From: Comamonas avium
Lineage (GTDB): Bacteria > Pseudomonadota > Gammaproteobacteria > Burkholderiales > Burkholderiaceae_C
NCBI RefSeq assembly: GCF_014836675.1
Contig: NZ_JACSQK010000005.1
Coordinates: forward strand, 172,392 to 236,391
Direction: 5' to 3'
DNA: 64,000 bases
The notes beneath the pieces were generated by a model. That model was not told the origin of the DNA. It ran no database searches and worked only from the letters and a program-made list of their open reading frames with translations. Positions 1 through 64,000 of the stretch are shown here, in pieces. The position numbers were made by a program, and so were the translations under genes. Within the stretch, counting starts at the first letter, position 1, and every line of letters starts with the position of its first letter.

Positions 1-262
1 TCTGCTGGTTGTCGGTCAGCACTTCATGGCGGTAGCGTTCGGTGAACCGCTGGCCTGTCAGCTGCTCAATGCGCTGGTCGTTGCTCCATGCGTAGGCCGC
101 GAAATCCTCGCTCATCGGCCGTGCGCCTTCGCCAGAGAACAGTCCGCTGGGCAGCATTTGCAGCGCTATGTCTGTGCTGTCTGCCAGAGCTTGCACTGCG
201 CCACCAGCGCCGTAGCACCATCCACACAGCGGGTCGTAGATGTAGTACAGGGTTTTGCGCAT
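1..262 (-). CDS. DsbA-family thiol oxidoreductase, 5' part only
   Basis: The reverse strand reads from an ATG at 262 to the window edge with no stop, so about 87 N-terminal residues are visible. They begin MRKTLYYIYDPLCGWCYGAG. The early beta strand followed by D-P-L-C-G-W-C-Y-G is the thioredoxin-fold active site of the DsbA/FrnE-like family (PF01323), with a CxxC redox pair at about residues 13-16. The following residues (MLPSGLFSGEGARPMS) also fit this group. There is no signal peptide, so I infer a cytoplasmic oxidoreductase or disulfide isomerase. The gene is divergent from the LysR regulator starting at 362, with about 100 bp between the two starts, and may be its target. The C-terminal part lies outside the window. 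The domain assignment is firm; the substrate is unknown. Confidence 0.8.
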   Translation of the reverse strand, partial: MRKTLYYIYDPLCGWCYGAGGAVQALADSTDIALQMLPSGLFSGEGARPMSEDFAAYAWSNDQRIEQLTGQRFTERYRHEVLTDNQQ

Positions 263-361
263 AAAAAGGCTCCGTTTCATTCAATGCCGTGATGGTAGAA
301 GTCCTGCATTGATGAATAAAGGGTGGTGAAATAGATGGACCGTATGTAAAAAGCAAACAAT

Positions 362-1273
362 ATGGAAGCAACCGATCTGAGTAACTTTGCCAATCTCAAG
401 CGACTGGCCTATTTCGCTGCTGTGGCGGAGACCGGCAGTTTCACGGCCGCAGCAGACCGTCTTGGCATTACCAAAGCCGTGGTGAGCCAGCAGGTGGCGC
501 GGCTGGAGAGAGAGTTCCGGACGACCTTGCTGACACGAACGACACGCAAGGTGGCACTGACAGCGGCTGGCAAAGGTTTTTATCAAAGGTGTGCGCTGAT
601 CCTCAAAGAAGCGAGCGATGCCTTTGAGGAACTGGCCGAGGTAGCGGTAGAGCCTGCTGGGACTCTGCGTTTGACCGCACCGCTGGACTACGGCATCACC
701 ACGATCGTGCCGGCCATTGCTGAATTCACACGGCGCTTTCCGCAATGCAAGGTCGATGCAGCGCTCAGCGACCAGTCCCTTGACCTCATGGCTGGGCAGG
801 TGGAGCTGGCAATTCGCGTGGGCTGGCTGACAGACCTGCATTTGCAAGCACGGCAAATCGGGACATTTCGGCAGCTGCTGGTGGCTGCCCCTGGCTGGCT
901 GTCGCAATCGGCACGGGTGACTGCGCCGAAAGACATTGAGGCACTGCCATTTGTGGCCAATACGGCATTGCGTGACCCCACACGCTGGAGTTTTTCGCAC
1001 CCTGCGCTAGAGCCTCAGAGCGTTGTTGTTCACCCGTGCATTTATCTGGATGCAACGCTGGCCGTGCGCGAGGCCGTGCGTCAGGGGGCGGGGCTGTCCA
1101 TCTTGCCGGACTACATGGTGGCGCAAGATTTGGCTGACGCAAGCTTGACCCATGTCTTGCCTGAGTGGGCGCTGCCCTCAGGGGGCATTCATGCCGTATT
1201 TCCGGCATCACGGTTTCGTCCAGCAAAGGTTCGGGCTTTTGTGGATCTTTTGCAGGAAAAGTTTTGTCATTAG
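362..1273 (+). CDS. LysR-family transcriptional regulator
   Basis: The 303-residue length is normal for the family. A winged helix-turn-helix lies at about residues 11-70 (FAAVAETGSFTAAADRLGIT, then VSQQVARLEREF), followed by a periplasmic-binding-like effector domain that begins near PAGTLRLTAP. The HTH and the start of the effector domain resemble the AaeR/CrgA-like LysR group, whose members often control a divergent neighbour. The neighbour here is the DsbA-family gene starting at 262, so regulation of a thiol oxidoreductase is a reasonable inference. No strong Shine-Dalgarno sequence precedes the ATG, but the HTH begins about 10 residues in, as expected. The effector cannot be read from the sequence. 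Confidence 0.9.
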   Translation: MEATDLSNFANLKRLAYFAAVAETGSFTAAADRLGITKAVVSQQVARLEREFRTTLLTRTTRKVALTAAGKGFYQRCALILKEASDAFEELAEVAVEPAGTLRLTAPLDYGITTIVPAIAEFTRRFPQCKVDAALSDQSLDLMAGQVELAIRVGWLTDLHLQARQIGTFRQLLVAAPGWLSQSARVTAPKDIEALPFVANTALRDPTRWSFSHPALEPQSVVVHPCIYLDATLAVREAVRQGAGLSILPDYMVAQDLADASLTHVLPEWALPSGGIHAVFPASRFRPAKVRAFVDLLQEKFCH

Positions 1274-1476
1274 CCGTGCCAGACTCGCCCGTTTCAGCCC
1301 TTTTGGTGATGCCAAGCCTTGTTCAGCAATGAATAAAATAATTTGTTGAAAGGTAGTGGATCTCTATTTAATCAACGATTTGTGTATTTTAATTATTTGT
1401 TAATACTTCCTTAATTATTATTATTTAATATCACTGGTTTTGTTAAAAAATACAATAAAAACAATAACTTATATGA

Positions 1477-1490
1477 TTGATGTGTGTCAA
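1477..1490. promoter_or_regulatory. FNR/Anr-type box upstream of ttrBCA
   Basis: TTGAT-GTGT-GTCAA matches the FNR consensus TTGAT-N4-ATCAA at 9 of 10 defined bases. It lies in an AT-rich stretch 60 bp before the ttrB start. If FNR acts as a class II activator (box centre near -41.5), the start site would be near 1525 and GAAAAT at 1513-1518 would be the -10 hexamer. An oxygen-responsive promoter suits an anaerobic respiratory operon. Confidence 0.65.
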
Positions 1491-1507
1491 TTTGAATAGG
1501 GTGCGAA

Positions 1508-1553
1508 GCATTTGAAAATCAGGGTATTCCTTCATAAAAGGATTTTCAAATGC
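1508..1553. promoter_or_regulatory. Perfect 13-bp inverted repeat spanning the ttrB start codon
   Basis: The arm GCATTTGAAAATC (1508-1520) is exactly complementary to GATTTTCAAATGC (1541-1553), with a 20-nt spacer. The right arm contains the ATG of ttrB (1550-1552), and the Shine-Dalgarno AAAGGA sits at the spacer/arm junction. If both arms are transcribed, the hairpin would hide the start codon. If transcription starts near 1525, as the FNR box suggests, the left arm overlaps the -10 region and the repeat is more likely a protein-binding operator. Confidence 0.6.
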
Positions 1554-2320
1554 ATGAAAACCATATTAGTCCCACACCTTCGAATACAAAGCGGAGTTTC
1601 TTGCAAGAGTTGGTCGCTTTGGCCACCGGCTTTGGCCTGGCTGGTAGCGCTAACGCTGCGCAGCCGGAACCGGACTTCCAGCCACAGCGCCGCCCCGGCA
1701 TGCAGGGCAAGCGTTTTGGCATGCTGGTTGACATGCGTAAATGCATTGGCTGCCAGGCATGCACCGTCAGCTGCTCTGTAGAAAACTTGCCCCCTATTGG
1801 CCAGTTCAGAACGACAGTGCTGCAGTACGAGATCAGCCAGCCAGGGGCCAGCGCTCCTGCCATGGTGAGCTTGCCGCGCCTGTGCAACCACTGTGACAAC
1901 CCTCCCTGCGTTCCTGTTTGCCCGGTGCAAGCAACCTTCCAGCGCACGGACGGCATCGTCCTGGTGGACAACGAGCGCTGCGTGGGCTGCGGGTACTGCG
2001 TGCAAGCCTGTCCTTACGACGCGCGCTTTATCAACCATGAAACGCAGACTGCCGACAAGTGCACTTTCTGTGAGCACCGGCTGGAAGCTGGGCTCTTGCC
2101 TGCATGCGTAGAGAGCTGCGTGGGCGGGGCCCGCGTGATTGGTGACCTGAACGATCAGGGCAGTGAAATCAACCAGCGCATGGCTGCACACAAGCAGGAC
2201 ATCAAGGTGCTCAAGCCAGACATGAAGACAGAACCACGTGTTTTCTACATTGGTTTGCCCAACGAGTTTGTCAACGGTGTTGACGGCCAAGCCAGCGTGC
2301 GCCTTCTCTCCGATCACTGA
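1550..2320 (+). CDS. ttrB: Tetrathionate reductase iron-sulfur subunit TtrB
   Basis: This 256-residue electron-transfer subunit carries four [4Fe-4S] clusters. Cysteine motifs are C-I-G-C-Q-A-C-T-V-S-C from residue 65, then CNHCDNPPCVPVC, CVGCGYCVQAC and CTFCEHRL with a distal CVESC. This is the DMSO-reductase B-subunit pattern. The N-terminus has a twin-arginine-like signal (KRSFLQ, a hydrophobic stretch, then SANA), so the protein is expected in the periplasm, passing electrons from the quinol-oxidising TtrC to the molybdenum subunit TtrA. The gene order ttrB-ttrC-ttrA matches Salmonella. AAAGGA is a good Shine-Dalgarno 7 nt before the ATG. A related assignment such as another Mo-reductase B subunit is possible from this gene alone, but ttrA decides it. 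Confidence 0.9.
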   Translation: MHENHISPTPSNTKRSFLQELVALATGFGLAGSANAAQPEPDFQPQRRPGMQGKRFGMLVDMRKCIGCQACTVSCSVENLPPIGQFRTTVLQYEISQPGASAPAMVSLPRLCNHCDNPPCVPVCPVQATFQRTDGIVLVDNERCVGCGYCVQACPYDARFINHETQTADKCTFCEHRLEAGLLPACVESCVGGARVIGDLNDQGSEINQRMAAHKQDIKVLKPDMKTEPRVFYIGLPNEFVNGVDGQASVRLLSDH

Positions 2321-2337
2321 AGCCTTGGGAGTGTCTT

Positions 2338-3375
2338 ATGCAAATCACTGAACTCTTGACCCCGCATTACGAAGTGGCCTGGCTGCCCTGGGCTGTCCAG
2401 TATTTCTTCTTGGTGGGCGTGGCCACTGGTGCCGCACTGCTGGTTTCGGTATGTGCTTTTGGTCAACGCGGTAGTGCCATGCAGCGTCTGCTGCCCGTGG
2501 CTGTGTTGACGCTGGCTGTAAGCACCTTGGCTGCACCTGTTTCGTTGCTGGCGGATTTGCACCAGCCCGCACGCTTCTGGCATTTTTATGCCCACTTCAC
2601 GCCTTGGTCGTGGATGTCGCGTGGTGCGGTGCTGTTGCCACTTTTTGTGGTCATAGCGCTGGCCTTTTGTGCCGCATGGTGGCTAGGTAAAACCCGCTGG
2701 ATGCGAGGACTGGTGCCATTGCTGCTGCTGTCTGCGCTGTCGATCACTGTTTATTCCGGCGCGGAGCTGATGGTCATTCGTGCACGTCCCTTGTGGAACA
2801 CCCTGTGGGTGCCGGTGAACCTGGCCTTGACAGGGTGGCTGGCCGCAGTGGGCGTGATGCTGGTGGTCGAGCGCTTTTTGCCCGCCAAGCTGCGCCCCGA
2901 TGCAAGTGCCCTGCAAGTGCTGCGCAGCATTGGATTAGGGGTTGCTGGCTTGCTGTTGCTGGTGGTGCTTGCGTGGGCCTTGTCTGGTGTTCTGGGCTGG
3001 AGCCCATCCTTTAACGAAGCTTTGCGACTGTTCAGTGAATTTCCTGTGTGGCGCATGACCATGCTGGGGTCGGCGGTGTTTGGCGCTGTGGTGGTGGGGG
3101 CGTTGCTTCGTGGCAGGCAGCGTTTGAACGCCAGTGGTTACACGCTGGTGCTGGGCCTGGGCCTGGCAGCTGCAGCCTGGGCATTTCGCTGGGCTTTGTT
3201 CATGGGCATTCAAGGCGTGCCTAAGTTTGGAGCAGGTCTGTACCTGTACCACATGCCTTTGGGGGGCGATGGCCTGCTGGGCATGCTGGGTGTCGCTGGC
3301 CTGTGTGTGGCTTTGGTGGCGATGGCAACTTGGGCACTGGAAGTCTTTCCTGAGCGCCACCCCCAGACCGCTTGA
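2338..3375 (+). CDS. ttrC: Tetrathionate reductase membrane subunit TtrC (NrfD family)
   Basis: This 345-residue, strongly hydrophobic protein has about nine predicted membrane segments. It belongs to the NrfD/PsrC family, which anchors molybdenum reductases and oxidises quinol. Family-typical features are the first helix (WAVQYFFLVGVATGAALL), the loop DLHQPARFWHFY, and the segment YSGAELMVIRARPLWNT, which I compare with the quinone-site region of the family. It sits 17 bp after ttrB with GGGAG before the ATG, and about 100 bp before ttrA. It should deliver electrons through TtrB to TtrA in the periplasm. Confidence 0.88.
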   Translation: MQITELLTPHYEVAWLPWAVQYFFLVGVATGAALLVSVCAFGQRGSAMQRLLPVAVLTLAVSTLAAPVSLLADLHQPARFWHFYAHFTPWSWMSRGAVLLPLFVVIALAFCAAWWLGKTRWMRGLVPLLLLSALSITVYSGAELMVIRARPLWNTLWVPVNLALTGWLAAVGVMLVVERFLPAKLRPDASALQVLRSIGLGVAGLLLLVVLAWALSGVLGWSPSFNEALRLFSEFPVWRMTMLGSAVFGAVVVGALLRGRQRLNASGYTLVLGLGLAAAAWAFRWALFMGIQGVPKFGAGLYLYHMPLGGDGLLGMLGVAGLCVALVAMATWALEVFPERHPQTA

Positions 3376-3477
3376 GCAAGCTTCATAGGTTTGAAGCCAA
3401 TTCAGCCTTTAACGCAACATTGACGGGCACTTGCAGTTATTGAACTTTTGCAGGTGCCTGCCCTGAAAGGGCAGACC

Positions 3478-6400
3478 ATGACTGATAAAAAACATTCTTC
3501 CGAACAATTCAACGAACCCGATGTAGCGCGCCGGCGCATGCTGCTACGCGGCGGTGCCGTGGCAGGCGGTCTGGCTGCTTTTGCGGCAGGCTACGGTGAA
3601 ACGGTGGTTAAAACCGCCAAAGGCTTGGTGGGTGGCACCTCGGGTGTGCCCACAGCCAGTGCTACACGCGGCAACTCGCTCACCCCAGAGTTTCGTATCG
3701 ATCCTTTGACTGGCCAGCTCACCACCCAGCCGGGGCAGGTGGTCAGCCCATCGTCATGTCTGGGGTGCTGGACGCAGTGCGGCGTTCGAGTGCGTATCGA
3801 CACCGAAAACAACCAGATTCTCCGAATTGCTGGCAACCCTTACCACCCGCTTGCAACCACCAATCCCGCTCCCATGGAAACACCGGTGCGCGAGGTGTAC
3901 GCCATGCTGGGGGGCGACCATGGTCTGGAAGGGCGCGCCACCAGCTGCGCGCGTGGCTCTGCCATGCTGGCCCACCAAACTGCTGCACATCGCGTGCTCA
4001 CGCCGCTCAAACGCGTAGGGCCACGCGGCTCTGGCCAGTGGAAAAGCATTTCGCTTGAGCAGTTGGTGCAGGAAATCAGCGATGGGGGCAACCTGTTTGG
4101 CGAAGGCCATGTCGACGGTCTGCGTGCCATTCGTGATCTGGAAACACTGATCGATCCGAACAACCCGGAGTACGGCACCAAGGCCAATCAGTTGCTGGTA
4201 ACAGATGCGTCGAATGAAGGTCGCACACCGCTGATCAACCGTTTTGCGCGCCAGTCATTTGGTACGGTCAATGTCTCCAATCATGGCGCTTACTGTGGTC
4301 AAAGCTACCGTGTAGGCACGGCAGCAGCCTTGGGCAATATTGCTGGCATGCCCCACGGCAAGCCCGACTGGCGCAATTCGCGGTTTGGCCTTTTCATTGG
4401 TACCGCACCGGCGCAGGCAGGCAACCCTTTCCAGCGGCAGGGGCGTGAGCTTGCAGATGCGCGCTCGCGCCAAGAGCAAACCTATACCTATGTGGTGGTC
4501 TCCCCCGTGTTGCCAACCTCATCGAGCTACGCCTCGGGTGATAACAACCGCTGGCTTCCCATCAAGCCTGCCACCGATCTGGCGCTGGTCATGGCCATGA
4601 TTCGCTGGATCATTGAAAACGAGCGTTATGACGCCGATTTTCTGAGCCAGCCCGGCCCTGTGGCCATGGCTGCTGCGGGCGAAGCCTCATGGAGCAATGC
4701 CACGCACTTGCTGATCAATGATCGCAAGCACCCTCGCTATGGTCAGTTTCTGCGTGGGGCGGATATGGGCTGGCCCATGCCTGAGGCCGTTGACGAGAAG
4801 ACGCCTGCTGAAGATGTGTACGTGGTTGAATTGCTGGATGGTCAACTTGCGCCACACACCAGTGCGCAGCCTGCACAGCTGTGGGTGCCTGAGCGCGTGG
4901 TCAGCCTTGCGCCAGCGCCAGACGCAGCAGAGGGCGCAGCCGCAGCGGTGCCCGTATGCACCGCCATGGTCAAGCTGCGCGAGGAGTCGCAGCAAATGAC
5001 GCTGCAAGAGTATGCCGATCAGTGCGGCGTGCCTGTTGCAGACATCGAAGCGCTGGCGCAAGAGTTCACCAGCCATGGCAAGCAGGCGGTGGCCAACTCT
5101 CACGGCGGCACCATGAGTGGCGCAGGTTTTTACACAGCCTATGCCATTGCCATGCTCAACAACCTGATTGGCAACTTGAATGTCAAAGGTGGCTGGGTGC
5201 TGGATGCAGGGCCCTTTGGTCCGTTTGGCCCAGGTCCGCGTTATAACTTTGCGCAATTTCCAGGAGCGGTCAAAGCCGGCGGGGTCTCTCTGTCACGCAC
5301 GCGTTTCCCGTATGAAAAGACCAGTGAGTTCAAGCGCAAAAAAGAAGCGGGTGAGAACCCCTATCCCGCCAAAGCACCTTGGTACCCAGCGCCAGGAGGG
5401 ATGAGCAGTGAAATGCTGGCAGCGGGCCTGCTGGGCTACCCCTACCCCGTGAAGGCGTGGCTCAATCACATGAGCAACCCTGTGTATGCCATCTGTGGTT
5501 TTGAAAACACCCTGGTAGATGCGATCAAGGACCCGAAAAAACTGCCATTGTTCATTTCGGTAGATCCCTTCATCAATGAAACCTCGGCACTGGCGGACTA
5601 CATCGTGCCTGATACGGTCACCTATGAAAGCTGGGGCATTGGCGCTCCGTGGGCCGACGTGGTGGCCAAGAGCAGTACGGTGCGCTGGCCTACTGTAGAA
5701 GCAGCAACGGCCAAGACGGTCGATGGCAAGCCCGTCAGTTTTGAGAGCTTCGTGTTTGCGCTGGCCAAGCAGCTGGCACTACCCGGTTTTGGCAAAAATG
5801 CGATGTCTACCAAAGACGGCGAACCGCTGGACCTGGAGAGTGCTGAAGACTTCTACCTGCGTGGCATGTGCAATATTGCCTACCAGGCGGGCAAGCCTGT
5901 GGCGGAAGCCAGCGATGACGATATTGCGCTGACAGGGCTAGATAAATGGATGCCTGCACTGCAGCAGCGCCTCAAACCCGAGGAAGTGCGCCGCGTTGCC
6001 ATGGTCATGACCCGGGGAGGGCGCTTTGACAAGGTGGAAGATGCCTGGAAGGCTGACCACATCAAGGCGGCGCACAAATTTCCAGTACAGATCTGGCATG
6101 AAGGCCTTGCCAAGATGCGCCATTCCATGACGGGTGAAAAATACACGGGCTGCCCGACCTGGTACCCCACACGCTTTGCAGATGGAAGCAGCATGCGTGA
6201 GCATTTCTCCGAAAAGGAATGGCCGCTTTCGATGAGCAGCTATAAATCCAATCTGATGAGCTCGATGTCGATTGCCGCTGCACGCCTGCGCCAGGTGCAC
6301 CCACACAATCCGATCAGCTTGAACACGGAAGATGCAGCGCGCTTTGGGATCGCCAATGGCGACCGTATTGAAGTGCGCACGCCTGGTGCCAAGCTGGAGG

Positions 6401-6663
6401 GGATGGCCCTGGTGCGCAGCGGCATTGCCAAAGGTGCGATTGCCATTGAGTACGGCTACGGGCATACGCAATTGGGGGCTGTTGCCCATGTTGTGGATGG
6501 CAAGCCCACACACACCAATCCACAGTACGGCAACGGAGTGAATCTCAACAGGCTGGGCTTTACCGACCCCACGCGGCCAGCCAAAGACAATGTCTGGATT
6601 GACTGGGTTTCTGGCGCTGTGGTGCGACAAGGCTTGCCAGTGAAGATCCGCCGTATCAGCTAA
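3478..6663 (+). CDS. ttrA: Tetrathionate reductase catalytic molybdopterin subunit TtrA
   Basis: I start it at 3478 (MTDKKHSS), preceded by AAAGGGCAG, rather than at an in-frame codon 30 bp earlier; it then has 1061 residues. A Tat signal is clear (ARRRMLLRGG, then an Ala/Gly-rich stretch). Next comes an N-terminal [4Fe-4S] site with Cys94, Cys97, Cys101 and Cys157, then the molybdopterin oxidoreductase domain and the C-terminal dinucleotide-binding domain from about residue 930. Cys273 in NHGAYCGQS is the likely molybdenum ligand. Length and motifs fit TtrA, which reduces tetrathionate to two thiosulfates. Thiosulfate, polysulfide and arsenate reductases are the main alternatives, but a length above 1000 residues together with this ttrBCA order favours TtrA. 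Confidence 0.88.
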   Translation: MTDKKHSSEQFNEPDVARRRMLLRGGAVAGGLAAFAAGYGETVVKTAKGLVGGTSGVPTASATRGNSLTPEFRIDPLTGQLTTQPGQVVSPSSCLGCWTQCGVRVRIDTENNQILRIAGNPYHPLATTNPAPMETPVREVYAMLGGDHGLEGRATSCARGSAMLAHQTAAHRVLTPLKRVGPRGSGQWKSISLEQLVQEISDGGNLFGEGHVDGLRAIRDLETLIDPNNPEYGTKANQLLVTDASNEGRTPLINRFARQSFGTVNVSNHGAYCGQSYRVGTAAALGNIAGMPHGKPDWRNSRFGLFIGTAPAQAGNPFQRQGRELADARSRQEQTYTYVVVSPVLPTSSSYASGDNNRWLPIKPATDLALVMAMIRWIIENERYDADFLSQPGPVAMAAAGEASWSNATHLLINDRKHPRYGQFLRGADMGWPMPEAVDEKTPAEDVYVVELLDGQLAPHTSAQPAQLWVPERVVSLAPAPDAAEGAAAAVPVCTAMVKLREESQQMTLQEYADQCGVPVADIEALAQEFTSHGKQAVANSHGGTMSGAGFYTAYAIAMLNNLIGNLNVKGGWVLDAGPFGPFGPGPRYNFAQFPGAVKAGGVSLSRTRFPYEKTSEFKRKKEAGENPYPAKAPWYPAPGGMSSEMLAAGLLGYPYPVKAWLNHMSNPVYAICGFENTLVDAIKDPKKLPLFISVDPFINETSALADYIVPDTVTYESWGIGAPWADVVAKSSTVRWPTVEAATAKTVDGKPVSFESFVFALAKQLALPGFGKNAMSTKDGEPLDLESAEDFYLRGMCNIAYQAGKPVAEASDDDIALTGLDKWMPALQQRLKPEEVRRVAMVMTRGGRFDKVEDAWKADHIKAAHKFPVQIWHEGLAKMRHSMTGEKYTGCPTWYPTRFADGSSMREHFSEKEWPLSMSSYKSNLMSSMSIAAARLRQVHPHNPISLNTEDAARFGIANGDRIEVRTPGAKLEGMALVRSGIAKGAIAIEYGYGHTQLGAVAHVVDGKPTHTNPQYGNGVNLNRLGFTDPTRPAKDNVWIDWVSGAVVRQGLPVKIRRIS

Positions 6664-6693
6664 GCGCTGTTGGCGTACACCGCCGTTGAAAGG

Positions 6694-6729
6694 GCAGGCC
6701 AGTGAAGCCCAAGGGTTGCACTGGCCTGC
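6694..6729 (+). terminator. Hairpin between ttrA and the response regulator gene
   Basis: GCAGGCCAGTG (6694-6704) is exactly complementary to CACTGGCCTGC (6719-6729), with a 14-nt loop. No clear run of T follows, so this could be a weak or attenuating terminator, an mRNA-stabilising 3' hairpin for ttrBCA, or an operator for the regulator gene that starts 24 bp downstream. Confidence 0.45.
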
Positions 6730-6753
6730 TGTGCTTTGGATACAGTCCTTGCC

Positions 6754-7431
6754 ATGCACGTATTAATTGTCGAAGACAACACGCTGGTTGCCCGTGGAAT
6801 CAAAGCAGGTCTGGAGCTGCACGGGATGACCTGCGATATCGCCATGCACATTGCCCAGGCGCAACTGCTGATGGCTGCCTGCCAGTTTGATGCGTGTGTA
6901 CTCGATCTGGGCTTGCCTGATGGCGATGGACTGCAGCTGTTGCAGCAGTGGCGCGCCCGCACCCTGGATGTGCCTGTGCTCATCTTGACGGCGCGCGGCA
7001 CTGTCGAAGACAAGGTGCTTGGCTTTCAGACGGGGGGTGATGACTATCTGGCCAAACCTTTTGATTTGCCAGAACTGGTGGTGCGGCTGCAAGCTTTGCA
7101 CCGCCGTGCGGCAGGCCGCGCCAGTGATTGGCAGCAGTGGCCAGCCCTGCGCTTGAACCTTGCCACGCATGAGGCTTTTGTGCACGAGCAACCGGTAGAG
7201 CTTTCACGCCGTGAATGGGCCTTGCTGGGGGCGCTGCTGCAAGCCAATGGGCGTGTGCTCACCCCTGTGCAGTTGCACGACAGGCTGTACGGCTTTGAGC
7301 AGGATGTGGGCAGCAACACCGTGAATGTGCATGTCCATAACCTGCGCAAGAAGCTAGGGGCCGAGCTCATTGATACCGTACGTGGACTTGGCTTTCGTCT
7401 GGGGGCAAGCTACTGCAAGGACATGGCATGA
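6754..7431 (+). CDS. OmpR/QseB-type response regulator beside ttrBCA
   Basis: The protein has 226 residues when started at MHVLIVEDNT. The receiver domain fills residues 1-115, with the phospho-acceptor Asp51 in VLDLGLPDGDG and the conserved Lys in YLAKPF. The C-terminal half is a winged-helix OmpR DNA-binding domain ending VNVHVHNLRKKL, DTVRGLGFRL. Its stop overlaps the start of the kinase gene by 4 bp (ATGA), so the two are translationally coupled. Its place 90 bp after ttrA suggests control of tetrathionate respiration. This is inference: the known TtrR is a LuxR/FixJ-type regulator, and QseB/TctD-type regulators control many other functions. Confidence 0.9.
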   Translation: MHVLIVEDNTLVARGIKAGLELHGMTCDIAMHIAQAQLLMAACQFDACVLDLGLPDGDGLQLLQQWRARTLDVPVLILTARGTVEDKVLGFQTGGDDYLAKPFDLPELVVRLQALHRRAAGRASDWQQWPALRLNLATHEAFVHEQPVELSRREWALLGALLQANGRVLTPVQLHDRLYGFEQDVGSNTVNVHVHNLRKKLGAELIDTVRGLGFRLGASYCKDMA

Positions 7432-8879
7432 AAAGTTTGCGCTGGAGGCTGCTTGCCACGCTGGGCATTGCCATCTTTGTGCTGTGGAGCAGCATGGCCG
7501 CCTGGATGTTCACCAGCATCCGGCGTGAATTGATCAGTGTTCTGGATGACCGGCTGATCGCTTCGACACGCATGGTGGCCGGGATTGTTCAGCAGTTTTC
7601 ACACGAACAAATACAGTCAGCGAGCGTGCCAGGCAAACATGTGGATCTGACCTCGGTGATTGCCCGAGATGGTGTGGCATGTGAGGTCAGTCTGGTGCGC
7701 GCAGAGGTGGAATTGCTGCCGCTTGCGCGCACAGAAAACAGCCCTGGTTTTGATAGCCTGCAGGGCACAGGTTTTGGGCGCATCGACAAGGGTGGAAAGC
7801 TTTGGCGCACTTACGTTCTGGAAGAAAACGGTATCCGTATTGCAACGGCAGATCGTATTGATGTGCGAGAGGGGCTGGTTCAGTCGTTTGCCTACGCCAT
7901 GGTGCTGCCGTTTGCCATGGCATTGCTGGGGCTGCTGGCCATCACGTGGTGGGCATGCACGAAGGGGCTGGAGCCGTTAAGGCGTCTGCAGCACACCCTG
8001 GCCAAACGACCTCCGCAAGATGGCACGCCGATTGAAGACGGCAGAGACATTGAAGAGCTGGCGCCCATGGTCAACAGCTTGAATGCATTACTGCTGCGCA
8101 TGAACGCAACCATTGAGCATGAAAGGCGCTGGACTGCCGATGCCGCCCATGAGCTGCGCACCCCCCTGACCGCCATCAAGACGCATGTGCAAGTCACGCA
8201 ATTGCTGGTGCAGCGTGAATTGAAACTCATGCCAGGACAAAGCTGTCTGGCAGCCGAGCAGATACAGCAGTCGCTGGAATACACCATGTCAGGCATCACA
8301 CACATGCATGACACCCTGGAGCAACTGCTGATGCTGGCGCGGGTGGAAAGTGGCAGCGCCCTGGATACGCGCAAGCTCAGCGGCATCGCCATTGTTGGTG
8401 CTTTTGAGCGCGCTTGTGAGCAATCCCAGCAGCACGCGGCAGAGCAAGGCCATACCGCCCAGCTTCAGGCGCAGGTGTCTCCTGGCGCGCCACAGGACTG
8501 GCAGTCATGGCAGGTGGCATTGCCCGCGCCATTGCTGGTGTGCGCGGTCAGCAATCTTGTCGATAACGCATTGCGCCACCACCAGGGCCAAGAGCCCGTG
8601 ACAGCGCATCTGGAGCTGCAGGAGCAGGCTGGCCAGGTTTGCATCAGCATTCGTGACCATGGGCCGGGCATGTCGCAAGCCGAGTGTGAACAGGCGTTGC
8701 GACGTTTTTGGCGGAAAAACCCGTCCAGTCAGGGCAGTGGTCTGGGCCTGACGATTGTTCAGCGCATCGTGGACAGTGTGCAGGGGCACCTGACTGTGCA
8801 GCCAGCGCCGGGCGGTGGTTTGAAGGTGCACTTGCACCTGCCCGTGGTGCTTTGCCAATCCGCAGAGTGCGCAGCCTAG
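7428..8879 (+). CDS. QseC-type sensor histidine kinase
   Basis: This is a 483-residue membrane kinase. A first membrane helix lies near residues 10-30, a periplasmic region extends to about residue 145, a second helix (VLPFAMALLGLLAITW) follows, then a HAMP-like linker. The HisKA box is HELRTPLTAIKTH, carrying the phospho-accepting His. HATPase motifs follow: SNLVDNALRHH (N box), IRDHGPGMS (G1) and GSGLGLTIVQRIV (G2). The architecture is that of QseC/TctE. It partners the regulator gene it overlaps. It has no periplasmic substrate-binding domain like that of TtrS, so if it senses tetrathionate it does so differently. Confidence 0.9.
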   Translation: MKSLRWRLLATLGIAIFVLWSSMAAWMFTSIRRELISVLDDRLIASTRMVAGIVQQFSHEQIQSASVPGKHVDLTSVIARDGVACEVSLVRAEVELLPLARTENSPGFDSLQGTGFGRIDKGGKLWRTYVLEENGIRIATADRIDVREGLVQSFAYAMVLPFAMALLGLLAITWWACTKGLEPLRRLQHTLAKRPPQDGTPIEDGRDIEELAPMVNSLNALLLRMNATIEHERRWTADAAHELRTPLTAIKTHVQVTQLLVQRELKLMPGQSCLAAEQIQQSLEYTMSGITHMHDTLEQLLMLARVESGSALDTRKLSGIAIVGAFERACEQSQQHAAEQGHTAQLQAQVSPGAPQDWQSWQVALPAPLLVCAVSNLVDNALRHHQGQEPVTAHLELQEQAGQVCISIRDHGPGMSQAECEQALRRFWRKNPSSQGSGLGLTIVQRIVDSVQGHLTVQPAPGGGLKVHLHLPVVLCQSAECAA

Positions 8880-8895
8880 AGCGCCACAGAAAATG

Positions 8896-8965
8896 AATGT
8901 GCACAAAATAAATGCGCACAAAAGCTATCCCCGAAAAAGCAATTCCTGCAAAAGCAATTCCCTCA
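8896..8965. repeat. Short tandem array with a 15-bp period
   Basis: Two imperfect units (AATGTGCACAAAATA at 8896 and AATGCGCACAAAAGC at 8911) run into three units with the same period (AAAGCTATCCCCGAA at 8921, AAAGCAATTCCTGCA at 8936, AAAGCAATTCCCTCA at 8951). The array starts 17 bp after the kinase stop codon. Read as protein, the last three units give K-A-I-P-E, K-A-I-P-A and K-A-I-P-S, but no convincing gene contains them. Confidence 0.7.
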
Positions 8966-9017
8966 AGGGTCCGGCCTGCACACAGCTGCTCAGCTGGCAG
9001 TGACGGAATGGCTGCTA

Positions 9018-9056
9018 CAGGCCAGAGTCGGGAGCAGCCCCCCTCTGTCTGGCCTG
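9018..9056. terminator. Possible hairpin between convergent genes
   Basis: CAGGCCAGA (9018-9026) pairs with TCTGGCCTG (9048-9056) across a 21-nt loop in the convergent gap between the kinase gene and dkgB. There is no T run on either side, so terminator function is uncertain. Confidence 0.3.
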
Positions 9057-9078
9057 AGGCAGCAAGGCAAAGCGTTCA

Positions 9079-9882
9079 TCAATCCCAGTCGGGCGCCAGA
9101 CCTTCTGGGTTGACCTCGCGGCCATTGCGATCGAGCGTGGCAATCAGCGCCATGTCCTGTGCATCGAGCTTGAGGTCACGGGCCAGCAGGTTGCTGCTCA
9201 GATTTTCACGCTTGGTCGACGATGGAATCACCGCATAGCCCAGTTGAAGTGCCCATGCCAGTGCCACCTGTGCCACGGTAGCGTGGTGTTTTTCGGCAAT
9301 CGTTGCCAGCACCGGGTCTTTGAGCACCTTGCCATACGCCAGGGTCATGTACGACGTCACAGCAATGCCTTGCTCTTTGAGATAAGCCGTCAGCTTGTGG
9401 CTCTGCAGGTAGGGGCTCAGCTCTATTTGATTGGTGGCAATTTCGTCTTTGCCCACCACGGCGATGGCCTGCTGCGTCAGCGCAATATTGAAGTTGGAAA
9501 TACCGATCTGGCGTGTCAGACCCAGCGCCTTGGCTTCGGCCAGTGCTTCCATGTATTGGGGCAGTGGCACGCCATTGCCGGGCGCGGGCCAGTGAATCAG
9601 CGTCAGATCGACAGAGTCAGTACGCAGTTTCTCCAGGCTTTCACGCAGGCTGGATACCAGCTTGGTTTTGGCGTAGTTGGCTGTCCAGATTTTGGTGGTG
9701 ATGAACAGTTCGCTACGGGGAACGCCGCTTTCGGCAATGGCTTGCCCAACTTCGGCTTCGTTGCCATAGATTTGTGCGGTGTCGACCGCGCGGTAGCCTA
9801 CGTCCAGTGCATTGCGCACCGAGTCAATTGCGCTCTGGCCGGTCAGACGGAAAGTACCAACACCAAAGGAAGGGATGCCCAT
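9079..9882 (-). CDS. dkgB: Aldo/keto reductase, DkgB-like (2,5-diketo-gluconate reductase)
   Basis: The 267 residues equal the length of E. coli DkgB, and the two proteins agree along most of their length, for example [54 protein letters not shown] and the C-terminal EGLAPDWD. The aldo/keto reductase tetrad is visible: Asp and Tyr in DTAQIYGN, Lys in TTKIW and His in LIHWP. The enzyme uses NADPH to reduce 2,5-diketo-D-gluconate and small reactive aldehydes such as methylglyoxal. It precedes no other minus-strand gene closely. The MFS gene lies 223 bp upstream, a gap with nothing I recognise. Confidence 0.88.
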
Positions 9883-10105
9883 GGAAAACTCCTAAATGAG
9901 AAAAGTCAGTTGAGTGAAAAAAAAATGGCTTGAAACCAGACGCAGTGCGGCTGCGATCAATCCCGTGTTTCGCTATGAATGCCGGTGGGCCGGCTCCATA
10001 GTTGTTGATGAAGTCTGGGACTTCCTCCGTATTTTTGAAACTGCAGCCAATGCCTGCGAAGGTCTGGCACCTGCAAGAAAAGTTGTTGAGGGCATGTCCA
10101 TCGGC

Positions 10106-11269
10106 TTATGCGCATTGCTTTGCTTCGCGGCGATGCATGCTGCCCAGCCATACCAGTGCCAGTCCGCCTGCGGCAAGTGCGGCCCCTACCCAAGGCACGG
10201 CCGCATAACCCAGGCCCTGACCAATCACCATGCCACCCAGTGCCGCACCGACTGCATTGCCCAGATTGAATGCACCGACGTTGACCGAAGAGGCCAGGCC
10301 AGGTGCCTGAGATGCTGCTTGCATCACCCGCATCTGCACGGGTGGGACGATGCCAAAAGCGGCGGCCCCCCAGAAGACCAGTCCGATAGCGGCCCCGGTA
10401 TGGGTGGTCAGCAGCATGGGCAGCAAGAGCATGGTCAGTGCAAGGGAGGCAAGAATCAGCTTGGTGGCACCATCGAGTGACCAGTCAGCCAGACGGCCAC
10501 CCAGGCTGTTGCCCAGCGTGAATCCAACGCCAATCAGCACCAGAGCGAAAGCCACAAAATCCGGGCTGGCCTGGGTCAGCTCAGTGAGCATGGGGGCGAT
10601 GTAGGTGTAAAGCGTAAACATGGCGGCAGAACCCAGCACGGTGGTGCCCATGGCCAGCAGCACTTCTGGGCGTACCAGTACTTTGAGTTCACGGCGCACA
10701 TCGGGGCGTGTACCGGGCATGCCCTTGGGCAGGGCTGCCCACAGCGCTGCCATGGTGATCAGGCCCAATATGGCCGTGCCACCAAAAGCCACCCGCCAGC
10801 CCACTTGCTGGCCGATCCAGGTTGCAGCAGGCACGCCGCCAATATTGGCAACCGTCAGGCCCATGAACATGGCGGCAATGGCTCTGGCCTGCTTGTCTTT
10901 GGGCACCACGCTGGCCGCTACCACGGCACCGATACCAAAGAAGGCACCGTGGTTCAGGCTGGTAAACAGACGTGACAACAGCAAGGTGGTATAGCTGGGG
11001 GCAAAGGCAGACAGCAAGTTGCCAATGGTGAAGATGAGCATCAGCGATATCAGCGCGGTGCGTTTTCCGAAGCGGCTGAACAGCAGCGTCATGACTGGCG
11101 CGCCCACCATGACACCGATGGCGTAGGCCGACACCAGCATGCCAGCCGTGGGAATACTGACTTGCACACCATCGGCAATGACGGGCAGCAAGCCCATGGG
11201 CGTGAATTCGGTGGTGCCAATGGCAAATGCGCCAATGGCCAGAGCGAAAAGAGCAACTGAAGATTTCAT
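10106..11269 (-). CDS. MFS drug/metabolite exporter (DHA1, AraJ/PbuE-like)
   Basis: This 387-residue transporter has twelve predicted helices. The N-terminus FAIGTTEFTPMGLLPVIADG and the loop RFGKRTAL after helix 2 are typical of DHA1-family exporters close to AraJ, NepI and PbuE. The C-terminus ends in the cytoplasm with a short basic tail (RREAKQCA). It is divergent from a LysR gene starting at 11345, with a candidate operator between them, so it is probably that regulator's target. The exported substrate cannot be deduced. Confidence 0.88.
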   Translation of the reverse strand: MKSSVALFALAIGAFAIGTTEFTPMGLLPVIADGVQVSIPTAGMLVSAYAIGVMVGAPVMTLLFSRFGKRTALISLMLIFTIGNLLSAFAPSYTTLLLSRLFTSLNHGAFFGIGAVVAASVVPKDKQARAIAAMFMGLTVANIGGVPAATWIGQQVGWRVAFGGTAILGLITMAALWAALPKGMPGTRPDVRRELKVLVRPEVLLAMGTTVLGSAAMFTLYTYIAPMLTELTQASPDFVAFALVLIGVGFTLGNSLGGRLADWSLDGATKLILASLALTMLLLPMLLTTHTGAAIGLVFWGAAAFGIVPPVQMRVMQAASQAPGLASSVNVGAFNLGNAVGAALGGMVIGQGLGYAAVPWVGAALAAGGLALVWLGSMHRREAKQCA

Positions 11270-11312
11270 GGGGCTCAGTGTGCCCGGTTAATATTTGTAG
11301 ATTAAGCCTTGT

Positions 11313-11333
11313 ATTCAATAAATTATTTTGAAT
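11313..11333. promoter_or_regulatory. Candidate LysR operator between divergent genes
   Basis: ATTCAA (11313-11318) and TTGAAT (11328-11333) form an interrupted palindrome with a 9-bp AT-rich centre, the shape of a LysR T-N11-A site. It lies in the 75-bp gap between the MFS exporter and the LysR regulator gene. Confidence 0.45.
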
Positions 11334-11344
11334 TAAATTCAACA

Positions 11345-12247
11345 ATGAAAACTACCCTGGATGAACTGCAAGCTTTTGCTGCCGTGGTCGATACGGGTTC
11401 GATCACTGCCGCCTCAGAGTTGCTGGGGCTGACCATCTCGGCCACCAGCCGCACGCTGGGCAGGCTGGAAAAAAAGCTGCAAACCACCCTGCTGCGGCGC
11501 ACGACACGGCGGCTGGAGCTGACGGAGGAGGGGGCTTTGTTTTTGCAGCGTGCGCGGGACATCATTGCAGCGGTGGACGATGCCGAAGAGCAAATGGCCG
11601 CCAGACGCATCCGTCCTGCAGGGCGGCTGCGCGTGGATGCCGCCACGCCTTTCATGCTGCATGTGCTTGTGCCGCTGCTTGAGAGTTTTCGTGACAGGTA
11701 CCCCGAGGTAGAGCTGGAACTGACATCCAACGAAGGTTTTGTGGACTTGCTGGAAAAGCGCACAGATGTGGCGTTTCGCATTGGCGCACTCAAAGATTCC
11801 ACGCTGCATGCACGCCCTGTCGGCATGAGCCGTTTGCGCGTGCTGGCCAGCCCCGGCTATCTACAGCGGCACGGCACGCCCACTGCACTCGATCACCTGG
11901 GACAACATATCCTGCTGGGGTTTTCTCAGCCTGAGACCTTGAACGATTGGCCTTTGCGTGATGCCGATGGCAACGTGCTGCACATTCAGCCCAGCGTTGC
12001 CTCCTCCAGTGGCGAAATACTGCGCCACATGGCACTGGCAGGGCTGGGCATTGTGTGCCTGTCAGATTTCATGACGCACCAAGATCGCAGCGCTGGCACG
12101 CTGGTGCCCCTTCTGGCGCAACAGACGCTGGATGTGTGCCAGCCGATCAATGCGGTGTACTACCGCAATACGGCGCTGGCAGCGCGCATTACCTGCTTTG
12201 TAAATCACGTGGTGGAGTCACTGGGCGAGCGCCCCTTCTGTGAGTGA
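11345..12247 (+). CDS. LysR-family transcriptional regulator
   Basis: It has 300 residues from MKTTLDELQAF. An in-frame codon 36 bp earlier would begin inside the probable operator, so I prefer 11345. The HTH covers about residues 5-62 (FAAVVDTGSITAASELLGLT, SRTLGRLEKKL, LLRRTTRRLELTEEG), followed by a type 2 periplasmic-binding-like effector domain starting near PAGRLRVDAA. It is close to the DmlR/YafC-type LysR group. In E. coli yafC neighbours dkgB, and the same association is seen here with an exporter gene inserted between them. It likely controls the divergent MFS exporter. Confidence 0.9.
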   Translation: MKTTLDELQAFAAVVDTGSITAASELLGLTISATSRTLGRLEKKLQTTLLRRTTRRLELTEEGALFLQRARDIIAAVDDAEEQMAARRIRPAGRLRVDAATPFMLHVLVPLLESFRDRYPEVELELTSNEGFVDLLEKRTDVAFRIGALKDSTLHARPVGMSRLRVLASPGYLQRHGTPTALDHLGQHILLGFSQPETLNDWPLRDADGNVLHIQPSVASSSGEILRHMALAGLGIVCLSDFMTHQDRSAGTLVPLLAQQTLDVCQPINAVYYRNTALAARITCFVNHVVESLGERPFCE

Positions 12248-12413
12248 AGGGCTCTTTTTGCCCGTGCGTCATCTGCGTGGCCGTATCGGTGGCATGCCCT
12301 GTTTCGCTCTACACGCGGCTGGAAGGCTCTCTGGCGTGCTGTACTGATTTTGAACTGATCTAGAGGGGGCCACGCGCCATCTATGATTGCGTAGCTTTTT
12401 TTCGAGTTTGCCT

Positions 12414-13343
12414 GTGAATTCTCCCTCTCGGCCTGTGGCCTACCTTTGTCTGGCGCTGAGCATGGCGCTGGTTGGCAGCTATGTGGCGCTGTCCAAGCCG
12501 CTGGCGGCATTGTTTCCGGTGCTGCTGCTGGCCTGGCTGCGTTTTGGTATCGGGGTTGTTGCGATGGCACGCTGGCTGCGCAAGCAAGCTGATGAAGCGC
12601 CACTGAACGGCCGCACCAAGCGGTTGCTGTTTCTGGAATCTTTCTTTGGCAACTTCTTATTCACGGTGTGCATGGTCACGGGCGTGAGCTTGACCAGTGC
12701 TGTTACTGCAGGCGTCACCATGGCGTCCATTCCCGTGGCGGTGGCAGTGCTGAGCTGGCTGATTTTGCGTGAGCAGATTGCCCGGCGCACCTGGGCTGCT
12801 GTGGCGCTGGCCGTGGCGGGCATTGCCTTGTACGCCGTGGCCAAGCCACAAGATGCCGCAGCAGACCAGCCTTATGCATGGCTGGGGCAACTGTTATTGC
12901 TGGCCGCCGTGCTGTGTGAGGCCATGTACGCCGTGATCGGCAAGCAGCTGACCGCCACGCTGTCCCCCAAGCGCATCAGCGCCATCATCAATCTGTGGGG
13001 TTTTTTACTGTCAACCCCGTTCGGGCTGTATCTGGCGTGGCACTTTGATTTTGGTGGTGTCAGCCTGTCCATGTGGACGCTGCTGCTGTTTTACGCCTTG
13101 GCAGCCTGTGTGTGGACGGTCTGGCTGTGGATGACCGGATTGCGTGCCGTACCGGCTGCACAGGCCGGTATTTTTACGGTCATGCTGCCCATCAGCACTG
13201 CCCTGGTCGGCATGCTGGTGCTGGGTGAACACATCAGCCAGCTGCAATTGCTGGCGCTGGGCGTTGCGCTGCTGGGCGTACTGGTGGCGACATGGCCGGT
13301 CAAGCCCCGCAAACAGCCGGTCAACCACATCTTTAAGCCATGA
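12414..13343 (+). CDS. DMT-superfamily transporter (EamA domains)
   Basis: About 309 residues from a GTG at 12414 (MNSPSRPVAYLCLALSMALV); an in-frame TTG at 12387 would add nine residues, and neither start has a strong Shine-Dalgarno. Ten hydrophobic segments form two EamA repeats, roughly residues 10-140 and 155-295. The C-terminal tail is basic (PVKPRKQPVNHIFKP). Members export amino acids, nucleobases or drugs; the substrate is unknown. The stop overlaps the cutA start by 4 bp, so the two genes are co-transcribed. Confidence 0.85.
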   Translation: MNSPSRPVAYLCLALSMALVGSYVALSKPLAALFPVLLLAWLRFGIGVVAMARWLRKQADEAPLNGRTKRLLFLESFFGNFLFTVCMVTGVSLTSAVTAGVTMASIPVAVAVLSWLILREQIARRTWAAVALAVAGIALYAVAKPQDAAADQPYAWLGQLLLLAAVLCEAMYAVIGKQLTATLSPKRISAIINLWGFLLSTPFGLYLAWHFDFGGVSLSMWTLLLFYALAACVWTVWLWMTGLRAVPAAQAGIFTVMLPISTALVGMLVLGEHISQLQLLALGVALLGVLVATWPVKPRKQPVNHIFKP

Positions 13344-13684
13344 CATTGCCCCTCTTACTCGCACCGGTTGCCATCGTGACCACCACTGTGGGTACGCAGG
13401 CCCAGGCCCAGCAACTGGCGCAAGACGCCATCCACAGCAACCTGGCCGCCTGCGCGCAACTGGAGGCAATCACTTCGCACTATCAGTGGCAGGGCCGTCT
13501 GGAGCACAGTGCCGAATGGCGCGTGGTTTTCAAAACCGTGCCCGATGCGGTGCAGGCACTGTGGCAGTGGCTGCAGGCTGCCCACCCTTATGAGGTGCCG
13601 CAACTGTTGCTGCGTACCGAGCAAGCCGATGCCGCTTATGCCGCGTGGGTGAATGCCAATGTTGTAATAAATAAGAGCTACTAA
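13340..13684 (+). CDS. cutA: CutA1 divalent-cation tolerance protein
   Basis: This 114-residue protein has the CutA1 fold signature: VAIVTTTVGTQAQAQQLAQ near the start, NLAACAQLE, YQWQGRLE, WRVVFKTV, and HPYEVPQLL toward the end. CutA is a small trimeric cytosolic protein linked to copper tolerance in E. coli, with an uncertain mechanism. It overlaps the transporter gene before it by 4 bp. Its last codons (AAG AGC TAC TAA) lie in the left arm of a dispersed repeat element, so that element provides the stop codon and the final residues. Confidence 0.9.
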   Translation: MTLPLLLAPVAIVTTTVGTQAQAQQLAQDAIHSNLAACAQLEAITSHYQWQGRLEHSAEWRVVFKTVPDAVQALWQWLQAAHPYEVPQLLLRTEQADAAYAAWVNANVVINKSY

Positions 13685-13752
13685 CGCTTATACAACAACG
13701 ATTTCAGTATTAAAACTATCTGAAAACGTTTGTGGCTGTGCGTTGGTAGCTC
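13675..13752. repeat. Dispersed nested inverted repeat, long form, copy 1
   Basis: The outer arms GAGCTACTAACGC (13675-13687) and GCGTTGGTAGCTC (13740-13752) pair with one wobble. The inner arms AACGATTTCAG (13697-13707) and CTGAAAACGTT (13720-13730) pair with one mismatch. The same nested design recurs at 30226-30302, and a short form occurs at 18550-18592. The left arm contains the cutA stop. Confidence 0.75.
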
Positions 13753-13763
13753 CTAAAAACAAG

Positions 13764-13785
13764 AGCCCCGCAATGCGGGGCTTTT
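13764..13785. terminator. Bidirectional intrinsic terminator between cutA and ftsY
   Basis: AGCCCCGC (13764-13771), loop AAT, GCGGGGCT (13775-13782), then TTTT. On the minus strand the same stem is followed by CTTGTTTTT, so it can end both convergent transcripts. Confidence 0.9.
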
Positions 13786-13804
13786 GTTTGGACGGGCATC
13801 AGCC

Positions 13805-14965
13805 TTAAGCCAGCAGGGCCTGGGCAAACTCTTTGGCGCTGAAGGTTTCCAGGTCTTGCACTTTCTCGCCCACTCCGATGAAGTACACGGGAATGGGGCG
13901 CTCTTGTGCAATCGCAGCCAGCACGCCGCCCTTGGCGGTGCCGTCCAGCTTGGTCACGATCAGGCCGGTCAGGCCCAGCGCCTCGTCAAACGCCTTGACC
14001 TGGTTGAGTGCGTTCTGCCCCGTGTTGCCGTCAATCACCAGCAGCACCTCATGCGGCGCAGAGCTATCGGCCTTGCTGATCACGCGCTTGATTTTTCTCA
14101 GCTCTTCCATCAGGTGCAGCTGCGTGGGCAGGCGGCCTGCGGTATCTACCAGCACCACATCTTTCTTGCGGGCCTTGCCAGCGCTGACTGCGTCAAAGCT
14201 GACTGCAGCGGGGTCGCCACCGGCCTGGCTGATGATCTCCACGGTGTTGCGCGTGGCCCAGACACCCAGCTGTTCGCGCGCAGCTGCGCGGAACGTGTCG
14301 GCAGCAGCCAGCAGTACGGACTGATCGTTGTCGGCCAGATGTTTGGTGAGCTTGCCAATGGATGTTGTCTTACCTGCACCGTTGACGCCGGCCACCATGA
14401 TCACGGTGGGCGTGTGCTTGCCGATGGTCAGAGGCCTTTCCAGGGGTTGCAGCAGATCGGCCAAGGCATCGGCGAGCAGCGCTTTCACGGCGGCAGGATC
14501 GGAGGCTTTGCTGTCTTTGACGCGATGTTTGAGGTCATCGAGCAGATGCATGGTGGCTTTCACACCGGTATCTGCCATCAAAAGGGCGTCTTCCAGCTCC
14601 TCATATAAGGCATCATCAATCTTGGTCCCGGTAAACACGGTGGTGATACTGGAGCCCGTTTTGCGCAGGCCTGCTTTGAGCCGGTCCATCCAGCCTTTGC
14701 GCTCGCCAGCCGCTTCGGGCTTGGCTTGCGGTTCAGGGGCTTGCTCAAAGACTTCAGACTCTGGTGCGACACTGGCAGGAACTTCTTCCTTGTCACCCAT
14801 TCCGAAGGTATTGCGCAGCCAGCCACCGACAGCGTCGGTTTTGGCAGCGGGTGCAGATATCTCCTCGTGCGCGGGGACAGAGGTGGTAGGTGCGACGGTC
14901 TCAGACTGCGCAAGCGCAGGAGCCACGTCGGCTTGTGGGACTTTTTTCTTGAAAAAACTGAACAT
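13805..14965 (-). CDS. ftsY: Signal recognition particle receptor FtsY
   Basis: I place the start at 14965 (MFSFFKKK), giving 386 residues; an in-frame ATG eight codons earlier is possible. Residues 1-85 form the low-complexity A domain, rich in Ala, Pro and Glu. The NG GTPase domain follows: GVNGAGKTTSIGKL (P-loop), DTFRAAAREQL, VDTAGRLPTQ, TKLDGTAKGG and the C-terminal FIGVGE, DLETF. FtsY docks Ffh-bound ribosomes at the inner membrane. The start codon is only 27 bp from that of the divergent M16 peptidase gene, so the two promoters must overlap or reach into each other. Confidence 0.95.
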   Translation of the reverse strand: MFSFFKKKVPQADVAPALAQSETVAPTTSVPAHEEISAPAAKTDAVGGWLRNTFGMGDKEEVPASVAPESEVFEQAPEPQAKPEAAGERKGWMDRLKAGLRKTGSSITTVFTGTKIDDALYEELEDALLMADTGVKATMHLLDDLKHRVKDSKASDPAAVKALLADALADLLQPLERPLTIGKHTPTVIMVAGVNGAGKTTSIGKLTKHLADNDQSVLLAAADTFRAAAREQLGVWATRNTVEIISQAGGDPAAVSFDAVSAGKARKKDVVLVDTAGRLPTQLHLMEELRKIKRVISKADSSAPHEVLLVIDGNTGQNALNQVKAFDEALGLTGLIVTKLDGTAKGGVLAAIAQERPIPVYFIGVGEKVQDLETFSAKEFAQALLA

Positions 14966-14992
14966 TGGCGGGTTCTTAGAATCCTGCATTCT

Positions 14993-16453
14993 ATGAAACG
15001 AACTTTATCCCTCCTAGTGCTGGTGGCCAGCCTGAGTGCCGCGGCCGAGAATTCGGTGCCTGCTGGCACGTTGTCGTCATCTCTGGCCGAGTGGGCCAGC
15101 ACCTCTGCGGCCAGCCCGGCCACGGCGGTGCAGCAGTTCACGCTGGGCAATGGCATGCAGCTCATCGTGCAGCCTGACCGCCGTGCGCCCACAGCCGTGC
15201 ACATGCTGTGGCTGCGCGTAGGGTCCATGGATGAAGTCGATGGCACCACGGGCGTGGCGCATGTGCTGGAGCACATGATGTTCAAGGGCTCTGAAAAACT
15301 GGCTCCAGGTGAGTTTTCTCGCCGTGTGGCTGCTTTGGGCGGGCTGGAAAATGCCTTTACCAACCGGGATTACACGGGCTATTACCAGCAAATTCCCTCC
15401 AACCGTCTGCGCGACGTGATGGAACTGGAGTCCGACCGCTTTGCGCACAACCAGTGGCCCGACGAAGAGTTCGCCAAGGAAATCGAGGTGGTCAAGGAAG
15501 AGCGGCGCATGCGCACCGAAGACAACCCGCGCTCCATGCTGTTTGAGCAGTTGTCGGCCACGGTCTTTCAATCCAACCCTTACCGTCGCCCCGTGGTGGG
15601 CTGGATGAGTGACCTCAACTCCATGACGGCAGACGATGTGCGCAACTTCTACCGCCAGTGGTATGTGCCCGCCAAGGCGGCCATCGTGATTGCCGGGGAT
15701 GTGGATGTGGAGCAGGTCAAAGCCTGGGCAGAAGCGACCTATGGGCAAATTCCTGCGCGAGCTGCCGTACAGAGCAAGCCACAGCAAGAGGCACAGCAAC
15801 TGGGGATTCGCCGCATTGAAGTCAAGCAACCTGCTGAGCAGGCTTTTGTGGCCATGGCCTTTCGCGCGCCGTCCATTCGCAACGTAGAAAATCTGGATGC
15901 CCAGGACAAAGATGCACTGGCCTTGCTGGTGCTGTCTGCGGTGCTGGACGGCTATGACGGCGCCCGTCTGGAGCGTGCTCTGGTGCAGGGTCAAGAGCGC
16001 GTGGCAGACAGCGCCAGCAGCTCGGCCAGCATCATGGGCCGGGGTCCGTCGGTGTTTGTGCTCTCGGGGGTACCCGCCAAGGGCAAGACTGCGGCGCAGC
16101 TGGAGCAGGCCCTGCGTGCCCAGGTGCGGCGCGTGGCCAAGGATGGCGTGCAAGCGACGGAGCTGGAACGTGTCAAGACGCAGTGGATGGCTTCGCAAGT
16201 CTACGAGCGCGATTCGGTGATGGGTCAGGCGCAAGGTCTGGGCAACTACTGGGTCATGGGCATGCCCACCAATGCCGATGAATTGCTGGTCAAGGAATTG
16301 ATGAAGATCACCGCAGCCGATGTGCAGCGTGTGGCCCAGCGGTACTTTGGCGATGACCAGATGACCGTGGCTACCCTGGTGCCCCAGCCGCGCGCAGCCG
16401 GCCAGGCCCCCCGTCCCGCCCAGGGCGCAGCCAGCGATACGCTTGAGCATTGA
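14993..16453 (+). CDS. M16-family zinc metallopeptidase (catalytic partner)
   Basis: It has 486 residues from MKRTLSLLVLVASLSAAAEN, a Sec signal peptide, so it is periplasmic. The inverted zinc site is present as HVLEHMMF, with the distal Glu in the segment ELESDRF. Two M16 domains follow, the second from about residue 215. The next gene encodes a paralogue without the zinc site. Such pairs form heterodimers of the PqqL/YmxG type that degrade peptides and misfolded envelope proteins. The start overlaps the ftsY promoter region. Confidence 0.9.
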   Translation: MKRTLSLLVLVASLSAAAENSVPAGTLSSSLAEWASTSAASPATAVQQFTLGNGMQLIVQPDRRAPTAVHMLWLRVGSMDEVDGTTGVAHVLEHMMFKGSEKLAPGEFSRRVAALGGLENAFTNRDYTGYYQQIPSNRLRDVMELESDRFAHNQWPDEEFAKEIEVVKEERRMRTEDNPRSMLFEQLSATVFQSNPYRRPVVGWMSDLNSMTADDVRNFYRQWYVPAKAAIVIAGDVDVEQVKAWAEATYGQIPARAAVQSKPQQEAQQLGIRRIEVKQPAEQAFVAMAFRAPSIRNVENLDAQDKDALALLVLSAVLDGYDGARLERALVQGQERVADSASSSASIMGRGPSVFVLSGVPAKGKTAAQLEQALRAQVRRVAKDGVQATELERVKTQWMASQVYERDSVMGQAQGLGNYWVMGMPTNADELLVKELMKITAADVQRVAQRYFGDDQMTVATLVPQPRAAGQAPRPAQGAASDTLEH

Positions 16454-16458
16454 AAGTG

Positions 16459-17814
16459 ATGACAATGAAAACAAAAACCATAGCTGCCAGCGCCTGGCTG
16501 GCTTTTACTGTTTCCGGCTTTGGCATGGGCTCTGCATGGGCCATATTGCCTATCCAGCACTGGCAGCAGCCTTCGGGTGCCAAGGTATGGCTGGTAGACA
16601 GCCCCAGCATCCCCATGGTGGACATTCAGGTGTCCTTTGACGCCGGTGCACGCCGTGACCCGCAAAGCAAGTCAGGTCTGGCTACGTCGGTCAGCCTGAT
16701 GACTTCCAAAGGCATCAAGGCCGATGGCAAACAGCCTGCGCTGGATGAAAACGGCTTAGGTGAGGCCTGGGCAGATCTGGGCGCCGGCTTTGGCGCCAGC
16801 GCCGGGCAGGACAGCTTCAGCTACACGCTGCGCAGCCTGATGGTGCCCGATCTGCTCAACCGTGCAGTGGATTTGGCTTCGCGCCAGATGGCCCAGCCCA
16901 GCTGGCCTGCACAGGTATGGCTGCGCGAGCGCGCACGCTGGAGTGCGGCAATTGCCGAGTCCAATACGCGCCCCGGTACGGTTGCCCGCCGTGCCTATGT
17001 CGAAGCGGTGTATGGCGGCCACCCTTATGGCATGCAAACCACGGCTGCAACGCTCAACCATATCCAGATCAAGGATATGCAGGCTTTTCATGCCAGCGGC
17101 ATTCAGGCGTGCCGCGCCAAGGTCAGTGTGGTGGGCGCTGTGGACAAGGCGCAGGCCGATGCACTGGTGACGCAATTGCTTTCGCGCTTGCCCAAGGACG
17201 ATGGCAAGGGCTGCCAGCCCCTGGCGCCGGTGCCAGAAGTACCGCCGCTGAAAGAGGCCAAGCTCATCCGCATTCCTTTTCAGTCTGCCCAGGCCCAGGT
17301 TCTGATCGGCCAGCCAGGTATCAAACGCAATGATCCTGACTTCATGGCGCTATTGGTGGGTGACCACATTCTGGGCGGTGGCGGTCTGGTCTCGCGCCTG
17401 ATGGAAGAGGTGCGTGAAAAGCGTGGCCTGACCTATGGTGTCTCCAGCGGCTTTTCTCCGGGGATGCATGCCGGTGCGTTCACCATCAGCTTGCAAACGC
17501 GCCCTGATCAGGCCGAGCAGGCACGCCAAGTGACACAAGAGACTTTGGCCCAGTTTGTGGCTGATGGCCCTACGGAGAAAGAACTGCGTGATGCCAAGGA
17601 CAATCTGATCGGTAGCTTTGCGCTGCGCATCGACAGCAACCGCAAGCTGCTGGGCAATGTGGCCAATATCGCGTGGAATGATTTGCCACTGGACTATCTG
17701 GATCACTGGACCGCGAAGGTCGAAGCCTTGACCGTTGCCGATGTGCGCAGCGCCATCCAGCGTGTGCTCCATCCGGATCGCATGGTGACCGTGGTGTTAG
17801 GGGAAAAGAAATAA
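16459..17814 (+). CDS. M16-family peptidase-like subunit lacking the zinc site
   Basis: About 451 residues, with a signal peptide (IAASAWLAFTVSGF, then SAWA). Several start codons lie close together (TTG 16450, GTG 16456, ATG 16459, ATG 16465). The M16 fold is clear: DAGARRDPQSKSGLA where the HxxEH helix should begin, then LGGGGLVSRLMEEVREKRGLTYGVSSG in the second domain (quoted here only to identify the R/Y pair of the family). No HxxEH motif occurs, as in the non-catalytic partner of bacterial M16B heterodimers. The R/Y pair in the second domain that helps bind substrate is kept. It probably pairs with the product of the preceding gene. Confidence 0.88.
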   Translation: MTMKTKTIAASAWLAFTVSGFGMGSAWAILPIQHWQQPSGAKVWLVDSPSIPMVDIQVSFDAGARRDPQSKSGLATSVSLMTSKGIKADGKQPALDENGLGEAWADLGAGFGASAGQDSFSYTLRSLMVPDLLNRAVDLASRQMAQPSWPAQVWLRERARWSAAIAESNTRPGTVARRAYVEAVYGGHPYGMQTTAATLNHIQIKDMQAFHASGIQACRAKVSVVGAVDKAQADALVTQLLSRLPKDDGKGCQPLAPVPEVPPLKEAKLIRIPFQSAQAQVLIGQPGIKRNDPDFMALLVGDHILGGGGLVSRLMEEVREKRGLTYGVSSGFSPGMHAGAFTISLQTRPDQAEQARQVTQETLAQFVADGPTEKELRDAKDNLIGSFALRIDSNRKLLGNVANIAWNDLPLDYLDHWTAKVEALTVADVRSAIQRVLHPDRMVTVVLGEKK

Positions 17815-18536
17815 TGGGTCGCAATAGTTATCGCAATATTGAACAGGCTTTGGCGGTGCAAGCCCGTCTGAAAAAACGCGAGGCGTTCAAACAGGCAGAG
17901 GCCGAAGTGCTGGCTGTGGCTGCGGGTAAAAAACCGGGCAGCAAATCCACCAAACCAGCCAAACCGGGCAGTGGTGGTTCAGGAGAGATTCGCATTATTG
18001 GTGGCCAATGGCGCCGCACGCGTCTGGCTGTGGCTCAGCGCCCGGGTTTGCGCCCAACGCCTGATCGGGTGCGCGAGACCCTGTTCAACTGGCTGGGCCA
18101 GGACATGGCGGGCTGGCGTTGCATCGATGCGTTTGCAGGCACGGGTGCATTGGGTTTTGAAGCGGCCTCGCGCGGGGCAGCCCAGGTGCGCATGGTGGAG
18201 CAAGATGCCGGCCTGTCACAGCAGTTGGAGCGTCTGAGCCAGCAGCTCAAGGCAGAAGGTGTGCATGTACAGCGCGGCGACGGTATCGGAGCACTGGGCC
18301 AGAGCACGCCTGGGCATTGGCACCTGGTGTTCATTGACCCCCCGTTTTCGGCAGAAGCCTTGTTTGCGCCGGCAGTGAAAGCGGCCGCGCTGGCCATCGC
18401 CGATGACGGCTTTATCTACCTGGAAGCGCCCAAGGCGTGGACAGATGAAGAACTGGCAGAGTTTGGTCTGCAGCAATACCGCTATCTCAAAGCGGGTGCA
18501 GTGCATGCCCATTTGCTTAAGAAGTTGCCAATTTAA
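17814..18536 (+). CDS. rsmD: 16S rRNA (guanine(966)-N(2))-methyltransferase RsmD
   Basis: 240 residues, with a lysine-rich extension of about 55 residues before the conserved domain, which begins GEIRIIGGQWRRTRL. Motifs are LRPTPDRVRETLFNWL, the SAM-binding CIDAFAGTGALGFEA, and the catalytic FIDPPF. The enzyme methylates G966 of 16S rRNA in the 30S subunit. The start overlaps the stop of the M16 gene by one base (TAATG), with GGGGAAAAG as Shine-Dalgarno. A repeat that doubles as terminator follows, so it ends the M16-M16-rsmD operon. The basic extension could add RNA affinity. Confidence 0.92.
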   Translation: MGRNSYRNIEQALAVQARLKKREAFKQAEAEVLAVAAGKKPGSKSTKPAKPGSGGSGEIRIIGGQWRRTRLAVAQRPGLRPTPDRVRETLFNWLGQDMAGWRCIDAFAGTGALGFEAASRGAAQVRMVEQDAGLSQQLERLSQQLKAEGVHVQRGDGIGALGQSTPGHWHLVFIDPPFSAEALFAPAVKAAALAIADDGFIYLEAPKAWTDEELAEFGLQQYRYLKAGAVHAHLLKKLPI

Positions 18537-18549
18537 ACGTTGATTGGCT

Positions 18550-18592
18550 AAATAGCTTCTAACGCTTGGTACACAAGCGCTAGAAGCTATTT
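18550..18592. repeat. Dispersed inverted repeat, short form, acting as terminator
   Basis: The left arm 18550-18568 (AAATAGCTTCTAACGCTTG) pairs with 18574-18592 (CAAGCGCTAGAAGCTATTT) except for one A/C mismatch. The loop is GTACA. TTTTT at 18590-18594 makes it a plausible intrinsic terminator for rsmD. I recall near-identical elements in many Comamonadaceae genomes, which a search could confirm. Confidence 0.8.
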
Positions 18593-18653
18593 TTATGGCC
18601 AAAATCCGCGCAGGCATAATGCAGCGCAATCGTTGAAGAACATGGAGATCGCT

Positions 18654-19145
18654 ATGGCTGAGCACGTGGTTGCTGTCTACCCCGGTACGTTTGACCCGAT
18701 TACTTTGGGGCACGAAGACATGATTGGCCGCGCCAGCCAGATGTTTGGCCAGGTGATTGTGGGAGTGGCTACGGCACACCATAAAAAGACCATGTTCACG
18801 CTGGACGAGCGCCTGGCGATGGTGCGCGAGGTCTTTAGCGATGTGCCCAATGTCAGCGTGGCCAGCTTTGAGGGGCTGGTGCGTGACTTTGTGGCGCAGC
18901 AGGGTGCCAAGGTGATGGTGCGCGGCTTGCGATCAGGCACTGACTTTGACTACGAGTTTCAGCTGGCAGGCATGAACAAGCACTTGATGCCTGAAGCAGA
19001 AACGGTGTTTCTGACGCCCAGTGCAGAAACGATGTTTATCAGCAGCACCCTGGTGCGTGAAATTGCCACGCTGGGGGGAGACGAGGTGCGCAAATTTGTC
19101 TCGCCCACAGTGCTGCAGCAGTTGCTGGGCAAGTTGAAACGCTAG
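18654..19145 (+). CDS. coaD: Phosphopantetheine adenylyltransferase CoaD
   Basis: 163 residues from MAEHVVAVYPG, with GGAGATC as Shine-Dalgarno; this is the usual CoaD length. Motifs are the nucleotidyltransferase TLGH (T-x-G-H) near residue 18, KKTMFTLDERLAM, VRGLRSGTDFDYE and the C-terminal ISSTLVREIA. It joins ATP and 4'-phosphopantetheine to make dephospho-CoA, the penultimate step of coenzyme A synthesis. It converges with the next gene, and the two stop codons overlap by 4 bp. Confidence 0.95.
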   Translation: MAEHVVAVYPGTFDPITLGHEDMIGRASQMFGQVIVGVATAHHKKTMFTLDERLAMVREVFSDVPNVSVASFEGLVRDFVAQQGAKVMVRGLRSGTDFDYEFQLAGMNKHLMPEAETVFLTPSAETMFISSTLVREIATLGGDEVRKFVSPTVLQQLLGKLKR

Positions 19146-20233
19146 GTTTGCCGTAGCTTGCGCATGCGGTGGTCAGTGACCACCTCGTGAATGAACTGCA
19201 GCTTGGCAACTGCGCCGCTGGAAAGCGCGAACGGGTAGGCATCGCTTTGCCCCAGGCTGCGCGTCAGGCTGTTGAGCATGAGGGTAAGCGGCACGCACTG
19301 CTGCAGGATGTGCTCAAACGCGATGTGAATGTTGGCAAATGGATCATCTACCGGTGCGCAGCTGCTCTGGTGGCCAGGCAGGCGCAGCTGCACGTGGTAG
19401 CTCGCTGCGGTTTCCATCAAGTCCATCACATGCAGGTAATGCGCCCATGTTTCGGCCCAGTCTTCCCACGGGTGTGCGGCTGCGTATGCGCTGACATAGT
19501 GTGCTTGCCAGCCCGCAAGCCCCATCGGTCCGCGTGCGTAGTGGTTGTGCAGTGCAAGGGCGTAGTCGATGCGTTCATCGCCGAACAATTGCCTGAATGG
19601 AGCCAGCCATTGGGTGTCGCGCACCAAGGTGTCCCAGAAGAAATGCCCGGATTCGTGTCGCAAGTGGCCCAGTAAAGTGCGGTAGGGTTCAAACATGGCC
19701 AAGCGTCGGCGGGCGCGCTCGTCATCATCTGCCTCGGCCACGTTCAGGGTAATGACGCCTGCGGTGTGTCCGGTCATGATCTGAGGTTGCCCCGGCAAGT
19801 CTTCCAAGAAGTCAAAAGTTGGGGCAGCAAATCCTTGAAGTGGGGTCAGCTGCAGACAAGACAGGGTGTAGAACAGGTGTCGCTTGGCGTTTTCCACTTT
19901 GCTGGCGCGCAGCACATTCAGCGGATTGATGAAGTTGGGTAACCAGCGTGTCTGCCTGCAGGAGACGCAATACGGCTGAGACCCATCGGCATCGGTTGTG
20001 AAGTTGCATGCCGCTCCTTCGTTGCTGCGATTGCGGCACATGCGCAAGTGCTTAGACCCTTTGTCGAAGTGGCTGGATACAGGCTCCCAGATGCCTGGCT
20101 GAGTTTGCGAGGGTGCCAGCGCGGCCATGTGCATGCGCTCTGGCACAAAAGCCAGCGTAGAGCCGCAATGCACACAGGTTGTGCTTTCAAAAAACACCAG
20201 GTGCCCGCAGTGGTCGCAAGTAAAAGTACGCAT
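19142..20233 (-). CDS. Zinc-ribbon putative metallopeptidase (Peptidase_Mx family)
   Basis: 363 residues. An N-terminal zinc ribbon has CDHCG and CVHCG at about residues 5-24, and a second cluster of cysteines follows near residues 70-95. The C-terminal part matches the putative zinc-binding peptidase family PF15887; the key motif is RHESGHFFWD, an HExxH with a downstream W and D. LPGQPQIMTGH and WEDWAETWAHYLH fit the same family. No signal peptide is present, so it is cytosolic. The biological role is not established. The stop overlaps coaD by 4 bp in a tail-to-tail arrangement with no room for a terminator. Confidence 0.82.
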   Translation of the reverse strand: MRTFTCDHCGHLVFFESTTCVHCGSTLAFVPERMHMAALAPSQTQPGIWEPVSSHFDKGSKHLRMCRNRSNEGAACNFTTDADGSQPYCVSCRQTRWLPNFINPLNVLRASKVENAKRHLFYTLSCLQLTPLQGFAAPTFDFLEDLPGQPQIMTGHTAGVITLNVAEADDDERARRRLAMFEPYRTLLGHLRHESGHFFWDTLVRDTQWLAPFRQLFGDERIDYALALHNHYARGPMGLAGWQAHYVSAYAAAHPWEDWAETWAHYLHVMDLMETAASYHVQLRLPGHQSSCAPVDDPFANIHIAFEHILQQCVPLTLMLNSLTRSLGQSDAYPFALSSGAVAKLQFIHEVVTDHRMRKLRQT

Positions 20234-20267
20234 GGCACCAGCTTAGCGAGGATTGCGCATAAATAGA

Positions 20268-20293
20268 AATGCCGGCCCATATGGGCCGGCATT
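20268..20293 (-). terminator. Perfect 26-bp palindrome downstream of the BON gene
   Basis: AATGCCGGCCCAT (20268-20280) is followed directly by its reverse complement ATGGGCCGGCATT. On the minus strand the stem is followed by TCTATTTATG. It lies between the BON lipoprotein gene and the peptidase gene, and most likely ends the BON transcript. Confidence 0.65.
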
Positions 20294-20339
20294 GCTTGAG
20301 GCAGTGGTCAAAAGCAGCAGACAGCTGCCTGCTGCGTGA

Positions 20340-20660
20340 TTAAGGGCGAACCACGATGCTGTTGCGAACAGCGGTTACACCTTTGACATTGCGGGCAATG
20401 GCTTCGGCGCGGTCTTTTTCAGCCTGGCTCTTGGCAAAACCGGACAGCTGTACGGTGCCTTTGAGTGTCTCCACGCTGATAGATGTGGCCGCTACGGATT
20501 TGTCTTCCGCAAATTTGGCTTTCACCGCAGTGGTGATGCCCGCGTCATCAACATACGAGCCTACGGTCTGCTGGTTGCGGGCTACGGAGCAACCTGTGGC
20601 TCCAATGATGGTGACGCCAACCAAAGTAGCAAAAGCGAGAGCACGTGTGGTTTTATTCAT
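20340..20660 (-). CDS. BON-domain lipoprotein (OsmY-like)
   Basis: This 106-residue protein has a lipoprotein signal peptide with lipobox IGATGC, so the mature protein begins with Cys24. A single BON domain covers about residues 37-105, with the conserved glycines in LKGTVQLSGFAKSQAEKDRAE region and a VRNSIVV end. BON domains bind phospholipid and occur in envelope stress proteins such as OsmY and DolP. It heads toward the peptidase gene but is separated by a terminator. It groups with two further small minus-strand stress-type genes just upstream. OsmY has two BON domains, so this is a shorter relative. Confidence 0.88.
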   Translation of the reverse strand: MNKTTRALAFATLVGVTIIGATGCSVARNQQTVGSYVDDAGITTAVKAKFAEDKSVAATSISVETLKGTVQLSGFAKSQAEKDRAEAIARNVKGVTAVRNSIVVRP

Positions 20661-20759
20661 AGCAAGCCTTTAAGTCTTAGTTTTAGATCGGTGCGCAAAA
20701 TTTAACTCCCCCTGGCATGCGCACCCTCTGCGCCATGGGTTGGTTCAATCCCGAGGTAT

Positions 20760-21197
20760 TTAGCGGCGACGGCCCATCAAGAAGGCAGCAGCAACGGCTG
20801 CGCCAGCGGCGGCGGCCATCAAGATGGATTTACCGGGCTGCTCTACGACGTAGCGCGTCGTGCTTTGAGCAGCTTGTTGAAACTGCTTGCGGGCGCGCTC
20901 AGAGCTTTCGGCACAAAAATCAATGCTTCGATTGCAAAACTCCTGAGCGCGTAAAGACAGGTCATCAATGGCTGGGCTGAGTTCTTTTTCTACCGCTCGC
21001 ATGCCATCTTGTGCTTTTTCAAACGCATTGCTCGCTGCTTCTCGAGTGGTCTTGACAGCCTCTTTGGCCGATTCGCTGGTTTGTTGAGCGAAGTCCTGTG
21101 CGCTTTTTCTGGCTGTTTGTGCAGCGTCTTTGACGGCTTCTGCGGTGGTATCTGCTGCTTCGGTCAGCTTTTTCTTGGCGTCTTCAGTTTGGCTCAT
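20760..21197 (-). CDS. DUF883/ElaB-YqjD-like membrane-anchored protein
   Basis: 145 residues, mostly an amphipathic, coiled-coil-prone helix rich in Ala, Lys, Glu and Thr, with recurring segments such as AADTTAEAVKDAAQTA and SAKEAVKTTREAAS. A single C-terminal membrane helix is followed by Arg (PGKSILMAAAAGAAV, then FLMGRRR). That ending is characteristic of ElaB/YqjD proteins, which bind ribosomes at the membrane in stationary phase. The N-terminal heptad pattern also resembles phasins and LEA-type proteins. AAGGA precedes the ATG. Function is inferred from family only. Confidence 0.75.
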   Translation of the reverse strand: MSQTEDAKKKLTEAADTTAEAVKDAAQTARKSAQDFAQQTSESAKEAVKTTREAASNAFEKAQDGMRAVEKELSPAIDDLSLRAQEFCNRSIDFCAESSERARKQFQQAAQSTTRYVVEQPGKSILMAAAAGAAVAAAFLMGRRR

Positions 21198-21259
21198 ATC
21201 AAGTTGTCCTTCTGTGTTGAAAAGTGCAAATCAGTGATTTGCAGCTGACGTTCTCAGGC

Positions 21260-21427
21260 TTAGCCTTTCTTTTTGAGCAGGCTCATCACAAAAGTGATGA
21301 CGGCCATAACGACAAAGACAAAGAACAAAATCTTGGCAATACCGACTGCGCCTGAAGCGATGCCGCCAAAACCAAAGATGGCAGCAATCAAGGCAATGAT
21401 GAGAAATACGACGGCGTAATGCAGCAT
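21260..21427 (-). CDS. DUF1328 (YtjA-type) small membrane protein
   Basis: This is a 55-residue gene with a very strong Shine-Dalgarno (GAGGAGG). The protein starts [20 protein letters not shown], continues [16 protein letters not shown] and ends in MSLLKKKG. Two hydrophobic helices joined by a Gly/Ala loop match the DUF1328/YtjA family, which is commonly induced by stress and found next to BON and CsbD-type genes. It is the first gene of a minus-strand series (DUF1328, DUF883-like, BON) with 62-bp and 99-bp gaps. Molecular function is unknown. Confidence 0.88.
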
Positions 21428-21763
21428 AGTGAACCTCCTCTAGGTGCTGGTCATTGCGTGCTTTGAATAGAGCTCGCTAACCAATGCTTTGACTGTAGAG
21501 AAGCTGGTGCAAGCTGTGTGACAGTACCGGGGGCGGTTTTTTGTAAGCATGCAGACTGACATGCATGTGCGCGCAGGCCTACAGATGGCTGGCGCTGTGT
21601 TTCTGTCAGGTGAGCAATGCCATGGCCAGCGAAGCACAGGAAAAGCGAGCAATGAAAGTGCTCGCGTCCTCAAAAACACCAAGGGGGCGCAGATTGCGCC
21701 CCCTTGGTCAGGCCACAAGCGGCGCATGTCTGGCAATGCGCTGTGGCCCAGGACAAGCCTAGA
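21428..21763. other. Intergenic region upstream of DUF1328
   Basis: This 336-bp gap between two minus-strand genes holds the terminator of the CHASE3 kinase gene at 21681-21705 and must contain the promoter of DUF1328. I see no convincing gene in either direction. Confidence 0.6.
21681..21705 (-). terminator. Intrinsic terminator of the CHASE3 kinase gene
   Basis: AAGGGGGCGC (21681-21690), loop AGATT, GCGCCCCCTT (21696-21705). On the minus strand the stem is followed by GGTGTTTTTG, which suits termination of the kinase gene ending at 21764. Confidence 0.85.
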
Positions 21764-23131
21764 TTAAGCCGGTGTGAGCGTTTCTACTGCGGTGGTGCCA
21801 ACCGGAATCACCGCAGAGACGGTGGTGCCTTCTCCAATTGCTGAGTTGATGGTCAGCCGGCCTCCGACTGCTTCTACACGGTGGCGCATACCTGCCAAAC
21901 CGTGCGAGTTGGGCCGGATGGATGCCAGATCAAAACCCTCGCCATTGTCCTGAATCTGTACAGCGACATAGGTGGGGTATTTGTGCACGGTGACCTGAAT
22001 TGCGGTGGCCTTTGCGTATTTGCCGATGTTGGTGAGCGATTCTTGCACCAAGCGGTAAATGGTCAGCTCGGTGGCGTCCGGCAGTTCTACCGCCTCGAAG
22101 TTGGCTTCCATGGCAATGCCACTGCGCTGTGCAAATTCAGAAGTCAGGATTTCAAGCGAAGTGGGCAGCCCCAGGTTGGCCAAGGAGGAGGGGCGCAAAT
22201 CTTCCACAATGCGGCGCTTGAGCGCAATGCCGCTGTTGAGCGTTTCTGTGAGGTGCTTGATGCGGTCAGTCACTTCCGGATTGAGCATGTCGATTTTTGA
22301 TTTCAGCCGTGCAACATCCAGCTTGGCTGCTGTGAGTAATGCGCCCAGCTCGTCGTGCAGCTCGCGTGCCAGGTGACCTCGCTCGTCTTCACGCACTTGC
22401 TGCAAATGGTTGGCCAGTTCTGTCAAGGTGGCAGTACGCTCGCGCACCAGTTGCTCCAGGCGGCTGCGTTCTTCCAGCTGCAAGGCTTGCTCGCGTTTGT
22501 GCAAACGCTCGACCATGTTGTGTTGACGCAGGTACAGATAAAACGCCAAGAGACCGATGAGGGTGACTGTGGTGACGCCCACGCGAGCCAGGAAAACCGA
22601 AGATTTCACGTTCTGGTGATAGGCGTTGGCCTCTTGCGTTTCCAGTGCAACCAGCTGGTGCGAAAGCTCCCGGATATTGCCCATGTCCTTGTTGCCCATG
22701 TCCGTGAACATCACAAACTTCAGGGCATCTGCGTTGCCTTCACGAAAAAGGCGCAAGCTCAAATCCATTTCTGCAGTTTTGCGGCTGATGCTGCGTGACA
22801 GAGGCACGAACAATTTCATGCTCTCAGGTGAGCGCTGCAGCAGCGTGCGGATGCGATCCTGAGACTGGTTGATGCTTTTGATGGCATCGTTGTATGGTTG
22901 CAGGTAGTTCTCGTCTCCCGTCAAAAGGAAGCCACGTAAACCAGTTTCTGCATCCAGCATTTCTTTCATGAGTGAGCTAACGGCATTGCGCGTGTCGTAT
23001 GCATGCGTCAAGTTGGTGAGCGATTGATTCGTCTGCTTGTAGCCATACTCATTGATACTGATCATGAGACAAGCTGCCAAGATGGCCAGTGGCAAGCTGA
23101 TTGCCATACGGCGCAATTTCGTCCAGTTCAC
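21764..23131 (-). CDS. CHASE3-domain sensor histidine kinase, NarX type
   Basis: 455 residues from a GTG preceded by GGAGG. A first membrane helix lies near residues 8-28, then a CHASE3 extracellular domain (NLTHAYDTRNAVSSLMKEM, ETGLRGFLLTGDENYL), a second helix near 170-190, a coiled coil and a HisKA_3 domain with the phospho-His in HLARELHDELGALL. The HATPase motif QDNGEGFDLASI is followed by HGLAGMRHRVEAVGG. It is divergent from the NarL-type regulator gene at 23283, its likely partner. The ligand is unknown; CHASE3 kinases often respond to osmotic or envelope stress. Confidence 0.92.
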   Translation of the reverse strand: MNWTKLRRMAISLPLAILAACLMISINEYGYKQTNQSLTNLTHAYDTRNAVSSLMKEMLDAETGLRGFLLTGDENYLQPYNDAIKSINQSQDRIRTLLQRSPESMKLFVPLSRSISRKTAEMDLSLRLFREGNADALKFVMFTDMGNKDMGNIRELSHQLVALETQEANAYHQNVKSSVFLARVGVTTVTLIGLLAFYLYLRQHNMVERLHKREQALQLEERSRLEQLVRERTATLTELANHLQQVREDERGHLARELHDELGALLTAAKLDVARLKSKIDMLNPEVTDRIKHLTETLNSGIALKRRIVEDLRPSSLANLGLPTSLEILTSEFAQRSGIAMEANFEAVELPDATELTIYRLVQESLTNIGKYAKATAIQVTVHKYPTYVAVQIQDNGEGFDLASIRPNSHGLAGMRHRVEAVGGRLTINSAIGEGTTVSAVIPVGTTAVETLTPA

Positions 23132-23282
23132 ATTGATTCCTCCAGCAAGTTCCCAGTTTGGTACAGATATTCTGCATAATCAAGTTTGCTTTGAGACAGG
23201 GTTACCGCTGTGTGCCGCAAACATATGTCTTGCGAAACTAGAAAATCTAGGGATTCGTCCCATAACACGAAGAGAGGCTTCG

Positions 23283-23915
23283 ATGATCAAAGTAGGTATC
23301 GTGGATGACCACGCCATCGTGCGCTCAGGTTTGCGCCAGTATTTGTCTGAACACGTAGATCTGCGTGTCGCAGGAGAGGCCAGCAATGGCCGTGAAGCCA
23401 TTGATCTGGTACGTCAGCAAGACATTGATGTCTTGGTGATGGACTTGTCCATGCCAGGTCAAAGTGGCCTGGATGCGCTGGCCATGCTGCGTGCCAAGGC
23501 GCCAGACATGGGCATCCTGATTTTGAGTGGCTATCCCGAAGAGCACTATGCAATCAATTTGATTCGCCAGGGTGCAAGCGGCTACTTGAACAAAGAGTGC
23601 GAGCCCAAGGAGATTGCCGAGGCTATTCGCACCATTTCTCTGGGGCGGCGTTACCTGACGCCCACGGTGGCTGATCTGCTGGCGCAGCAGCTCAATCGTA
23701 AAGATGATGCGCCCCCCCATGAGCAGCTGTCCGAGCGCGAGTTTCAGGTGTTCTTGAAACTGGCTAAGGGTGAAACAGCAGGTGATATTGCCAAGTCGCT
23801 GTCACTGAGCGTCAAAACAGTCAGCACGTACCGCACGCGTTTGATGGAGAAGATGGCGCTGTCTTCCAACAGCGATCTGACTTACTACGCATTGAAAAAC
23901 AAATTGATCGATTGA
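23283..23915 (+). CDS. NarL/FixJ-type response regulator
   Basis: 210 residues from MIKVGIVDDHAIV. The receiver domain has its phospho-acceptor Asp in VMDLSMPGQSG and Lys in YLNKE. The C-terminal LuxR-type HTH is LSEREFQVFLKLAKGETAGD, then LSLSVKTVSTYRTRLMEKM. It is divergent from the CHASE3 kinase with 151 bp between starts, the usual design of a paired two-component system. A third gene, a lone receiver, lies just downstream on the other strand, which suggests a branched phosphorelay. Targets may include the adjacent small envelope-stress genes, which is inference from position. Confidence 0.92.
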   Translation: MIKVGIVDDHAIVRSGLRQYLSEHVDLRVAGEASNGREAIDLVRQQDIDVLVMDLSMPGQSGLDALAMLRAKAPDMGILILSGYPEEHYAINLIRQGASGYLNKECEPKEIAEAIRTISLGRRYLTPTVADLLAQQLNRKDDAPPHEQLSEREFQVFLKLAKGETAGDIAKSLSLSVKTVSTYRTRLMEKMALSSNSDLTYYALKNKLID

Positions 23916-23926
23916 TCTTTTTACAT

Positions 23927-23975
23927 TTTCAAGCATAAAAAAAGCTGACGGAAGTCAGCTTTTTTATGCTTGAAA
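23927..23975. terminator. Bidirectional terminator, long stem
   Basis: The stem core AAAGCTGAC, loop GGAA, GTCAGCTTT is flanked by A and T runs. It extends outward as TTTCAAGCAT/ATGCTTGAAA with one bulged A. It separates the convergent NarL-type regulator and lone receiver genes. Confidence 0.9.
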
Positions 23976-23985
23976 GAAAACCCGG

Positions 23986-24354
23986 TCACGTCATTTCCAT
24001 GCAGAAATCCAGTAAAGCATCAATTTCATTGGATTTATCGAAAATAGCATCCACCCCCAGCTCTTTGCAGCGCTGGCGTACATCCAGCGTGGCGTAGTTG
24101 CTCAGCACAATCACGCGCTGACCAGGTTTGCGGTTCTGGCAGGCAGCCACGACGCCCAAGCCACTGCCCTGGCGCAAAAACAGATCGACGATGGCCAGGT
24201 CCCAGTGGTTGTGCGGGTCTGTCAGCCAGGCAATGCCTTCTGCTTCCGTTTCTGCATAGCCGATAGCGTTGACATCCGAGAGTTCAAGCAAAGTCTCGAT
24301 CAAGTTTTCGCGAATGGTGGCGTTGTCTTCCACGAAGAAAGTTTGGAGAGTCAC
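23986..24354 (-). CDS. Stand-alone receiver-domain protein
   Basis: 122 residues from a GTG start, comprising only a CheY-like receiver: FFVEDNATIRENLIETL, the phospho-acceptor Asp in LAIVDLFLRQGSG, Ser in VIVLSNYA and Lys in AIFDKSNEID. No output domain is present. The middle loop (LTDPHNHWDLA) resembles receivers found beside NarX-type kinases in Burkholderiales. It may act as a phosphate sink or a second target of the CHASE3 kinase encoded 0.9 kb away. The start codon has no clear Shine-Dalgarno. Confidence 0.85.
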   Translation of the reverse strand: MTLQTFFVEDNATIRENLIETLLELSDVNAIGYAETEAEGIAWLTDPHNHWDLAIVDLFLRQGSGLGVVAACQNRKPGQRVIVLSNYATLDVRQRCKELGVDAIFDKSNEIDALLDFCMEMT

Positions 24355-24444
24355 AGTGGGAATAAATCAATGAAGTGCAATGGCATCGGGGAGACAGTGC
24401 TTAAATTTTGCATGTCCCTGTGACTGGTGTTTGTAGTCAATAGC

Positions 24445-25197
24445 CTACTTCTGGTTACAACAAACGATGCATTCGGGATTGCGGCTGGTACGCATGCGCG
24501 ACCACTCCATGTTCTTTCCGTCCAACATCAACAACTTACCTGCCAAAGACTCACCAACCTGTGCAATCAGCTTCAAAGCCTCGGCCGCTTGCATGCACCC
24601 AATAATGCCGACCAAAGGTGCAAAGACACCCATGGTGGAGCACTGCACTTCTTCAAAAGTTTCTTCGGGTGAGAACAGGCATGCGTAGCAGGGTGATGTT
24701 TCCTTGCGTGGATCAAACACCGTAATCTGGCCATCGAAACGAATGATCGCTCCAGCAACCAGAGGGGTTTTGTGTTTGACGCACGCGGCATTCACAGTTT
24801 GCCGCGTTTGGTAGTTATCACAGCAGTCCAAAACGACCGTAGCCTGTGAGACAAGTTCATCGAGCAACGCGGCATCTGCATGTTGCTCGATGCAGCGCAC
24901 GGTCACTTCGGGATTGATGTCGTGCAGCGCTTGCGCTGCAGAGTGCACCTTGGGCTGGCCCACACGAGCGGTGGTGTGGGCAATCTGGCGCTGCAAATTG
25001 GTCAGATCGACGCTGTCATGATCGACCAGAGTGATGTGGCCCACGCCTGATGCAGCAAGGTACAGTGCAGCCGGAGAGCCTAAACCACCTGCACCAATGA
25101 TGAGTGCGTGCGCATCCAGCATGGCTTGCTGGCCTTCGATGCCAACTTCGTCCAGCAGGATGTGTCGTGAGTAGCGCAGCAGTTGTTCGTCGTTCAT
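24445..25197 (-). CDS. moeB: MoeB/ThiF-type adenylyltransferase
   Basis: 250 residues from MNDEQLLRYSRHILLDEVG, with GGAACC before the ATG. The nucleotide-binding loop is IIGAGGLGSPAALYLAASG, the adenylation Asp is in LDCCDN and the catalytic Cys probably lies after YQTRQTVNAACVKH. Zinc is held by CYAC and the C-terminal CIVC. The family (PF00899) activates MoaD or ThiS. Without moaD or thiS nearby, MoeB and ThiF cannot be separated by sequence reading alone. A molybdenum-cofactor role would fit the molybdoenzyme TtrA in this genome. A terminator lies 13 bp upstream of the start. Confidence 0.85.
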   Translation of the reverse strand: MNDEQLLRYSRHILLDEVGIEGQQAMLDAHALIIGAGGLGSPAALYLAASGVGHITLVDHDSVDLTNLQRQIAHTTARVGQPKVHSAAQALHDINPEVTVRCIEQHADAALLDELVSQATVVLDCCDNYQTRQTVNAACVKHKTPLVAGAIIRFDGQITVFDPRKETSPCYACLFSPEETFEEVQCSTMGVFAPLVGIIGCMQAAEALKLIAQVGESLAGKLLMLDGKNMEWSRMRTSRNPECIVCCNQK

Positions 25198-25209
25198 GGT
25201 GGTTCCATG

Positions 25210-25237
25210 AAAAAAGCCGGGCACAAGGCACCCGGCT
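25210..25237 (-). terminator. Intrinsic terminator after the S41 peptidase gene
   Basis: On the minus strand AGCCGGG (25237-25231), a 9-nt loop, CCCGGCT (25221-25215), then a run of T ending at 25210. It lies 100 bp after the peptidase stop and just before the moeB start, so moeB probably needs its own promoter or read-through. Confidence 0.8.
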
Positions 25238-25336
25238 GTTAAAGAAAAAGAGAGCGGCTGGCGCTTGTCCTACTTAGGTTTCAATATGAATTAACTTTTA
25301 AAACTAAGCTGGTTCTGCGATAGCTGCTATCTCTAT

Positions 25337-26785
25337 TTATTCGTCTTTGTCTTTTTGCTCTGGAGGGCGTTCAGTCAAAGTCTTACTGACTTTGACTGGC
25401 AGACCTTTGAGCTGGTTCAAAGCTTGTTGCAATTGAAAGTCTTTGGCAGAGCCAAACTCAGGCAGGCGACGTTCAGCGATGGGCTTTTTAGCATCTTCTT
25501 CCAGGCGCTTTCGGGCTTCTTCGCGCAGTTTTTCGCGGGCCGCAGCAGCTTCGCTTTCGGCGGTGGCATCACCGTTGCCCAAGTGCTTTTCCAGATCGGC
25601 TTCACGCATGCGAAGGGCTGCGTAGACATCGCCTTCTGCTGTTTCGTCCACCATGATGTTGGGCACAATGCCCTTGGCCTGAATGGATTTTCCGCTCGGC
25701 GTGTAGTACAGCGCTGTGGTGAGCTTCAGGCCCGTATCTGGGCCTAAGGGGCGCACGGTTTGTACCGAGCCCTTGCCAAACGACTGGCTGCCCATGATGG
25801 TGGCGCGCTTGTGGTCTTGCAAAGCACCTGCCACGATTTCGCTGGCAGAGGCCGAGCCTTCATTGACCAGCACCACCAATGGCACTTTTTTCAGTGCAGC
25901 AGGCAAGCGCTTGAGCGGATCACCATTGCCACGGCGTGCATAGAACTCTGGCGCAGCCTTGAAGACGGCTTTGCTTTCTTCCAGCTGGCCGTCCGTGCTG
26001 ACCACGGTCACGCCTTCCGGCAGGAATGCGGCAGAGATGGCGACAGCGGCATCCAGCAAGCCACCCGGATCATTGCGCAGGTCCAGCACCACGCCCTTGA
26101 TGTCGGGGTCTTCCTTGTACAGCTCTTCAACCTTGCGCACAAAGTCATCCACGGTGCGCTCTTGGAACTGGCTCAGGCGTACCCAGGCGTAGCCGGGCTC
26201 GATCAGCTTGCCCTTGACCGACTGGGTCTTGATTTCTTCGCGCGTGATGGTCACGGGGAAGGTGCGGCTTTCGTCCTTGCGGAAGATGGTCAGCTCGACC
26301 TTGGTCTTGGGCTCACCGCGCATGCGCTTGACGGACTCATTGAGTGTCAGTCCCTTGACAGCGGTGGAGTCGATCTTGGTGATCAAGTCACCGCTTTTCA
26401 GACCGGCGCGGTCAGCGGGAGAGCCTTCGATGGGAGAGACAACTTTGATCAAGCCGTCTTCCTGTGTGATCTCAATACCCACGCCCACGAAGCGACCCGA
26501 AGTGCCTTCTCGGAATTCCTTGAAAGACTTCTTGTCGAAATACTGGGAGTGGGGGTCGAGGCTGGAGACCATGCCAGAGATGGCGTCGGTGATCAGCTTT
26601 TTGTCGTCCACAGACTCGACGTAATCGGTCTTGATGATGCCGAACACAGCCGACAGCTGCTGGATTTCTTCCAGAGGAAGGGGCGAGATGCCGCCGCGCG
26701 CAACGGTTTGCAGTGACACCGTGGTCAGTGCCCCCGCTAAAACGCCCAACGAGACCCATCCAGCAATTTTGAGTTTTTGGCTCAT
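25337..26785 (-). CDS. S41 carboxy-terminal processing peptidase (CtpA/Prc)
   Basis: 482 residues from MSQKLKIAGW; a TTG start 30 bp earlier is possible. One N-terminal membrane helix or signal (WVSLGVLAGALTTVSL) exports it. A PDZ domain lies at about residues 95-185 (RFVGVGIEITQED, SPADRAGLKSGDLI), followed by the S41 protease domain. The nucleophile is Ser313 in NEGSASASEI and the general base is Lys338 in SFGKGSVQ, the 25-residue spacing of the family. The tail of about 100 residues is highly charged (repeated EARKR/EEDAKK). It cleaves substrates at C-termini in the periplasm and may control murein hydrolases. Confidence 0.92.
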   Translation of the reverse strand: MSQKLKIAGWVSLGVLAGALTTVSLQTVARGGISPLPLEEIQQLSAVFGIIKTDYVESVDDKKLITDAISGMVSSLDPHSQYFDKKSFKEFREGTSGRFVGVGIEITQEDGLIKVVSPIEGSPADRAGLKSGDLITKIDSTAVKGLTLNESVKRMRGEPKTKVELTIFRKDESRTFPVTITREEIKTQSVKGKLIEPGYAWVRLSQFQERTVDDFVRKVEELYKEDPDIKGVVLDLRNDPGGLLDAAVAISAAFLPEGVTVVSTDGQLEESKAVFKAAPEFYARRGNGDPLKRLPAALKKVPLVVLVNEGSASASEIVAGALQDHKRATIMGSQSFGKGSVQTVRPLGPDTGLKLTTALYYTPSGKSIQAKGIVPNIMVDETAEGDVYAALRMREADLEKHLGNGDATAESEAAAAREKLREEARKRLEEDAKKPIAERRLPEFGSAKDFQLQQALNQLKGLPVKVSKTLTERPPEQKDKDE

Positions 26786-26880
26786 AGAGACTTTAGTTTT
26801 TACCTGCGTCGACAAATATACACGGCGCTGCCTTGCAGGTGGTGCGTTAAAGACGCAACCACCCGTAGACAGGAAGGGTG

Positions 26881-27624
26881 TTACACCTTGCCTTGGGCTG
26901 CAACGGCGGCTGCAGCCTTGGCTGCAGCTTGTGCATCACCCAAATAGTAGCTGCGGATGGGCTTCAGGTTCTCATCGAGCTCATACACCAGTGGAATACC
27001 GTTGGGAATGTTGACACCAACGATAGCGTCATCGGCGATATTGTCCAGGTACTTCACCAGTGCGCGGATCGAATTGCCGTGGGCGGCCAGCACGACACGC
27101 TTGCCTGCCTTGATCTGGGGTGCCAGTGTTTCGCTCCAGAACGGCACCACGCGGGCCACGGTGTCCTTGAGGCATTCAGTCAAAGGGATTTGCTCGGGCT
27201 GCAAGTGAGCGTAGCGGCGGTCGCCACGCTCGCTGCGTGGGTCGTTGGCCTCCAGCGCTGGTGGCGGCACATCGTAGCTGCGGCGCCAGACCAGTACTTG
27301 CTCTTCGCCGTATTGCTTGGCCATGTCGGCCTTGTTCAGGCCCTGCAGGCCGCCGTAGTGGCGCTCATTGAGGCGCCAGTCTTTGTTGACGGGCAGCCAG
27401 GTGCAGTTCATCTCGTCCAGTGCGTACCAGAGGGTGTGAATAGCGCGCTGCAGCACGGAGGTGTAGGCCACATCGAATTCATAGCCGTCAGCTTTAAGCA
27501 ATTGACCGGCCTTTTTGGCCTGGGCGATGCCCGTGGGTGTCAGGTCAACATCGGTCCAGCCGGTGAAACGGTTTTCAAGGTTCCAGGTGGACTCACCGTG
27601 GCGGATCAGCACGAGCTTGTACAT
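26881..27624 (-). CDS. gpmA: 2,3-bisphosphoglycerate-dependent phosphoglycerate mutase GpmA
   Basis: 247 residues from [15 protein letters not shown], the usual length. The phospho-histidine is His9 in RHGES; other motifs are [23 protein letters not shown] and [14 protein letters not shown]. It interconverts 3- and 2-phosphoglycerate in glycolysis and gluconeogenesis. The C-terminus is an Ala/Lys-rich tail ([17 protein letters not shown]). It lies about 95 bp upstream of the ctp gene on the same strand, an arrangement that recurs in related betaproteobacteria. Confidence 0.95.
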
Positions 27625-27765
27625 GGCTTCTTTCTGCACAACAACACAAAGGGGAAAGGGTGTAGCCTGCTATTTTAGGCTGTGCGCCGGCTCTGTATAG
27701 CTTGCTTTGTCAGGGGCGTTGGCAGTGCCCCTAAAATTGCACGCTTTGCCAACCCAAGGACTGAC

Positions 27766-28173
27766 GTGACTTTCATTGTTGAAAACTGGTATTTGATTTT
27801 GCTGGCGGTGGTCACCGGTGGCCTGTTGCTGGTGCCTTCGCTCAAGGGTATGGGCAACGGTTCGCTGCAGCCCAATGAGGCTGTGGCCAAGATCAACCGC
27901 GAAAAAGCGGTGATCGTGGATGTGCGCGAACCCGAGGAATATGTGAAGGGCCATATTGCCAATGCCAAGAACATTCCTCTGGCACAGCTGGACGAGCGCC
28001 TGCCCCAGATGGCCAAGAACAAGGCCCTGCCTGTGGTGCTGGTTTGCGAGAAGGGTGCCCGTGCGGTGCGCGCTGAAGCCCAGGCCAAGAAGCTGGGCTA
28101 TGAGCATGCGCAGGCACTGGCCGGTGGCATGAAGGCCTGGCGCGATGCGGGCCTGCCTGTCACTAAAGCTTAA
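27766..28173 (+). CDS. Membrane-anchored rhodanese-like protein
   Basis: 135 residues from a GTG with AAGGA five bases before it (MTFIVENWYLILLAV); a longer in-frame reading from 27682 has no such signal. One N-terminal membrane helix precedes a rhodanese domain: VIVDVREPEEYVKGHI and the active-site loop VCEKGARA with Cys94. Rhodaneses carry persulfide sulfur. It is divergent from gpmA and followed by grxC and secB on the same strand, the order found in many Burkholderiales. Its anchor faces the active site to the cytoplasm or periplasm depending on topology, which I cannot decide. Confidence 0.9.
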   Translation: MTFIVENWYLILLAVVTGGLLLVPSLKGMGNGSLQPNEAVAKINREKAVIVDVREPEEYVKGHIANAKNIPLAQLDERLPQMAKNKALPVVLVCEKGARAVRAEAQAKKLGYEHAQALAGGMKAWRDAGLPVTKA

Positions 28174-28205
28174 GCAGGTCAGTTTTTTTCAACTGTCCTA
28201 CCATT

Positions 28206-28229
28206 AAGGGGTTGCAAGGCCCCTTTTTT
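28206..28229 (+). terminator. Intrinsic terminator after the rhodanese gene
   Basis: AAGGGG (28206-28211), an 8-nt loop, CCCC then TTTTTT. It is placed 32 bp after the rhodanese stop. Confidence 0.75.
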
Positions 28230-28264
28230 GCAGCCTTCATTTTTGACTCACAAGGATTCCTGTC

Positions 28265-28522
28265 ATGCAAGCCGTGAAGATGTACACCACCGCCGTCTGC
28301 CCTTACTGCGTGCGCGCCAAGCAAGTGCTCAAGTCCAAGGGCGTGGAGCAGATTGAAGAAATCCGCATCGACGTGGACCCTGCTGCCCGTGCTCAGATGA
28401 TGGAAATTACAGGCCGCCGCTCGGTGCCGCAGATTTTTGTGGGCGACACCCACGTGGGCGGCTGCGATGACCTGATGGCACTGGATGCCAAAGGCGAGCT
28501 GCTGCCTTTGCTCAACGCCTGA
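28265..28522 (+). CDS. grxC: Glutaredoxin 3
   Basis: This 85-residue glutaredoxin has the dithiol active site C-P-Y-C at residues 12-15 (YTTAVCPYCVRAK). The cis-Pro and GSH-binding segment follow as SVPQIFVGDTHVGGCDDL. It reduces disulfides with glutathione in the cytoplasm. AAGGA lies before the ATG (caaggattcctgtcATG). It is flanked on both sides by terminators, so it appears to be a separate unit. The grxC-secB-gpsA order is common in proteobacteria. Confidence 0.95.
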   Translation: MQAVKMYTTAVCPYCVRAKQVLKSKGVEQIEEIRIDVDPAARAQMMEITGRRSVPQIFVGDTHVGGCDDLMALDAKGELLPLLNA

Positions 28523-28566
28523 TTTTTCTGTGCGGGCTGCATGCCTGCATAATGATCGGCTTAAGT

Positions 28567-28601
28567 GCCCGCTGCCGCAGCCACTGCCAGCGGGCCTTTT
28601 T
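28567..28601 (+). terminator. Intrinsic terminator after grxC
   Basis: GCCCGCTG (28567-28574) pairs with CAGCGGGC (28588-28595), followed by CTTTTTAT. Confidence 0.8.
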
Positions 28602-28636
28602 ATGATCGCCTGCTTTGCGTAAGAAAGACTGACACC

Positions 28637-29092
28637 ATGTCCGAACAAGCTACTCCCGTCTTCCAGATTCAACGTGTCTATCTGAAGGACCTGTCGCTGG
28701 AGCAACCCAATTCGCCCGCTATTTTGCTGCAGCAAGAACAACCCAATGTCGACATCCAACTGGGCGTGGAAGCCACTCCAGTGGCTGAAGGCGTGTTTGA
28801 AGTGGCTGTGACGGCCACCGTGCAAACCAAGATCGAAGACAAAACCTTGTTCCTGGTGGAAGCCAAGCAAGCCGGTATTTTCGAAATCCGCAACATCCCA
28901 GAAGAGCAGATGGGTGGCGTGATTGGCGTGGCTTGCCCTCAAATCGTGTACCCATACCTGCGTGCCAGCGTGGCCGACATCGTGACCCGCGCTGGTTTCC
29001 CGCCTGTGCATTTGGCTGAAATTAACTTTCAAGCCATGTACGAGCAGCAAAATGCCGACGCCGCCGGGCAAGTTGAAGGCACGGTGCAGTAA
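28637..29092 (+). CDS. secB: Protein-export chaperone SecB
   Basis: 151 residues, starting [20 protein letters not shown]; the family core follows as ENPNSP-like [31 protein letters not shown], and the SecA-contact segment [24 protein letters not shown] region ending in INF. SecB is a tetrameric chaperone that keeps preproteins unfolded and delivers them to SecA. The N-terminal start is clear because the alternative upstream codons fall inside the grxC terminator. A strong terminator follows. Confidence 0.95.
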
Positions 29093-29130
29093 GCCACTGT
29101 CACGCAGCCAGCCTGTGGGCATGCTACAAA

Positions 29131-29158
29131 AGAGGTTCCGCTTGCGGAGCCTTTTTTT
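29131..29158 (+). terminator. Intrinsic terminator after secB
   Basis: AGGTTCCGC (29133-29141) pairs with GCGGAGCCT (29144-29152) with one G-T wobble, followed by seven T. Confidence 0.85.
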
Positions 29159-29166
29159 ATGCATTT

Positions 29167-29205
29167 TTAGCCTCTGAGGCTTGATGAATCAGCGTTAAAA
29201 GCTAT
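29167..29205. repeat. Degenerate copy of the dispersed inverted repeat at the gpsA start
   Basis: TTAGCCTCTGAGGCTTG on the left and CAGCGTTAAAAGCTAT on the right resemble the short-form arms AAATAGCTTCTAACGCTTG and CAAGCGCTAGAAGCTAT. The gpsA start codon at 29204 overlaps the right arm. Confidence 0.5.
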
Positions 29206-30220
29206 GAATTTAATTGTGATTGGTGCTGGTGCCTGGGGCACAGCACTGGCGATTGCAGCGGCGCGCCACAGTGCGGGCCACCACGTCACGCTGTGGGCGC
29301 GCGATAGCCAGCAGGTGCAGGAGATGCAGGCGGCAGGCAGCAATGCCCGCTATTTGCCGGGCATGGCATTTCCTGCGGCGCTGCAAGTCAGCGCGGCGCC
29401 ATTGGCGCAAGCCGTGCAGGGTATGGAGCTGGTCATTGTGGCTACGCCCATGTCTGCACTGCGCAGCACATTGCAGGCCCTGGCTGATGCACATGTCACG
29501 GTGCCCGTGGCATGGCTGTGCAAAGGCTTTGAAGCTGTGCCTGCCGGGCACAGCGGCGTGGGTCTGATGCCGCATGAGGTGTGTGCACAGGTGGCGCCGC
29601 AGCTAGCCAGCGGTGCCTTGAGTGGCCCCAGCTTCGCGCAGGAAGTGGCCAATGGGCAGCCGACGCTGCTGGTAGCGGCCAGCCGGCATCTGCTGGTGCG
29701 CCAGGCCTTGTTGCAGGCATTTCACACGGGCCCGCTGCGCCTGTATGCCAACGAAGACATCGTGGGCGTGGAAGTGGGCGGCGCTGTCAAAAACGTGATG
29801 GCGATTGCTGCAGGCCTGTGCGATGGCATGCATCTGGGTCTGAACGCACGGGCGGCCTTGCTGACGCGCGGACTGGCAGAGATGACGCGTCTGGGTGTGG
29901 CGCTGGGTGCCAAGGCCGACACCTTCATGGGCCTGAGTGGCCTGGGGGATTTGATGCTGACGGCCACGGGCGACCTCTCGCGCAACCGCAAAGTGGGGCT
30001 GCTGCTGGCTCAGGGCATGACGCTGGCGCAGGCCGTAGATTCGCTGGGGCACGTGGCCGAAGGGGTGTACAGCGCACGCACCGTGGTGCAGCGTGCACAG
30101 GCCGCGGGCGTAGAGATGCCGATTGCCGCCACCGTGGTGCAGTTGCTGGATGGCCGCATCAGCCCGCAAGATGCGGTGCAGCGCCTGATGGCGCGAGATC
30201 CGAAAAGTGAAGGTATATAA
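29204..30220 (+). CDS. gpsA: Glycerol-3-phosphate dehydrogenase [NAD(P)+]
   Basis: 338 residues. The N-terminal Rossmann domain starts [43 protein letters not shown], and [20 protein letters not shown] are family motifs, and the catalytic Lys is in the last. The C-terminal helical domain has [21 protein letters not shown]. It makes sn-glycerol-3-phosphate for phospholipids in the cytoplasm. No Shine-Dalgarno is visible because the leader is a copy of the dispersed repeat. A long-form copy of the repeat begins 5 bp after its stop. Confidence 0.95.
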
Positions 30221-30225
30221 AAAAT

Positions 30226-30302
30226 GAGCTACTTGCGCAGGTGTACAAAGGTTTTCAGATACTTTTGTATTTGAAAACCTTGCTGGATAAGCGCTGGTAG
30301 CT
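30226..30302. repeat. Dispersed nested inverted repeat, long form, copy 2
   Basis: The outer arms GAGCTACTTGCGC (30226-30238) and GCGCTGGTAGCT (30291-30302) pair imperfectly. The inner 15-bp arms AAGGTTTTCAGATAC (30248-30262) and GTATTTGAAAACCTT (30267-30281) pair with one mismatch. The design matches the copy at 13675-13752. Confidence 0.75.
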
Positions 30303-30310
30303 ATAAAGAT

Positions 30311-30339
30311 AAAAAAGGAGCCCTGAAGGCTCCTTTTTT
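30311..30339. terminator. Bidirectional terminator between gpsA and lysA
   Basis: AAAAAAGGAGCC, loop CTGAA, GGCTCCTTTTTT. The A and T runs on both sides allow termination of both convergent genes. Confidence 0.92.
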
Positions 30340-30359
30340 AATGGGGTACACGGGGCGCG

Positions 30360-31607
30360 TTAAAGGTCCAGCTCCAGCGCCAGCAGCTCTTCCACGGTCT
30401 GGCGGCGGCGAATCAGTTGTACCTTGCTGCCATCGACCAGCACTTCTGCAGCCAGCGGGCGGGTGTTGTAGTTGCTGGACATGGACGCGCCATAGGCACC
30501 CGTGTCGTGAATGACCAGCAGGTCGCCCACCTGCGCATCACCCAGCGTGCGGGGCAGTACCACGCCGCCGTCGCCCTGGGTGAATACGTCGCCAGACTCG
30601 CACAGCGGGCCTGCTACCACGCTGTCACGCACGGGCGGCAGTACGCCCGCGCCACGGCGCTGGATGTGCATGCCGTGGTAGCTGCCGTACATGCTGGGGC
30701 GCATCAGCTCGTTAAAGCCGGTGTCCACCAGAGTGAAGTGGTTGTTGCCTGCGTTCTTGGTGGCGCGCACGGTGCCCAGCAGCACGCCCGACTCGGCCAC
30801 CAGAAAGCGGCCGGGCTCCAGCTCCAGAGTCAGCTTGTGGCCGATGATGACTTCTGCCTGCTTGCGCGCGGTGTCCCACAGACCAAAGTAGTGGTCGGTG
30901 TCGATGGTGGCATCGCCTTCACGGTAGGGGATGGACAGGCCGCCGCCCGCCGAGATGGCTTGCAGGTCATGGCCATGCTCTTTGGCACGCTTGACCAGCG
31001 CCACCATGGCACCGCAGACCTCTTGCAGATGCGAGTAATCCACCCCTGATCCAATGTGCATGTGCAGGCCAGCCAGATGCAGGCCGTGCTGGGCAATGGC
31101 ATCCAGTGCTGCCGTCAGATCGGTGTGCCAGATACCGTGCTTGCTGTGCTCGCCGCCCGTGTTGGTCTTGTTGCTGTGGCCATGGCCAAAGCCGGGGTTG
31201 ATGCGCAGCCACACACTGTGGCCGGGCGATGCCTGGCCCAACTGGTGCAGCATGTCAATGGAGCCCGCGTTGACCGGCACTTTGTAGTCGACCACGGTCG
31301 CCAGCGTGGCGGCGTCCATCACATCGGCGGTAAAGACGATGTCTGAGGGCTCGCCCCCGGCCACGTAGCCAGCGGCCAGTGCGCGCACCACTTCGCCGCG
31401 CGAGACTGCATCCACCTTGACGCCCTGCTCGCGCATCAGTTTCAAGATGTGGATGTTGGAGCACGCCTTCTGGGCAAAGCGGACGGTGTCAAACGCCTTG
31501 AGCTGGGCAATGCGCTCGCGAATCACCTGGGCGTCGTACACCCACAGCGGGGTGCCAAATTCATCAGCAAGGTTCCACAGTTGTTCTGGCGAGAAAGGGC
31601 AAGACAT
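30360..31607 (-). CDS. lysA: Diaminopimelate decarboxylase
   Basis: 415 residues of the fold-III PLP decarboxylase family. The Schiff-base Lys47 lies in VRFAQKACSN; a Gly-rich phosphate loop appears as SAGGGLSIPY, and the second-subunit residues lie in GPLCESGDVF. RINPGFGHGHSNKTNTGG is a signature of LysA. The enzyme decarboxylates meso-diaminopimelate to lysine, the last step of lysine synthesis. It is divergent from the lysR gene at 31756, which encodes its expected activator; an inverted repeat between them is the likely operator. Confidence 0.95.
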   Translation of the reverse strand: MSCPFSPEQLWNLADEFGTPLWVYDAQVIRERIAQLKAFDTVRFAQKACSNIHILKLMREQGVKVDAVSRGEVVRALAAGYVAGGEPSDIVFTADVMDAATLATVVDYKVPVNAGSIDMLHQLGQASPGHSVWLRINPGFGHGHSNKTNTGGEHSKHGIWHTDLTAALDAIAQHGLHLAGLHMHIGSGVDYSHLQEVCGAMVALVKRAKEHGHDLQAISAGGGLSIPYREGDATIDTDHYFGLWDTARKQAEVIIGHKLTLELEPGRFLVAESGVLLGTVRATKNAGNNHFTLVDTGFNELMRPSMYGSYHGMHIQRRGAGVLPPVRDSVVAGPLCESGDVFTQGDGGVVLPRTLGDAQVGDLLVIHDTGAYGASMSSNYNTRPLAAEVLVDGSKVQLIRRRQTVEELLALELDL

Positions 31608-31704
31608 GGCTTTAAGTGTTGGATGGCTGCATGCACTGGTTTGACCAGCACTGACAGCCCATAAGGTTGGTAACGGTTGCCATCTTCGTAGGTTTTATGC
31701 ATTC

Positions 31705-31731
31705 AGACCAATGCTTATGCTTATTTGGTCT
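31705..31731. promoter_or_regulatory. Candidate LysR operator in the lysA-lysR gap
   Basis: AGACCAA (31705-31711) and TTGGTCT (31725-31731) are exact inverted repeats 13 bp apart. They lie in the 148-bp divergent gap, 25 bp before lysR and about 100 bp upstream of lysA, where LysR would bind for activation and autorepression. Confidence 0.6.
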
Positions 31732-31755
31732 ATTCATTTTCGATATGCTTGTGCC

Positions 31756-32691
31756 ATGAATGCGCAACCCACGCCCGCCAATCCAGACCGCATTGCACAC
31801 CGCCATATCGAGGTGTTTCGCGCCCTCATGCTCACTGGCAGCGCCACGGCTGCAGCGCAGATGCTGTTTACCTCACAGCCTACGGTCAGCCGTGAACTGG
31901 CGCGGCTGGAGCAGCTTTTGGGCTACGCGCTGTTTGAGCGCGCACAAAGCCGCTTGCGGCCCAATGCCCGTGCGCTGCGCCTGTGGGAGGAAGTGCAGCG
32001 CAGCTGGGAGGGGCTGGATCGCGTGGTGGAGCATGCGCTGGCACTGGGGCAGCCACACCAGGGGCGCATCAGCGTACTGAGCCTGCCAGCGCTCAGCCAT
32101 GCCTTGCTGCCGGGGGCGCTGGAGCGCTTGCAGCGCAGCCACGGCGCCGTGGCGGTGAGTGTGGCCACGCAAGAAGGGCCGTTGCTGCAGGAGTGGATGG
32201 CTGCGCAGCGGTTTGATCTGGGGCTGACCGAGTTGGGCGACGCCCCACCGGGCACCCGCGTGATCGCCTTGCCTGCCATGGATGAGGTGGCGGTGCTGCC
32301 CGCAGCCCATCCGCTGGCAGCCCAGCCTGTGCTGCAGGCACAAGACTTTGATGGGCAGGCATTTATCAGCCTGGCGCGTGATGACCCTTACCGTGTGCAG
32401 ATCGATGCAGTGCTGGCCAGAGCAGGCGTGCAGCGGCGCATGCTGGTGGAAACGCACAGTGCCGTGGCCGTGTGTGCCATGGTGCAGCACGGGCTGGGCG
32501 TGGCGATTGTGAATCCGCTGACTGCCCGTGCCTGCGCAGGCGCTGACCTGGTGCTCAGGCCCTTGCAGTTTTCCATACCGTTTCAGGTGCACATGCTGCT
32601 GCCCTTGCACCGGCCTGCCGTCCCCGAAGTTGATTGGCTGGTACAGGCGCTGCAAGCCGAAGCTGCAGCGGCTTGCGGCACCCCGCGCTAG
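31756..32691 (+). CDS. lysR: LysR, transcriptional activator of lysA
   Basis: 311 residues from MNAQPTPANPD. It agrees with E. coli LysR itself: RHIEVFRALMLTGSATAAAQ, TSQPTVSRELARLEQLLG, EEVQRSWEGLDRVV, the effector-domain segments PLLQEWMAAQRFDLGLTE and RMLVETHSAVAVCAMV. In E. coli LysR senses diaminopimelate and lysine and activates the divergent lysA; the arrangement here is the same. The C-terminus runs tail-to-tail into the EntS-like gene, and the coding ends overlap by 4 bp. Confidence 0.93.
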   Translation: MNAQPTPANPDRIAHRHIEVFRALMLTGSATAAAQMLFTSQPTVSRELARLEQLLGYALFERAQSRLRPNARALRLWEEVQRSWEGLDRVVEHALALGQPHQGRISVLSLPALSHALLPGALERLQRSHGAVAVSVATQEGPLLQEWMAAQRFDLGLTELGDAPPGTRVIALPAMDEVAVLPAAHPLAAQPVLQAQDFDGQAFISLARDDPYRVQIDAVLARAGVQRRMLVETHSAVAVCAMVQHGLGVAIVNPLTARACAGADLVLRPLQFSIPFQVHMLLPLHRPAVPEVDWLVQALQAEAAAACGTPR

Positions 32692-33998
32692 TTTGAAGGG
32701 GCCGTGCTGGGCAGCGTCTGTTCACACCGCCATGGGCTGTGGCGCAGGCTGCGGTTGAAGCCACCCGCCAGCAATGATGTAAATGCGCAAACCAGCCCTC
32801 CCGCCAACAAGGCCGCGCTGGCAGACCAGCGCTGCGCTGCGCCACCTAGAAACACACCGCCTGCGGCCGGGGCCAGATGCATTTCCATGAGCCACAGCGC
32901 GGACACTCGGCCCCGTAGCGCATCGGGGGTGTGCAGTTGCAAGAGCGCGCCGCGCACGATGTCTGCCACGGTGTCCGCCGCGCCTGCCAGCACCAGCAGT
33001 GCCAGCACCCAGACAGCCTGTGTGCTGGCGCCGGCGCTTGCCAATGCCAGCCCCCAGACCACGGCTGCGACGATCAGCAACGCTCCGGGCCGCTGCAAGC
33101 GCCGTGTCCAGCCAGAGGTGGCTGCCGCCACCATCGCGCCAGCGGCAGGGGCAGCATGCAGCCAGCCCACCAGCTGGGCATCACCGCCGAGCGACTCCAC
33201 CCCCAGTTGCGGCAGCAACACCCAGGGCGTGGCGGCAAGGGCCATGACCACATCCAGCAGCAGCAGCCCGCCAACGACAGGGCTGCGCCAGGCAAACAGC
33301 AAGCCTTCACGCCACGCTCGCCATGCCGGGGGCGGGCGCAGTGCTGCGGTGTGGGTGGGTGGCGGCATGGAGGGCAGACGCAATAACAGCAGTGGTGTGG
33401 CAAGGGCGCCCGCCAGTGCCAGCGTGTAGCAAGCGCTGCTGCCGCCGAAGCTGATCAGTGCAGCTGCCAGCAGAGGGCCGATCAGGCGCCCCAGCTGCTC
33501 AGCCAGTGCGCCCAAGGCCCCGGCAGCGGCCAGCTGCTGGGGCGGCAGCAGCGCAGGCACGGATGCCATCAGGGCAGGGGCGCTGATGCCGCCGGTCAAG
33601 CCGCTGAGCACGGTGGCCAGATAAATCCACTCCACCTGAGGCGATGTCTGCAGGCTGTTGATCAGCAGCAGCACGACGACGGGTATATAGGCGGCTCTGC
33701 CCGCCACCATGGTGGTGCGGCGGTTGACGCGGTCGGCCAAGAACCCGCCCACCATCAGGCCCAGCATGGTGCCAAGGGCCAGACCTACGCCGACACCCGC
33801 AACCTTCAGGGAAGATTGCGTGAGGCTCCACACTTGCCATGCCACGGTAATACCGAGAACGCCATACACCACGACGGCAATCACTCGCACCGTATAGAGC
33901 CAGCTAAAGCTGGTGTTGCGCAGTGGTGCCAGATCCAGTGCATGCCGCAGCACCTGGGAGCGCCAGGCCGCTGCAGGCTTACTTGCTGGAGGGCTCAC
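32688..33998 (-). CDS. MFS exporter, EntS-like
   Basis: 436 residues with twelve predicted helices. MVGGFLADRVNRRTTMV after helix 2, GRLIGPLLAAALI, LRLPSMPPPTHT and TPDALRGRVSALW match EntS, the enterobactin exporter family, in order. Its start overlaps the siderophore-interacting protein gene by 20 bp, so it is the last gene of the siderophore uptake operon. No siderophore biosynthesis genes are nearby; it could export a siderophore made elsewhere or the iron-free ligand after intracellular release. Export of other small molecules is also possible. Confidence 0.82.
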   Translation of the reverse strand: MSPPASKPAAAWRSQVLRHALDLAPLRNTSFSWLYTVRVIAVVVYGVLGITVAWQVWSLTQSSLKVAGVGVGLALGTMLGLMVGGFLADRVNRRTTMVAGRAAYIPVVVLLLINSLQTSPQVEWIYLATVLSGLTGGISAPALMASVPALLPPQQLAAAGALGALAEQLGRLIGPLLAAALISFGGSSACYTLALAGALATPLLLLRLPSMPPPTHTAALRPPPAWRAWREGLLFAWRSPVVGGLLLLDVVMALAATPWVLLPQLGVESLGGDAQLVGWLHAAPAAGAMVAAATSGWTRRLQRPGALLIVAAVVWGLALASAGASTQAVWVLALLVLAGAADTVADIVRGALLQLHTPDALRGRVSALWLMEMHLAPAAGGVFLGGAAQRWSASAALLAGGLVCAFTSLLAGGFNRSLRHSPWRCEQTLPSTAPSN

Positions 33999-35088
33999 TT
34001 TTTGCCTTGGACTTGAATTGCGACTCGCTCATGCCATGGCGCCAATAGGCAACGATCAGTTGTTCGTGTTTTTCTAGGCCCTTTTCTTCCTTGGCCCATT
34101 GTCGGATGGCCTGTGCGGTTTGAAATTCGGCACCGACCCAGAGGAATTTGCTTGCTGACGGCTCTGGCCAAGTGACCGATCGCAGCGCTGCCTGCAGCAA
34201 GCTGCTGCGACCAGCTTCGGTGTCAGCGCGGTGCAGCCAGTGCCACTGCAGCCCTGGCGGCGTCTGCACGGCTTGTTCATCTTCTGGGCCCTGAACTTCA
34301 GCAAACACATGGCCGCGTGTGTGCTGGGGCAGGCTTGCGGCAATGCGCAGCATGGCGGGAAGGGCGGTGTCGTCGCCAGCCAGCAGCATCCAGTCTGCGG
34401 GTGTGGCTGTGCGGCCACCCGGGCCACTCATGCCAATGGTCTGGCCGGCAGTTGCCTGGCTGGCCCAGGCTGAACCGGGGCCAGCATCGGCATGCACTAC
34501 AAAATCGACATCCATCCAGCCTGCTTTTTCGTCGATCGCCTGAATGGTGTAGGTGCGGACATCCAAGCGTTGATCACCTTCGGGAAATCGCGGCATGCCG
34601 CTGCTGGTCAGCGTCGGCCATTGCGGCTCGCTGATGCCGGGCTGGGGAAAGATAAGCTTGCAGTGGATGTTGTCAGGCTGGTCGTAGCGTGCCAGATCAT
34701 GGCAAGCAAAGCGCACGCGGCGCATATGGGGTGTCAGGTCGCGGATGGAAAGCACACGCAACAGGCGAAAGGCGGGCGGGCGCTGCAAGGCGTTGCCGTC
34801 TCCTTGCCACGACAGGGCGTCATCGTCACTGCCCGTAACGTCAAGCACCACGTGCGCCATGATGAGTTTCAGGTCGTGCAGGGCATCCAGTGTGGGGGCA
34901 GTAATGTCCAGGTGTATATGCCCTGCCTCTTGCCACAGGCTGCCCAGACCGCCGGCGTAAGAAAGTACCCAGCGTTCTCCTTGCTGGCGTGGTTCCAGTT
35001 CGTGTTCTTGCATGTGCTCCACGATGGTGTGAACCAGAACGTGGGCTTGGTCGGAGCGCACGCAACTGTGCGCTTGCAGCGATGTCAT
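33979..35088 (-). CDS. Siderophore-interacting protein with N-terminal DUF2218 domain
   Basis: 369 residues. Residues 1-100 are a DUF2218 domain (HTIVEHMQEHELEP, GSLWQEAGHIHLDI), and residues 105-360 form the ViuB-type FAD/NAD(P)H ferric-siderophore reductase: RDLTPHMRRVRF, RTYTIQAID, FVVHADAGPGSAWA, ADWMLLAGDDTALPAM and the C-terminal YWRHGMSE. It would reduce Fe(III) in imported ferric siderophores to release iron in the cytoplasm. Its stop and start overlap its neighbours, so translation is coupled within the operon. The two domains are usually separate proteins or fused in this order; fusion suggests they act together. Confidence 0.88.
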   Translation of the reverse strand: MTSLQAHSCVRSDQAHVLVHTIVEHMQEHELEPRQQGERWVLSYAGGLGSLWQEAGHIHLDITAPTLDALHDLKLIMAHVVLDVTGSDDDALSWQGDGNALQRPPAFRLLRVLSIRDLTPHMRRVRFACHDLARYDQPDNIHCKLIFPQPGISEPQWPTLTSSGMPRFPEGDQRLDVRTYTIQAIDEKAGWMDVDFVVHADAGPGSAWASQATAGQTIGMSGPGGRTATPADWMLLAGDDTALPAMLRIAASLPQHTRGHVFAEVQGPEDEQAVQTPPGLQWHWLHRADTEAGRSSLLQAALRSVTWPEPSASKFLWVGAEFQTAQAIRQWAKEEKGLEKHEQLIVAYWRHGMSESQFKSKAKSEPSSK

Positions 35089-35921
35089 CGCAACTCCTGT
35101 TGTGCCAATGGCGTAGGGGAAAGGGAAGAAGGGGGCGTAGCCAGACCATCCACCATCACATACATACGGCCTTGCTCGCAGTGGCGGACTCGGCTGTGCA
35201 CGCCATAAGCAGTGCGCAGCAGCTCAGGGGTGATGGCCAACTGCGGTGGGCCGAAGGCAAGCAATTGGCCGCCTTGCAGCAGTGCAATGTCGTCGGCCCA
35301 CTGCGCTGCCAAAGTTAAGTCATGCAAAACCATGCAGACAATGCGCCCTGCACGGGCCAGGGATTGCACGCTGTGCAAGACCTGCCACTGGTGGGCCAGA
35401 TCCAGCGCACTGACAGGTTCATCGAGCAGCAATACCGGGCAATTGCGAACCACTGCCTGGGCCAGTGCTGCCATTTGGCGCTGTCCACCAGAAAGGCTGC
35501 TGAGTGCCTGCATCGCCAGATGGGCAATGCCCAGCTGCTGCAGCACCTGCAGCGACTGCTCCAGTGGCTGGTGCATGTGCAGCCCATGCGTGGCGACCAG
35601 TGTGGCTTCCAGCACGGTCATGGTGGTGCCTGGTGGAACGTGCTGCGGCATGAAACTGACCATTTCCGCCCGTGTAGACGGCAAAAGTGTGAGCAGCTCA
35701 TGCTTGCCGAGCGCTGCGAGACCAGTGGCGGGTATCAATCCCGCCAGCGCACGCAATAAGGTCGATTTGCCTGCCCCATTCGGTCCGACCAAGGCCAGCA
35801 CGCGACCCGGCTGCAGTGCTGGCAGGGTCAGTCCATGCAGTACAGCGCGCTGGCGGTAGCGAACCGTCAGGTCACGTATTTCCAGGGCTGCGCAAGCGTG
35901 TGAAGATGTTGCTTGGCTCAT
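35085..35921 (-). CDS. Ferric-siderophore ABC transporter ATPase (FecE/FhuC type)
   Basis: 278 residues. Walker A is GPNGAGKST, the Q-loop follows in MPQHV, the signature is SLSGGQRQM, Walker B is VLLLDEPVSALD and the switch His is in MVLHDLTLA. The family (HemV/FhuC/FecE) powers uptake of iron chelates and B12. Start and stop overlap the permease and reductase genes by 4 bp each (ATGA), a tightly coupled operon. Confidence 0.92.
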   Translation of the reverse strand: MSQATSSHACAALEIRDLTVRYRQRAVLHGLTLPALQPGRVLALVGPNGAGKSTLLRALAGLIPATGLAALGKHELLTLLPSTRAEMVSFMPQHVPPGTTMTVLEATLVATHGLHMHQPLEQSLQVLQQLGIAHLAMQALSSLSGGQRQMAALAQAVVRNCPVLLLDEPVSALDLAHQWQVLHSVQSLARAGRIVCMVLHDLTLAAQWADDIALLQGGQLLAFGPPQLAITPELLRTAYGVHSRVRHCEQGRMYVMVDGLATPPSSLSPTPLAQQELR

Positions 35922-36988
35922 GGCGCATTCCGGGTGCGGTTGAGCACCAGCATCATGAAAACCGGCAATCCCACCAAGGCAGTGATGATGCCAACCGGCA
36001 GCAAAACACCGGGTACCGCTGATTTACTGATGACAGACGCCAGGGCCATCAACAAGGCCCCTACCAAGGCACTGGCTGGCAGCAGATGGCGGTGTCCGTC
36101 ACCAACGAGCATGCGGGCCACATGCGGGCCCACCAAGCCTACAAAACCAATGGTGCCTGCCATGGCCACTGCCACGGCAGCCAGCAAACTGATGCGCAGC
36201 AGCGCCCAGCGGCGCAGCTTGGCCACATCGATGCCAAAACTCTGGGCACGTTCTTCGCCCAAGCTCAGGGCCGTCATAGCGCTGGCGGCACGCCAGGTAA
36301 ACGGTGTGACGACTGCAACAACGCATGCCAGCATGGTGACGCTGGGCCAGTCAGCACGGGCAAGGCTGCCCATGCTCCAAAAAATGAGTTGCTGCAGAGC
36401 ATCTTCACTGGCCACGAATTGCACCAGTGACAGCAGTGCTGCTGCCGCAAAGCCAATCGCAATACCAAAGAGCACCAGAATCTGGGTATTGGTGCCGGGT
36501 CGGTTGGCCATCATCTGCAGCAGCGCCAGTGCAATCAACGCAAAGACAAAGGCGTTGCCAGAAACGACCCAGGCCGCAGGCAAGCCCGGGATGCCCCAGT
36601 CAAGCACGATGGCCAGTGAAGCGCCCAGTGCAGCTGCTGAAGACACACCCAGCGTAAAGGGTTCAGCCAGTGGATTGCTCAGTATGGTTTGCATCTCTGC
36701 ACCAGACAGCGAGAGCGCCATGCCGACAAGAACGGCCAGCACCACGACCGGCAAGTGCACTTCCCAAAGAACCACCTGCAGGCTGCGAGGCAGCGTTTCG
36801 GGTTGCCACAGGCCATGCACGGCTTGCATAAAACCCAGCGATGAAGGCCCTGTGGTGATATCCAGCAGGATGGCCAGCAGGGTCAAGAGGGCCAGCACAG
36901 CGATCAGGCTTCGGCGCCTCCATTGGCTGGCGCGGTAAGCGTGCAGGACGTGGCTGTTGGAATGGGGGGCACAGTTCGGGGTGTTCAC
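35918..36988 (-). CDS. Ferric-siderophore ABC transporter permease (FecCD family)
   Basis: 356 residues from a GTG at 36988 (MNTPNCAPHSNSHVL). The reading frame stays open for another 159 codons upstream, but that part is antisense to the binding-protein gene and I reject it. The GTG overlaps the stop of the binding-protein gene by 4 bp. About ten membrane helices and the motifs LSLSGAEMQTILSNPLAEPF, GWGIPGLP-like DWGIPGLPAAWV and GFVGLVGPHVARMLVGDGHR are typical of FecCD/BtuC permeases. Only one permease gene is present, so a homodimer is likely. Confidence 0.9.
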   Translation of the reverse strand: MNTPNCAPHSNSHVLHAYRASQWRRRSLIAVLALLTLLAILLDITTGPSSLGFMQAVHGLWQPETLPRSLQVVLWEVHLPVVVLAVLVGMALSLSGAEMQTILSNPLAEPFTLGVSSAAALGASLAIVLDWGIPGLPAAWVVSGNAFVFALIALALLQMMANRPGTNTQILVLFGIAIGFAAAALLSLVQFVASEDALQQLIFWSMGSLARADWPSVTMLACVVAVVTPFTWRAASAMTALSLGEERAQSFGIDVAKLRRWALLRISLLAAVAVAMAGTIGFVGLVGPHVARMLVGDGHRHLLPASALVGALLMALASVISKSAVPGVLLPVGIITALVGLPVFMMLVLNRTRNAP

Positions 36989-38139
36989 GGTAGCGGGGCT
37001 GCGGTTGCTTGCAGGCTGGTCCAGAAAGTTCCTTGCCAGGGAAACGCCAGAAAGCGCTGATTTAAAGCATCCAATGTCGCTTGGGGTCGGACGTCGGCAA
37101 ATTCTTCGGGATGGAGCCAGCTGGCAATACATTCCAAATTGACAATCCCCAGACCTCCGTGCCAGATGCCGTGCACGCGGCGATTGCGAATGGCGCGTGT
37201 GTGCGAGAGTCCTGTGCGTTGAATGACATGCTGCAGACTGGAGTGAGCCTGTGACGTGCTCACACCAGGTCCGAGCAGCAGACCATTGCGTGCCTTTAAA
37301 TGACCGCCCCCTGTGCCAATATAAATTTCGGGGTCCTGGTCGATGACGTATTCGGTGCTCAGTGTGCCGGCCATGCCTGCAATCAGCTCCCCGCCCATCA
37401 GACGGCCCCCCGCCATGCGAACCATATCGCCCAGATTTTTGCCATTTCCCATGGACAGACAGCAAGGTGCCGAGCCTGCATGGGGCTCCATCAGCACCAA
37501 GGGCTCAGGTGCTCCGCGGGATTTCAGGCGTTGCACGCCTTCGCGAATACGGTGGACACGTTGCTCTATAAAACTGGCAACTTCTCTGGCGCGTGCCTCA
37601 TGGCCCGTCAAGATGCCAAACTGAATCAAGCCCTGTGTGGGTTGGGGCTGGCGCAGATCGGGGTTGATTTCAAGCACAGCCACAGGAATGCCTGCTTTTT
37701 CCAGGCGTGCCACAGTTTGGGTCGCTTTGGCATAGAAGGCATCCAGCACAATCAGATCAGGCTCCAGGGCGATCAATGACTCGGCATGCAGGCTCTGCGG
37801 CCCGTCAATCGCAAGCTGTGCCATATGGTCAAACGCCTTGGTATCAGGCCCGCGTAGCATCAGCAGGCTTTGCGCATCAAGCCGCCATTTGTTCCAGGCA
37901 ACGACATTGCGCGCAGGCTGCTTATCCAGCATGGACAGCAAAACAAAGTCATCGGTAGCGCCCAGTACCATGCGTTGAGCCGGTTTGGGCAGTCGTACCG
38001 TGCGGCCACGTAGATCGGTAATCTGCAGAGGCTGGCTGCTGGCAGGCGCAACCCCGCTCAGCATCAGCCCTGCCAGGGCTGCTGTGCTTTGCAGCCACTG
38101 GCGCCGCGTGCTGCCGTAGCTGGTGTTAGAACTCGGCAT
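36985..38139 (-). CDS. Periplasmic ferric-siderophore binding protein
   Basis: 384 residues from MPSSNTSYGSTRRQWLQ. The N-terminus is a Tat-like signal (TRRQWLQSTAALAGLML, then ASS). The class III binding protein fold (FepB/BtuF, PF01497) is indicated by ITDLRGRTVRLPKPAQRMV, ESLIALEPDLIVLDAF and the long linker helix, then GGELIAGMAGTLSTEYVIDQDPEIYI-type segments around residue 275. Export by Tat is less usual for this family but known. It precedes the permease gene and overlaps the end of the receptor gene by 14 bp. Confidence 0.88.
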   Translation of the reverse strand: MPSSNTSYGSTRRQWLQSTAALAGLMLSGVAPASSQPLQITDLRGRTVRLPKPAQRMVLGATDDFVLLSMLDKQPARNVVAWNKWRLDAQSLLMLRGPDTKAFDHMAQLAIDGPQSLHAESLIALEPDLIVLDAFYAKATQTVARLEKAGIPVAVLEINPDLRQPQPTQGLIQFGILTGHEARAREVASFIEQRVHRIREGVQRLKSRGAPEPLVLMEPHAGSAPCCLSMGNGKNLGDMVRMAGGRLMGGELIAGMAGTLSTEYVIDQDPEIYIGTGGGHLKARNGLLLGPGVSTSQAHSSLQHVIQRTGLSHTRAIRNRRVHGIWHGGLGIVNLECIASWLHPEEFADVRPQATLDALNQRFLAFPWQGTFWTSLQATAAPLP

Positions 38140-40204
38140 TGACACCCAGCCACAGGCGACGGCCTTCATCTGCCATCCAGTTGCCGTCCAACCCTGTCGT
38201 GCGTGTACGAACGTCGACTGGCACTTTGCGGTCAGTGACGTTCAACACGGAAAAGCGCAATGTGGTCGTCTTGTTCAGGCTGTAGTTCCCGCCCAGGTCC
38301 AAGGTTGCCGAGCCTTCGCGCTCACGCGTGACACTGGCGCCATTGCGAAAGCCCGCATACATGGCTTTGCCGGAATAGTTCAAGCGTGCAAATGTATTGA
38401 GTGTGCTGCTGGTTTGCCAATCAAGCTGCGCGTGCAGCATGTGCTTGGGCGTCTTCTCCAGCGGCAATCCATCCAAAGAGGTGCCGTCAAATGCGGTCTC
38501 GGTTCCGCCTTGGCGGCGCGACTGGGTGTAGGTATAGCTGGCGTCCAGACGCAGATTGCGTGCCAGCGGCATCTTCACCCCCATTTCCAGCCCTCGAATC
38601 TTGACTTCATCGACGTTGTCGTAGACGAACAGATGGTTGGCCAGCGGTGGGACAGGCGATGGCAGACCGGAGTCGAAGCTGACCACCTTGTTCTTGAACT
38701 TGGTGTTGAACACGGTTGCCGTCAAAGTGCTGGCCGGTGCCCACTCATAACTAAGGCCAAATTCTTGGGTCAGGCTGGTTTCAGGCTTGAGGTCAGGGTT
38801 GCCGCACAACGGGCCACGTATGCCAGAGTTGCCGCCTGTGCTCATGCAGTAACCTGCAGTGCTTTGGCGAATGGTGGGCGCTTTAAAGCCTGATGTGATG
38901 CCGCCGCGAAAAGTGAGCGCATCGGAGGCGTGGTACACCCCGTACAGACGCGGAGACCAGTGGGTGCCGTGGCGCTCATCATGGTCCATGCGCACGCCGC
39001 CGGTTAGCGTGAACTGTTCGGTAATCAGCCAGTCATCTTCTGCAAACAGCGCGTAGTTGGTCAGCGAAACCTTGTCAGTGTTCGTGGGAAACCCTGCTAC
39101 CGAGGCCTCATTGCTGATGCCTTTGAGGGAGGTGCGCAAAACCTGCCCCCCCACACGCAGTACGTGCTTTTCAAACGGCAGGCTCACATTGCCATCCAGC
39201 GTAGTGTTGTTTACTTTGCGGTTGCTGTAGAGCGCAGCTTTGGGCCAGTCTTCCAGTTCGCCCTCTTCGGTGTACAGGGCCAATTTGCTTTGACCAAAAT
39301 CCCATCGTCCGGTGTGGCTGATGCCGTAGTGGTTGCGCGTGTGGCGAACCTTTTTCCAAGCGATCGTGGGGAGTGTGGAGCGTCCAGGTGTTGTTTCTGT
39401 CGTAGTGCGCTCAGTGCCCATGTCCAGCACGATTTCTTGGCGGCTGTCGGGGCGTGCTGTCAGCTTGACGCCCAAGTTCTGGTTTTTGCGTCCATAGGCC
39501 GTGTCCGCAGAAGGATAGAAGTTGCCCGCTTCGCTGCGGTTTTCGCTCTTGCCCCAGATCTGCAGGCCCAGCACATCACTCTGGATAGGGCCTCCCAGCC
39601 AGAACTCGCCGTTGCGGGAATTGCCATAGTCATCGTCGCTTTGCAGTGTCATGGCGCCAGCCACGCTGCCACCCCAGCGGCTGGGCACTTTCTTGGTAAT
39701 GATGTTGATGACACCACCCATGGCTTCAGAGCCATACAGCGAAGACATGGGGCCGCGAATGACCTCAATGCGCTCAATAGCAGACAACGGAGGGAGCAGA
39801 TTGGATTGAATACCGCTGGTGCCGCGGTTCATGGTCTCGCGGGTGTTTTGGCGCTGACCATCAATCAAGATCAGGGTGTACTCTCCCGGCAGACCGCGGA
39901 TCACGATGTCCGAAGTGTTGGGGTTGTCGCCCACCAAAGAAACCCCTTGTACGGAGCGCACGGCATCGGCAACAGATTCGTAGTTGCCTTTCTTGATGTC
40001 TTCCTGTGTCAGCACGCTGATGGACGCCGGCGCGTCCTTGATGTGCTGCTGCACACCACTGGCGGTGACAACAATCGTGTCCATTTGCGTGGTTTGTTCC
40101 TGCTGTGACCACGCAGATGTGGCGCAGGCGACGAGAAGAGCCGTCGTGGCCCAGCGAAAAGGAGCAGCAGAAACTGCATGCTGAAAATTAGTTGTCATGA
40201 CCAT
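38126..40204 (-). CDS. TonB-dependent siderophore receptor (FepA/CirA-like)
   Basis: 692 residues from an ATG at 40204 with AAGG five bases before it; ATG 40198 is an alternative. A signal peptide (FRWATTALLVACATSAWS) is followed by the TonB box MDTIVVTAS, the plug domain (DAPASISVLTQEDIKKG, RIEVIRGPMSSLYGSEAMGG split here across residues 130-160) and a 22-strand barrel ending with the outer-membrane C-terminal Phe (LGVNAEF). The plug resembles the catecholate receptors FepA, CirA and PfeA. It is the first gene of the uptake operon. An upstream AT-rich inverted repeat and a 10-bp-period direct repeat are candidate control sites. Confidence 0.9.
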   Translation of the reverse strand: MVMTTNFQHAVSAAPFRWATTALLVACATSAWSQQEQTTQMDTIVVTASGVQQHIKDAPASISVLTQEDIKKGNYESVADAVRSVQGVSLVGDNPNTSDIVIRGLPGEYTLILIDGQRQNTRETMNRGTSGIQSNLLPPLSAIERIEVIRGPMSSLYGSEAMGGVINIITKKVPSRWGGSVAGAMTLQSDDDYGNSRNGEFWLGGPIQSDVLGLQIWGKSENRSEAGNFYPSADTAYGRKNQNLGVKLTARPDSRQEIVLDMGTERTTTETTPGRSTLPTIAWKKVRHTRNHYGISHTGRWDFGQSKLALYTEEGELEDWPKAALYSNRKVNNTTLDGNVSLPFEKHVLRVGGQVLRTSLKGISNEASVAGFPTNTDKVSLTNYALFAEDDWLITEQFTLTGGVRMDHDERHGTHWSPRLYGVYHASDALTFRGGITSGFKAPTIRQSTAGYCMSTGGNSGIRGPLCGNPDLKPETSLTQEFGLSYEWAPASTLTATVFNTKFKNKVVSFDSGLPSPVPPLANHLFVYDNVDEVKIRGLEMGVKMPLARNLRLDASYTYTQSRRQGGTETAFDGTSLDGLPLEKTPKHMLHAQLDWQTSSTLNTFARLNYSGKAMYAGFRNGASVTREREGSATLDLGGNYSLNKTTTLRFSVLNVTDRKVPVDVRTRTTGLDGNWMADEGRRLWLGVNAEF

Positions 40205-40336
40205 TTGAACCTTGTTACGCGGACGCAAGGGAGGTTTTTCTGGCTGACGCACGCGCGGCGAACCGGGTTTTGCACCTCCGATGTAGCAAGGCGTCATTGC
40301 AGCACTGGCCGTGCATCAGGTGTTTTGCGCAAGCGG

Positions 40337-40374
40337 TGCAAATGTTTGCAATTCAATCGAAATAATTCTTATTT
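40337..40374. promoter_or_regulatory. Candidate control sites upstream of the TonB receptor gene
   Basis: TGCAAAT (40337-40343) and TGCAATT (40347-40353) are direct repeats exactly one helical turn apart, the geometry preferred by AraC-type activators. AAATAA (40360-40365) and TTATTT (40369-40374) form an inverted repeat with a TTC centre that may be a weak Fur-like or -10 region. Confidence 0.4.
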
Positions 40375-40412
40375 ATAAACTTTTGCCTGGCGCTGGCGGC
40401 CTGGCATGCGAG

Positions 40413-41426
40413 TTAGACCTTGCCGCGCACCAGTTTGGGCGACATGCCAAACCGCCGCTTGAATGCGGTTGAGAAATTGGCTGCGCTGGTGTAGCCCGCC
40501 GTATGCGCCACCTCAAGAACGCTGCAGCCTGTCTGCTCCAGCATGTGCCTGGCATGGTCTAGGCGCTGTGCTCGGCGATAGTCATCAATGCTGGAGCCAT
40601 AAATCTGCCTGAACTGGCGTTGCAGCGCGCTGGTACTCAGGCCGACTTCCTGCGCCAGCTCGCCCAGTGAGCGCCAAGCATCATCGCCGCTGTCCAGCAG
40701 TTGCTTGAGTCGTGCCAAGCGCTGATGTTCTCGCACGCCCAATGCGTGGACGGAGGGCCGCGCAATCGAAGCAAGCGATTGCAGCGCCTCATGCGTCAAT
40801 TCCAGCGTACGACTGAGCAGCAACAGTGGCGAAGTACCGTCACGTGCCAGCTGAATGATTTGCTCCGCTACAGCAATCGCCCGGGGAGATGGCTGCCATT
40901 GCTGAATCGCCAGCTGCTGGCTGGCGATCCATGTGCGCAGCAACTGCGGCGCTGCCTTGTCTGTTTGGCATAAATCAGCCAGCCACGCGGGCTCCAGACT
41001 CAAACTGATTTTGCGCTCGAACTTGCCTTGCTTCCAGCGGCGTCGGAACAGATCGCCAGGGCGTGTATGGATGATGGCCCCACATGCCTGCACTGGCCGG
41101 GAGCCGGTGGTGGCCACCTCCATCTTCAAGGCTTGTTCACCGAAAGAGACATCTACGCTGCCCTCTAAAACCACCACAATGTGCAGCCCCGGTTCTGCTG
41201 GGGAGCATGTGTTGAGCGTGCGCAGGTCGCGGGCTTCTACGCCATGCAGCAAGATGCCCGGGTGGACTTGCAGTGATTGCAGGTGTCCGGCCAGTAAAGC
41301 GTCTTGCGCGGCGGGGCGGATATCCAGAAATTGATAATCGGGACCATTGAAGTCACATGCCCTGAGCGTACCTAGCCGCATCCATCGAGGTTGACTGCGT
41401 GCAGAGAGCGGGAGATGTGCGGTCAT
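40413..41426 (-). CDS. AraC-family regulator, PchR-like
   Basis: 337 residues. The C-terminal 110 residues carry the two AraC HTH motifs: LGELAQEVGLSTSALQRQFR and VLEVAHTAGYTSAANFSTAF with RRFGMSPKLVRG. The N-terminal domain resembles the PchR/RhrA siderophore-sensing group. In that group the regulator activates a ferric-siderophore receptor gene when iron is short and the ligand is inside the cell. The gene lies directly upstream of the receptor gene on the same strand, 209 bp away. A near-consensus Fur box stands 47 bp upstream of its start, so iron repression is likely. Confidence 0.9.
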   Translation of the reverse strand: MTAHLPLSARSQPRWMRLGTLRACDFNGPDYQFLDIRPAAQDALLAGHLQSLQVHPGILLHGVEARDLRTLNTCSPAEPGLHIVVVLEGSVDVSFGEQALKMEVATTGSRPVQACGAIIHTRPGDLFRRRWKQGKFERKISLSLEPAWLADLCQTDKAAPQLLRTWIASQQLAIQQWQPSPRAIAVAEQIIQLARDGTSPLLLLSRTLELTHEALQSLASIARPSVHALGVREHQRLARLKQLLDSGDDAWRSLGELAQEVGLSTSALQRQFRQIYGSSIDDYRRAQRLDHARHMLEQTGCSVLEVAHTAGYTSAANFSTAFKRRFGMSPKLVRGKV

Positions 41427-41472
41427 GGTCAGGCAAAAGTGTCAAAGGCGGCTGGGCCTGTAGGTTATGAAT

Positions 41473-41487
41473 TGAGAATTATTATCA
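41473..41487. promoter_or_regulatory. Fur box upstream of the AraC/PchR-type gene
   Basis: TGAGAATTATTATCA matches the 7-1-7 Fur consensus TGATAAT-N-ATTATCA at 13 of 14 defined bases. It lies 47 bp before the regulator start codon in the expected promoter position. Confidence 0.85.
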
Positions 41488-41623
41488 ACACTCAATTGTA
41501 TGCAATGCCTCGATGGAGTACAGAGGTGCGTTTTATTACCAATGCAGGTAGGCATTTTGTTTTTTGGATTCGCCATGACTTGCCGCTCTTGCCCGCATAT
41601 TTCAGACCCAGACTTCAACGGAT

Positions 41624-41633
41624 GGGGGGGGGG
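41624..41633. repeat. Homopolymer of ten G
   Basis: Ten consecutive G follow GGAT in the region before the small unknown gene. Such tracts are prone to slippage. Confidence 0.85.
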
Positions 41634-41785
41634 CGGCGCCCTGAGCGGGCATGCGCTCTGACATGCGGGTCAGCAGTTTGGACTTTGCACTGGGCTGCGC
41701 ATCTGCCTATGCTGCAGCCATCGCCCCAGCATGCAGTGATGGTGTGGTTGTGGCTGGCCTTGCACATCTGAACAGGAGACGCAGC

Positions 41786-42163
41786 ATGATTTTTGAGTTC
41801 ACCGACTCTGAGGTGGCCCAATGCACGTGGGAAGACGGCCGCCTGCAACTGCGTTTTTCTGCTGCCCGTCTGCTCGATGCCAGCGACCTGCGTGCCGATG
41901 CAGTCTGGGCCCCCGTGCTGCTCACGGCAGAACACGCGGAGCCTTGGGAGACCTTGGAGCCTGCGGCCTGTATGGGGCGTATCCGCCAGGGCTTTGTGCT
42001 GCATGCCAGCCAGCGCATTCAAAAACTGCCCATGCCGTGCGAGCTGCAAGGCGTGGTCACCATGGAGCTGGAATTTGAGCAAGGCGGTGTCGTGCATGTG
42101 CGCTGCAAGGGTTTGTCCTTGCACCCCTTGCAAGGGGGAGTTGCTGGGGCCTATCAGTGCTAA
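41786..42163 (+). CDS. Small conserved-looking protein of unknown function
   Basis: 125 residues from MIFEFTDSEVAQCTWEDGRL, with AGGAGA before the ATG. The composition is that of a soluble globular protein: alternating beta-type segments (LQLRFSAARLL, VVTMELEFEQGGVVHVRCKG) and no signal peptide or membrane helix. I do not recognise the family. The codon use and the Shine-Dalgarno support a real gene. It lies alone between the Fur-controlled regulator and the DTW-domain gene and is bracketed by two poly-G tracts (41624-41633 and 42299-42307). Confidence 0.7.
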   Translation: MIFEFTDSEVAQCTWEDGRLQLRFSAARLLDASDLRADAVWAPVLLTAEHAEPWETLEPAACMGRIRQGFVLHASQRIQKLPMPCELQGVVTMELEFEQGGVVHVRCKGLSLHPLQGGVAGAYQC

Positions 42164-42298
42164 GACACTTAATCGTCAGCTAACACCAGCTAAAAATCAA
42201 TAAGAACCACGCTTGGTAGGTCGTTGCTTGGCCTTGTCGTGCGCTTGTACTGCCGGTGGCTTCGCGCCTCGTTTTCAGCGTAAATCAAGGATTTTCTT

Positions 42299-42307
42299 GG
42301 GGGGGGG
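42299..42307. repeat. Homopolymer of nine G
   Basis: Nine consecutive G lie 10 bp from the stop codon of the DTW-domain gene, in the convergent gap after the small unknown gene. Confidence 0.85.
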
Positions 42308-42316
42308 CTTCCGACC

Positions 42317-43066
42317 CTAAGGGTTCAACAGCACCTCTGCGCCCTGGCGTTTGTGAGAAGCGCTGTGACTGGCTGCTTGAAGCTGCTGGTGCTGGGTGAT
42401 GGCGGCATCAAAGCTTTGCATGAGCTGCTGCCTGCCGACGTGCTCATCGCCCCAGGATTGCAATTGCGCCAAAGCCTGGACCGCAGCTTCAAAACTTGAA
42501 AGTTGATCTGGCGCGTGGGCCTTGCGAATCGTATAGCGCCCTTGCAGAACGCCGTGCAGCTGCAGACGTGGCAGTTGCTGCAAAGCGGGGTTCAGATACA
42601 GCATCTTGCGACTTTTTCGCCAGGTGCCATCCAGCACCACCAGGCGCAGTGATGCAGGCTGCCCCAGCCAGTCGCCGGGCAGTGCAGGCGGTGCAGTTAC
42701 GGGCAACTGCGGATCGGGGGGCGTGGGAGGGTAAAGCAGCACGGGGCGCACGACTGCATCGGTGCTCAGGTCCGGCCAGGGTGCATGCAGCCACGCGTTG
42801 AGTTGCTCCCCATCAAAAACTTCACCTGCGTGCAGGCGGCTGCCATGGACGCACAGGTGCAGCAGGCGTGCCGTGTTTTTGGCATGTCCCACTTCCATGG
42901 GGTGTTGCAGGATCAAGAGCTGAACCTGGCTGTGCACCGTTTGCACCAAAGGGCATAAACAAGCGCTGTGAGGGCGCAGGCATGCGCTGCAAAGTGGGCG
43001 GCGAGAGGCTGAAGAGATGTCCAATTGGGTAGCTGTTTGCGATGGCTGTACGGCGTTGTAGGCCAT
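42317..43066 (-). CDS. DTW-domain protein (tRNA aminocarboxypropyltransferase type)
   Basis: 249 residues when started at MAYNAVQPSQTATQ; the frame is open further upstream to 43159, and no start has a clear Shine-Dalgarno. An N-terminal zinc cluster CSACLRPHSACLC lies near residue 25, then LLILQHPMEVGHAKNTARLL, the signature VLDGTWRKSRKML (DGTW in place of the classical D-T-W neighbourhood) and YTIRKAHAPDQLSSFEA. The DTW family (PF03942) includes TapT, which makes acp3U in tRNA from SAM. Activity on tRNA is inferred from the family. Confidence 0.85.
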   Translation of the reverse strand: MAYNAVQPSQTATQLDISSASRRPLCSACLRPHSACLCPLVQTVHSQVQLLILQHPMEVGHAKNTARLLHLCVHGSRLHAGEVFDGEQLNAWLHAPWPDLSTDAVVRPVLLYPPTPPDPQLPVTAPPALPGDWLGQPASLRLVVLDGTWRKSRKMLYLNPALQQLPRLQLHGVLQGRYTIRKAHAPDQLSSFEAAVQALAQLQSWGDEHVGRQQLMQSFDAAITQHQQLQAASHSASHKRQGAEVLLNP

Positions 43067-43176
43067 ATCGAATGGCAATTGCTGCCAGCGGGGTATCTGT
43101 GCCCGGGTTGGCCGTCCCATGGCACAGCGGCACAGAACTGCTGCTGGCATGCAGAGCACTGCTTGCTGCGTGCTGC

Positions 43177-44640
43177 TTACTGCAATCGCCGATTAAGCGT
43201 GCTGGTCTGATAGAAACGGGTTTTTTCAACATACATGCTCTGATCGGCACGGTGCACCACCGCTTCCATTGATGCTCCCTGCTGGCCACAGGCTACGCCC
43301 ATGGCAATGTGGATGGTTTGCCCCGGATAGAACTGGTTGTTCAATTCAAGCAGGGACAGAATCCGCTCTTGCATGGCTTGAGCACCTCGCTCGTCGGTAG
43401 CAGGCAGCAGTACCATGAATTCGTCACCGCCGATACGGGCGGCGCAGGCCGGTGCATCCACGGCCTTGGCCAGCACCTCGCCCACCCGTCGCAGCATGGC
43501 GTCGCCAGCCGCGTGACCGTGCTCATCATTGACGGCTTTGAGGCCATTCATGTCAATGGCAATCACAGACAGAGGCCATGGCCCTTTGCGCGAGAGCCGG
43601 TTGAGCTCTTCCATATAGAAAGCACGGTTGCGCAACTGGGTCAGGACGTCGTGCTTGCCCAGGTACTCCAGATAGGCCTCGGCTTTTTTGCGTGCAGTGA
43701 TATCGACCAAGGACAGGAGCACCAGGTCCCAGTTTTCCACATGGCTGGACATGACGGCGAACTCCAAGTGGATGTGCAGCGTGTCCCCGGTGAGGGAATA
43801 GTTCACCACTTCACGCTGCTGTACCAGCTTGCCGTTCCACAGATCTTGCAACTGCTCGGCAAAGGATTCGTACATCTCGCCCCGAAAAACCTGAGACAGG
43901 TTTTGCACCAGCTCGATTTTGCTGCTTGCGTCAAACATCTCCAGTGTTTGCTGGTTAACGTCGATCACATGGATCTCCTGCATGCAGCGCGTGACAAAGT
44001 CTGGATGCACTTTCAGGAAAGTTCGGAAATCGCTGATGCCTTGGTTGCGAACTTCATCGATCAGCCGCTTGACGGCACTGAAGTCTTCTACCCACAGAGA
44101 AACCGGAGAGTGCTCAAAAAGGTCTCGGGCATATTGTTCGCTGCGCTGCAATTGCTGCATGCTGCGCACTTCAGCGGTCACATCCTTGAGTGACACCAGA
44201 ACGCGGCTCCAGCTGTCTTCATAGCCGGGCAGAACCCGGGCACTGATCTCGACGTTGAGTCTGCGTCCCTGCAGGTCATAGTTCACACTGCGGTTTTCGA
44301 AGTGCAGCTGGCCATTCCATAGCGCGAGCAGCTCCGGAACGATGTTGTCTAGCATGTCCCCCCGAAAGACCTCGTGCAGCTTGCTTTTGAGGGTCTCCTG
44401 ATCGGCTGCCTTGAACAGATCCAGCGTGTATTGGTTGACGCGCAGCACCTGGTAGGACTGGCTGCAGCGCTGCAGGTGCGCCGGGTCTTCTTTTAAAAAA
44501 GCGAGAAGGTCTGTGACACCGTCGGCACGCCACTGGTCAAACAATTGTTTGAGACTGCTGTAATCCTCCATCCACAGCGAGACAGGCGCGAGGTCGAACA
44601 TATCTTCAAAGTCCAACCCACTGGCAAGAGAAACGGTCAT
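43177..44640 (-). CDS. Diguanylate cyclase with a duplicated PAS-like sensor domain
   Basis: 487 residues from ATG 44640, preceded by GGAGG. Two sensory modules of about 155 residues repeat each other: the first begins LAPVSLWMEDYSSLKQL, the second HSPVSLWVEDFSAVKRL, and both contain a V-x-Q-x-T-L-x-x-F-x-A core and an FRGxM segment. A GGDEF domain follows (YLGKHDVLTQLRNRAFY, IDMNGLKAVND, ARIGGDEFMVLLP). It makes cyclic di-GMP in the cytoplasm; there is no membrane helix. The RxxD inhibitory site expected five residues before GGDEF is missing. Confidence 0.9.
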   Translation of the reverse strand: MTVSLASGLDFEDMFDLAPVSLWMEDYSSLKQLFDQWRADGVTDLLAFLKEDPAHLQRCSQSYQVLRVNQYTLDLFKAADQETLKSKLHEVFRGDMLDNIVPELLALWNGQLHFENRSVNYDLQGRRLNVEISARVLPGYEDSWSRVLVSLKDVTAEVRSMQQLQRSEQYARDLFEHSPVSLWVEDFSAVKRLIDEVRNQGISDFRTFLKVHPDFVTRCMQEIHVIDVNQQTLEMFDASSKIELVQNLSQVFRGEMYESFAEQLQDLWNGKLVQQREVVNYSLTGDTLHIHLEFAVMSSHVENWDLVLLSLVDITARKKAEAYLEYLGKHDVLTQLRNRAFYMEELNRLSRKGPWPLSVIAIDMNGLKAVNDEHGHAAGDAMLRRVGEVLAKAVDAPACAARIGGDEFMVLLPATDERGAQAMQERILSLLELNNQFYPGQTIHIAMGVACGQQGASMEAVVHRADQSMYVEKTRFYQTSTLNRRLQ

Positions 44641-44861
44641 CTTTAACACCTCCGGCGGAAATTATTGCCGACTTCGTGTGGCGTCCATTACAGGGATGCG
44701 AGCGGCTGACTGTGGAATTTTCACAGGTTCTCCAGTGGGTGTTGTGCCTGTGTGCAATGACCCGCACGCTTTCTGTGAACACACACCATTTATCTGCCTA
44801 TTGCGGAGATGCCGTGCGCAGGCGCTTCCATCTGCTGTCGCCCGCTATGCTTACGGACTGT

Positions 44862-46673
44862 ATGACAGTCGCTTCCCCTCATTTTGTGCAGTTAGATATG
44901 GGCCAGCCCTTGGAGGCTGACACTGCCCGCTTGCAACATCAATTTTCCCAGCCTGTACAGGTACTGCAGGCCGTCGATGCCCCAACACTGAAAACTGTTT
45001 TGCAGCAAGTGGAGCAGGCCGCGCAGCGTGGCTACTGGTGTGTCGGTGGTTTGCGTTACGAGGCGGCCAGTGCGTTGCACCCGCAATTGCAGACACAACC
45101 AGCTCAAGGTGCGCTGGCGTGGTTTGCTCTCTTTGAGGCTCCTTCACCAGTCACAACGGATGCACCGCCGCAGCGGACAGCACATTTGCCGCCGCTGCAC
45201 TGGCAGGCCTCGTGCAGCCGTGAAGACTTCAATGCAGGCATGGACGCCATCCATACAGGCATTGCACAAGGGCGTTACTACCAGATCAATTTCACCAATC
45301 AATTGCATGGCAAGGCACAGACCATCGTCGATGGCGCTGCCTTGTTTGCCGCGCTGCAGCGTGCACAGCCAGGTGGGTATGCAATGTCGCTGGATATGGG
45401 CCAGGAGCAGGTGGCCTCTGTGTCCCCTGAACTGTTTTTTGACTGGCACCAGCCAGCTCAAGGCCAGGGCCGCATACTGACCCGGCCCATGAAAGGCACG
45501 GCGGCGCGGGGGGCTACGGAGCAGGCCGATGCCGCACAGGCGCGGCACTTGCAAACCTCAGTCAAAGAGCGTGCAGAAAACGTGATGATTGTGGATTTGC
45601 TGCGCAACGATGTAGGCAAGATTGCAGTGACAGGCACAGTTCAAGTGCCCAAGCTGTTTGCTGTGCAGGCGTTGCCAACGGTGTGGCAAATGACATCAGA
45701 CGTCACAGCGCAACTGCCTGAGGGTACCCAATTGCTGCAAGTCTTTGAGGCATTGTTCCCCTGCGGCTCTGTGACCGGGGCCCCCAAACGTTCGGCCATG
45801 GAGGCGATTGCAGCACTTGAAACACAGCCGCGCGGTTGGTACTGCGGTGCTCTGGGGGTAGTGCGCCCTGATGGCGCAGGGGGAATTCGCGCGACGTTCA
45901 ACGTGCCAATTCGCACTGTGGTGGTGCAAGGGCAGGAGCTGCGCTGTGGCATTGGCAGTGGTATTACGGCAGATGCCACGGCCCAGGGTGAGTGGCAGGA
46001 ATGGCGCACCAAGCGCGCTTTTGTAGAAAGGGTGAGCATGGGCTTTGAAATTATTGAAACCCTGGCGCTGCAAGATGGGTGCTTTCGCCATCTGGCGCAG
46101 CATCTGCAGCGCATGCAAGGGGCCGCAGCCCACTTTGCATATCCGTGGAGTGACGAAGCTGTGCAGCTGACGCTGCAGCATGTGGCCGATACCCACCCGT
46201 GTGGCTTATGGCGCGTACGGGTGGAGCTCAATGCAGAGGGGCAGTTTTGCAGCAAGGTGCAAGTGTGCAAAGCCCCGCCTCCTGTGGCTTACCTGCAGTG
46301 GGCGACAGAGCCATTGGTTGAAGCGCACGGCGAGTTTGTGCGCTTCAAAACGTCACGCCGCATGCACTATGAGCGTTTGGCACCGACTGAGTCTCATGTG
46401 TGGGACACGCTGCTTTGGAACGAGGCAGGTGAAATCACGGAGGGCACGCGTGGCAATGTGGCCGCGTTGATCGATGGGCAGTGGGTCACGCCTGCATTGA
46501 CTTGCGGGCTGCTGGCCGGCGTAGGACGGCAAGAGGCATTGGCGCAGGGGCGAATGGTAGAAGGTGTGATTCGGTTGTCAGATGTTCCACGCGTGCAGCA
46601 ATGGGCGTTTATCAACAGCCTGCGTGGCTGGATTCCAGCACAGCTGCTGGGCGAGGCACCGCAGCCACTTTGA
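44862..46673 (+). CDS. pabB: Aminodeoxychorismate synthase component I fused to aminodeoxychorismate lyase
   Basis: About 603 residues from MTVASPHFVQLDMGQ; ATG 44847 and an upstream ATG at 44757 are alternatives. The chorismate-binding domain covers residues 60-385 (GRYYQINFTNQLHGK, RILTRPMKGTAARG, KERAENVMIVDLLRNDVGKI, PCGSVTGAPKRSAMEAI). A class IV PLP-lyase domain (PabC type) covers 400-600 (FEIIETLALQDG, FKTSRRMHYE, NEAGEITEGTRGNV, GLLAGVGRQEAL). The fused enzyme converts chorismate plus ammonia to p-aminobenzoate for folate. The glutamine amidotransferase PabA must be encoded elsewhere. Confidence 0.92.
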   Translation: MTVASPHFVQLDMGQPLEADTARLQHQFSQPVQVLQAVDAPTLKTVLQQVEQAAQRGYWCVGGLRYEAASALHPQLQTQPAQGALAWFALFEAPSPVTTDAPPQRTAHLPPLHWQASCSREDFNAGMDAIHTGIAQGRYYQINFTNQLHGKAQTIVDGAALFAALQRAQPGGYAMSLDMGQEQVASVSPELFFDWHQPAQGQGRILTRPMKGTAARGATEQADAAQARHLQTSVKERAENVMIVDLLRNDVGKIAVTGTVQVPKLFAVQALPTVWQMTSDVTAQLPEGTQLLQVFEALFPCGSVTGAPKRSAMEAIAALETQPRGWYCGALGVVRPDGAGGIRATFNVPIRTVVVQGQELRCGIGSGITADATAQGEWQEWRTKRAFVERVSMGFEIIETLALQDGCFRHLAQHLQRMQGAAAHFAYPWSDEAVQLTLQHVADTHPCGLWRVRVELNAEGQFCSKVQVCKAPPPVAYLQWATEPLVEAHGEFVRFKTSRRMHYERLAPTESHVWDTLLWNEAGEITEGTRGNVAALIDGQWVTPALTCGLLAGVGRQEALAQGRMVEGVIRLSDVPRVQQWAFINSLRGWIPAQLLGEAPQPL

Positions 46674-46696
46674 ATGGGTGGATGACCACAAAAAAC

Positions 46697-46721
46697 AAAA
46701 GGCCGCATATGCGGCCTTTTT
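46697..46721. terminator. Bidirectional terminator, perfect palindrome
   Basis: AAAAGGCCGCAT is followed directly by ATGCGGCCTTTT and one more T. It lies between the convergent pabB fusion and CHMI-type genes. Confidence 0.9.
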
Positions 46722-46740
46722 GCTGGGCGATCTTTGCTAA

Positions 46741-47100
46741 TTAAAGCTTGCCCTTGAAGTAGCTGGGCTTGTCCATGTCCACAATGTCCACGCTCAACTG
46801 CACTTGCAGCCCTTCTTGCGCAGGAATGACGCGCTTGAGCACGGCAGCAATGCGCTCTGACAGTTCTTTCTTCACTTCTGCTGTGCGGCCAGCCATCAGG
46901 CGCAGCTCTACGTGGGCAAAGGCCCGGCCCGCATTGTTCAGGCCAATGCGGTAGTTGCTCAGGCAGGCAATGCGGGTTTTGACATCTGCCTCATCCGTGA
47001 CGGTGGGGTGTTCGCACACGGCAGCGTTCAATTGCTCCATCAGTGCCGCTTCGTTCAGGCCCTGCAGGTTGTTGGTGTATTCCACGGTCATGTGTGGCAT
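46741..47100 (-). CDS. 5-carboxymethyl-2-hydroxymuconate isomerase-like tautomerase
   Basis: 119 residues starting MPHMTVEYTNNL; Pro2 becomes the N-terminal catalytic proline of the tautomerase superfamily after removal of Met. The length and the segments AHVELRLMAGRTAEVKKELS and VQLSVDIVDM fit the CHMI family (PF02962). In homoprotocatechuate degradation CHMI isomerises 5-carboxymethyl-2-hydroxymuconate. No other hpa genes are here; it lies 11 bp after scpA, so it is expressed with a chromosome-segregation gene and its real substrate is open. Confidence 0.85.
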   Translation of the reverse strand: MPHMTVEYTNNLQGLNEAALMEQLNAAVCEHPTVTDEADVKTRIACLSNYRIGLNNAGRAFAHVELRLMAGRTAEVKKELSERIAAVLKRVIPAQEGLQVQLSVDIVDMDKPSYFKGKL

Positions 47101-47111
47101 GTTTGTCTCCG

Positions 47112-48026
47112 TTACTCGTCTTGGTCTTCAAAAATAGGCTCCAGCACCGTTGCGTCAACGGGCTTATAGGCCAAACGCACGTAAATGGGCGCATAGGCCT
47201 CGGCCTGGGTGATCTCAATGAGGGTTTCTTTGCCCAGCTCCAGCAAGGCAATGAAGGTGACGACCAGCACCGTGCTGCCCTTGCTGGGGTCAAAAATATT
47301 TTCAAACTCCACAAAGCGCTTGCCTTGAAGACGCTTGAGGATTTGGCTCATGTACTCACGAACGCTGAGCTCTTCGCGTGTGATGCGGTGGTGCTGCACC
47401 AGTTTGGCGCGTTTCAAGATGTCGCGCCACGCGGCTTGCAGCTCGCTGATTTGCACATCGGGAAAACGCGGCTGCAAGCTTTGCTCAATGTGCACCTGGG
47501 CTTTCAGAAAATCACGCCCGTACTGCGGCACCTGGTTGATTTGCTGGGCTGCCAGCTTCATCTTTTCGTATTCCAGCAGGCGCCGTACCAGCTCGGCACG
47601 CGGGTCTTCTGCTTCTTCCTCGCCCTCTTTCTTCTTGGGCGGCAGCAGCATGCGCGACTTGATCTCGATCAGCATGGCCGCCATGAGCAGGTACTCGGCC
47701 GCCAGCTCCAGGTTGCGGCTGCGGATTTCATCCACATAGCGCAGGTACTGCTGTGTGACCCCCAGCATCGGAATGTCGAGGATGTTGAAGTTTTGCTTGC
47801 GGATCAGGTAGAGCAGCAAGTCCAGCGGGCCTTCAAACGCTTCCAGAAAGACTTCCAGCGCATCCGGCGGGATGTAGAGGTCATTGGGCAGTTTGAACAG
47901 CGGCTCTCCGTACAGGCGCGCCAAAGCCACCTGATCGACCACATGGGGCATCAGGGCGTCGCTGGTGTCTGAACTGGCAGATTCAGGCAGCGTGGCTTCG
48001 GTGGTCTCGGAAGAACTTTCGCTCAT
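47112..48026 (-). CDS. scpA: Segregation and condensation protein A
   Basis: 304 residues, longer than the typical 250 because of an N-terminal extension rich in Ser, Glu and Thr (about 45 residues). The kleisin core starts VFLEAFEGPLDLLLYLIRKQ and continues NILDIPMLGVTQQYLRYVDE, AAEYLLMAAMLIEIKSRMLLP, VRRLLEYEKMKLAAQ and a C-terminal winged helix with TFIALLELGKE. ScpA bridges the SMC heads. The gene lies between DUF3460 upstream and the tautomerase gene 11 bp downstream on the same strand. scpB is not in the window. Confidence 0.95.
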   Translation of the reverse strand: MSESSSETTEATLPESASSDTSDALMPHVVDQVALARLYGEPLFKLPNDLYIPPDALEVFLEAFEGPLDLLLYLIRKQNFNILDIPMLGVTQQYLRYVDEIRSRNLELAAEYLLMAAMLIEIKSRMLLPPKKKEGEEEAEDPRAELVRRLLEYEKMKLAAQQINQVPQYGRDFLKAQVHIEQSLQPRFPDVQISELQAAWRDILKRAKLVQHHRITREELSVREYMSQILKRLQGKRFVEFENIFDPSKGSTVLVVTFIALLELGKETLIEITQAEAYAPIYVRLAYKPVDATVLEPIFEDQDE

Positions 48027-48097
48027 TCAATCATTTAAATAAGAGCGCCCAGCGCTTGACTGGCAAGGGCTGGGCAGTGAAAACGTTGAAAATGTTT

Positions 48098-48301
48098 TCA
48101 GCCGTTGTTCTGGTAAACGTAGGGTTTTTGGGCCACGCTGGCTTGGGCGGCATCTTCCTGGACTTCGTAGTTAACGTTCTTGTCCCACAGCAGGGCACGA
48201 CCAGCCAGTTGCTGCGCTTCCAGCTGGGGGTTGTCCTTTTTCATCTGTTCGATGAATTGGGTGACTTCGGATGTGTAATGGGGACGGGCAAAGATAGACA
48301 T
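48098..48301 (-). CDS. DUF3460 protein
   Basis: 67 residues: MSIFARPHYTSEVTQFIEQM, then a Leu/Gln-rich helix (QLEAQQLAGRALLWDK) and a short Gln/Ala tail. It matches DUF3460, a small protein common in Burkholderiales next to scpA. It sits 71 bp upstream of scpA on the same strand, and is divergent from the BamE-like gene with 46 bp between starts. No function is known. Confidence 0.88.
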   Translation of the reverse strand: MSIFARPHYTSEVTQFIEQMKKDNPQLEAQQLAGRALLWDKNVNYEVQEDAAQASVAQKPYVYQNNG

Positions 48302-48347
48302 GGACTGGTAACCTCTCTAGATCGTCGATTCTACCGGGACACTGTCC

Positions 48348-48851
48348 ATGAACCTACTTCAGCGTGCCACCGCCATCGTGGCTGCGATGGCCACCAGCTT
48401 TTTGACTTTGGTGGGCTGCGATCAGCAAAAGATCAATGAGCTGGAGGAAGGCCTTTCCACCGAAGTTGAGGTGCGCAAAGCATTTGGAGAGCCAGAAACC
48501 ATCTGGCCTGAGTCCGATGGCTCACGCACATTTGAGTACCCACGCCAGCCCATGGGCCACCGCAATTACATGATCACCATCGATTCAGCGGGCGTCATGA
48601 CAGCGCTGCGCCAGGTGGTGGCGCCCCATGTGTTTGAGCAAATTCAGCCTGGAATGACGCAGGAACAGGTGCGCCGCATGCTGGGCAAGCCTGCCAAGCG
48701 CATGACTTACGCGCTCAAGCAAGAAACCGACTGGGACTGGAACTGGATAGATCCACCCAACCGTGAGATGGAATTTACGGTGACCTTTGGCGAGCATGGC
48801 ACGGTCAAGCGCACAGCCAGCCGCGAGAAAATGCCCCAAGGCGATCGTTGA
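48348..48851 (+). CDS. BamE/SmpA-like outer-membrane lipoprotein
   Basis: 167 residues with a lipoprotein signal (IVAAMATSFLTLVGC; Cys24 is lipidated). Two SmpA/OmlA-type halves are visible: INELEEGLSTEVEVRKAFGE and FEQIQPGMTQEQVRRMLGKP, each with the G-x-S/T-x-x-E/Q-V-R pattern. True BamE proteins have one such domain and about 110 residues, so this is a longer paralogue rather than BamE itself. A role in outer-membrane protein assembly is inferred. A terminator follows. Confidence 0.85.
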   Translation: MNLLQRATAIVAAMATSFLTLVGCDQQKINELEEGLSTEVEVRKAFGEPETIWPESDGSRTFEYPRQPMGHRNYMITIDSAGVMTALRQVVAPHVFEQIQPGMTQEQVRRMLGKPAKRMTYALKQETDWDWNWIDPPNREMEFTVTFGEHGTVKRTASREKMPQGDR

Positions 48852-48893
48852 TGTCGCGGTGCGCAGACAGTCTGAAAGACCGGATAGTGCTTT

Positions 48894-48917
48894 AATTGCT
48901 GCGCTGCAGCAATTTTG
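48894..48917 (+). terminator. Intrinsic terminator after the BamE-like gene
   Basis: AATTGCTGC (48894-48902), loop GCT, GCAGCAATT (48906-48914), then TTG. Confidence 0.65.
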
Positions 48918-49062
48918 TGTCAGCGCCCTATCTGGGCGCTGCGTTGTGTGAAGTGCGCAATGAGACTCACCATCTGATGGCGCATTTCTTGCTTTGAGCA
49001 TTGCAGCATTAATGTTTGCGTTGCTGGCCACAAGCCAGCCTTGCAAAAAACCGGTATCCGCC

Positions 49063-49713
49063 ATGAGCACCACCACTGAGCCCGAGCTAAGCCCCCCCCT
49101 TTCTGTTGTCACCCCCCAGGTGGTCAGACACGGCACCTATGAAGATGCGCAGGCCCTGTTTTCGGGTTCGCTCTTTGTCGGCATCACCATGATGATGTAT
49201 GCCCAGGCCGGGCTGCTGACCGGCAGCACCGCCGGGCTGGCTTTCGTGCTGCACTACGCCACAGGGCTGTCATTTGGCGGCATCTACTTTCTGATCAATA
49301 TCCCGTTTTACTGGTTTGCGTGGAAATATGTGGGCAAGGAGTTCACGGCCAAAACGTTTCTCTCGGTGGCGCTGCTGTCGCTGATCACGGAGCTGGGCCC
49401 ACGGCTGATCCATATTGACTATCTGCACCCCGCTTTTGCTGCCATTGCCGGGGGCCTGCTGATGGGCACCGGGGTATTGTTTCTGGCGCGCCACAAATCA
49501 AGTCTGGGCGGGGCCACCATTGTCTCGCTGTATGCGCAGGACCGATGGGGCATTCCTGCGGGCAAGGTGCAGATGGCCATCGATTGCGTCGTGGTGGCGC
49601 TGGCGTTGTGGGTGGTGCCGTTTGAGCGGGTAGCGTGGTCAGTGCTGGCAGCTGTTGTGATGGGCATTTTCCTGTCGGTAAGCCACCGCCCCGGGCGCTA
49701 CCAAGGCAAGTAG
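49063..49713 (+). CDS. YitT-family membrane protein
   Basis: 216 residues from MSTTTEPELSPPLSV; an in-frame ATG 69 bp upstream is less likely, and no strong Shine-Dalgarno is seen. Five to six membrane helices follow: AQALFSGSLFVGITMMMYAQ region with AGLLTGSTAGLAFVL, LSFGGIYFLINIPFYWFAW, TAKTFLSVALLSLI, FAAIAGGLLMGTGVLFL and the tail helix. This is the YitT/DUF161 family, in which G-x-x-x-G-x-x-x-G membrane motifs are typical; some members are tied to cysteine or ion transport. Function is unknown here. It converges with the soxZ gene across a shared terminator. Confidence 0.85.
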   Translation: MSTTTEPELSPPLSVVTPQVVRHGTYEDAQALFSGSLFVGITMMMYAQAGLLTGSTAGLAFVLHYATGLSFGGIYFLINIPFYWFAWKYVGKEFTAKTFLSVALLSLITELGPRLIHIDYLHPAFAAIAGGLLMGTGVLFLARHKSSLGGATIVSLYAQDRWGIPAGKVQMAIDCVVVALALWVVPFERVAWSVLAAVVMGIFLSVSHRPGRYQGK

Positions 49714-49774
49714 TCTGGACAGCTTTTGGTGCTTTGTGCATCCGTCTTCAAAACCAGTGGGGCGCATCTTCGTA

Positions 49775-49809
49775 AAAAAGCCCCGCAGGCATGGCCAGCG
49801 GGGATTTTT
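49775..49809. terminator. Bidirectional terminator between yitT-type gene and soxZ
   Basis: AAAAAAG precedes CCCCGC (49781-49786); GCGGGG (49798-49803) is followed by ATTTTT. Runs of T on both strands allow it to end both convergent genes. Confidence 0.85.
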
Positions 49810-49826
49810 GCTGCACGCGTGAGGCG

Positions 49827-50162
49827 TCAGCCTACTGCAATGGTTTTCTTGGCGGTCAGCGTCTGGCCCGCGTCGTCTTTCCACAGGAATGTCAGATCGC
49901 CACTTTGCTGGGCTTTGAACGTGAACTCGATGTACGGGTTCTGGGAGATGGAGATACCCGGATCCCAGGTAAAAATCAATTTACCTGCCATCTTGGCTTC
50001 AAAGTGGCTCATCAGGTTGCGGGGGCGCACCTGGCCGGTGGCCGGGTCGGTACGCAAGCCGCTTTCCATAACGTGTTCCATCTGCGCGCGTACACGCAAG
50101 ATGTCACCCTTGGCGGGTTTTTCATTGCTCACCCAGATGCGGGGAGGTTTGTTCATGCTCAT
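49827..50162 (-). CDS. soxZ: Thiosulfate-oxidation carrier subunit SoxZ
   Basis: 111 residues from ATG 50162, with AGGAGG six bases before it (MSMNKPPRIWVSNEKPAKGD). The family follows with RVRAQMEHVMESGLR, MSHFEAKMAGKLIFTWD, and a C-terminal half typical of SoxZ: FTFKAQQSGDLTFLWKDD. SoxZ forms the SoxYZ heterodimer that carries sulfur intermediates in the periplasm; SoxZ has no signal peptide and travels with SoxY through Tat. It is 11 bp after soxY and the last gene of the operon. Confidence 0.92.
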   Translation of the reverse strand: MSMNKPPRIWVSNEKPAKGDILRVRAQMEHVMESGLRTDPATGQVRPRNLMSHFEAKMAGKLIFTWDPGISISQNPYIEFTFKAQQSGDLTFLWKDDAGQTLTAKKTIAVG

Positions 50163-50173
50163 GGAATACCTCC

Positions 50174-50674
50174 TTACATGCCGCAGCCGCTGGCGGCCAC
50201 GGTCACCGCTTGCTTGGCCACCAGTACTTTGCCGCTTTTCATGCGGGCCAGCGCGTGGATGGTCTGCGACTGCGTCAAGCGCACGCGCACCGCAGCTTCT
50301 GCCGCACCGGTATCCACCGTCAGCAGCACCCGGCATGCCAGTGGCGAGGGGTTGAGGTCGGCCAGCACAATGATTTCTTCGCACCACTCTTGTTCAGTGA
50401 TGGGCAAGGTGACCTTGACTTTGACAGGCACTGCGCTGGGGTTGTCAGCCAGTACAGGCAAATCCAGGTGCAGGCCTTCGGTCAGCGGTGTAGCGCTGCC
50501 GATGAACCGTTCCATGGTTTTCTTGAACTCCGCAGGGTTGGGTGCCAAAGGGCCCACGATGGGTGTCTTGGCCTGGGCCATTGCGCTGCTGGGCAGTGCC
50601 AAAACCGCTCCGGCGGCGGCCGCGCCAGCCACCATGTGGCGGCGCGTCAGGGTCGGGGTATATGCAGGTGTCAT
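50174..50674 (-). CDS. soxY: Thiosulfate-oxidation carrier subunit SoxY
   Basis: 166 residues. A Tat signal is present (TLTRRHMVAGAAAAGAV, cut near AMAQA). The SoxY domain has EFKKTMERFIG, PVKVKVTLPITEQ and the swinging arm at the C-terminus with Cys164 (VAASGCGM). Canonical SoxY ends in GGCGG, so the arm is altered on both sides of the sulfur-carrying Cys. Two further cysteines (98 and 114) occur in the body. Three bases separate its start from the stop of the FCSD-like gene, so the two are probably co-translated. Confidence 0.92.
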   Translation of the reverse strand: MTPAYTPTLTRRHMVAGAAAAGAVLALPSSAMAQAKTPIVGPLAPNPAEFKKTMERFIGSATPLTEGLHLDLPVLADNPSAVPVKVKVTLPITEQEWCEEIIVLADLNPSPLACRVLLTVDTGAAEAAVRVRLTQSQTIHALARMKSGKVLVAKQAVTVAASGCGM

Positions 50675-50677
50675 GTC

Positions 50678-52018
50678 TTAGATACCGAGGAAATCGCTGA
50701 ATTTTCCATTGATCCAGGCAAAGTCTTCCTTGACCAGGTCAGGGGTGCGTACATCCATGTCGATCTGGGTCTGGTTGACTTGGCCGTTGGCATCGACCTC
50801 GTACTCGAACTTCACAGAGATTTCTTCCTGTGGGTCGCCATTGACCATCATGTAGCACAGGTTGTCTGGCAGCAAAGGCGTCACTTCCTGGCCCGCAACG
50901 CGTTGCGAGATGTTCTTGGCGACGATCTTGCCAATGAAGTTGGCCACGTGGGCGCTCTTGGGGTAGTGACCAAACTGGGGCGAAATGGCACCCATCAAGT
51001 CACCCACAAAGTACACGCTGTTGTCGGTTTTGGCCGTGAAGTAGCGCACATCCATGTCGGCCCAGCCAGTGGGCTTGCCATCAGGTGTTTTGCCGATCAA
51101 GTCAGCTGCCCAGACCATGTCTGCGGCCTGGTGCGGAGGCATCAGGATGGCATCGTCAAATTTGAACTCGCCCGCAGCAGTTTTGATGCGCTTGTTGAAA
51201 GGGTCGACCTCTTGCACACGGGCATTGGGCACGTGCGTGATGATGTCCGGGTACAGCTCGTCAAACGCCTGCTTGTAGCCTACGCCGATGGGGGCAATCT
51301 TGGGCTTGGGGTCCAGAATCAAGATCTTTCCGGGGATTTTGTTTTTCTTGATGTGCCAGGCAATCAAGCATGCACGCTCGTAAGGCGAGGGCGGGCAGCG
51401 ATGCGGTGGTGGTGGCAGGGTCATGACCAGCGTGCCGCCCTTGAAGTTCTTGACTTTGCTCTTGAGCGCCAGCATCTCCTGGTTGGGGATGTAGGCGTTG
51501 GGGAAGTGCTGGCGGGTGTATTCAATGGCGCGCTGGTCGTTGCCAAACCAGGCTTCATAGTCGTTGCGGATACCTCCGGACAAGATCAGGTAGTCATACT
51601 CGATCAGGCCATGGGCGGTGCGCACCAGCTTCTTGTCGCGTTCAAAGCCTGTGACTTCGGTCTGCACCAGTTTGTAGCCGTATTTGATGGCCGGGTGCAG
51701 CATGTCGCGGTTGATGAAATCGGTGTTCACGATATCGATCAGCCATTTGTTGCTCATGGGGCCTGACCAGAATGTGGGGTTGCGCTCCAGCAAGATCACA
51801 TCCGAGTTGGGGATCAGCTCGCGCAGATACCGTGCCGCAGTCATGCCGCCCCAGCCACCACCACAAATCACAATGCGGGGGCCTTTGCCTTCACGCGGCA
51901 GGATGCGTGACTGCGGGGTCATGATCATGGGGGCTGCAAGTGCAGACGAAGATACGGCGGTAGCCGCTGCACCCAAGGCCATGGCGGGCGGGGTCATCAA
52001 AAAGTGGCGACGTTGCAT
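50678..52018 (-). CDS. FCSD-like FAD oxidoreductase without covalent-FAD cysteine
   Basis: 446 residues from MQRRHFLMTPPA, a Tat signal, with AAGGAA before the ATG. The FAD loop is GGGWGGMTAARYL. It belongs with the flavocytochrome c sulfide dehydrogenase flavoproteins (FccB/SoxF) by its segment HRCPPSPYERAC and a C-terminal FCSD domain. The two redox cysteines are kept (Cys208 in CPPSPYER, Cys388 in NLCYMM). The Cys that binds FAD covalently in FCSD is Gly86 here (FWSGPMSN against FYTCPFSN in the neighbouring FccB). It precedes soxY by 3 bp, so I infer that it exchanges sulfur or electrons with SoxYZ. Sulfide:quinone-like activity is an alternative. Confidence 0.85.
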   Translation of the reverse strand: MQRRHFLMTPPAMALGAAATAVSSSALAAPMIMTPQSRILPREGKGPRIVICGGGWGGMTAARYLRELIPNSDVILLERNPTFWSGPMSNKWLIDIVNTDFINRDMLHPAIKYGYKLVQTEVTGFERDKKLVRTAHGLIEYDYLILSGGIRNDYEAWFGNDQRAIEYTRQHFPNAYIPNQEMLALKSKVKNFKGGTLVMTLPPPPHRCPPSPYERACLIAWHIKKNKIPGKILILDPKPKIAPIGVGYKQAFDELYPDIITHVPNARVQEVDPFNKRIKTAAGEFKFDDAILMPPHQAADMVWAADLIGKTPDGKPTGWADMDVRYFTAKTDNSVYFVGDLMGAISPQFGHYPKSAHVANFIGKIVAKNISQRVAGQEVTPLLPDNLCYMMVNGDPQEEISVKFEYEVDANGQVNQTQIDMDVRTPDLVKEDFAWINGKFSDFLGI

Positions 52019-52408
52019 GGTCAAAGTTCCTTCTTGTGGTTGGACATCGGGCAATCAAATGGACAAGCGTATGCGTGCAAGTGCTGCCGCAGGTCTTGCG
52101 GTAGCCAAGAATGCAAAGGGAACAGAAGTGACCATGCCAGCTACTGGTGAACGCATGCCTTGGCCAAGGTCGGCACAAAGCGGTGCAAGCAGCAAGAAAG
52201 TTGGCATTCAGGGCTCCTGATGTGGCAGGAGCCGCATCCATTGCATCAACGAAACTCAATAGTGCAGGCTTGAGCGTTGATCGTGTGGGCTGGCGTTGGG
52301 CCAAGCACAAACGGGCAAAGGATGAGGGAATCCCTCTTAGCCGTCACGCGGCACAAGCAGAGCTGTCTGGCGGCGATTCTAGACCACCGTGTTGCTTCTA
52401 GAAATAGT
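52019..52408. other. Intergenic region upstream of the FCSD-like/soxYZ unit
   Basis: This 390-bp gap between two minus-strand genes must hold the promoter of the FCSD-like gene unless it is read through from yeeE. TTCTAGA occurs twice (52377-52383 and 52396-52402) in direct orientation 19 bp apart, close to the yeeE stop. I see no convincing gene; short open frames here lack start signals and family features. Confidence 0.6.
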
Positions 52409-53467
52409 CTAAGCAGCGGCTTGGCTGGAAGATGGAAAGAACTTGACCGCTATCAAGGTGCCGCCAACGATGCCTGCCACCGCGGGCAAGGAGGCAATGG
52501 CCAGTGTGCTCAGGCCTGTCAGTCCTTGGCCAATCGAGCAACCGACGGCCAGCACACCACCAAACCCCATGAGAGCGCCACCCACAGCTGTTTTGGCCAG
52601 ATGCGCCGGGCTGTGAAAGCCTTCCCATTGGGCGGTTCGGGTGAGCAAGGCCATGACCAAGCCTCCGGCCAGTACGCCCAGCACCATGGCAGGGCCCAGG
52701 CTGAAAGCGCGGCCCACTGCAACTTGCAGGTAAAGCAGGTTTTCGGCAATGGGGGCGATAAAGCTCAGTGATGTGAGTTTCTCGGGGTCAAAAGGGTCCA
52801 CATCGACTGTGGCAGTCAGCCACCAGCCGAATGCAACCAGGGCTCCGATAGCGATAGCACTGATCCACTGTGCTCGGCTGCGGCGCAGGGCTGGTTGCCA
52901 CAGCGCATAGGCGGTCAATAACAGCGCGGGCAAGAGAGCCAGCAGTGCAAAGCTTGCAAGAGGCGTCCATTGCGCCGCCTGCACAACTTGGGGCAAGGTT
53001 GCGTTTTCAACGGTTGTGGGAGCCAGTGCCTGAAACCATTGGCGCACGGGCACCAGTACACCAGTCAGGCTGGCCTGTGCGCCCAGGCCAAGAAACACCA
53101 CCGTGACCAGTGCACGCAGGTTGCCGCCTGCCAGTAAAACCAGAGCGCGTGCACCACAACTGTTGGCCAGCACCATCCCAATGCCAAACAGCGCACCACC
53201 AATCAGTACGCCGGGAATGGAGAAACTGGTGCGTACGATCTGTGCATTGCCCAGATCGACCAGCCCAGCCCAGTGCAAGCCTTGTGAAGCCAGTACTGCA
53301 ACGGCCAGTGCCAAGGCAAAGGCCTGCAGTGCAGGAGCGCTGCCGCGAGGTGCTGAATTGTCTTGGCCCAGCGACTGGCGCAAACCACGCAGCAGGCAAA
53401 ACCGACCCAGCCGCGCTGCAGCGCCAAACGCGCAGCCCCAAAAAAAACCGGCCCACAAAAGCGTCAT
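52409..53467 (-). CDS. YeeE/YedE-family sulfur transporter
   Basis: 352 residues with about nine membrane helices. Hallmarks of the YeeE/YedE (TsuA) family are cysteine-containing loops: GMVLANSCGARALVLLAGGN and AVGCSIGQGLTGLSTLAI. In the characterised TsuA such cysteines pass thiosulfate through the membrane. The gene starts 4 bp after the fccB stop, so it is in one operon with the flavocytochrome genes; uptake or release of thiosulfate or another reduced sulfur compound is likely. Confidence 0.88.
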   Translation of the reverse strand: MTLLWAGFFWGCAFGAAARLGRFCLLRGLRQSLGQDNSAPRGSAPALQAFALALAVAVLASQGLHWAGLVDLGNAQIVRTSFSIPGVLIGGALFGIGMVLANSCGARALVLLAGGNLRALVTVVFLGLGAQASLTGVLVPVRQWFQALAPTTVENATLPQVVQAAQWTPLASFALLALLPALLLTAYALWQPALRRSRAQWISAIAIGALVAFGWWLTATVDVDPFDPEKLTSLSFIAPIAENLLYLQVAVGRAFSLGPAMVLGVLAGGLVMALLTRTAQWEGFHSPAHLAKTAVGGALMGFGGVLAVGCSIGQGLTGLSTLAIASLPAVAGIVGGTLIAVKFFPSSSQAAA

Positions 53468-53470
53468 GGC

Positions 53471-54748
53471 TTAACGATCCCAGATATCCGTACTGATGGA
53501 TTTGTACCATGCCGCACCGTATTCGGCCTCTGCTTTGCGAAAGCCTGCATCGGCATCTGCTGGGCTGACGCCGCCAGAGCCAGCCACTTCGATCAGCTTG
53601 CCCGCGTCGGTGCGGTAAACGCCAGCCACAGAGATGCCGTAGTTCGTGCCGATCAGGCTGTAGCAGGTGTTGGCGAAGGCGGCTGCAGGAGCAGCTTGGC
53701 CGGCCAGTTGCGCAGCAATGACAGCTGCAGCCACCTTGCCCTGGGTGTTGGCCGAGAAGCCAGATTTTGGCATGGGGGCCGCCTGCGTGGCATCGCCCAG
53801 TACATAGACATTGCTGACCAGGGTCGACTCAAAACTGTCGGGCTTGACAGGCACCCAGCCGCTGGCATCGGTGACCCCTGCACGGTCCGCGATAAAGCCA
53901 GCCTTCTGGGGAGGAATCACGTTCAACACATCGGCCTGGTGCTTGGTGCCAAACGAGGTTTCCACCTCCAGACGCTTGGCATCCACACGCGCCACTTGGC
54001 CATCATCCGATTGCTTGACCCATTCGATCATGTCGCCATACAGCGCCTTGAAGCCCTGCAAGAACAGGCCTTGCTTGGAGAAAGCGTCCTTGTTGTCCAG
54101 CAGCAGGATTTTGGATTTGGGTTTGTGCTGCTTGAAGTAGTGGGCCACCATGGCCGCGCGTTCGTAGGGGCCAGGTGGGCAGCGAAAGGGGTTGGCAGGA
54201 ATCACCATCACAAACTTGCCACCGTCAGGCATGGCGTCGATTTGTTTTTTCAGCAGCAGGGTTTGCGGGCCAGCCTTCCAGGCGTGCGGCGCCAGCTGTG
54301 AGGTGGCTTCGTCGTAACCTTCCAGCGCGCCCCAGCGCATATCAATACCGGGGGAGAGCACCAGTTTGTCGTAGCTCAGCGCCTGGCCGCTGGAGAGCAA
54401 AACGCGGCGGGCGCTGGTGTCTACGTTGTCGGCACGGGCGTGTATGACTTCAATGCCTGCCTTGCGCAAGCCATCGTAGCTGTGACCAATGCTCTCAAAC
54501 GAGCGCAAGCCTGCCAGCACCAGATTGGAGAACGGGCAGGTGTAAAAACGCTGCGCTGGCTCGATCAGCGTCACACGCACCTGGGGCGCGCGGGCCTTCA
54601 GGTAACGGGCTGCGGTAGCACCACCGAAGCCGCCCCCCACAACGACCACATGGGCTGAGCCCCCCTGGGCGCGGACGATTGCGGGCATGGCCAATGAGGC
54701 AGCACCTGCAACGGCACTGCCTAAAACTGTACGGCGATTGAATGTCAT
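53471..54748 (-). CDS. fccB: Flavocytochrome c sulfide dehydrogenase, flavoprotein subunit
   Basis: 425 residues. A Tat signal is seen (MTFNRRTVLGSAVAGAAS, cut after VRAQ). The FAD loop is VVVGGGFGGATAARYL; Cys71 in FYTCPFSN is the covalent FAD attachment site, and Cys190 (CPPGPYER) and Cys362 (NTCYSLI) form the redox disulfide. The C-terminal FCSD domain ends in AEYGAAWYKSISTDIW. It oxidises sulfide in the periplasm and passes electrons to the cytochrome subunit, encoded immediately upstream (the fccA stop and fccB start adjoin). Confidence 0.92.
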   Translation of the reverse strand: MTFNRRTVLGSAVAGAASLAMPAIVRAQGGSAHVVVVGGGFGGATAARYLKARAPQVRVTLIEPAQRFYTCPFSNLVLAGLRSFESIGHSYDGLRKAGIEVIHARADNVDTSARRVLLSSGQALSYDKLVLSPGIDMRWGALEGYDEATSQLAPHAWKAGPQTLLLKKQIDAMPDGGKFVMVIPANPFRCPPGPYERAAMVAHYFKQHKPKSKILLLDNKDAFSKQGLFLQGFKALYGDMIEWVKQSDDGQVARVDAKRLEVETSFGTKHQADVLNVIPPQKAGFIADRAGVTDASGWVPVKPDSFESTLVSNVYVLGDATQAAPMPKSGFSANTQGKVAAAVIAAQLAGQAAPAAAFANTCYSLIGTNYGISVAGVYRTDAGKLIEVAGSGGVSPADADAGFRKAEAEYGAAWYKSISTDIWDR

Positions 54749-55099
54749 TTACTTGGCCTCCTTGCTGAACCACTGGGCGAGAGCTTGGATCTGGGCATCG
54801 TCATAGCCCTTCATCAGACGGGTCATCACCGTGGCATCGCTGGCGGTGCCCGTTTTGAACGCTTGCATGCGTTGCAGCAGGTGGCGCTCACCCACACCGC
54901 GCAGTGAAGGGATACCGCCCGTGGATTGGCCATTCGGTCCGTGGCAGTTGGCGCAGGTGCCAGCCAGCACAGAAATGTCCTGCACGCTGAGGCCAGCGGT
55001 AGCCGGTGCGGACGCGGTTTGCGCCATGGCCGCAGGGGCCAGCAAAGCTGCTGCCAGCCACAAGGCTGAACGCAGTGAGGAAGCGGGGGACACAGGCAT
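54749..55099 (-). CDS. fccA: Flavocytochrome c sulfide dehydrogenase, cytochrome c subunit
   Basis: 116 residues from MPVSPASSLRS, with GGAG before the ATG. The signal peptide ends near AAMAQ. One class I heme c site is present, Cys49-x-x-Cys52-His53 (CANCH), with the axial Met at about residue 96 (TRLMKGYDD). It is a single-heme form; the Allochromatium subunit has two. It is the first gene of the minus-strand operon fccA-fccB-yeeE and accepts electrons from the FAD subunit. A SoxE-like cytochrome is an equal name. Confidence 0.88.
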   Translation of the reverse strand: MPVSPASSLRSALWLAAALLAPAAMAQTASAPATAGLSVQDISVLAGTCANCHGPNGQSTGGIPSLRGVGERHLLQRMQAFKTGTASDATVMTRLMKGYDDAQIQALAQWFSKEAK

Positions 55100-55567
55100 G
55101 CAGTCTCCTATCGCGTGCCGGAATGCAGGGGTGCATCCGTGGGTGTTTATCGTGGATAAGTGCAAGGCCCATGACCGTGCACCCTTTGGAGCGTCGCATT
55201 CTAGGTAGCACATTGAAACAACTGGTTAGAAGTTTCTGCACCCTGCATATAAGGACCGCTGGTCGGATCTCTTGCGTAGATGCGCTTTCGAATGCGGCAG
55301 GCCCAGATGATGCATGGCTACGTAAATATAGGAGCATACAGCGCTTGTTACAAAAGCGTTTCAGTGTGAAATTGCTTGAATTTCATGGAGCCCAACTTCT
55401 TTGCAAGTGCATCTTGAGTACAGATGCTTGGCATCTTTTATGAAGATGCTTTATGGATGAGTGGTGCTGCCAAAGTGCTGCGCAGGTCTTGGCGATGGAA
55501 GCGGCAAGCCATAAAAAAAGCCCCTGCAGAGATAAACCGCAGAGGCTTGGCTGGAAGTGTCAGGGCA
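55100..55567. other. Intergenic region upstream of fccA
   Basis: This 468-bp gap holds the metG terminator at 55511-55548 and must carry the fccAB promoter. The region 55200-55440 is relatively AT-rich. I recognise no gene or known operator. Confidence 0.6.
55511..55548 (-). terminator. Intrinsic terminator after metG
   Basis: On the minus strand AAGCCTCTGC (55548-55539) pairs with GCAGGGGCTT (55527-55518) including one wobble pair, then a T run to 55513. Confidence 0.8.
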
Positions 55568-57637
55568 TCAACCGATGCGCATGCCGGGCTGGGCGCCGGG
55601 GAAGGGCTCCAGCACATAGATGCCGGGCACCGCCTTTTCATCCGCGTGGCTGGCTGCCAGCACCATGCCTTCAGAGATGCCAAATTTCATCTTGCGCGGG
55701 GCCAGGTTGGCCACCAGCACGGTCAGCTTGCCTTGCAGCTGCTCGGGCTTGTACATGCTGGCAATACCGCTGAACACGTTGCGCGTCTTGCCTTCGCCTG
55801 CATCCAGCGTCAGTTGCAGCAGCTTGGTAGAGCCTTCAACCGCCTTGCACTCCACGATCTTGGCAATGCGCAGATCAATCTTGGCAAAGTCGTCGATCGT
55901 GATGGTGGGTGCGATTTCTTCGCCACCGGGTTTCACGGCTTCAACCACAGGGGCAGCCGGCGGTTCAAACAACGCATCCAGCTGTTCCACCACCACGCGC
56001 TGCATCAGGTGCTCGTACTTGCCAATGGTGTGGCCTGCGCCCAGCAGACTGTCTGCATCGGCAAACTGCAGCGGCGAGACATTCAGGAATGCTTGAACCT
56101 GTGTGGCCACTGCCGGAAGGATGGGCTTGAGGTAAATCGTCAGCAGACGGAAGGCTTCAATACAGGTGGTGCACACGTCTTGCAGGCGGGCATCCATGCC
56201 TTCTTGCTTGGCCAGCTCCCAGGGCTTGTTGGCGTCCACATAGCTGTTGACGCGGTCGCACAGCGTCATGATGTCGCGGGCGGCGCGGGCAGAGTCACGG
56301 TTTTCGTACGCAGTGACGATGCCGGCCTTGGCTTCACGCAGCTGTGTCAGCAAGGCTTGGCCGTCTTGCGAGACGGCACCCAGCTTGCCCTCAAAGCGCT
56401 TGGCGATAAAGCCCGCAGCGCGCGAGGCAATGTTCACGTACTTGCCGATCAGGTCGGAGTTGACGCGCAGCATGAAGTCTTCGGCGGTGAAGTCAATGTC
56501 TTCGTTCTTGCCGTTGAGCTTGGCACCCAGGTAGTAGCGCAGCCACTCGGGATTCATGTTCAGGGCCAGATACTTCATCGGGTCCAGGCCCGTGCCGCGG
56601 CTTTTGGACATCTTCTCGCCGTTGTTCACGGTCAAAAAGCCGTGCACGCAAATCTTGGTGGGCGTCTTGCGGCCGCTGAACTTGAGCATGGCGGGCCAAA
56701 ACAGCGTGTGGAAAGTGATGATGTCTTTGCCGATGAAGTGGTACTGCTCCAGATCAGGGTCAGCCATGTAGGCGTCGTAATCCTCGCCGCGCTTGTTGAG
56801 CAGCTCTTTGAGCGATGCCAGGTAGCCCACGGGCGCGTCCAGCCACACATAAAAGTACTTGCCCGGTGCGTCGGGAATTTCGATACCGAAATAAGGCGCA
56901 TCGCGCGAGATGTCCCAGTCGTCCAGACCTTCGCTGGTGGAGCCATCGGGGTTGGTGCGCACGCCAAACCATTCCTTGATCTTGGCAGCCACTTCGGGCT
57001 GCACATGCTTGCCGTCCTGGGTCCACTCGTTCAGAAACTCCACAGCGCGTGGGTCGGAGAGCTTGAAGAAGAAGTGCTCGGACGTCTTCATCACTGGCGT
57101 AGCACCGGACAGGGCCGAGAACGGGTTGATCAGGTCGGTGGGCGCGTAGACCGAGCTGCAGACTTCGCAGTTGTCACCGTACTGGTCTTTGGCGTGGCAA
57201 CGTGGGCATTCGCCCTTGATGAAGCGGTCGGGCAGGAACATGTTCTTTTCGGGGTCGAAGAACTGTTCAATGGTGCGCGTTTCGATAAAGCCAGCGGCCT
57301 TGAGGTCGCGGTAGATCTGCTTGGACAGCTCGTGGTTCTCCGGGCTGTCGGTGTTGCTCCAGTTGTCGAAAGCAATATGGAAACCATCCAGGTATTGCTT
57401 GCGGCCTGCGGCAATGTCGGCCACAAACTGCTGGGGTGTCTTGCCGGCCTTTTCCGCCGCAATCATGATGGGCGCGCCGTGGGCATCGTCTGCGCCCACA
57501 AAGTTCACCTGATTGCCCTGCATTCGCTGTGCACGCACCCAAGTGTCGGCCTGGATGTATTCCATGATGTGGCCGATGTGGAAATTGCCGTTGGCGTACG
57601 GCAGGGCGGTGGTAGCGAAAATCTTGCGTTGGGACAT
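55568..57637 (-). CDS. metG: Methionyl-tRNA synthetase
   Basis: 689 residues, the full-length dimeric form. The HIGH motif is FHIGHIMEY near residue 20, the zinc cluster is [17 protein letters not shown], and the KMSKS loop is [13 protein letters not shown]-terminal tRNA-binding OB domain (EMAP-like) covers about residues 585-689 ([29 protein letters not shown]). It charges tRNA-Met in the cytoplasm. A well-matched terminator follows, and about 110 bp upstream lies the end of a diguanylate cyclase gene. Confidence 0.96.
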
Positions 57638-57742
57638 AAAGAGGTCTTCTCGTAGGCGATGAAAAGCAACCTTCGATTCTAGAAGCCCTAGGCCCGGCTT
57701 GCAGCCAATGCGGGCAAGCTGTCCAAATTGCTATGTCTTTAC

Positions 57743-57756
57743 GAGCTTCTAGCGCT
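57743..57756. repeat. Half-site of the dispersed repeat at the end of a cyclase gene
   Basis: GAGCTTCTAGCGCT matches one arm of the short form at 18550-18592. It contains the stop codon (TAG on the minus strand at 57751-57749) of the dCache diguanylate cyclase gene. Confidence 0.55.
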
Positions 57757-59518
57757 GATGGGCAGAGGGGCGCAATGCTTTTTTCGCATACATCTGCTGA
57801 TCGGCACGTTTGAGCAGACTTTGCGCATCCTTGGCATCGTGGGGGTACAGCGCAATACCAATGCTGGCACCCAGGTGCACCACCACACCATCGGGAATGC
57901 CTTGCAGTGTGGTCAGTGGGGCACTGATCAGGTCGACGAGCTTGGCGCTGGTCGTCTCGGCCACTTCCATGTTGTCGACACCTCGCAGAACCACAACAAA
58001 CTCATCGCCTCCAAGGCGTGCAACGTGGTCATCCGTGCGCACATGGTGGCGCAGGCGCTGGGCCACTTCGGCCAGCGCCCGGTCGCCGTTGTCGTGGCCC
58101 CATTGGTCGTTCAGTGCCTTGAACAGGTTCAGGTCCAGAAACAGCAGCGCAAACGGTGTAACCGTGGCACTCGGGCTGGGCGGTGTGATCAAGCTGTTGA
58201 GCACATGCTGCAGCGCGCTGCGATTGGAGACGCCGGTCACGCGGTCAGTGAACAATTCCTGGCGCATGTGGCTGAAGTTGCGTGCCAGCTCACCCACTTC
58301 ATCACTGCGGTTGGTTTCAAACGAGGAGGCGATATCGCCTTGGCCCACGCGTTTGACGGCATTGGACAGGCTGCGTACGTCGTCTGCAATGCGGCCAAAC
58401 AGGCGCATGCCAATGACCAGGGCGATGAGCAGGCACAGTACGCCCACCACCACCACCAGCTCCACCAGACGCGATACATCGGCCAAGATGGTGGCGCGGG
58501 GCACGGCTACGGCGGCCATCCAGTCCAGCCCGGCGTGGTCCGTGACGCGTACAAACGCGACGTGCACCGGTTCATCGTTCTGGTTTTTCAGCTGCAGACT
58601 GCGCACATTGAAGAGATAGTCAGTGTTGCCCGTCTGAGGCACAGGTTCGTTGAAATAGCTCTGAATTTGCTGGTAAATGCTGTTGGCCAGTGCATTGCCA
58701 CCGGTTTGGGTGGTCAGGCGCTCGATACGCCCGGCATCGGTGAAGCGCACGTTTTTCATGCCGGAGATGGCCACCAGCTCTCCGCTGGATTCGACAACGA
58801 ATGCCAGGCCTTTGACACTGCGGGCGAGCTCGTCAACCACATCATTCAAGGCGCTGAGCGAAACGTCGGTGGCTACCACGCCTTCGAAATCACCGTGGGT
58901 ATTGAGCACACGGCGCGCGCGCGTGAGCACCAGGTCTTTGATGCCAAAGTCGATGTAGACAGATGTCCATGTGTGGTGATCGACCTGCGAGGCCAGTTGA
59001 AACCACGGCCGGTTGCGCGGGTCAAACATGGCGCGTTCGGTGCGCAGGTAGTGCTGGGTGCTGTCGATGCTTGACAGGCTGTAATAACGGCGGTGCTGGT
59101 CGCCCTGCGCGCGAATGCGCAGCTCGGCAGTGCCATCCGGCTGGCGCTTGAGGCCGACACCCTGGCCCGCGATATTTCCGTAATACACATAGCTGTTGGT
59201 GCGCGGGTGCAGCGTAGTGGCTGCCCACAGCCGGTTGCACAGGGCCAGCCAGTCGGTGCGCATGTCTTGCGGGGCAGCCATGCCGCTGGGGAAAGCAGCC
59301 TCCAGCACGGCGGCCGAGCCGCTGACGTGGTGCTGAATGTTTTGCCGCATTCGCGCTGCCATCTCTTTGAGCATGTTGTCCGAGAGATTGGTTACCGTGC
59401 GTGCGCCCGCCAAGTAGGTCAGCCCACCGATCACGCCAGTCAGCACCACGATCAGTGCGGCATATGGCAGGAGGAGGCGCAGCTTGAGAGAGCGCAATTG
59501 CAGGGAAACAGCGGGCAT
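57749..59518 (-). CDS. Membrane diguanylate cyclase with dCache sensor
   Basis: 589 residues from ATG 59518. One N-terminal helix (LLLPYAALIVVLTGVIGGL) and a second near residue 345 (LVELVVVVGVLCLLIALVI) frame a periplasmic dCache_1 domain with the family features NSYVYYGNIAGQG, FDPRNRPWFQLA and VYIDFGIKDLVLT. A HAMP domain follows, then GGDEF (DRVTGVSNRSAL, LGGDEFVVVL). The inhibitory RxxD site is present (R-T-D-D five residues before GGDEF). Signals such as amino acids or organic acids are typical for dCache. It makes cyclic di-GMP. Confidence 0.92.
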   Translation of the reverse strand: MPAVSLQLRSLKLRLLLPYAALIVVLTGVIGGLTYLAGARTVTNLSDNMLKEMAARMRQNIQHHVSGSAAVLEAAFPSGMAAPQDMRTDWLALCNRLWAATTLHPRTNSYVYYGNIAGQGVGLKRQPDGTAELRIRAQGDQHRRYYSLSSIDSTQHYLRTERAMFDPRNRPWFQLASQVDHHTWTSVYIDFGIKDLVLTRARRVLNTHGDFEGVVATDVSLSALNDVVDELARSVKGLAFVVESSGELVAISGMKNVRFTDAGRIERLTTQTGGNALANSIYQQIQSYFNEPVPQTGNTDYLFNVRSLQLKNQNDEPVHVAFVRVTDHAGLDWMAAVAVPRATILADVSRLVELVVVVGVLCLLIALVIGMRLFGRIADDVRSLSNAVKRVGQGDIASSFETNRSDEVGELARNFSHMRQELFTDRVTGVSNRSALQHVLNSLITPPSPSATVTPFALLFLDLNLFKALNDQWGHDNGDRALAEVAQRLRHHVRTDDHVARLGGDEFVVVLRGVDNMEVAETTSAKLVDLISAPLTTLQGIPDGVVVHLGASIGIALYPHDAKDAQSLLKRADQQMYAKKALRPSAHQR

Positions 59519-59741
59519 TGACAATAAAGAGGTATTGGGGTGAGGCGGTAGCAGGCGAGCGTCTTGGAGCGCTGTCTGTTTCGATGTATAGCACGCCCTG
59601 TAACAAAGTGATGCGCAGAAAAAAGAGCGACAGGCGCAGTCAAGTACTGGGGTTCAGACTGAATTTAATCTGAATCCAAATAAATACATGCACCAACCGC
59701 TCTCAATTTGGATGGATCGCCATCGTGGCGATGGACTGCTC

Positions 59742-60329
59742 TTACTCTGGCTGCTTCATCAAAGGCTTTTGCAGCAAGGTGGCCAAAGTTAAGCCTTGCA
59801 AGATGGCCACGTGCTGCTCATCGGCAAAACGCTGTGCAGTGTCCTGTAACGGGGCAATGCAGACATAGGCGCACTCATCGGCTTTTTGTACCTGCATGGC
59901 CTGGTGCAAGGCGCGCAAAGGCTCGACTCCGTGGGTGGCGGCCTTCCAGCGCTTGGCCTGCACCAAGGTGGTCTTGCCGTTGCGGGTCAGTAAAAAATCT
60001 GCGGCAGCGGCCGGGCTGCGTGCAACCTCGTAGCCTTCGATTTTCCAGGCGCGCTCCAGGTGGCTGGAGAAATCGTTCCAGTTATCTTGGGCGGCCATAT
60101 CCAGCAGGGCTTGCTGTTGTGCAGGGGTTGGCTTGTCGTACTGGCGCACAAAGGCCACAAAGCCCAGCGCCCAAAAAGGCAGAGACCCCAAAATCGCAAC
60201 GATTTTGTAAGGCTGTGGCACCAGCGCCGCTGCCAGCAGGGCCCAGCCAGCGCCCACGGCAAAACTGATCCACCAGCGCGATCGCAGCAAAATAGCGAAC
60301 AGGGAGTTTTCGGCCATCTTAAATTTCAT
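59742..60329 (-). CDS. Membrane-anchored Mrr-like restriction-endonuclease-fold protein
   Basis: 195 residues from MKFKMAENSLFA. Two membrane helices lie near residues 15-55 (WWISFAVGAGWALLAAAL, IVAILGSLPFWALGFVAF). The cytoplasmic part is a Mrr_cat-type nuclease fold: FSSHLERAWKIEGYEVARSP, AADFLLTRNGKTTLVQAKRW (the D-x(n)-QAK form of the PD-(D/E)XK site) and ALHQAMQVQKADECAYV. The Q-A-K core is the active-site variant of the Mrr group. No methyltransferase or other restriction genes are nearby, so a classical restriction role is doubtful. Confidence 0.82.
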   Translation of the reverse strand: MKFKMAENSLFAILLRSRWWISFAVGAGWALLAAALVPQPYKIVAILGSLPFWALGFVAFVRQYDKPTPAQQQALLDMAAQDNWNDFSSHLERAWKIEGYEVARSPAAAADFLLTRNGKTTLVQAKRWKAATHGVEPLRALHQAMQVQKADECAYVCIAPLQDTAQRFADEQHVAILQGLTLATLLQKPLMKQPE

Positions 60330-60469
60330 GGCGGGTATATCTTTCAGAGGAAGGCAAAGGTGCGGGAGCACCAGATGGACAAGAACCCGTTCCCGGCATG
60401 GGTTGAAGGGCTTCGATAGACTAGATGACTCATTTTCTCAGACCCCACCCACTACAAGTACAAATCGAC

Positions 60470-61564
60470 ATGTCCCTCACCGAACAAGGCCTGTTGGCCG
60501 CGCTAGCCAGCGTTATCGATCCCCACACTGGCACTGATTATGTGAGCACTCGCGCAGTGCGCAATATGCAGATCAGCGGCGGTGACGTGGCATTTGATGT
60601 GGAATTGGGCTACCCCGCAAAAAGCTTGATCCCTGAGTTGCGCAAGGCTTTGATTGCCGCAGCAAAGACCCTTCCCGGCGTGGAAAACGTATCGGCCAAC
60701 ATTAGCATCAAGGTGCAGTCGCATGCGGTGCAGCGTGGTGTGCAGTTGCTGCCCGGCGTGAAAAACATCATTGCCGTGGCATCGGGCAAGGGTGGTGTGG
60801 GCAAATCCACCACCGCCGCCAACCTGGCACTGGCCCTGGCTGCTGAAGGTGCCCGCGTTGGCGTGCTGGATGCCGACATTTATGGCCCCAGCGTGCCCAT
60901 GATGTTTGGTGTGCAAGGCAAGCCCGAGAGCAGCGATGGCAAGACCATGGAGCCACTGGAGAACTACGGTGTGCAGCTGATGTCCATTGGCCTGCTGCTC
61001 AACAACCCCAATGAAGCCATGATCTGGCGCGGCCCTATGGCCACGCAGGCACTGGAGCAAATGCTGCGCTCGACCAACTGGAAAGATCTGGATTACCTGG
61101 TGATCGATTTGCCACCAGGCACGGGCGACATTCAGCTGACGCTGAGCCAGAAGGTGCCCATGACCGGGTCGGTCATTGTCACTACGCCGCAAGACATTGC
61201 TTTGCTGGATGCGCGCAAGGGCATCAAGATGTTTGAAAAAGTGGGCGTGCCCATCTTGGGCCTGGTCGAGAACATGGCCATGCATGTCTGCAGCAACTGC
61301 GGCCATGTGGAGCACATTTTTGGCCAAGATGGCGGCAAGAAGCTGGCCGAAGAGTGGAACATGGACTTCTTGGGCTCTTTGCCCCTGTCCATGCAGATTC
61401 GCGAGCAAGCCGACAGCGGCAAGCCCACCGTGGTGGCTGCTCCAGACAGCGAAGCCGCGCTCATCTACAAAAAGCTGGCACGTGACGTGGCCGTGAAGAT
61501 TGCGCAAAAAGCCAAAGACTTTTCTGCCAAATTCCCCACCATCACCATCAGCAAGAACACTTGA
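60470..61564 (+). CDS. apbC: Iron-sulfur cluster carrier protein Mrp/ApbC
   Basis: 364 residues from MSLTEQGLLAALASVIDP. An N-terminal DUF59/MIP18-type domain (residues 1-85) precedes a Mrp P-loop NTPase: ASGKGGVGKSTTAANLALAL with the deviant Walker A, DADIYGPSVPMMFG, VIDLPPGTGD and the cluster-binding CSNCG near residue 280. It loads [4Fe-4S] clusters onto apoproteins in the cytoplasm, and TtrA and TtrB in this window need such clusters. An in-frame ATG 45 bp upstream is possible. A strong terminator follows. Confidence 0.93.
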   Translation: MSLTEQGLLAALASVIDPHTGTDYVSTRAVRNMQISGGDVAFDVELGYPAKSLIPELRKALIAAAKTLPGVENVSANISIKVQSHAVQRGVQLLPGVKNIIAVASGKGGVGKSTTAANLALALAAEGARVGVLDADIYGPSVPMMFGVQGKPESSDGKTMEPLENYGVQLMSIGLLLNNPNEAMIWRGPMATQALEQMLRSTNWKDLDYLVIDLPPGTGDIQLTLSQKVPMTGSVIVTTPQDIALLDARKGIKMFEKVGVPILGLVENMAMHVCSNCGHVEHIFGQDGGKKLAEEWNMDFLGSLPLSMQIREQADSGKPTVVAAPDSEAALIYKKLARDVAVKIAQKAKDFSAKFPTITISKNT

Positions 61565-61604
61565 TGCTGGCTGTGCCCTGATTGGGCCTGCTGAAAACTT
61601 AGGC

Positions 61605-61637
61605 AAAGCGCCCCGGTCAAGCCGGGGCGCTTTTTTT
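61605..61637 (+). terminator. Intrinsic terminator after apbC
   Basis: AAAGCGCCCCGG (61605-61616), loop TCAAG, CCGGGGCGCTTT (61622-61633), then TTTT. Confidence 0.92.
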
Positions 61638-61677
61638 ACGGCATGCTGTGCGGCTTCTCCGTTGTGCGGTGCCCCGG

Positions 61678-64000
61678 GTGCTGCCTTTGATCGTGCAAGA
61701 ACAAGAGCCTGAAAACCCCACTGGTGCCAAGCACCACCTCTCTCTGTGCGCTTTGCGCCAGCTGCGCAAGCGCTGTACGCAGCAGGCTGCGGCGTTGTAC
61801 CAGCGGGTGATGTGCGTGGTGCAGCAATCGCCGCGCAGCCAAGCACTGTGGGCGCGTATACAGCCACTGTGGCAGCGCTTGCGCACGTGGCGCTGGCAAT
61901 GGCTGGTGGCGCTGCCAGCGCTGGGGCTTTTGTATGTGCTGGTGCTGATACCGCTGACGCCCAGCATCAGCGACATCCGCAAAGCCAAGCTGGAGCAGCC
62001 TGCGCAAGTGCTGACGGCTGACGGCAAGGAGCTGGCCATTTTCAAGCGCAGCAACCGTCAATGGGTCACGCTGGGGCAGGTTGCGCCTGCCGTGATCGAT
62101 GCCTTGATTGCCACCGAAGACCACCGCTTCTATGACCACTTTGGCATGGACCTGCGGCGCACCGCATCTTCGATTTTTTATTCTCTGCAGGGTGACCTGC
62201 AAGGTGGCTCCACACTCACGCAGCAACTGGCGCGCAACCTGTACCCGGAAGAAATTGGCCGCTCGGCCAGCTTGAACCGCAAGCTCAAGGAAGCCGTTAC
62301 GGCGTTCAAGATTGAAGCGCTGTACAGCAAAGATGAGATCTTGGAAACCTATCTCAACACGGTTCCCTTTCTCTACAACGCCTGGGGTATTGAAATGGCG
62401 GCCCGCACTTACTTTGACAAGTCGGCAGCCAAACTTTCGGTGATTGAGGCGGCCACGCTGGTGGGCATGCTCAAGGGCACCAGCTATTACAACCCCGTGC
62501 GCAATCCCGAACGTGCGGTAGAGCGGCGCAACACCGTGCTGTCACAGATGGCCAAGCGCGAGGTACTGTCGCAGGCCGATTTCTTGCGTCTTAAAAAGCA
62601 GCCGCTGCGGCTGAATTTTGAGCGCCAGGAGGCCCCTTCGGGCATGGCGCCGCACTTTGCACAGCAGGTGCGCAAGTGGCTGATCGACTGGGCCGACAGC
62701 GAGGGGTACAACATCTACGCAGACGGTCTGGTGGTGCACACCACGCTGGATGCACGCATGCAGTCCATGGCGACGCAGGCGGTGCGCAACCACACCAAGG
62801 CTTTGCAATCGATTGCCAACACCAACTGGAGCAAAAGCGATGGCTGGCGCAACGACAACCCGCTGGTGCAGAGCATGGTGCGGGAGTCGAGCACCTTTGC
62901 GGCATTGCGCGAGAAAGGGCAAAGCGCCCCTGACGCCTTGCAGGCGCTGCTCAAAGACAAAGCTTTCATGCAGCAACTGCGCCAGGACAAGACACGGATT
63001 GAGGCCGGCTTTGTGGCCATGGACCCCGATACCGCCAGTGTTCGTGCCTGGGTGGGTAGCCGGGACTTTGCAGTCGATGCCTATGACCATGTGCAGCAGG
63101 CACGCAGACAGCCGGGTTCTACCTTCAAACCCTTTGTATATGGCGCTGCGCTGCAGGATGGACTGTCGCCCGATGACGAGCGCGTAGATACAGCGGTTGA
63201 AATCAAACTGGCCGGCGGTGAAGTGTGGCGGCCCAGCGATGCGGGAGCACCTTCGGGCAAGCGCATGACGTTGCGTGATGCGCTGGCGTATTCCAAGAAC
63301 ACCATCACAGCGCAGCTGGTGCAGGAGGTAGGGCCAGCCGCCGTGGCCAAGCTGGCACGCAACCTCGGGGTGCGCAGCAGCCACCTGGATGCTGTTCCCG
63401 CGCTGGCCTTGGGGGCCAGCCCTGTGACTTTGCTGGACATGACCAATGCCTACGGCAGTCTGGTACGTGGTGGGCAATACCGCTCTCCGCTGATCGTCAC
63501 GCGCATCGAAGATCGCAATGGCAAGCTGCTGGCACAGTTTGCACCGCATGCCGCGCAAAAGGCGATGGATCTGCAAGACAGCTACGCCTTGATCGACATG
63601 CTGCGCGGCGTGGTGGACAAAGGCACGGCTCGAGATATCCGGCGGCGCTGGGGCATCAAAGACGATGTGGCGGGCAAAACGGGCACCACGCAAAACAACG
63701 CCGATGGCTGGTTCATCTTGATGCACCCGCAATTGGTGGCAGGCGCATGGGCCGGGTTTAACGACGCGCGCATTACCCTGCGCAGCGATTACTGGGGCCA
63801 GGGTGCGCGCAGTGCCTTGCCCATGGTGGGTGACTTCACATCGCGGGCGCTGCGCAGCAAAGACATTGACCGCCATGTACGGTTTACCGAGCCAGAGTCT
63901 TCGCAGTGGTGGGCCAATCTGAAAGAAGGCGTGCGCCATCGGCTCACTGCATGGTGGGGGGATGACATCCAGCCCACAGCGAGCCAGCCTGCACGCAAAA
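61678..64000 (+). CDS. Class A penicillin-binding protein, 3' end outside the window
   Basis: About 774 residues are visible and the frame has no stop before the window end. The start is unsure: the frame opens after 61602 and GTG codons occur at 61648, 61669, 61678 and 61693, with no clear Shine-Dalgarno; the terminator before it limits the choice. A cytoplasmic basic stretch and one membrane helix (WLVALPALGLLYVLVLIPL) come first. The glycosyltransferase 51 domain has EDHRFYDHFG and GGSTLTQQLARNLY. The transpeptidase has STFK (Ser nucleophile), SKN and KTGTT. It polymerises and cross-links murein in the periplasm, likely a PBP1C- or PBP1A-like enzyme. Confidence 0.9.
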   Translation, partial: MLPLIVQEQEPENPTGAKHHLSLCALRQLRKRCTQQAAALYQRVMCVVQQSPRSQALWARIQPLWQRLRTWRWQWLVALPALGLLYVLVLIPLTPSISDIRKAKLEQPAQVLTADGKELAIFKRSNRQWVTLGQVAPAVIDALIATEDHRFYDHFGMDLRRTASSIFYSLQGDLQGGSTLTQQLARNLYPEEIGRSASLNRKLKEAVTAFKIEALYSKDEILETYLNTVPFLYNAWGIEMAARTYFDKSAAKLSVIEAATLVGMLKGTSYYNPVRNPERAVERRNTVLSQMAKREVLSQADFLRLKKQPLRLNFERQEAPSGMAPHFAQQVRKWLIDWADSEGYNIYADGLVVHTTLDARMQSMATQAVRNHTKALQSIANTNWSKSDGWRNDNPLVQSMVRESSTFAALREKGQSAPDALQALLKDKAFMQQLRQDKTRIEAGFVAMDPDTASVRAWVGSRDFAVDAYDHVQQARRQPGSTFKPFVYGAALQDGLSPDDERVDTAVEIKLAGGEVWRPSDAGAPSGKRMTLRDALAYSKNTITAQLVQEVGPAAVAKLARNLGVRSSHLDAVPALALGASPVTLLDMTNAYGSLVRGGQYRSPLIVTRIEDRNGKLLAQFAPHAAQKAMDLQDSYALIDMLRGVVDKGTARDIRRRWGIKDDVAGKTGTTQNNADGWFILMHPQLVAGAWAGFNDARITLRSDYWGQGARSALPMVGDFTSRALRSKDIDRHVRFTEPESSQWWANLKEGVRHRLTAWWGDDIQPTASQPARK

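Follow-up and report, generated by a model that had tools for sequence, protein, structure and literature searches.

A conserved flavoprotein-SoxYZ operon of Comamonas avium as a candidate periplasmic chalcogen relay, possibly for selenium

What does SoxYZ do in a bacterium whose genome encodes neither SoxA, SoxB nor SoxC? The question is raised by a locus of Comamonas avium, lying in a stretch of 64,000 nucleotides that is referred to here as the window. The original prediction placed six minus-strand genes here and read them as a truncated Sox locus, in which SoxYZ might carry persulfide from an FCSD-type flavoprotein towards a YeeE-type channel. Open reading frames and family profile matches bear out all six genes:

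55518 to 55548, minus strand: terminator-like hairpin belonging to metG, located between that gene and the operon (12-pair stem, then T run)
54749 to 55099, minus strand: monoheme cytochrome c, 116 aa (PF00034, 35.9 bits; export signal by eye)
53471 to 54748, minus strand: FCSD1, true FCSD flavoprotein, 425 aa (PF21706, 175.7 bits; PF09242, 96.4 bits)
52409 to 53467, minus strand: YeeE/TsuA-type membrane transporter, 352 aa (PF04143, 182.5 bits)
52019 to 52408, no strand: 390-bp gap between the cytochrome c-FCSD1-YeeE and FCSD2-SoxYZ modules (no conserved gene recognised)
50678 to 52018, minus strand: FCSD2, diverged FCSD-type flavoprotein, 446 aa (PF21706, 85.8 bits; PF09242 unmatched)
50174 to 50674, minus strand: SoxY variant, 166 aa (PF13501, 92.3 bits)
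49827 to 50162, minus strand: SoxZ, 111 aa (TIGR04490, 89.8 bits, above the cut-off of 76)
49765 to 49815, minus strand: terminator-like hairpin past soxZ (-19.1 kcal/mol, z -2.24)

Since a terminator-like hairpin sits between metG and the operon, shared transcription of the two is unlikely. A promoter scan gave one match, not above shuffled sequences. The gap between yeeE and FCSD2 holds one frame with weak matches in a few close relatives. The 3-bp gap between FCSD2 and soxY, also part of the prediction, is correct in the window; in 47 named loci it varies from about 7 to 359 bp, and its tightness is not conserved.

The host genome (3.93 Mb, 19 contigs, 100% complete) was searched for the Sox enzymes with family profiles. 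SoxB and SoxA gave no match, the best score for true SoxX was 24.4 bits in a 535-aa frame (cut-off 61), and the best for SoxC were 31.9 and 22 bits (cut-off 420). The SoxA, SoxX and SoxC searches each exceeded their cut-offs in 6/6 SoxB-bearing control genomes, and SoxB did so in 43 of 100 relatives. The host has a single SoxY. The absence of SoxA, SoxB, SoxC and true SoxX, noted beforehand for the locus, thus holds genome-wide, and the searches support the conclusion that the host has no SoxA, SoxB or SoxC of its own to act on its SoxYZ.

The pairing of flavoprotein and SoxYZ proved to be a conserved unit when checked across other genomes. FCSD2, SoxY and SoxZ are contiguous in 30/30 loci of the genus, the present one included. 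Among 80 named loci, FCSD2 is adjoined by SoxYZ in 72, by FCSD1 in 65 and by YeeE in 55. Nineteen of these loci belong to genomes already among the 100 relatives; in the 61 further loci, from Beta- and Alphaproteobacteria and in three arrangements, SoxYZ adjoins FCSD2 in 54. A phylum-wide sample of 398 genomes yielded four matches at E 1e-60, two of them already known (the host and G002), and one plasmid of 72,556 carries FCSD2 at 60% or above, together with selA and fdnG. Distances of FCSD2 and SoxY correlate with r=0.79, not above other pairs of the operon (0.72-0.91).

SoxY of the operon matches the solved SoxY 2ox5 (E 7e-10), scores below the cut-off of TIGR04488 for 'true GGCGG SoxY' (96 vs 125 bits) and has a twin-arginine-like signal, TRRHMVA, by eye. 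Cys164, correctly picked out beforehand, is the putative carrier cysteine in the tail ASGCGM. This tail occurs in 30/30 loci of the genus; SoxYs linked to FCSD2 mostly end in -GCG[ML], not GGCGG, and the tail cysteine is present in 73/73 rows. They form a separate clade (support 92/86, core 100/98) in a tree that carried long-branch warnings.

FCSD2 is 34% identical to FCSD1 in the window and 27-28% identical to solved FCSDs. Its predicted fold (AlphaFold pLDDT 85) is nearest to 3vrd, 5n1t and 1fcd (TM 0.74-0.77 by query length), and a twin-arginine signal, QRRHFLM, was seen by eye. In a quick tree of 102 rows, thinned from 174, FCSD2 forms a clade apart from true FCSD (support 99). Three cysteines, C208, C217 and C388, are invariant in 96/96 rows. 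C208 and C388 align with cysteines of 1fcd and are, we assume, the redox pair beside FAD; C217 is extra. FCSD2 therefore has the two redox cysteines of an FCSD. It lacks in the window the cysteine that presumably links FAD covalently in FCSDs: the position is Gly86 here, and Cys in 20/96 rows, Gly in 68, Leu in 5 and Ala in 3.

Is the operon, then, the remnant of a Sox cluster? Across the 100 relatives, FCSD2 shows no association with SoxB (p=0.83; 13 with and 19 without SoxB among FCSD2 bearers, 30 and 38 among the others). FCSD2-bearing relatives that also have SoxB carry an additional SoxY of their own in 12/13 cases. Among the 19/32 FCSD2-bearing relatives without SoxB over cut-off, 18 were searched for SoxA and SoxC, and none had either over cut-off. 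Because the operon is kept with or without SoxB, and because its SoxY and FCSD2 form clades of their own, a decayed Sox cluster is rejected; 'truncated' has to give way to a separate conserved operon.

FCSD1 matches solved sulfide dehydrogenases closely (5n1t, E 1e-137; 1fcd, 6e-123; 3vrd, 2e-122), with a twin-arginine signal NRRTVLG by eye, Cys71 at the FAD-linking position and cysteines 190 and 362. The monoheme cytochrome c, whose CxxCH motif is found in 63/63 homologues from named loci, is likely the FccA-like electron acceptor of FCSD1. YeeE does not reach the cut-off of any NCBIfam model that it matches (TsuA 85.8 of 400 bits, YedE/FdhT 46.7 of 350) and matches 6leo at E 2e-12. Its cysteines C24, C104 and C310 align with those of TsuA (6leo) and are kept in 53/53 copies, which makes a relay from FCSD through SoxYZ to YeeE a reasonable proposal from sequence.

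We tentatively propose that the operon is a dedicated periplasmic chalcogen relay that most likely carries selenium and would deliver it to SelD for selenocysteine. FCSD2 would bind a reduced chalcogenide, oxidise it to the zero-valent state at the Cys208/Cys388-FAD site and hand the atom to Cys164 of the SoxY tail, so that SoxYZ would be loaded without SoxAX. SoxYZ would offer the atom to YeeE, and the three YeeE cysteines would move it into the cytoplasm. FCSD1 and the cytochrome would perform this oxidation too, by the classical route, draining electrons. With selenium the path would run from selenide through carrier-bound Se0 to SelD and selenocysteine; the operon may thus supply selenium rather than oxidise sulfur. 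The chemistry at each step, the way the atom travels and its identity are as we infer them.

The choice of cargo comes from the company that FCSD2 keeps: it tracks the selenocysteine trait rather than the Sox trait. Two-by-two lists of FCSD2, SoxB and selA were compiled by hand from genome searches. selA is present in 31/32 FCSD2-bearing relatives vs 31/68 of the others. It is also present in 49/50 further FCSD2-bearing genomes (19/20 named genera), taken from the 61 further loci without L103, L116, L121, L137, L142, L149, L152, L154, L160, L161 and L167. FCSD2-free genomes outside the genus have it in 12/45 cases; this background consists of a single genome for each family within the same order, plus a few genomes from the same family, FCSD2-free Paracoccaceae and Alcaligenaceae lying outside it. 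For bacteria at large, the relevant section of a published paper gives the rate of the trait as 24.7% (PMC5322559). Only two FCSD2-bearing genomes were without selA, Azohydromonas australica and G014 (85% complete). Presence of selD was useless as a selenium test, 85/100 relatives being over cut-off.

Some loci also link FCSD2 physically to selenium genes. In 4/80 (L145, L157, L159, L169) selenium genes or a selenocysteine formate dehydrogenase are found no more than 8 kb from FCSD2, vs 0.54 expected for 4-Mb genomes with one 27-kb target (P 0.002), or 0.9 with selD as second target, about 45 kb in all (P 0.013-0.03). The test is partly circular and not independent, since the selenium idea arose from L157 and L159. 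These two have selD, selB and selA near FCSD2, their SelD being named by homology to selD matches and by AIRS domains. L169 holds a putative selenate ABC transporter (TIGR04553, 365 bits, cut-off 250), FCSD2, a TGA-containing fdnG and selA. At L145 the operon and a TGA-containing fdnG diverge from each other, and selA-selB-selC follow behind fdnG. The gene names fdnI and fdhE (both outside the annotated plasmid), moeA and selU were given by eye or by position. The host has the operon, selA and selD each on a contig of its own. A replacement selenium transporter was sought at selA loci of FCSD2-free relatives: the stretches searched, with or without FCSD2, held no homologue of the ABC binding protein of L169, and the frames of seven loci gave no candidate by eye. 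FCSD2 thus occurs almost only in genomes with selenium-use genes and has selenium-gene neighbours in several lineages. According to the part of PMC5322559 concerned, similar evidence led to the proposal that YedE, of the same transporter superfamily as YeeE, transports selenium.

Selenium is the slight favourite as cargo and sulfur the main rival. The same relay could well serve sulfur, a reading that we hold a little less probable: FCSD1 and FCSD2 would oxidise sulfide, SoxY would carry persulfide and YeeE would import it for oxidation or assimilation, giving heterotrophs a SoxAX-independent route of sulfide oxidation or detoxification. The operon's proteins belong to sulfur families and FCSD1 and its cytochrome resemble an ordinary sulfide dehydrogenase, while YeeE scores higher against the thiosulfate transporter TsuA than against the selenium protein YedE/FdhT. 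An oxidising loader would also make sense, because SoxYZ is active in its sulfane-loaded form and bare reduced SoxYZ is unreactive toward sulfide, as stated in the relevant part of PMC5336275. A sulfur relay, however, leaves unexplained the selD, selA and selenium-transporter neighbours and the nesting of FCSD2 in selA-bearing genomes, which other FCSDs and SoxB do not share. Of the relay originally predicted, the pairing of FCSD with SoxYZ without SoxA, SoxB or SoxC stands, passage to YeeE is a reasonable step, and sulfur as the cargo has become doubtful.

Life-style could tie the two traits together instead, the selenocysteine formate dehydrogenase and FCSD2 sharing a low-oxygen existence; the operon would then handle sulfide, and selA would mark the same low-oxygen, formate-using bacteria. 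selA does adjoin fdnG in most loci examined, FCSD2 present or not, and within the genus the selA difference is not significant (30/31 FCSD2-bearing vs 18/22 FCSD2-free genomes, p=0.15), the operon thus being dispensable for selenocysteine. We nevertheless consider such a coincidence unlikely, given the physical linkage above and the lack of a selA link, outside the genus, for other FCSDs (7/24 with vs 5/21 without) and for SoxB (6/24 vs 8/23). Very improbable is a SoxF-like FCSD2 that repairs or reactivates SoxYZ of the Sox pathway: SoxF flavoproteins are FCSD-like, and a soxF flavoprotein said to stimulate thiosulfate oxidation is cited in PMC5336275, but most FCSD2-bearing relatives, as given above, have no SoxB over cut-off, and the P. 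pantotrophus FCSD-like gene that we take to be soxF, which lies in an unannotated record some 6 kb away from a SoxY match, branches on the FCSD1 side, outside FCSD2.

If the selenium reading is true, it answers an open question, as two reviews state, in the sections concerned, that a specific transport system of high affinity for selenium has yet to be identified in prokaryotes (PMC9312934, PMC13188914). A literature search, mostly outside subscription journals, found no description of FCSD2-SoxYZ or of SoxYZ with selenium, and no biochemistry for either cargo. Many bacteria carry this conserved SoxYZ-flavoprotein unit beyond thiosulfate chemistry, and 'soxYZ present' should accordingly not score as thiosulfate oxidation.

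Among known systems, the divergent SoxYs SoxYZ-S2/S4 and SoxY-S1c/S3 are likewise variants to which a role other than thiosulfate oxidation is ascribed, S4 lying near formate and methanol dehydrogenases (PMC11237559); S2 and S4, however, are SoxYZ fusions, and the sections of that paper considered here name no FCSD partner. In the Neorhizobium cluster FCSD-SoxX-SoxY-SoxZ-SoxA an FCSD-like oxidoreductase also adjoins SoxYZ, and no soxB is annotated in the stretch examined. In contrast to the operon, that cluster has SoxX and SoxA, its SoxY is annotated as AACIE-arm and its flavoprotein is 31% identical to FCSD2. FCSD2 shares fold and redox cysteines with FCSD (FccAB) and SoxF, but differs by its own clade, the extra Cys217 and the rarity of the FAD-linking cysteine. 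YeeE has the PF04143 domain and the three channel cysteines of SoxT/TsuA and YedE/FdhT, relatives of which occur together with sox or selenium genes (PMC11582611 and PMC5322559, in the parts concerned), yet falls below the cut-offs of all models matched. With the Sox system (SoxXAYZBCD) the operon has in common the SoxY and SoxZ families and a carrier cysteine on a C-terminal tail; it differs in a host without SoxA, SoxB, SoxC and true SoxX, and in a SoxY that ends in ASGCGM rather than GGCGG and branches in a clade of its own.

All six genes of the original prediction were confirmed at their places, and family assignment identifies them as a monoheme cytochrome c, FCSD1 (a true FCSD flavoprotein), a YeeE-type transporter (PF04143), FCSD2 (a diverged FCSD-type flavoprotein), SoxY and SoxZ.

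49827-55099, minus strand: the six-gene operon, in this transcription order.
48994-49713, plus strand: gene for a YitT-family membrane protein, convergent with soxZ and adjoining the operon in many loci of the genus.

One terminator-like hairpin separates metG from the operon and another follows soxZ, and a 390-bp gap splits the operon into cytochrome c-FCSD1-YeeE and FCSD2-SoxY-SoxZ. Twin-arginine-type signals, as read by eye, open FCSD1, FCSD2 and SoxY; SoxZ is probably exported together with SoxY.

The lack of SoxA, SoxB, SoxC and a true SoxX extends across the window's own genome (3.93 Mb, 100% complete), which has a single SoxY. Neither SoxB nor SoxA was found in the genome search, SoxX gave only a sub-threshold match (24.4 bits, cut-off 61) and SoxC only distant relatives (31.9 bits, cut-off 420), while all six SoxB-bearing control genomes scored above the cut-off for each of SoxA, SoxX and SoxC. 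Among 100 related genomes, own included, 32 carry FCSD2 (identity at least 79%), with SoxB above cut-off in 13 and not in 19. SoxA or SoxC exceeded the cut-off in none of the 18 of these 19 that were examined. Assembly gaps are not the cause of the missing enzymes, since three of the SoxB-less FCSD2 genomes (G001, G004, G032) are single contigs. Over the 100 genomes FCSD2 and SoxB are independent (13/19/30/38, Fisher p=0.83). An extra SoxY is present in 12 of the 13 genomes with both, and the 19 SoxB-less ones have one SoxY apiece, except for two in G052 and G056.

The unit recurs in other genomes. In all 30 loci of the genus, counting the window's own, FCSD2, SoxY and SoxZ are consecutive; YeeE lies upstream, within 1.5 kb in 29 of them and at 1.7 kb in the remaining one. 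A scan of named genomes gave 225 stretches containing relatives; the 80 retained as named loci come from genera including Comamonas, Acidovorax, Zoogloea, Rubrivivax, Alcaligenes, Oligella, Lautropia, Paracoccus and Hyphomicrobium. Within 5.5 kb of FCSD2, 72 of the 80 have SoxY and SoxZ, 65 have FCSD1, 64 the cytochrome and 55 YeeE. Nineteen belong to genomes already counted among the relatives; in the other 61, SoxYZ adjoins FCSD2 in 54. As to the eight loci without SoxYZ, two stretches (L121, L128) stop within 130 bp of FCSD2, and SoxYZ is missing nearby in six (L156, L159, L166, L169, L170, L171). Three arrangements occur: that of the window, one in which the two modules have changed places (Alcaligenaceae) and a divergent one (L158). 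The entire operon is also borne by plasmid p402633 of Paracoccus alcaliphilus. A distant lineage (G200) has two adjacent FCSD2-like genes (L177:6727-8043 and 9134-10456; 308 and 278 bits), sister to the FCSD2 clade, and no SoxYZ was seen among the listed frames of that locus.

In the FCSD tree, FCSD2 forms one clade on a long branch (SH-aLRT 99); an FCSD-like gene of P. pantotrophus, presumably soxF (the record is unannotated), falls on the FCSD1 side. Cys208, Cys217 and Cys388 (window numbering) are invariant in 96 FCSD2 rows. The aligned position which we take to be the covalent FAD-linking site is Cys in 70/70 FCSD1 rows, and in FCSD2 Gly (68), Cys (20), Leu (5) or Ala (3). Cys217 (window:51368-51370), nine residues past Cys208, is a third cysteine shared by 96/96 FCSD2, 0/70 FCSD1 and 5/7 other FCSDs. 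The AlphaFold model of FCSD2 (pLDDT 85) is closest to the solved FCSDs 3vrd, 5n1t and 1fcd (TM 0.74-0.77 by query length, identity 27-28%). YeeE keeps three cysteines in 53/53, at sites aligning with TsuA.

SoxY is likewise distinct: 85 FCSD2-linked rows lie on one side of a single branch (support 92/86; 100/98 for a core of 80), apart from 24 SoxYs ending in GGCGG. The tail is ASGCGM in 30/30 loci of the genus. All 73 SoxYs of the named loci keep the tail cysteine, 63 ending in GCGM or GCGL (ASGCGM 34, AGGCGM 15, AGGCGL 8) and one, in L158, in GGCGG.

In two Rhizobiales loci selD adjoins FCSD2, and we therefore tested the selenocysteine trait. As a marker selD was uninformative, being above cut-off in 85/100 relatives. 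selA exceeded the cut-off in 49 of 50 FCSD2 genomes outside the relatives, the exception being Azohydromonas australica, and among the relatives in 31/32 genomes with FCSD2 vs 31/68 without. Within the genus the two groups do not differ significantly (30/31 vs 18/22, p=0.15); outside it, 12/45 genomes without FCSD2 have selA. Tallied by record title, 19 of 20 named genera bear selA, and the strength of the link hangs on the true background in FCSD2 genera, because P shifts from 2e-10 at 27% to 0.008 at 70% and 0.10 at 82%. Two control comparisons are informative: outside the genus, neither other FCSDs (7/24 vs 5/21) nor SoxB (6/24 vs 8/23) show a link to selA.

Physical linkage was found in a few loci. 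In the compact selenium locus L169:4481-17257 the genes are, in order, those of a putative selenate ABC transporter (TIGR04553, 365 bits against a cut-off of 250), FCSD2, moeA (named by eye), a formate dehydrogenase containing an in-frame TGA, and selA; its FCSD2 sits on a deep branch of the tree and SoxYZ does not adjoin it. L157 and L159 have selD, selB, tRNA-Sec and selA close to FCSD2, with SoxYZ between FCSD2 and selD in L157. In a Paracoccus genome (L145) the six-gene operon and an fdnG containing an in-frame TGA are divergent, their starts ~320 bp apart, and behind fdnG come fdnH, selA, selB and tRNA-Sec (selC). The space between them (L145:4990-5320; also in L255) is a good spot in which to seek a shared regulator. 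Linked loci number 4/80 vs 0.54 expected (P 0.002), or vs 0.9 with selD as second target (P 0.013), a count not independent of the selenium idea, which two of the four prompted. In the relative G056 the operon lies ~13 kb from selD and ~21 kb from selA. Among 72,556 plasmids 145 carry selA and one carries FCSD2 at 60% or more, together with selA, fdhE and fdnG ~136 kb off. The window's own genome has a complete selenocysteine trait unlinked to the operon (contig C15), with fdnG (in-frame TGA), selA, selB and tRNA-Sec on C11 and selD on C16. Another genome (G064) has, ~10 kb from selA, a gene with 44% identity to FCSD1 (L238:2872 and 12689), its FCSD2 homologue being elsewhere.

From these data we infer the chemistry of an FCSD2-SoxYZ-YeeE relay. 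Whether the cargo is sulfur or selenium, FCSD2 would use its cysteine-FAD site to oxidise a chalcogenide and would load the oxidised chalcogen onto the SoxY tail, and YeeE would move the chalcogen atom inward. PMC5336275 describes SoxYZ as active when sulfane-loaded and bare SoxYZ as requiring activation. YedE, of the same superfamily as YeeE, is proposed as a selenium transporter in PMC5322559, and the structure title of 3sz0 names an SQR crystallised with sodium selenide. We slightly favour selenium over sulfur, because the distribution of FCSD2 tracks selA and not SoxB.

The literature searched describes neither this FCSD2-SoxYZ unit nor a connection of SoxYZ to selenium, and PMC6382920, which compares fccAB contexts in a few genera, reports that no neighbours are conserved. 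SoxYs acting outside thiosulfate oxidation are already known (PMC11237559). Alphaproteobacterial plasmid clusters joining an FCSD-like gene with SoxX, SoxY, SoxZ and SoxA also already exist. On plasmids of Neorhizobium and Roseomonas (L258, L259) an FCSD-like oxidoreductase accompanies SoxX-SoxY-SoxZ-SoxA, with no annotated soxB in the stretch seen, and these clusters are another unexplained SoxYZ unit.
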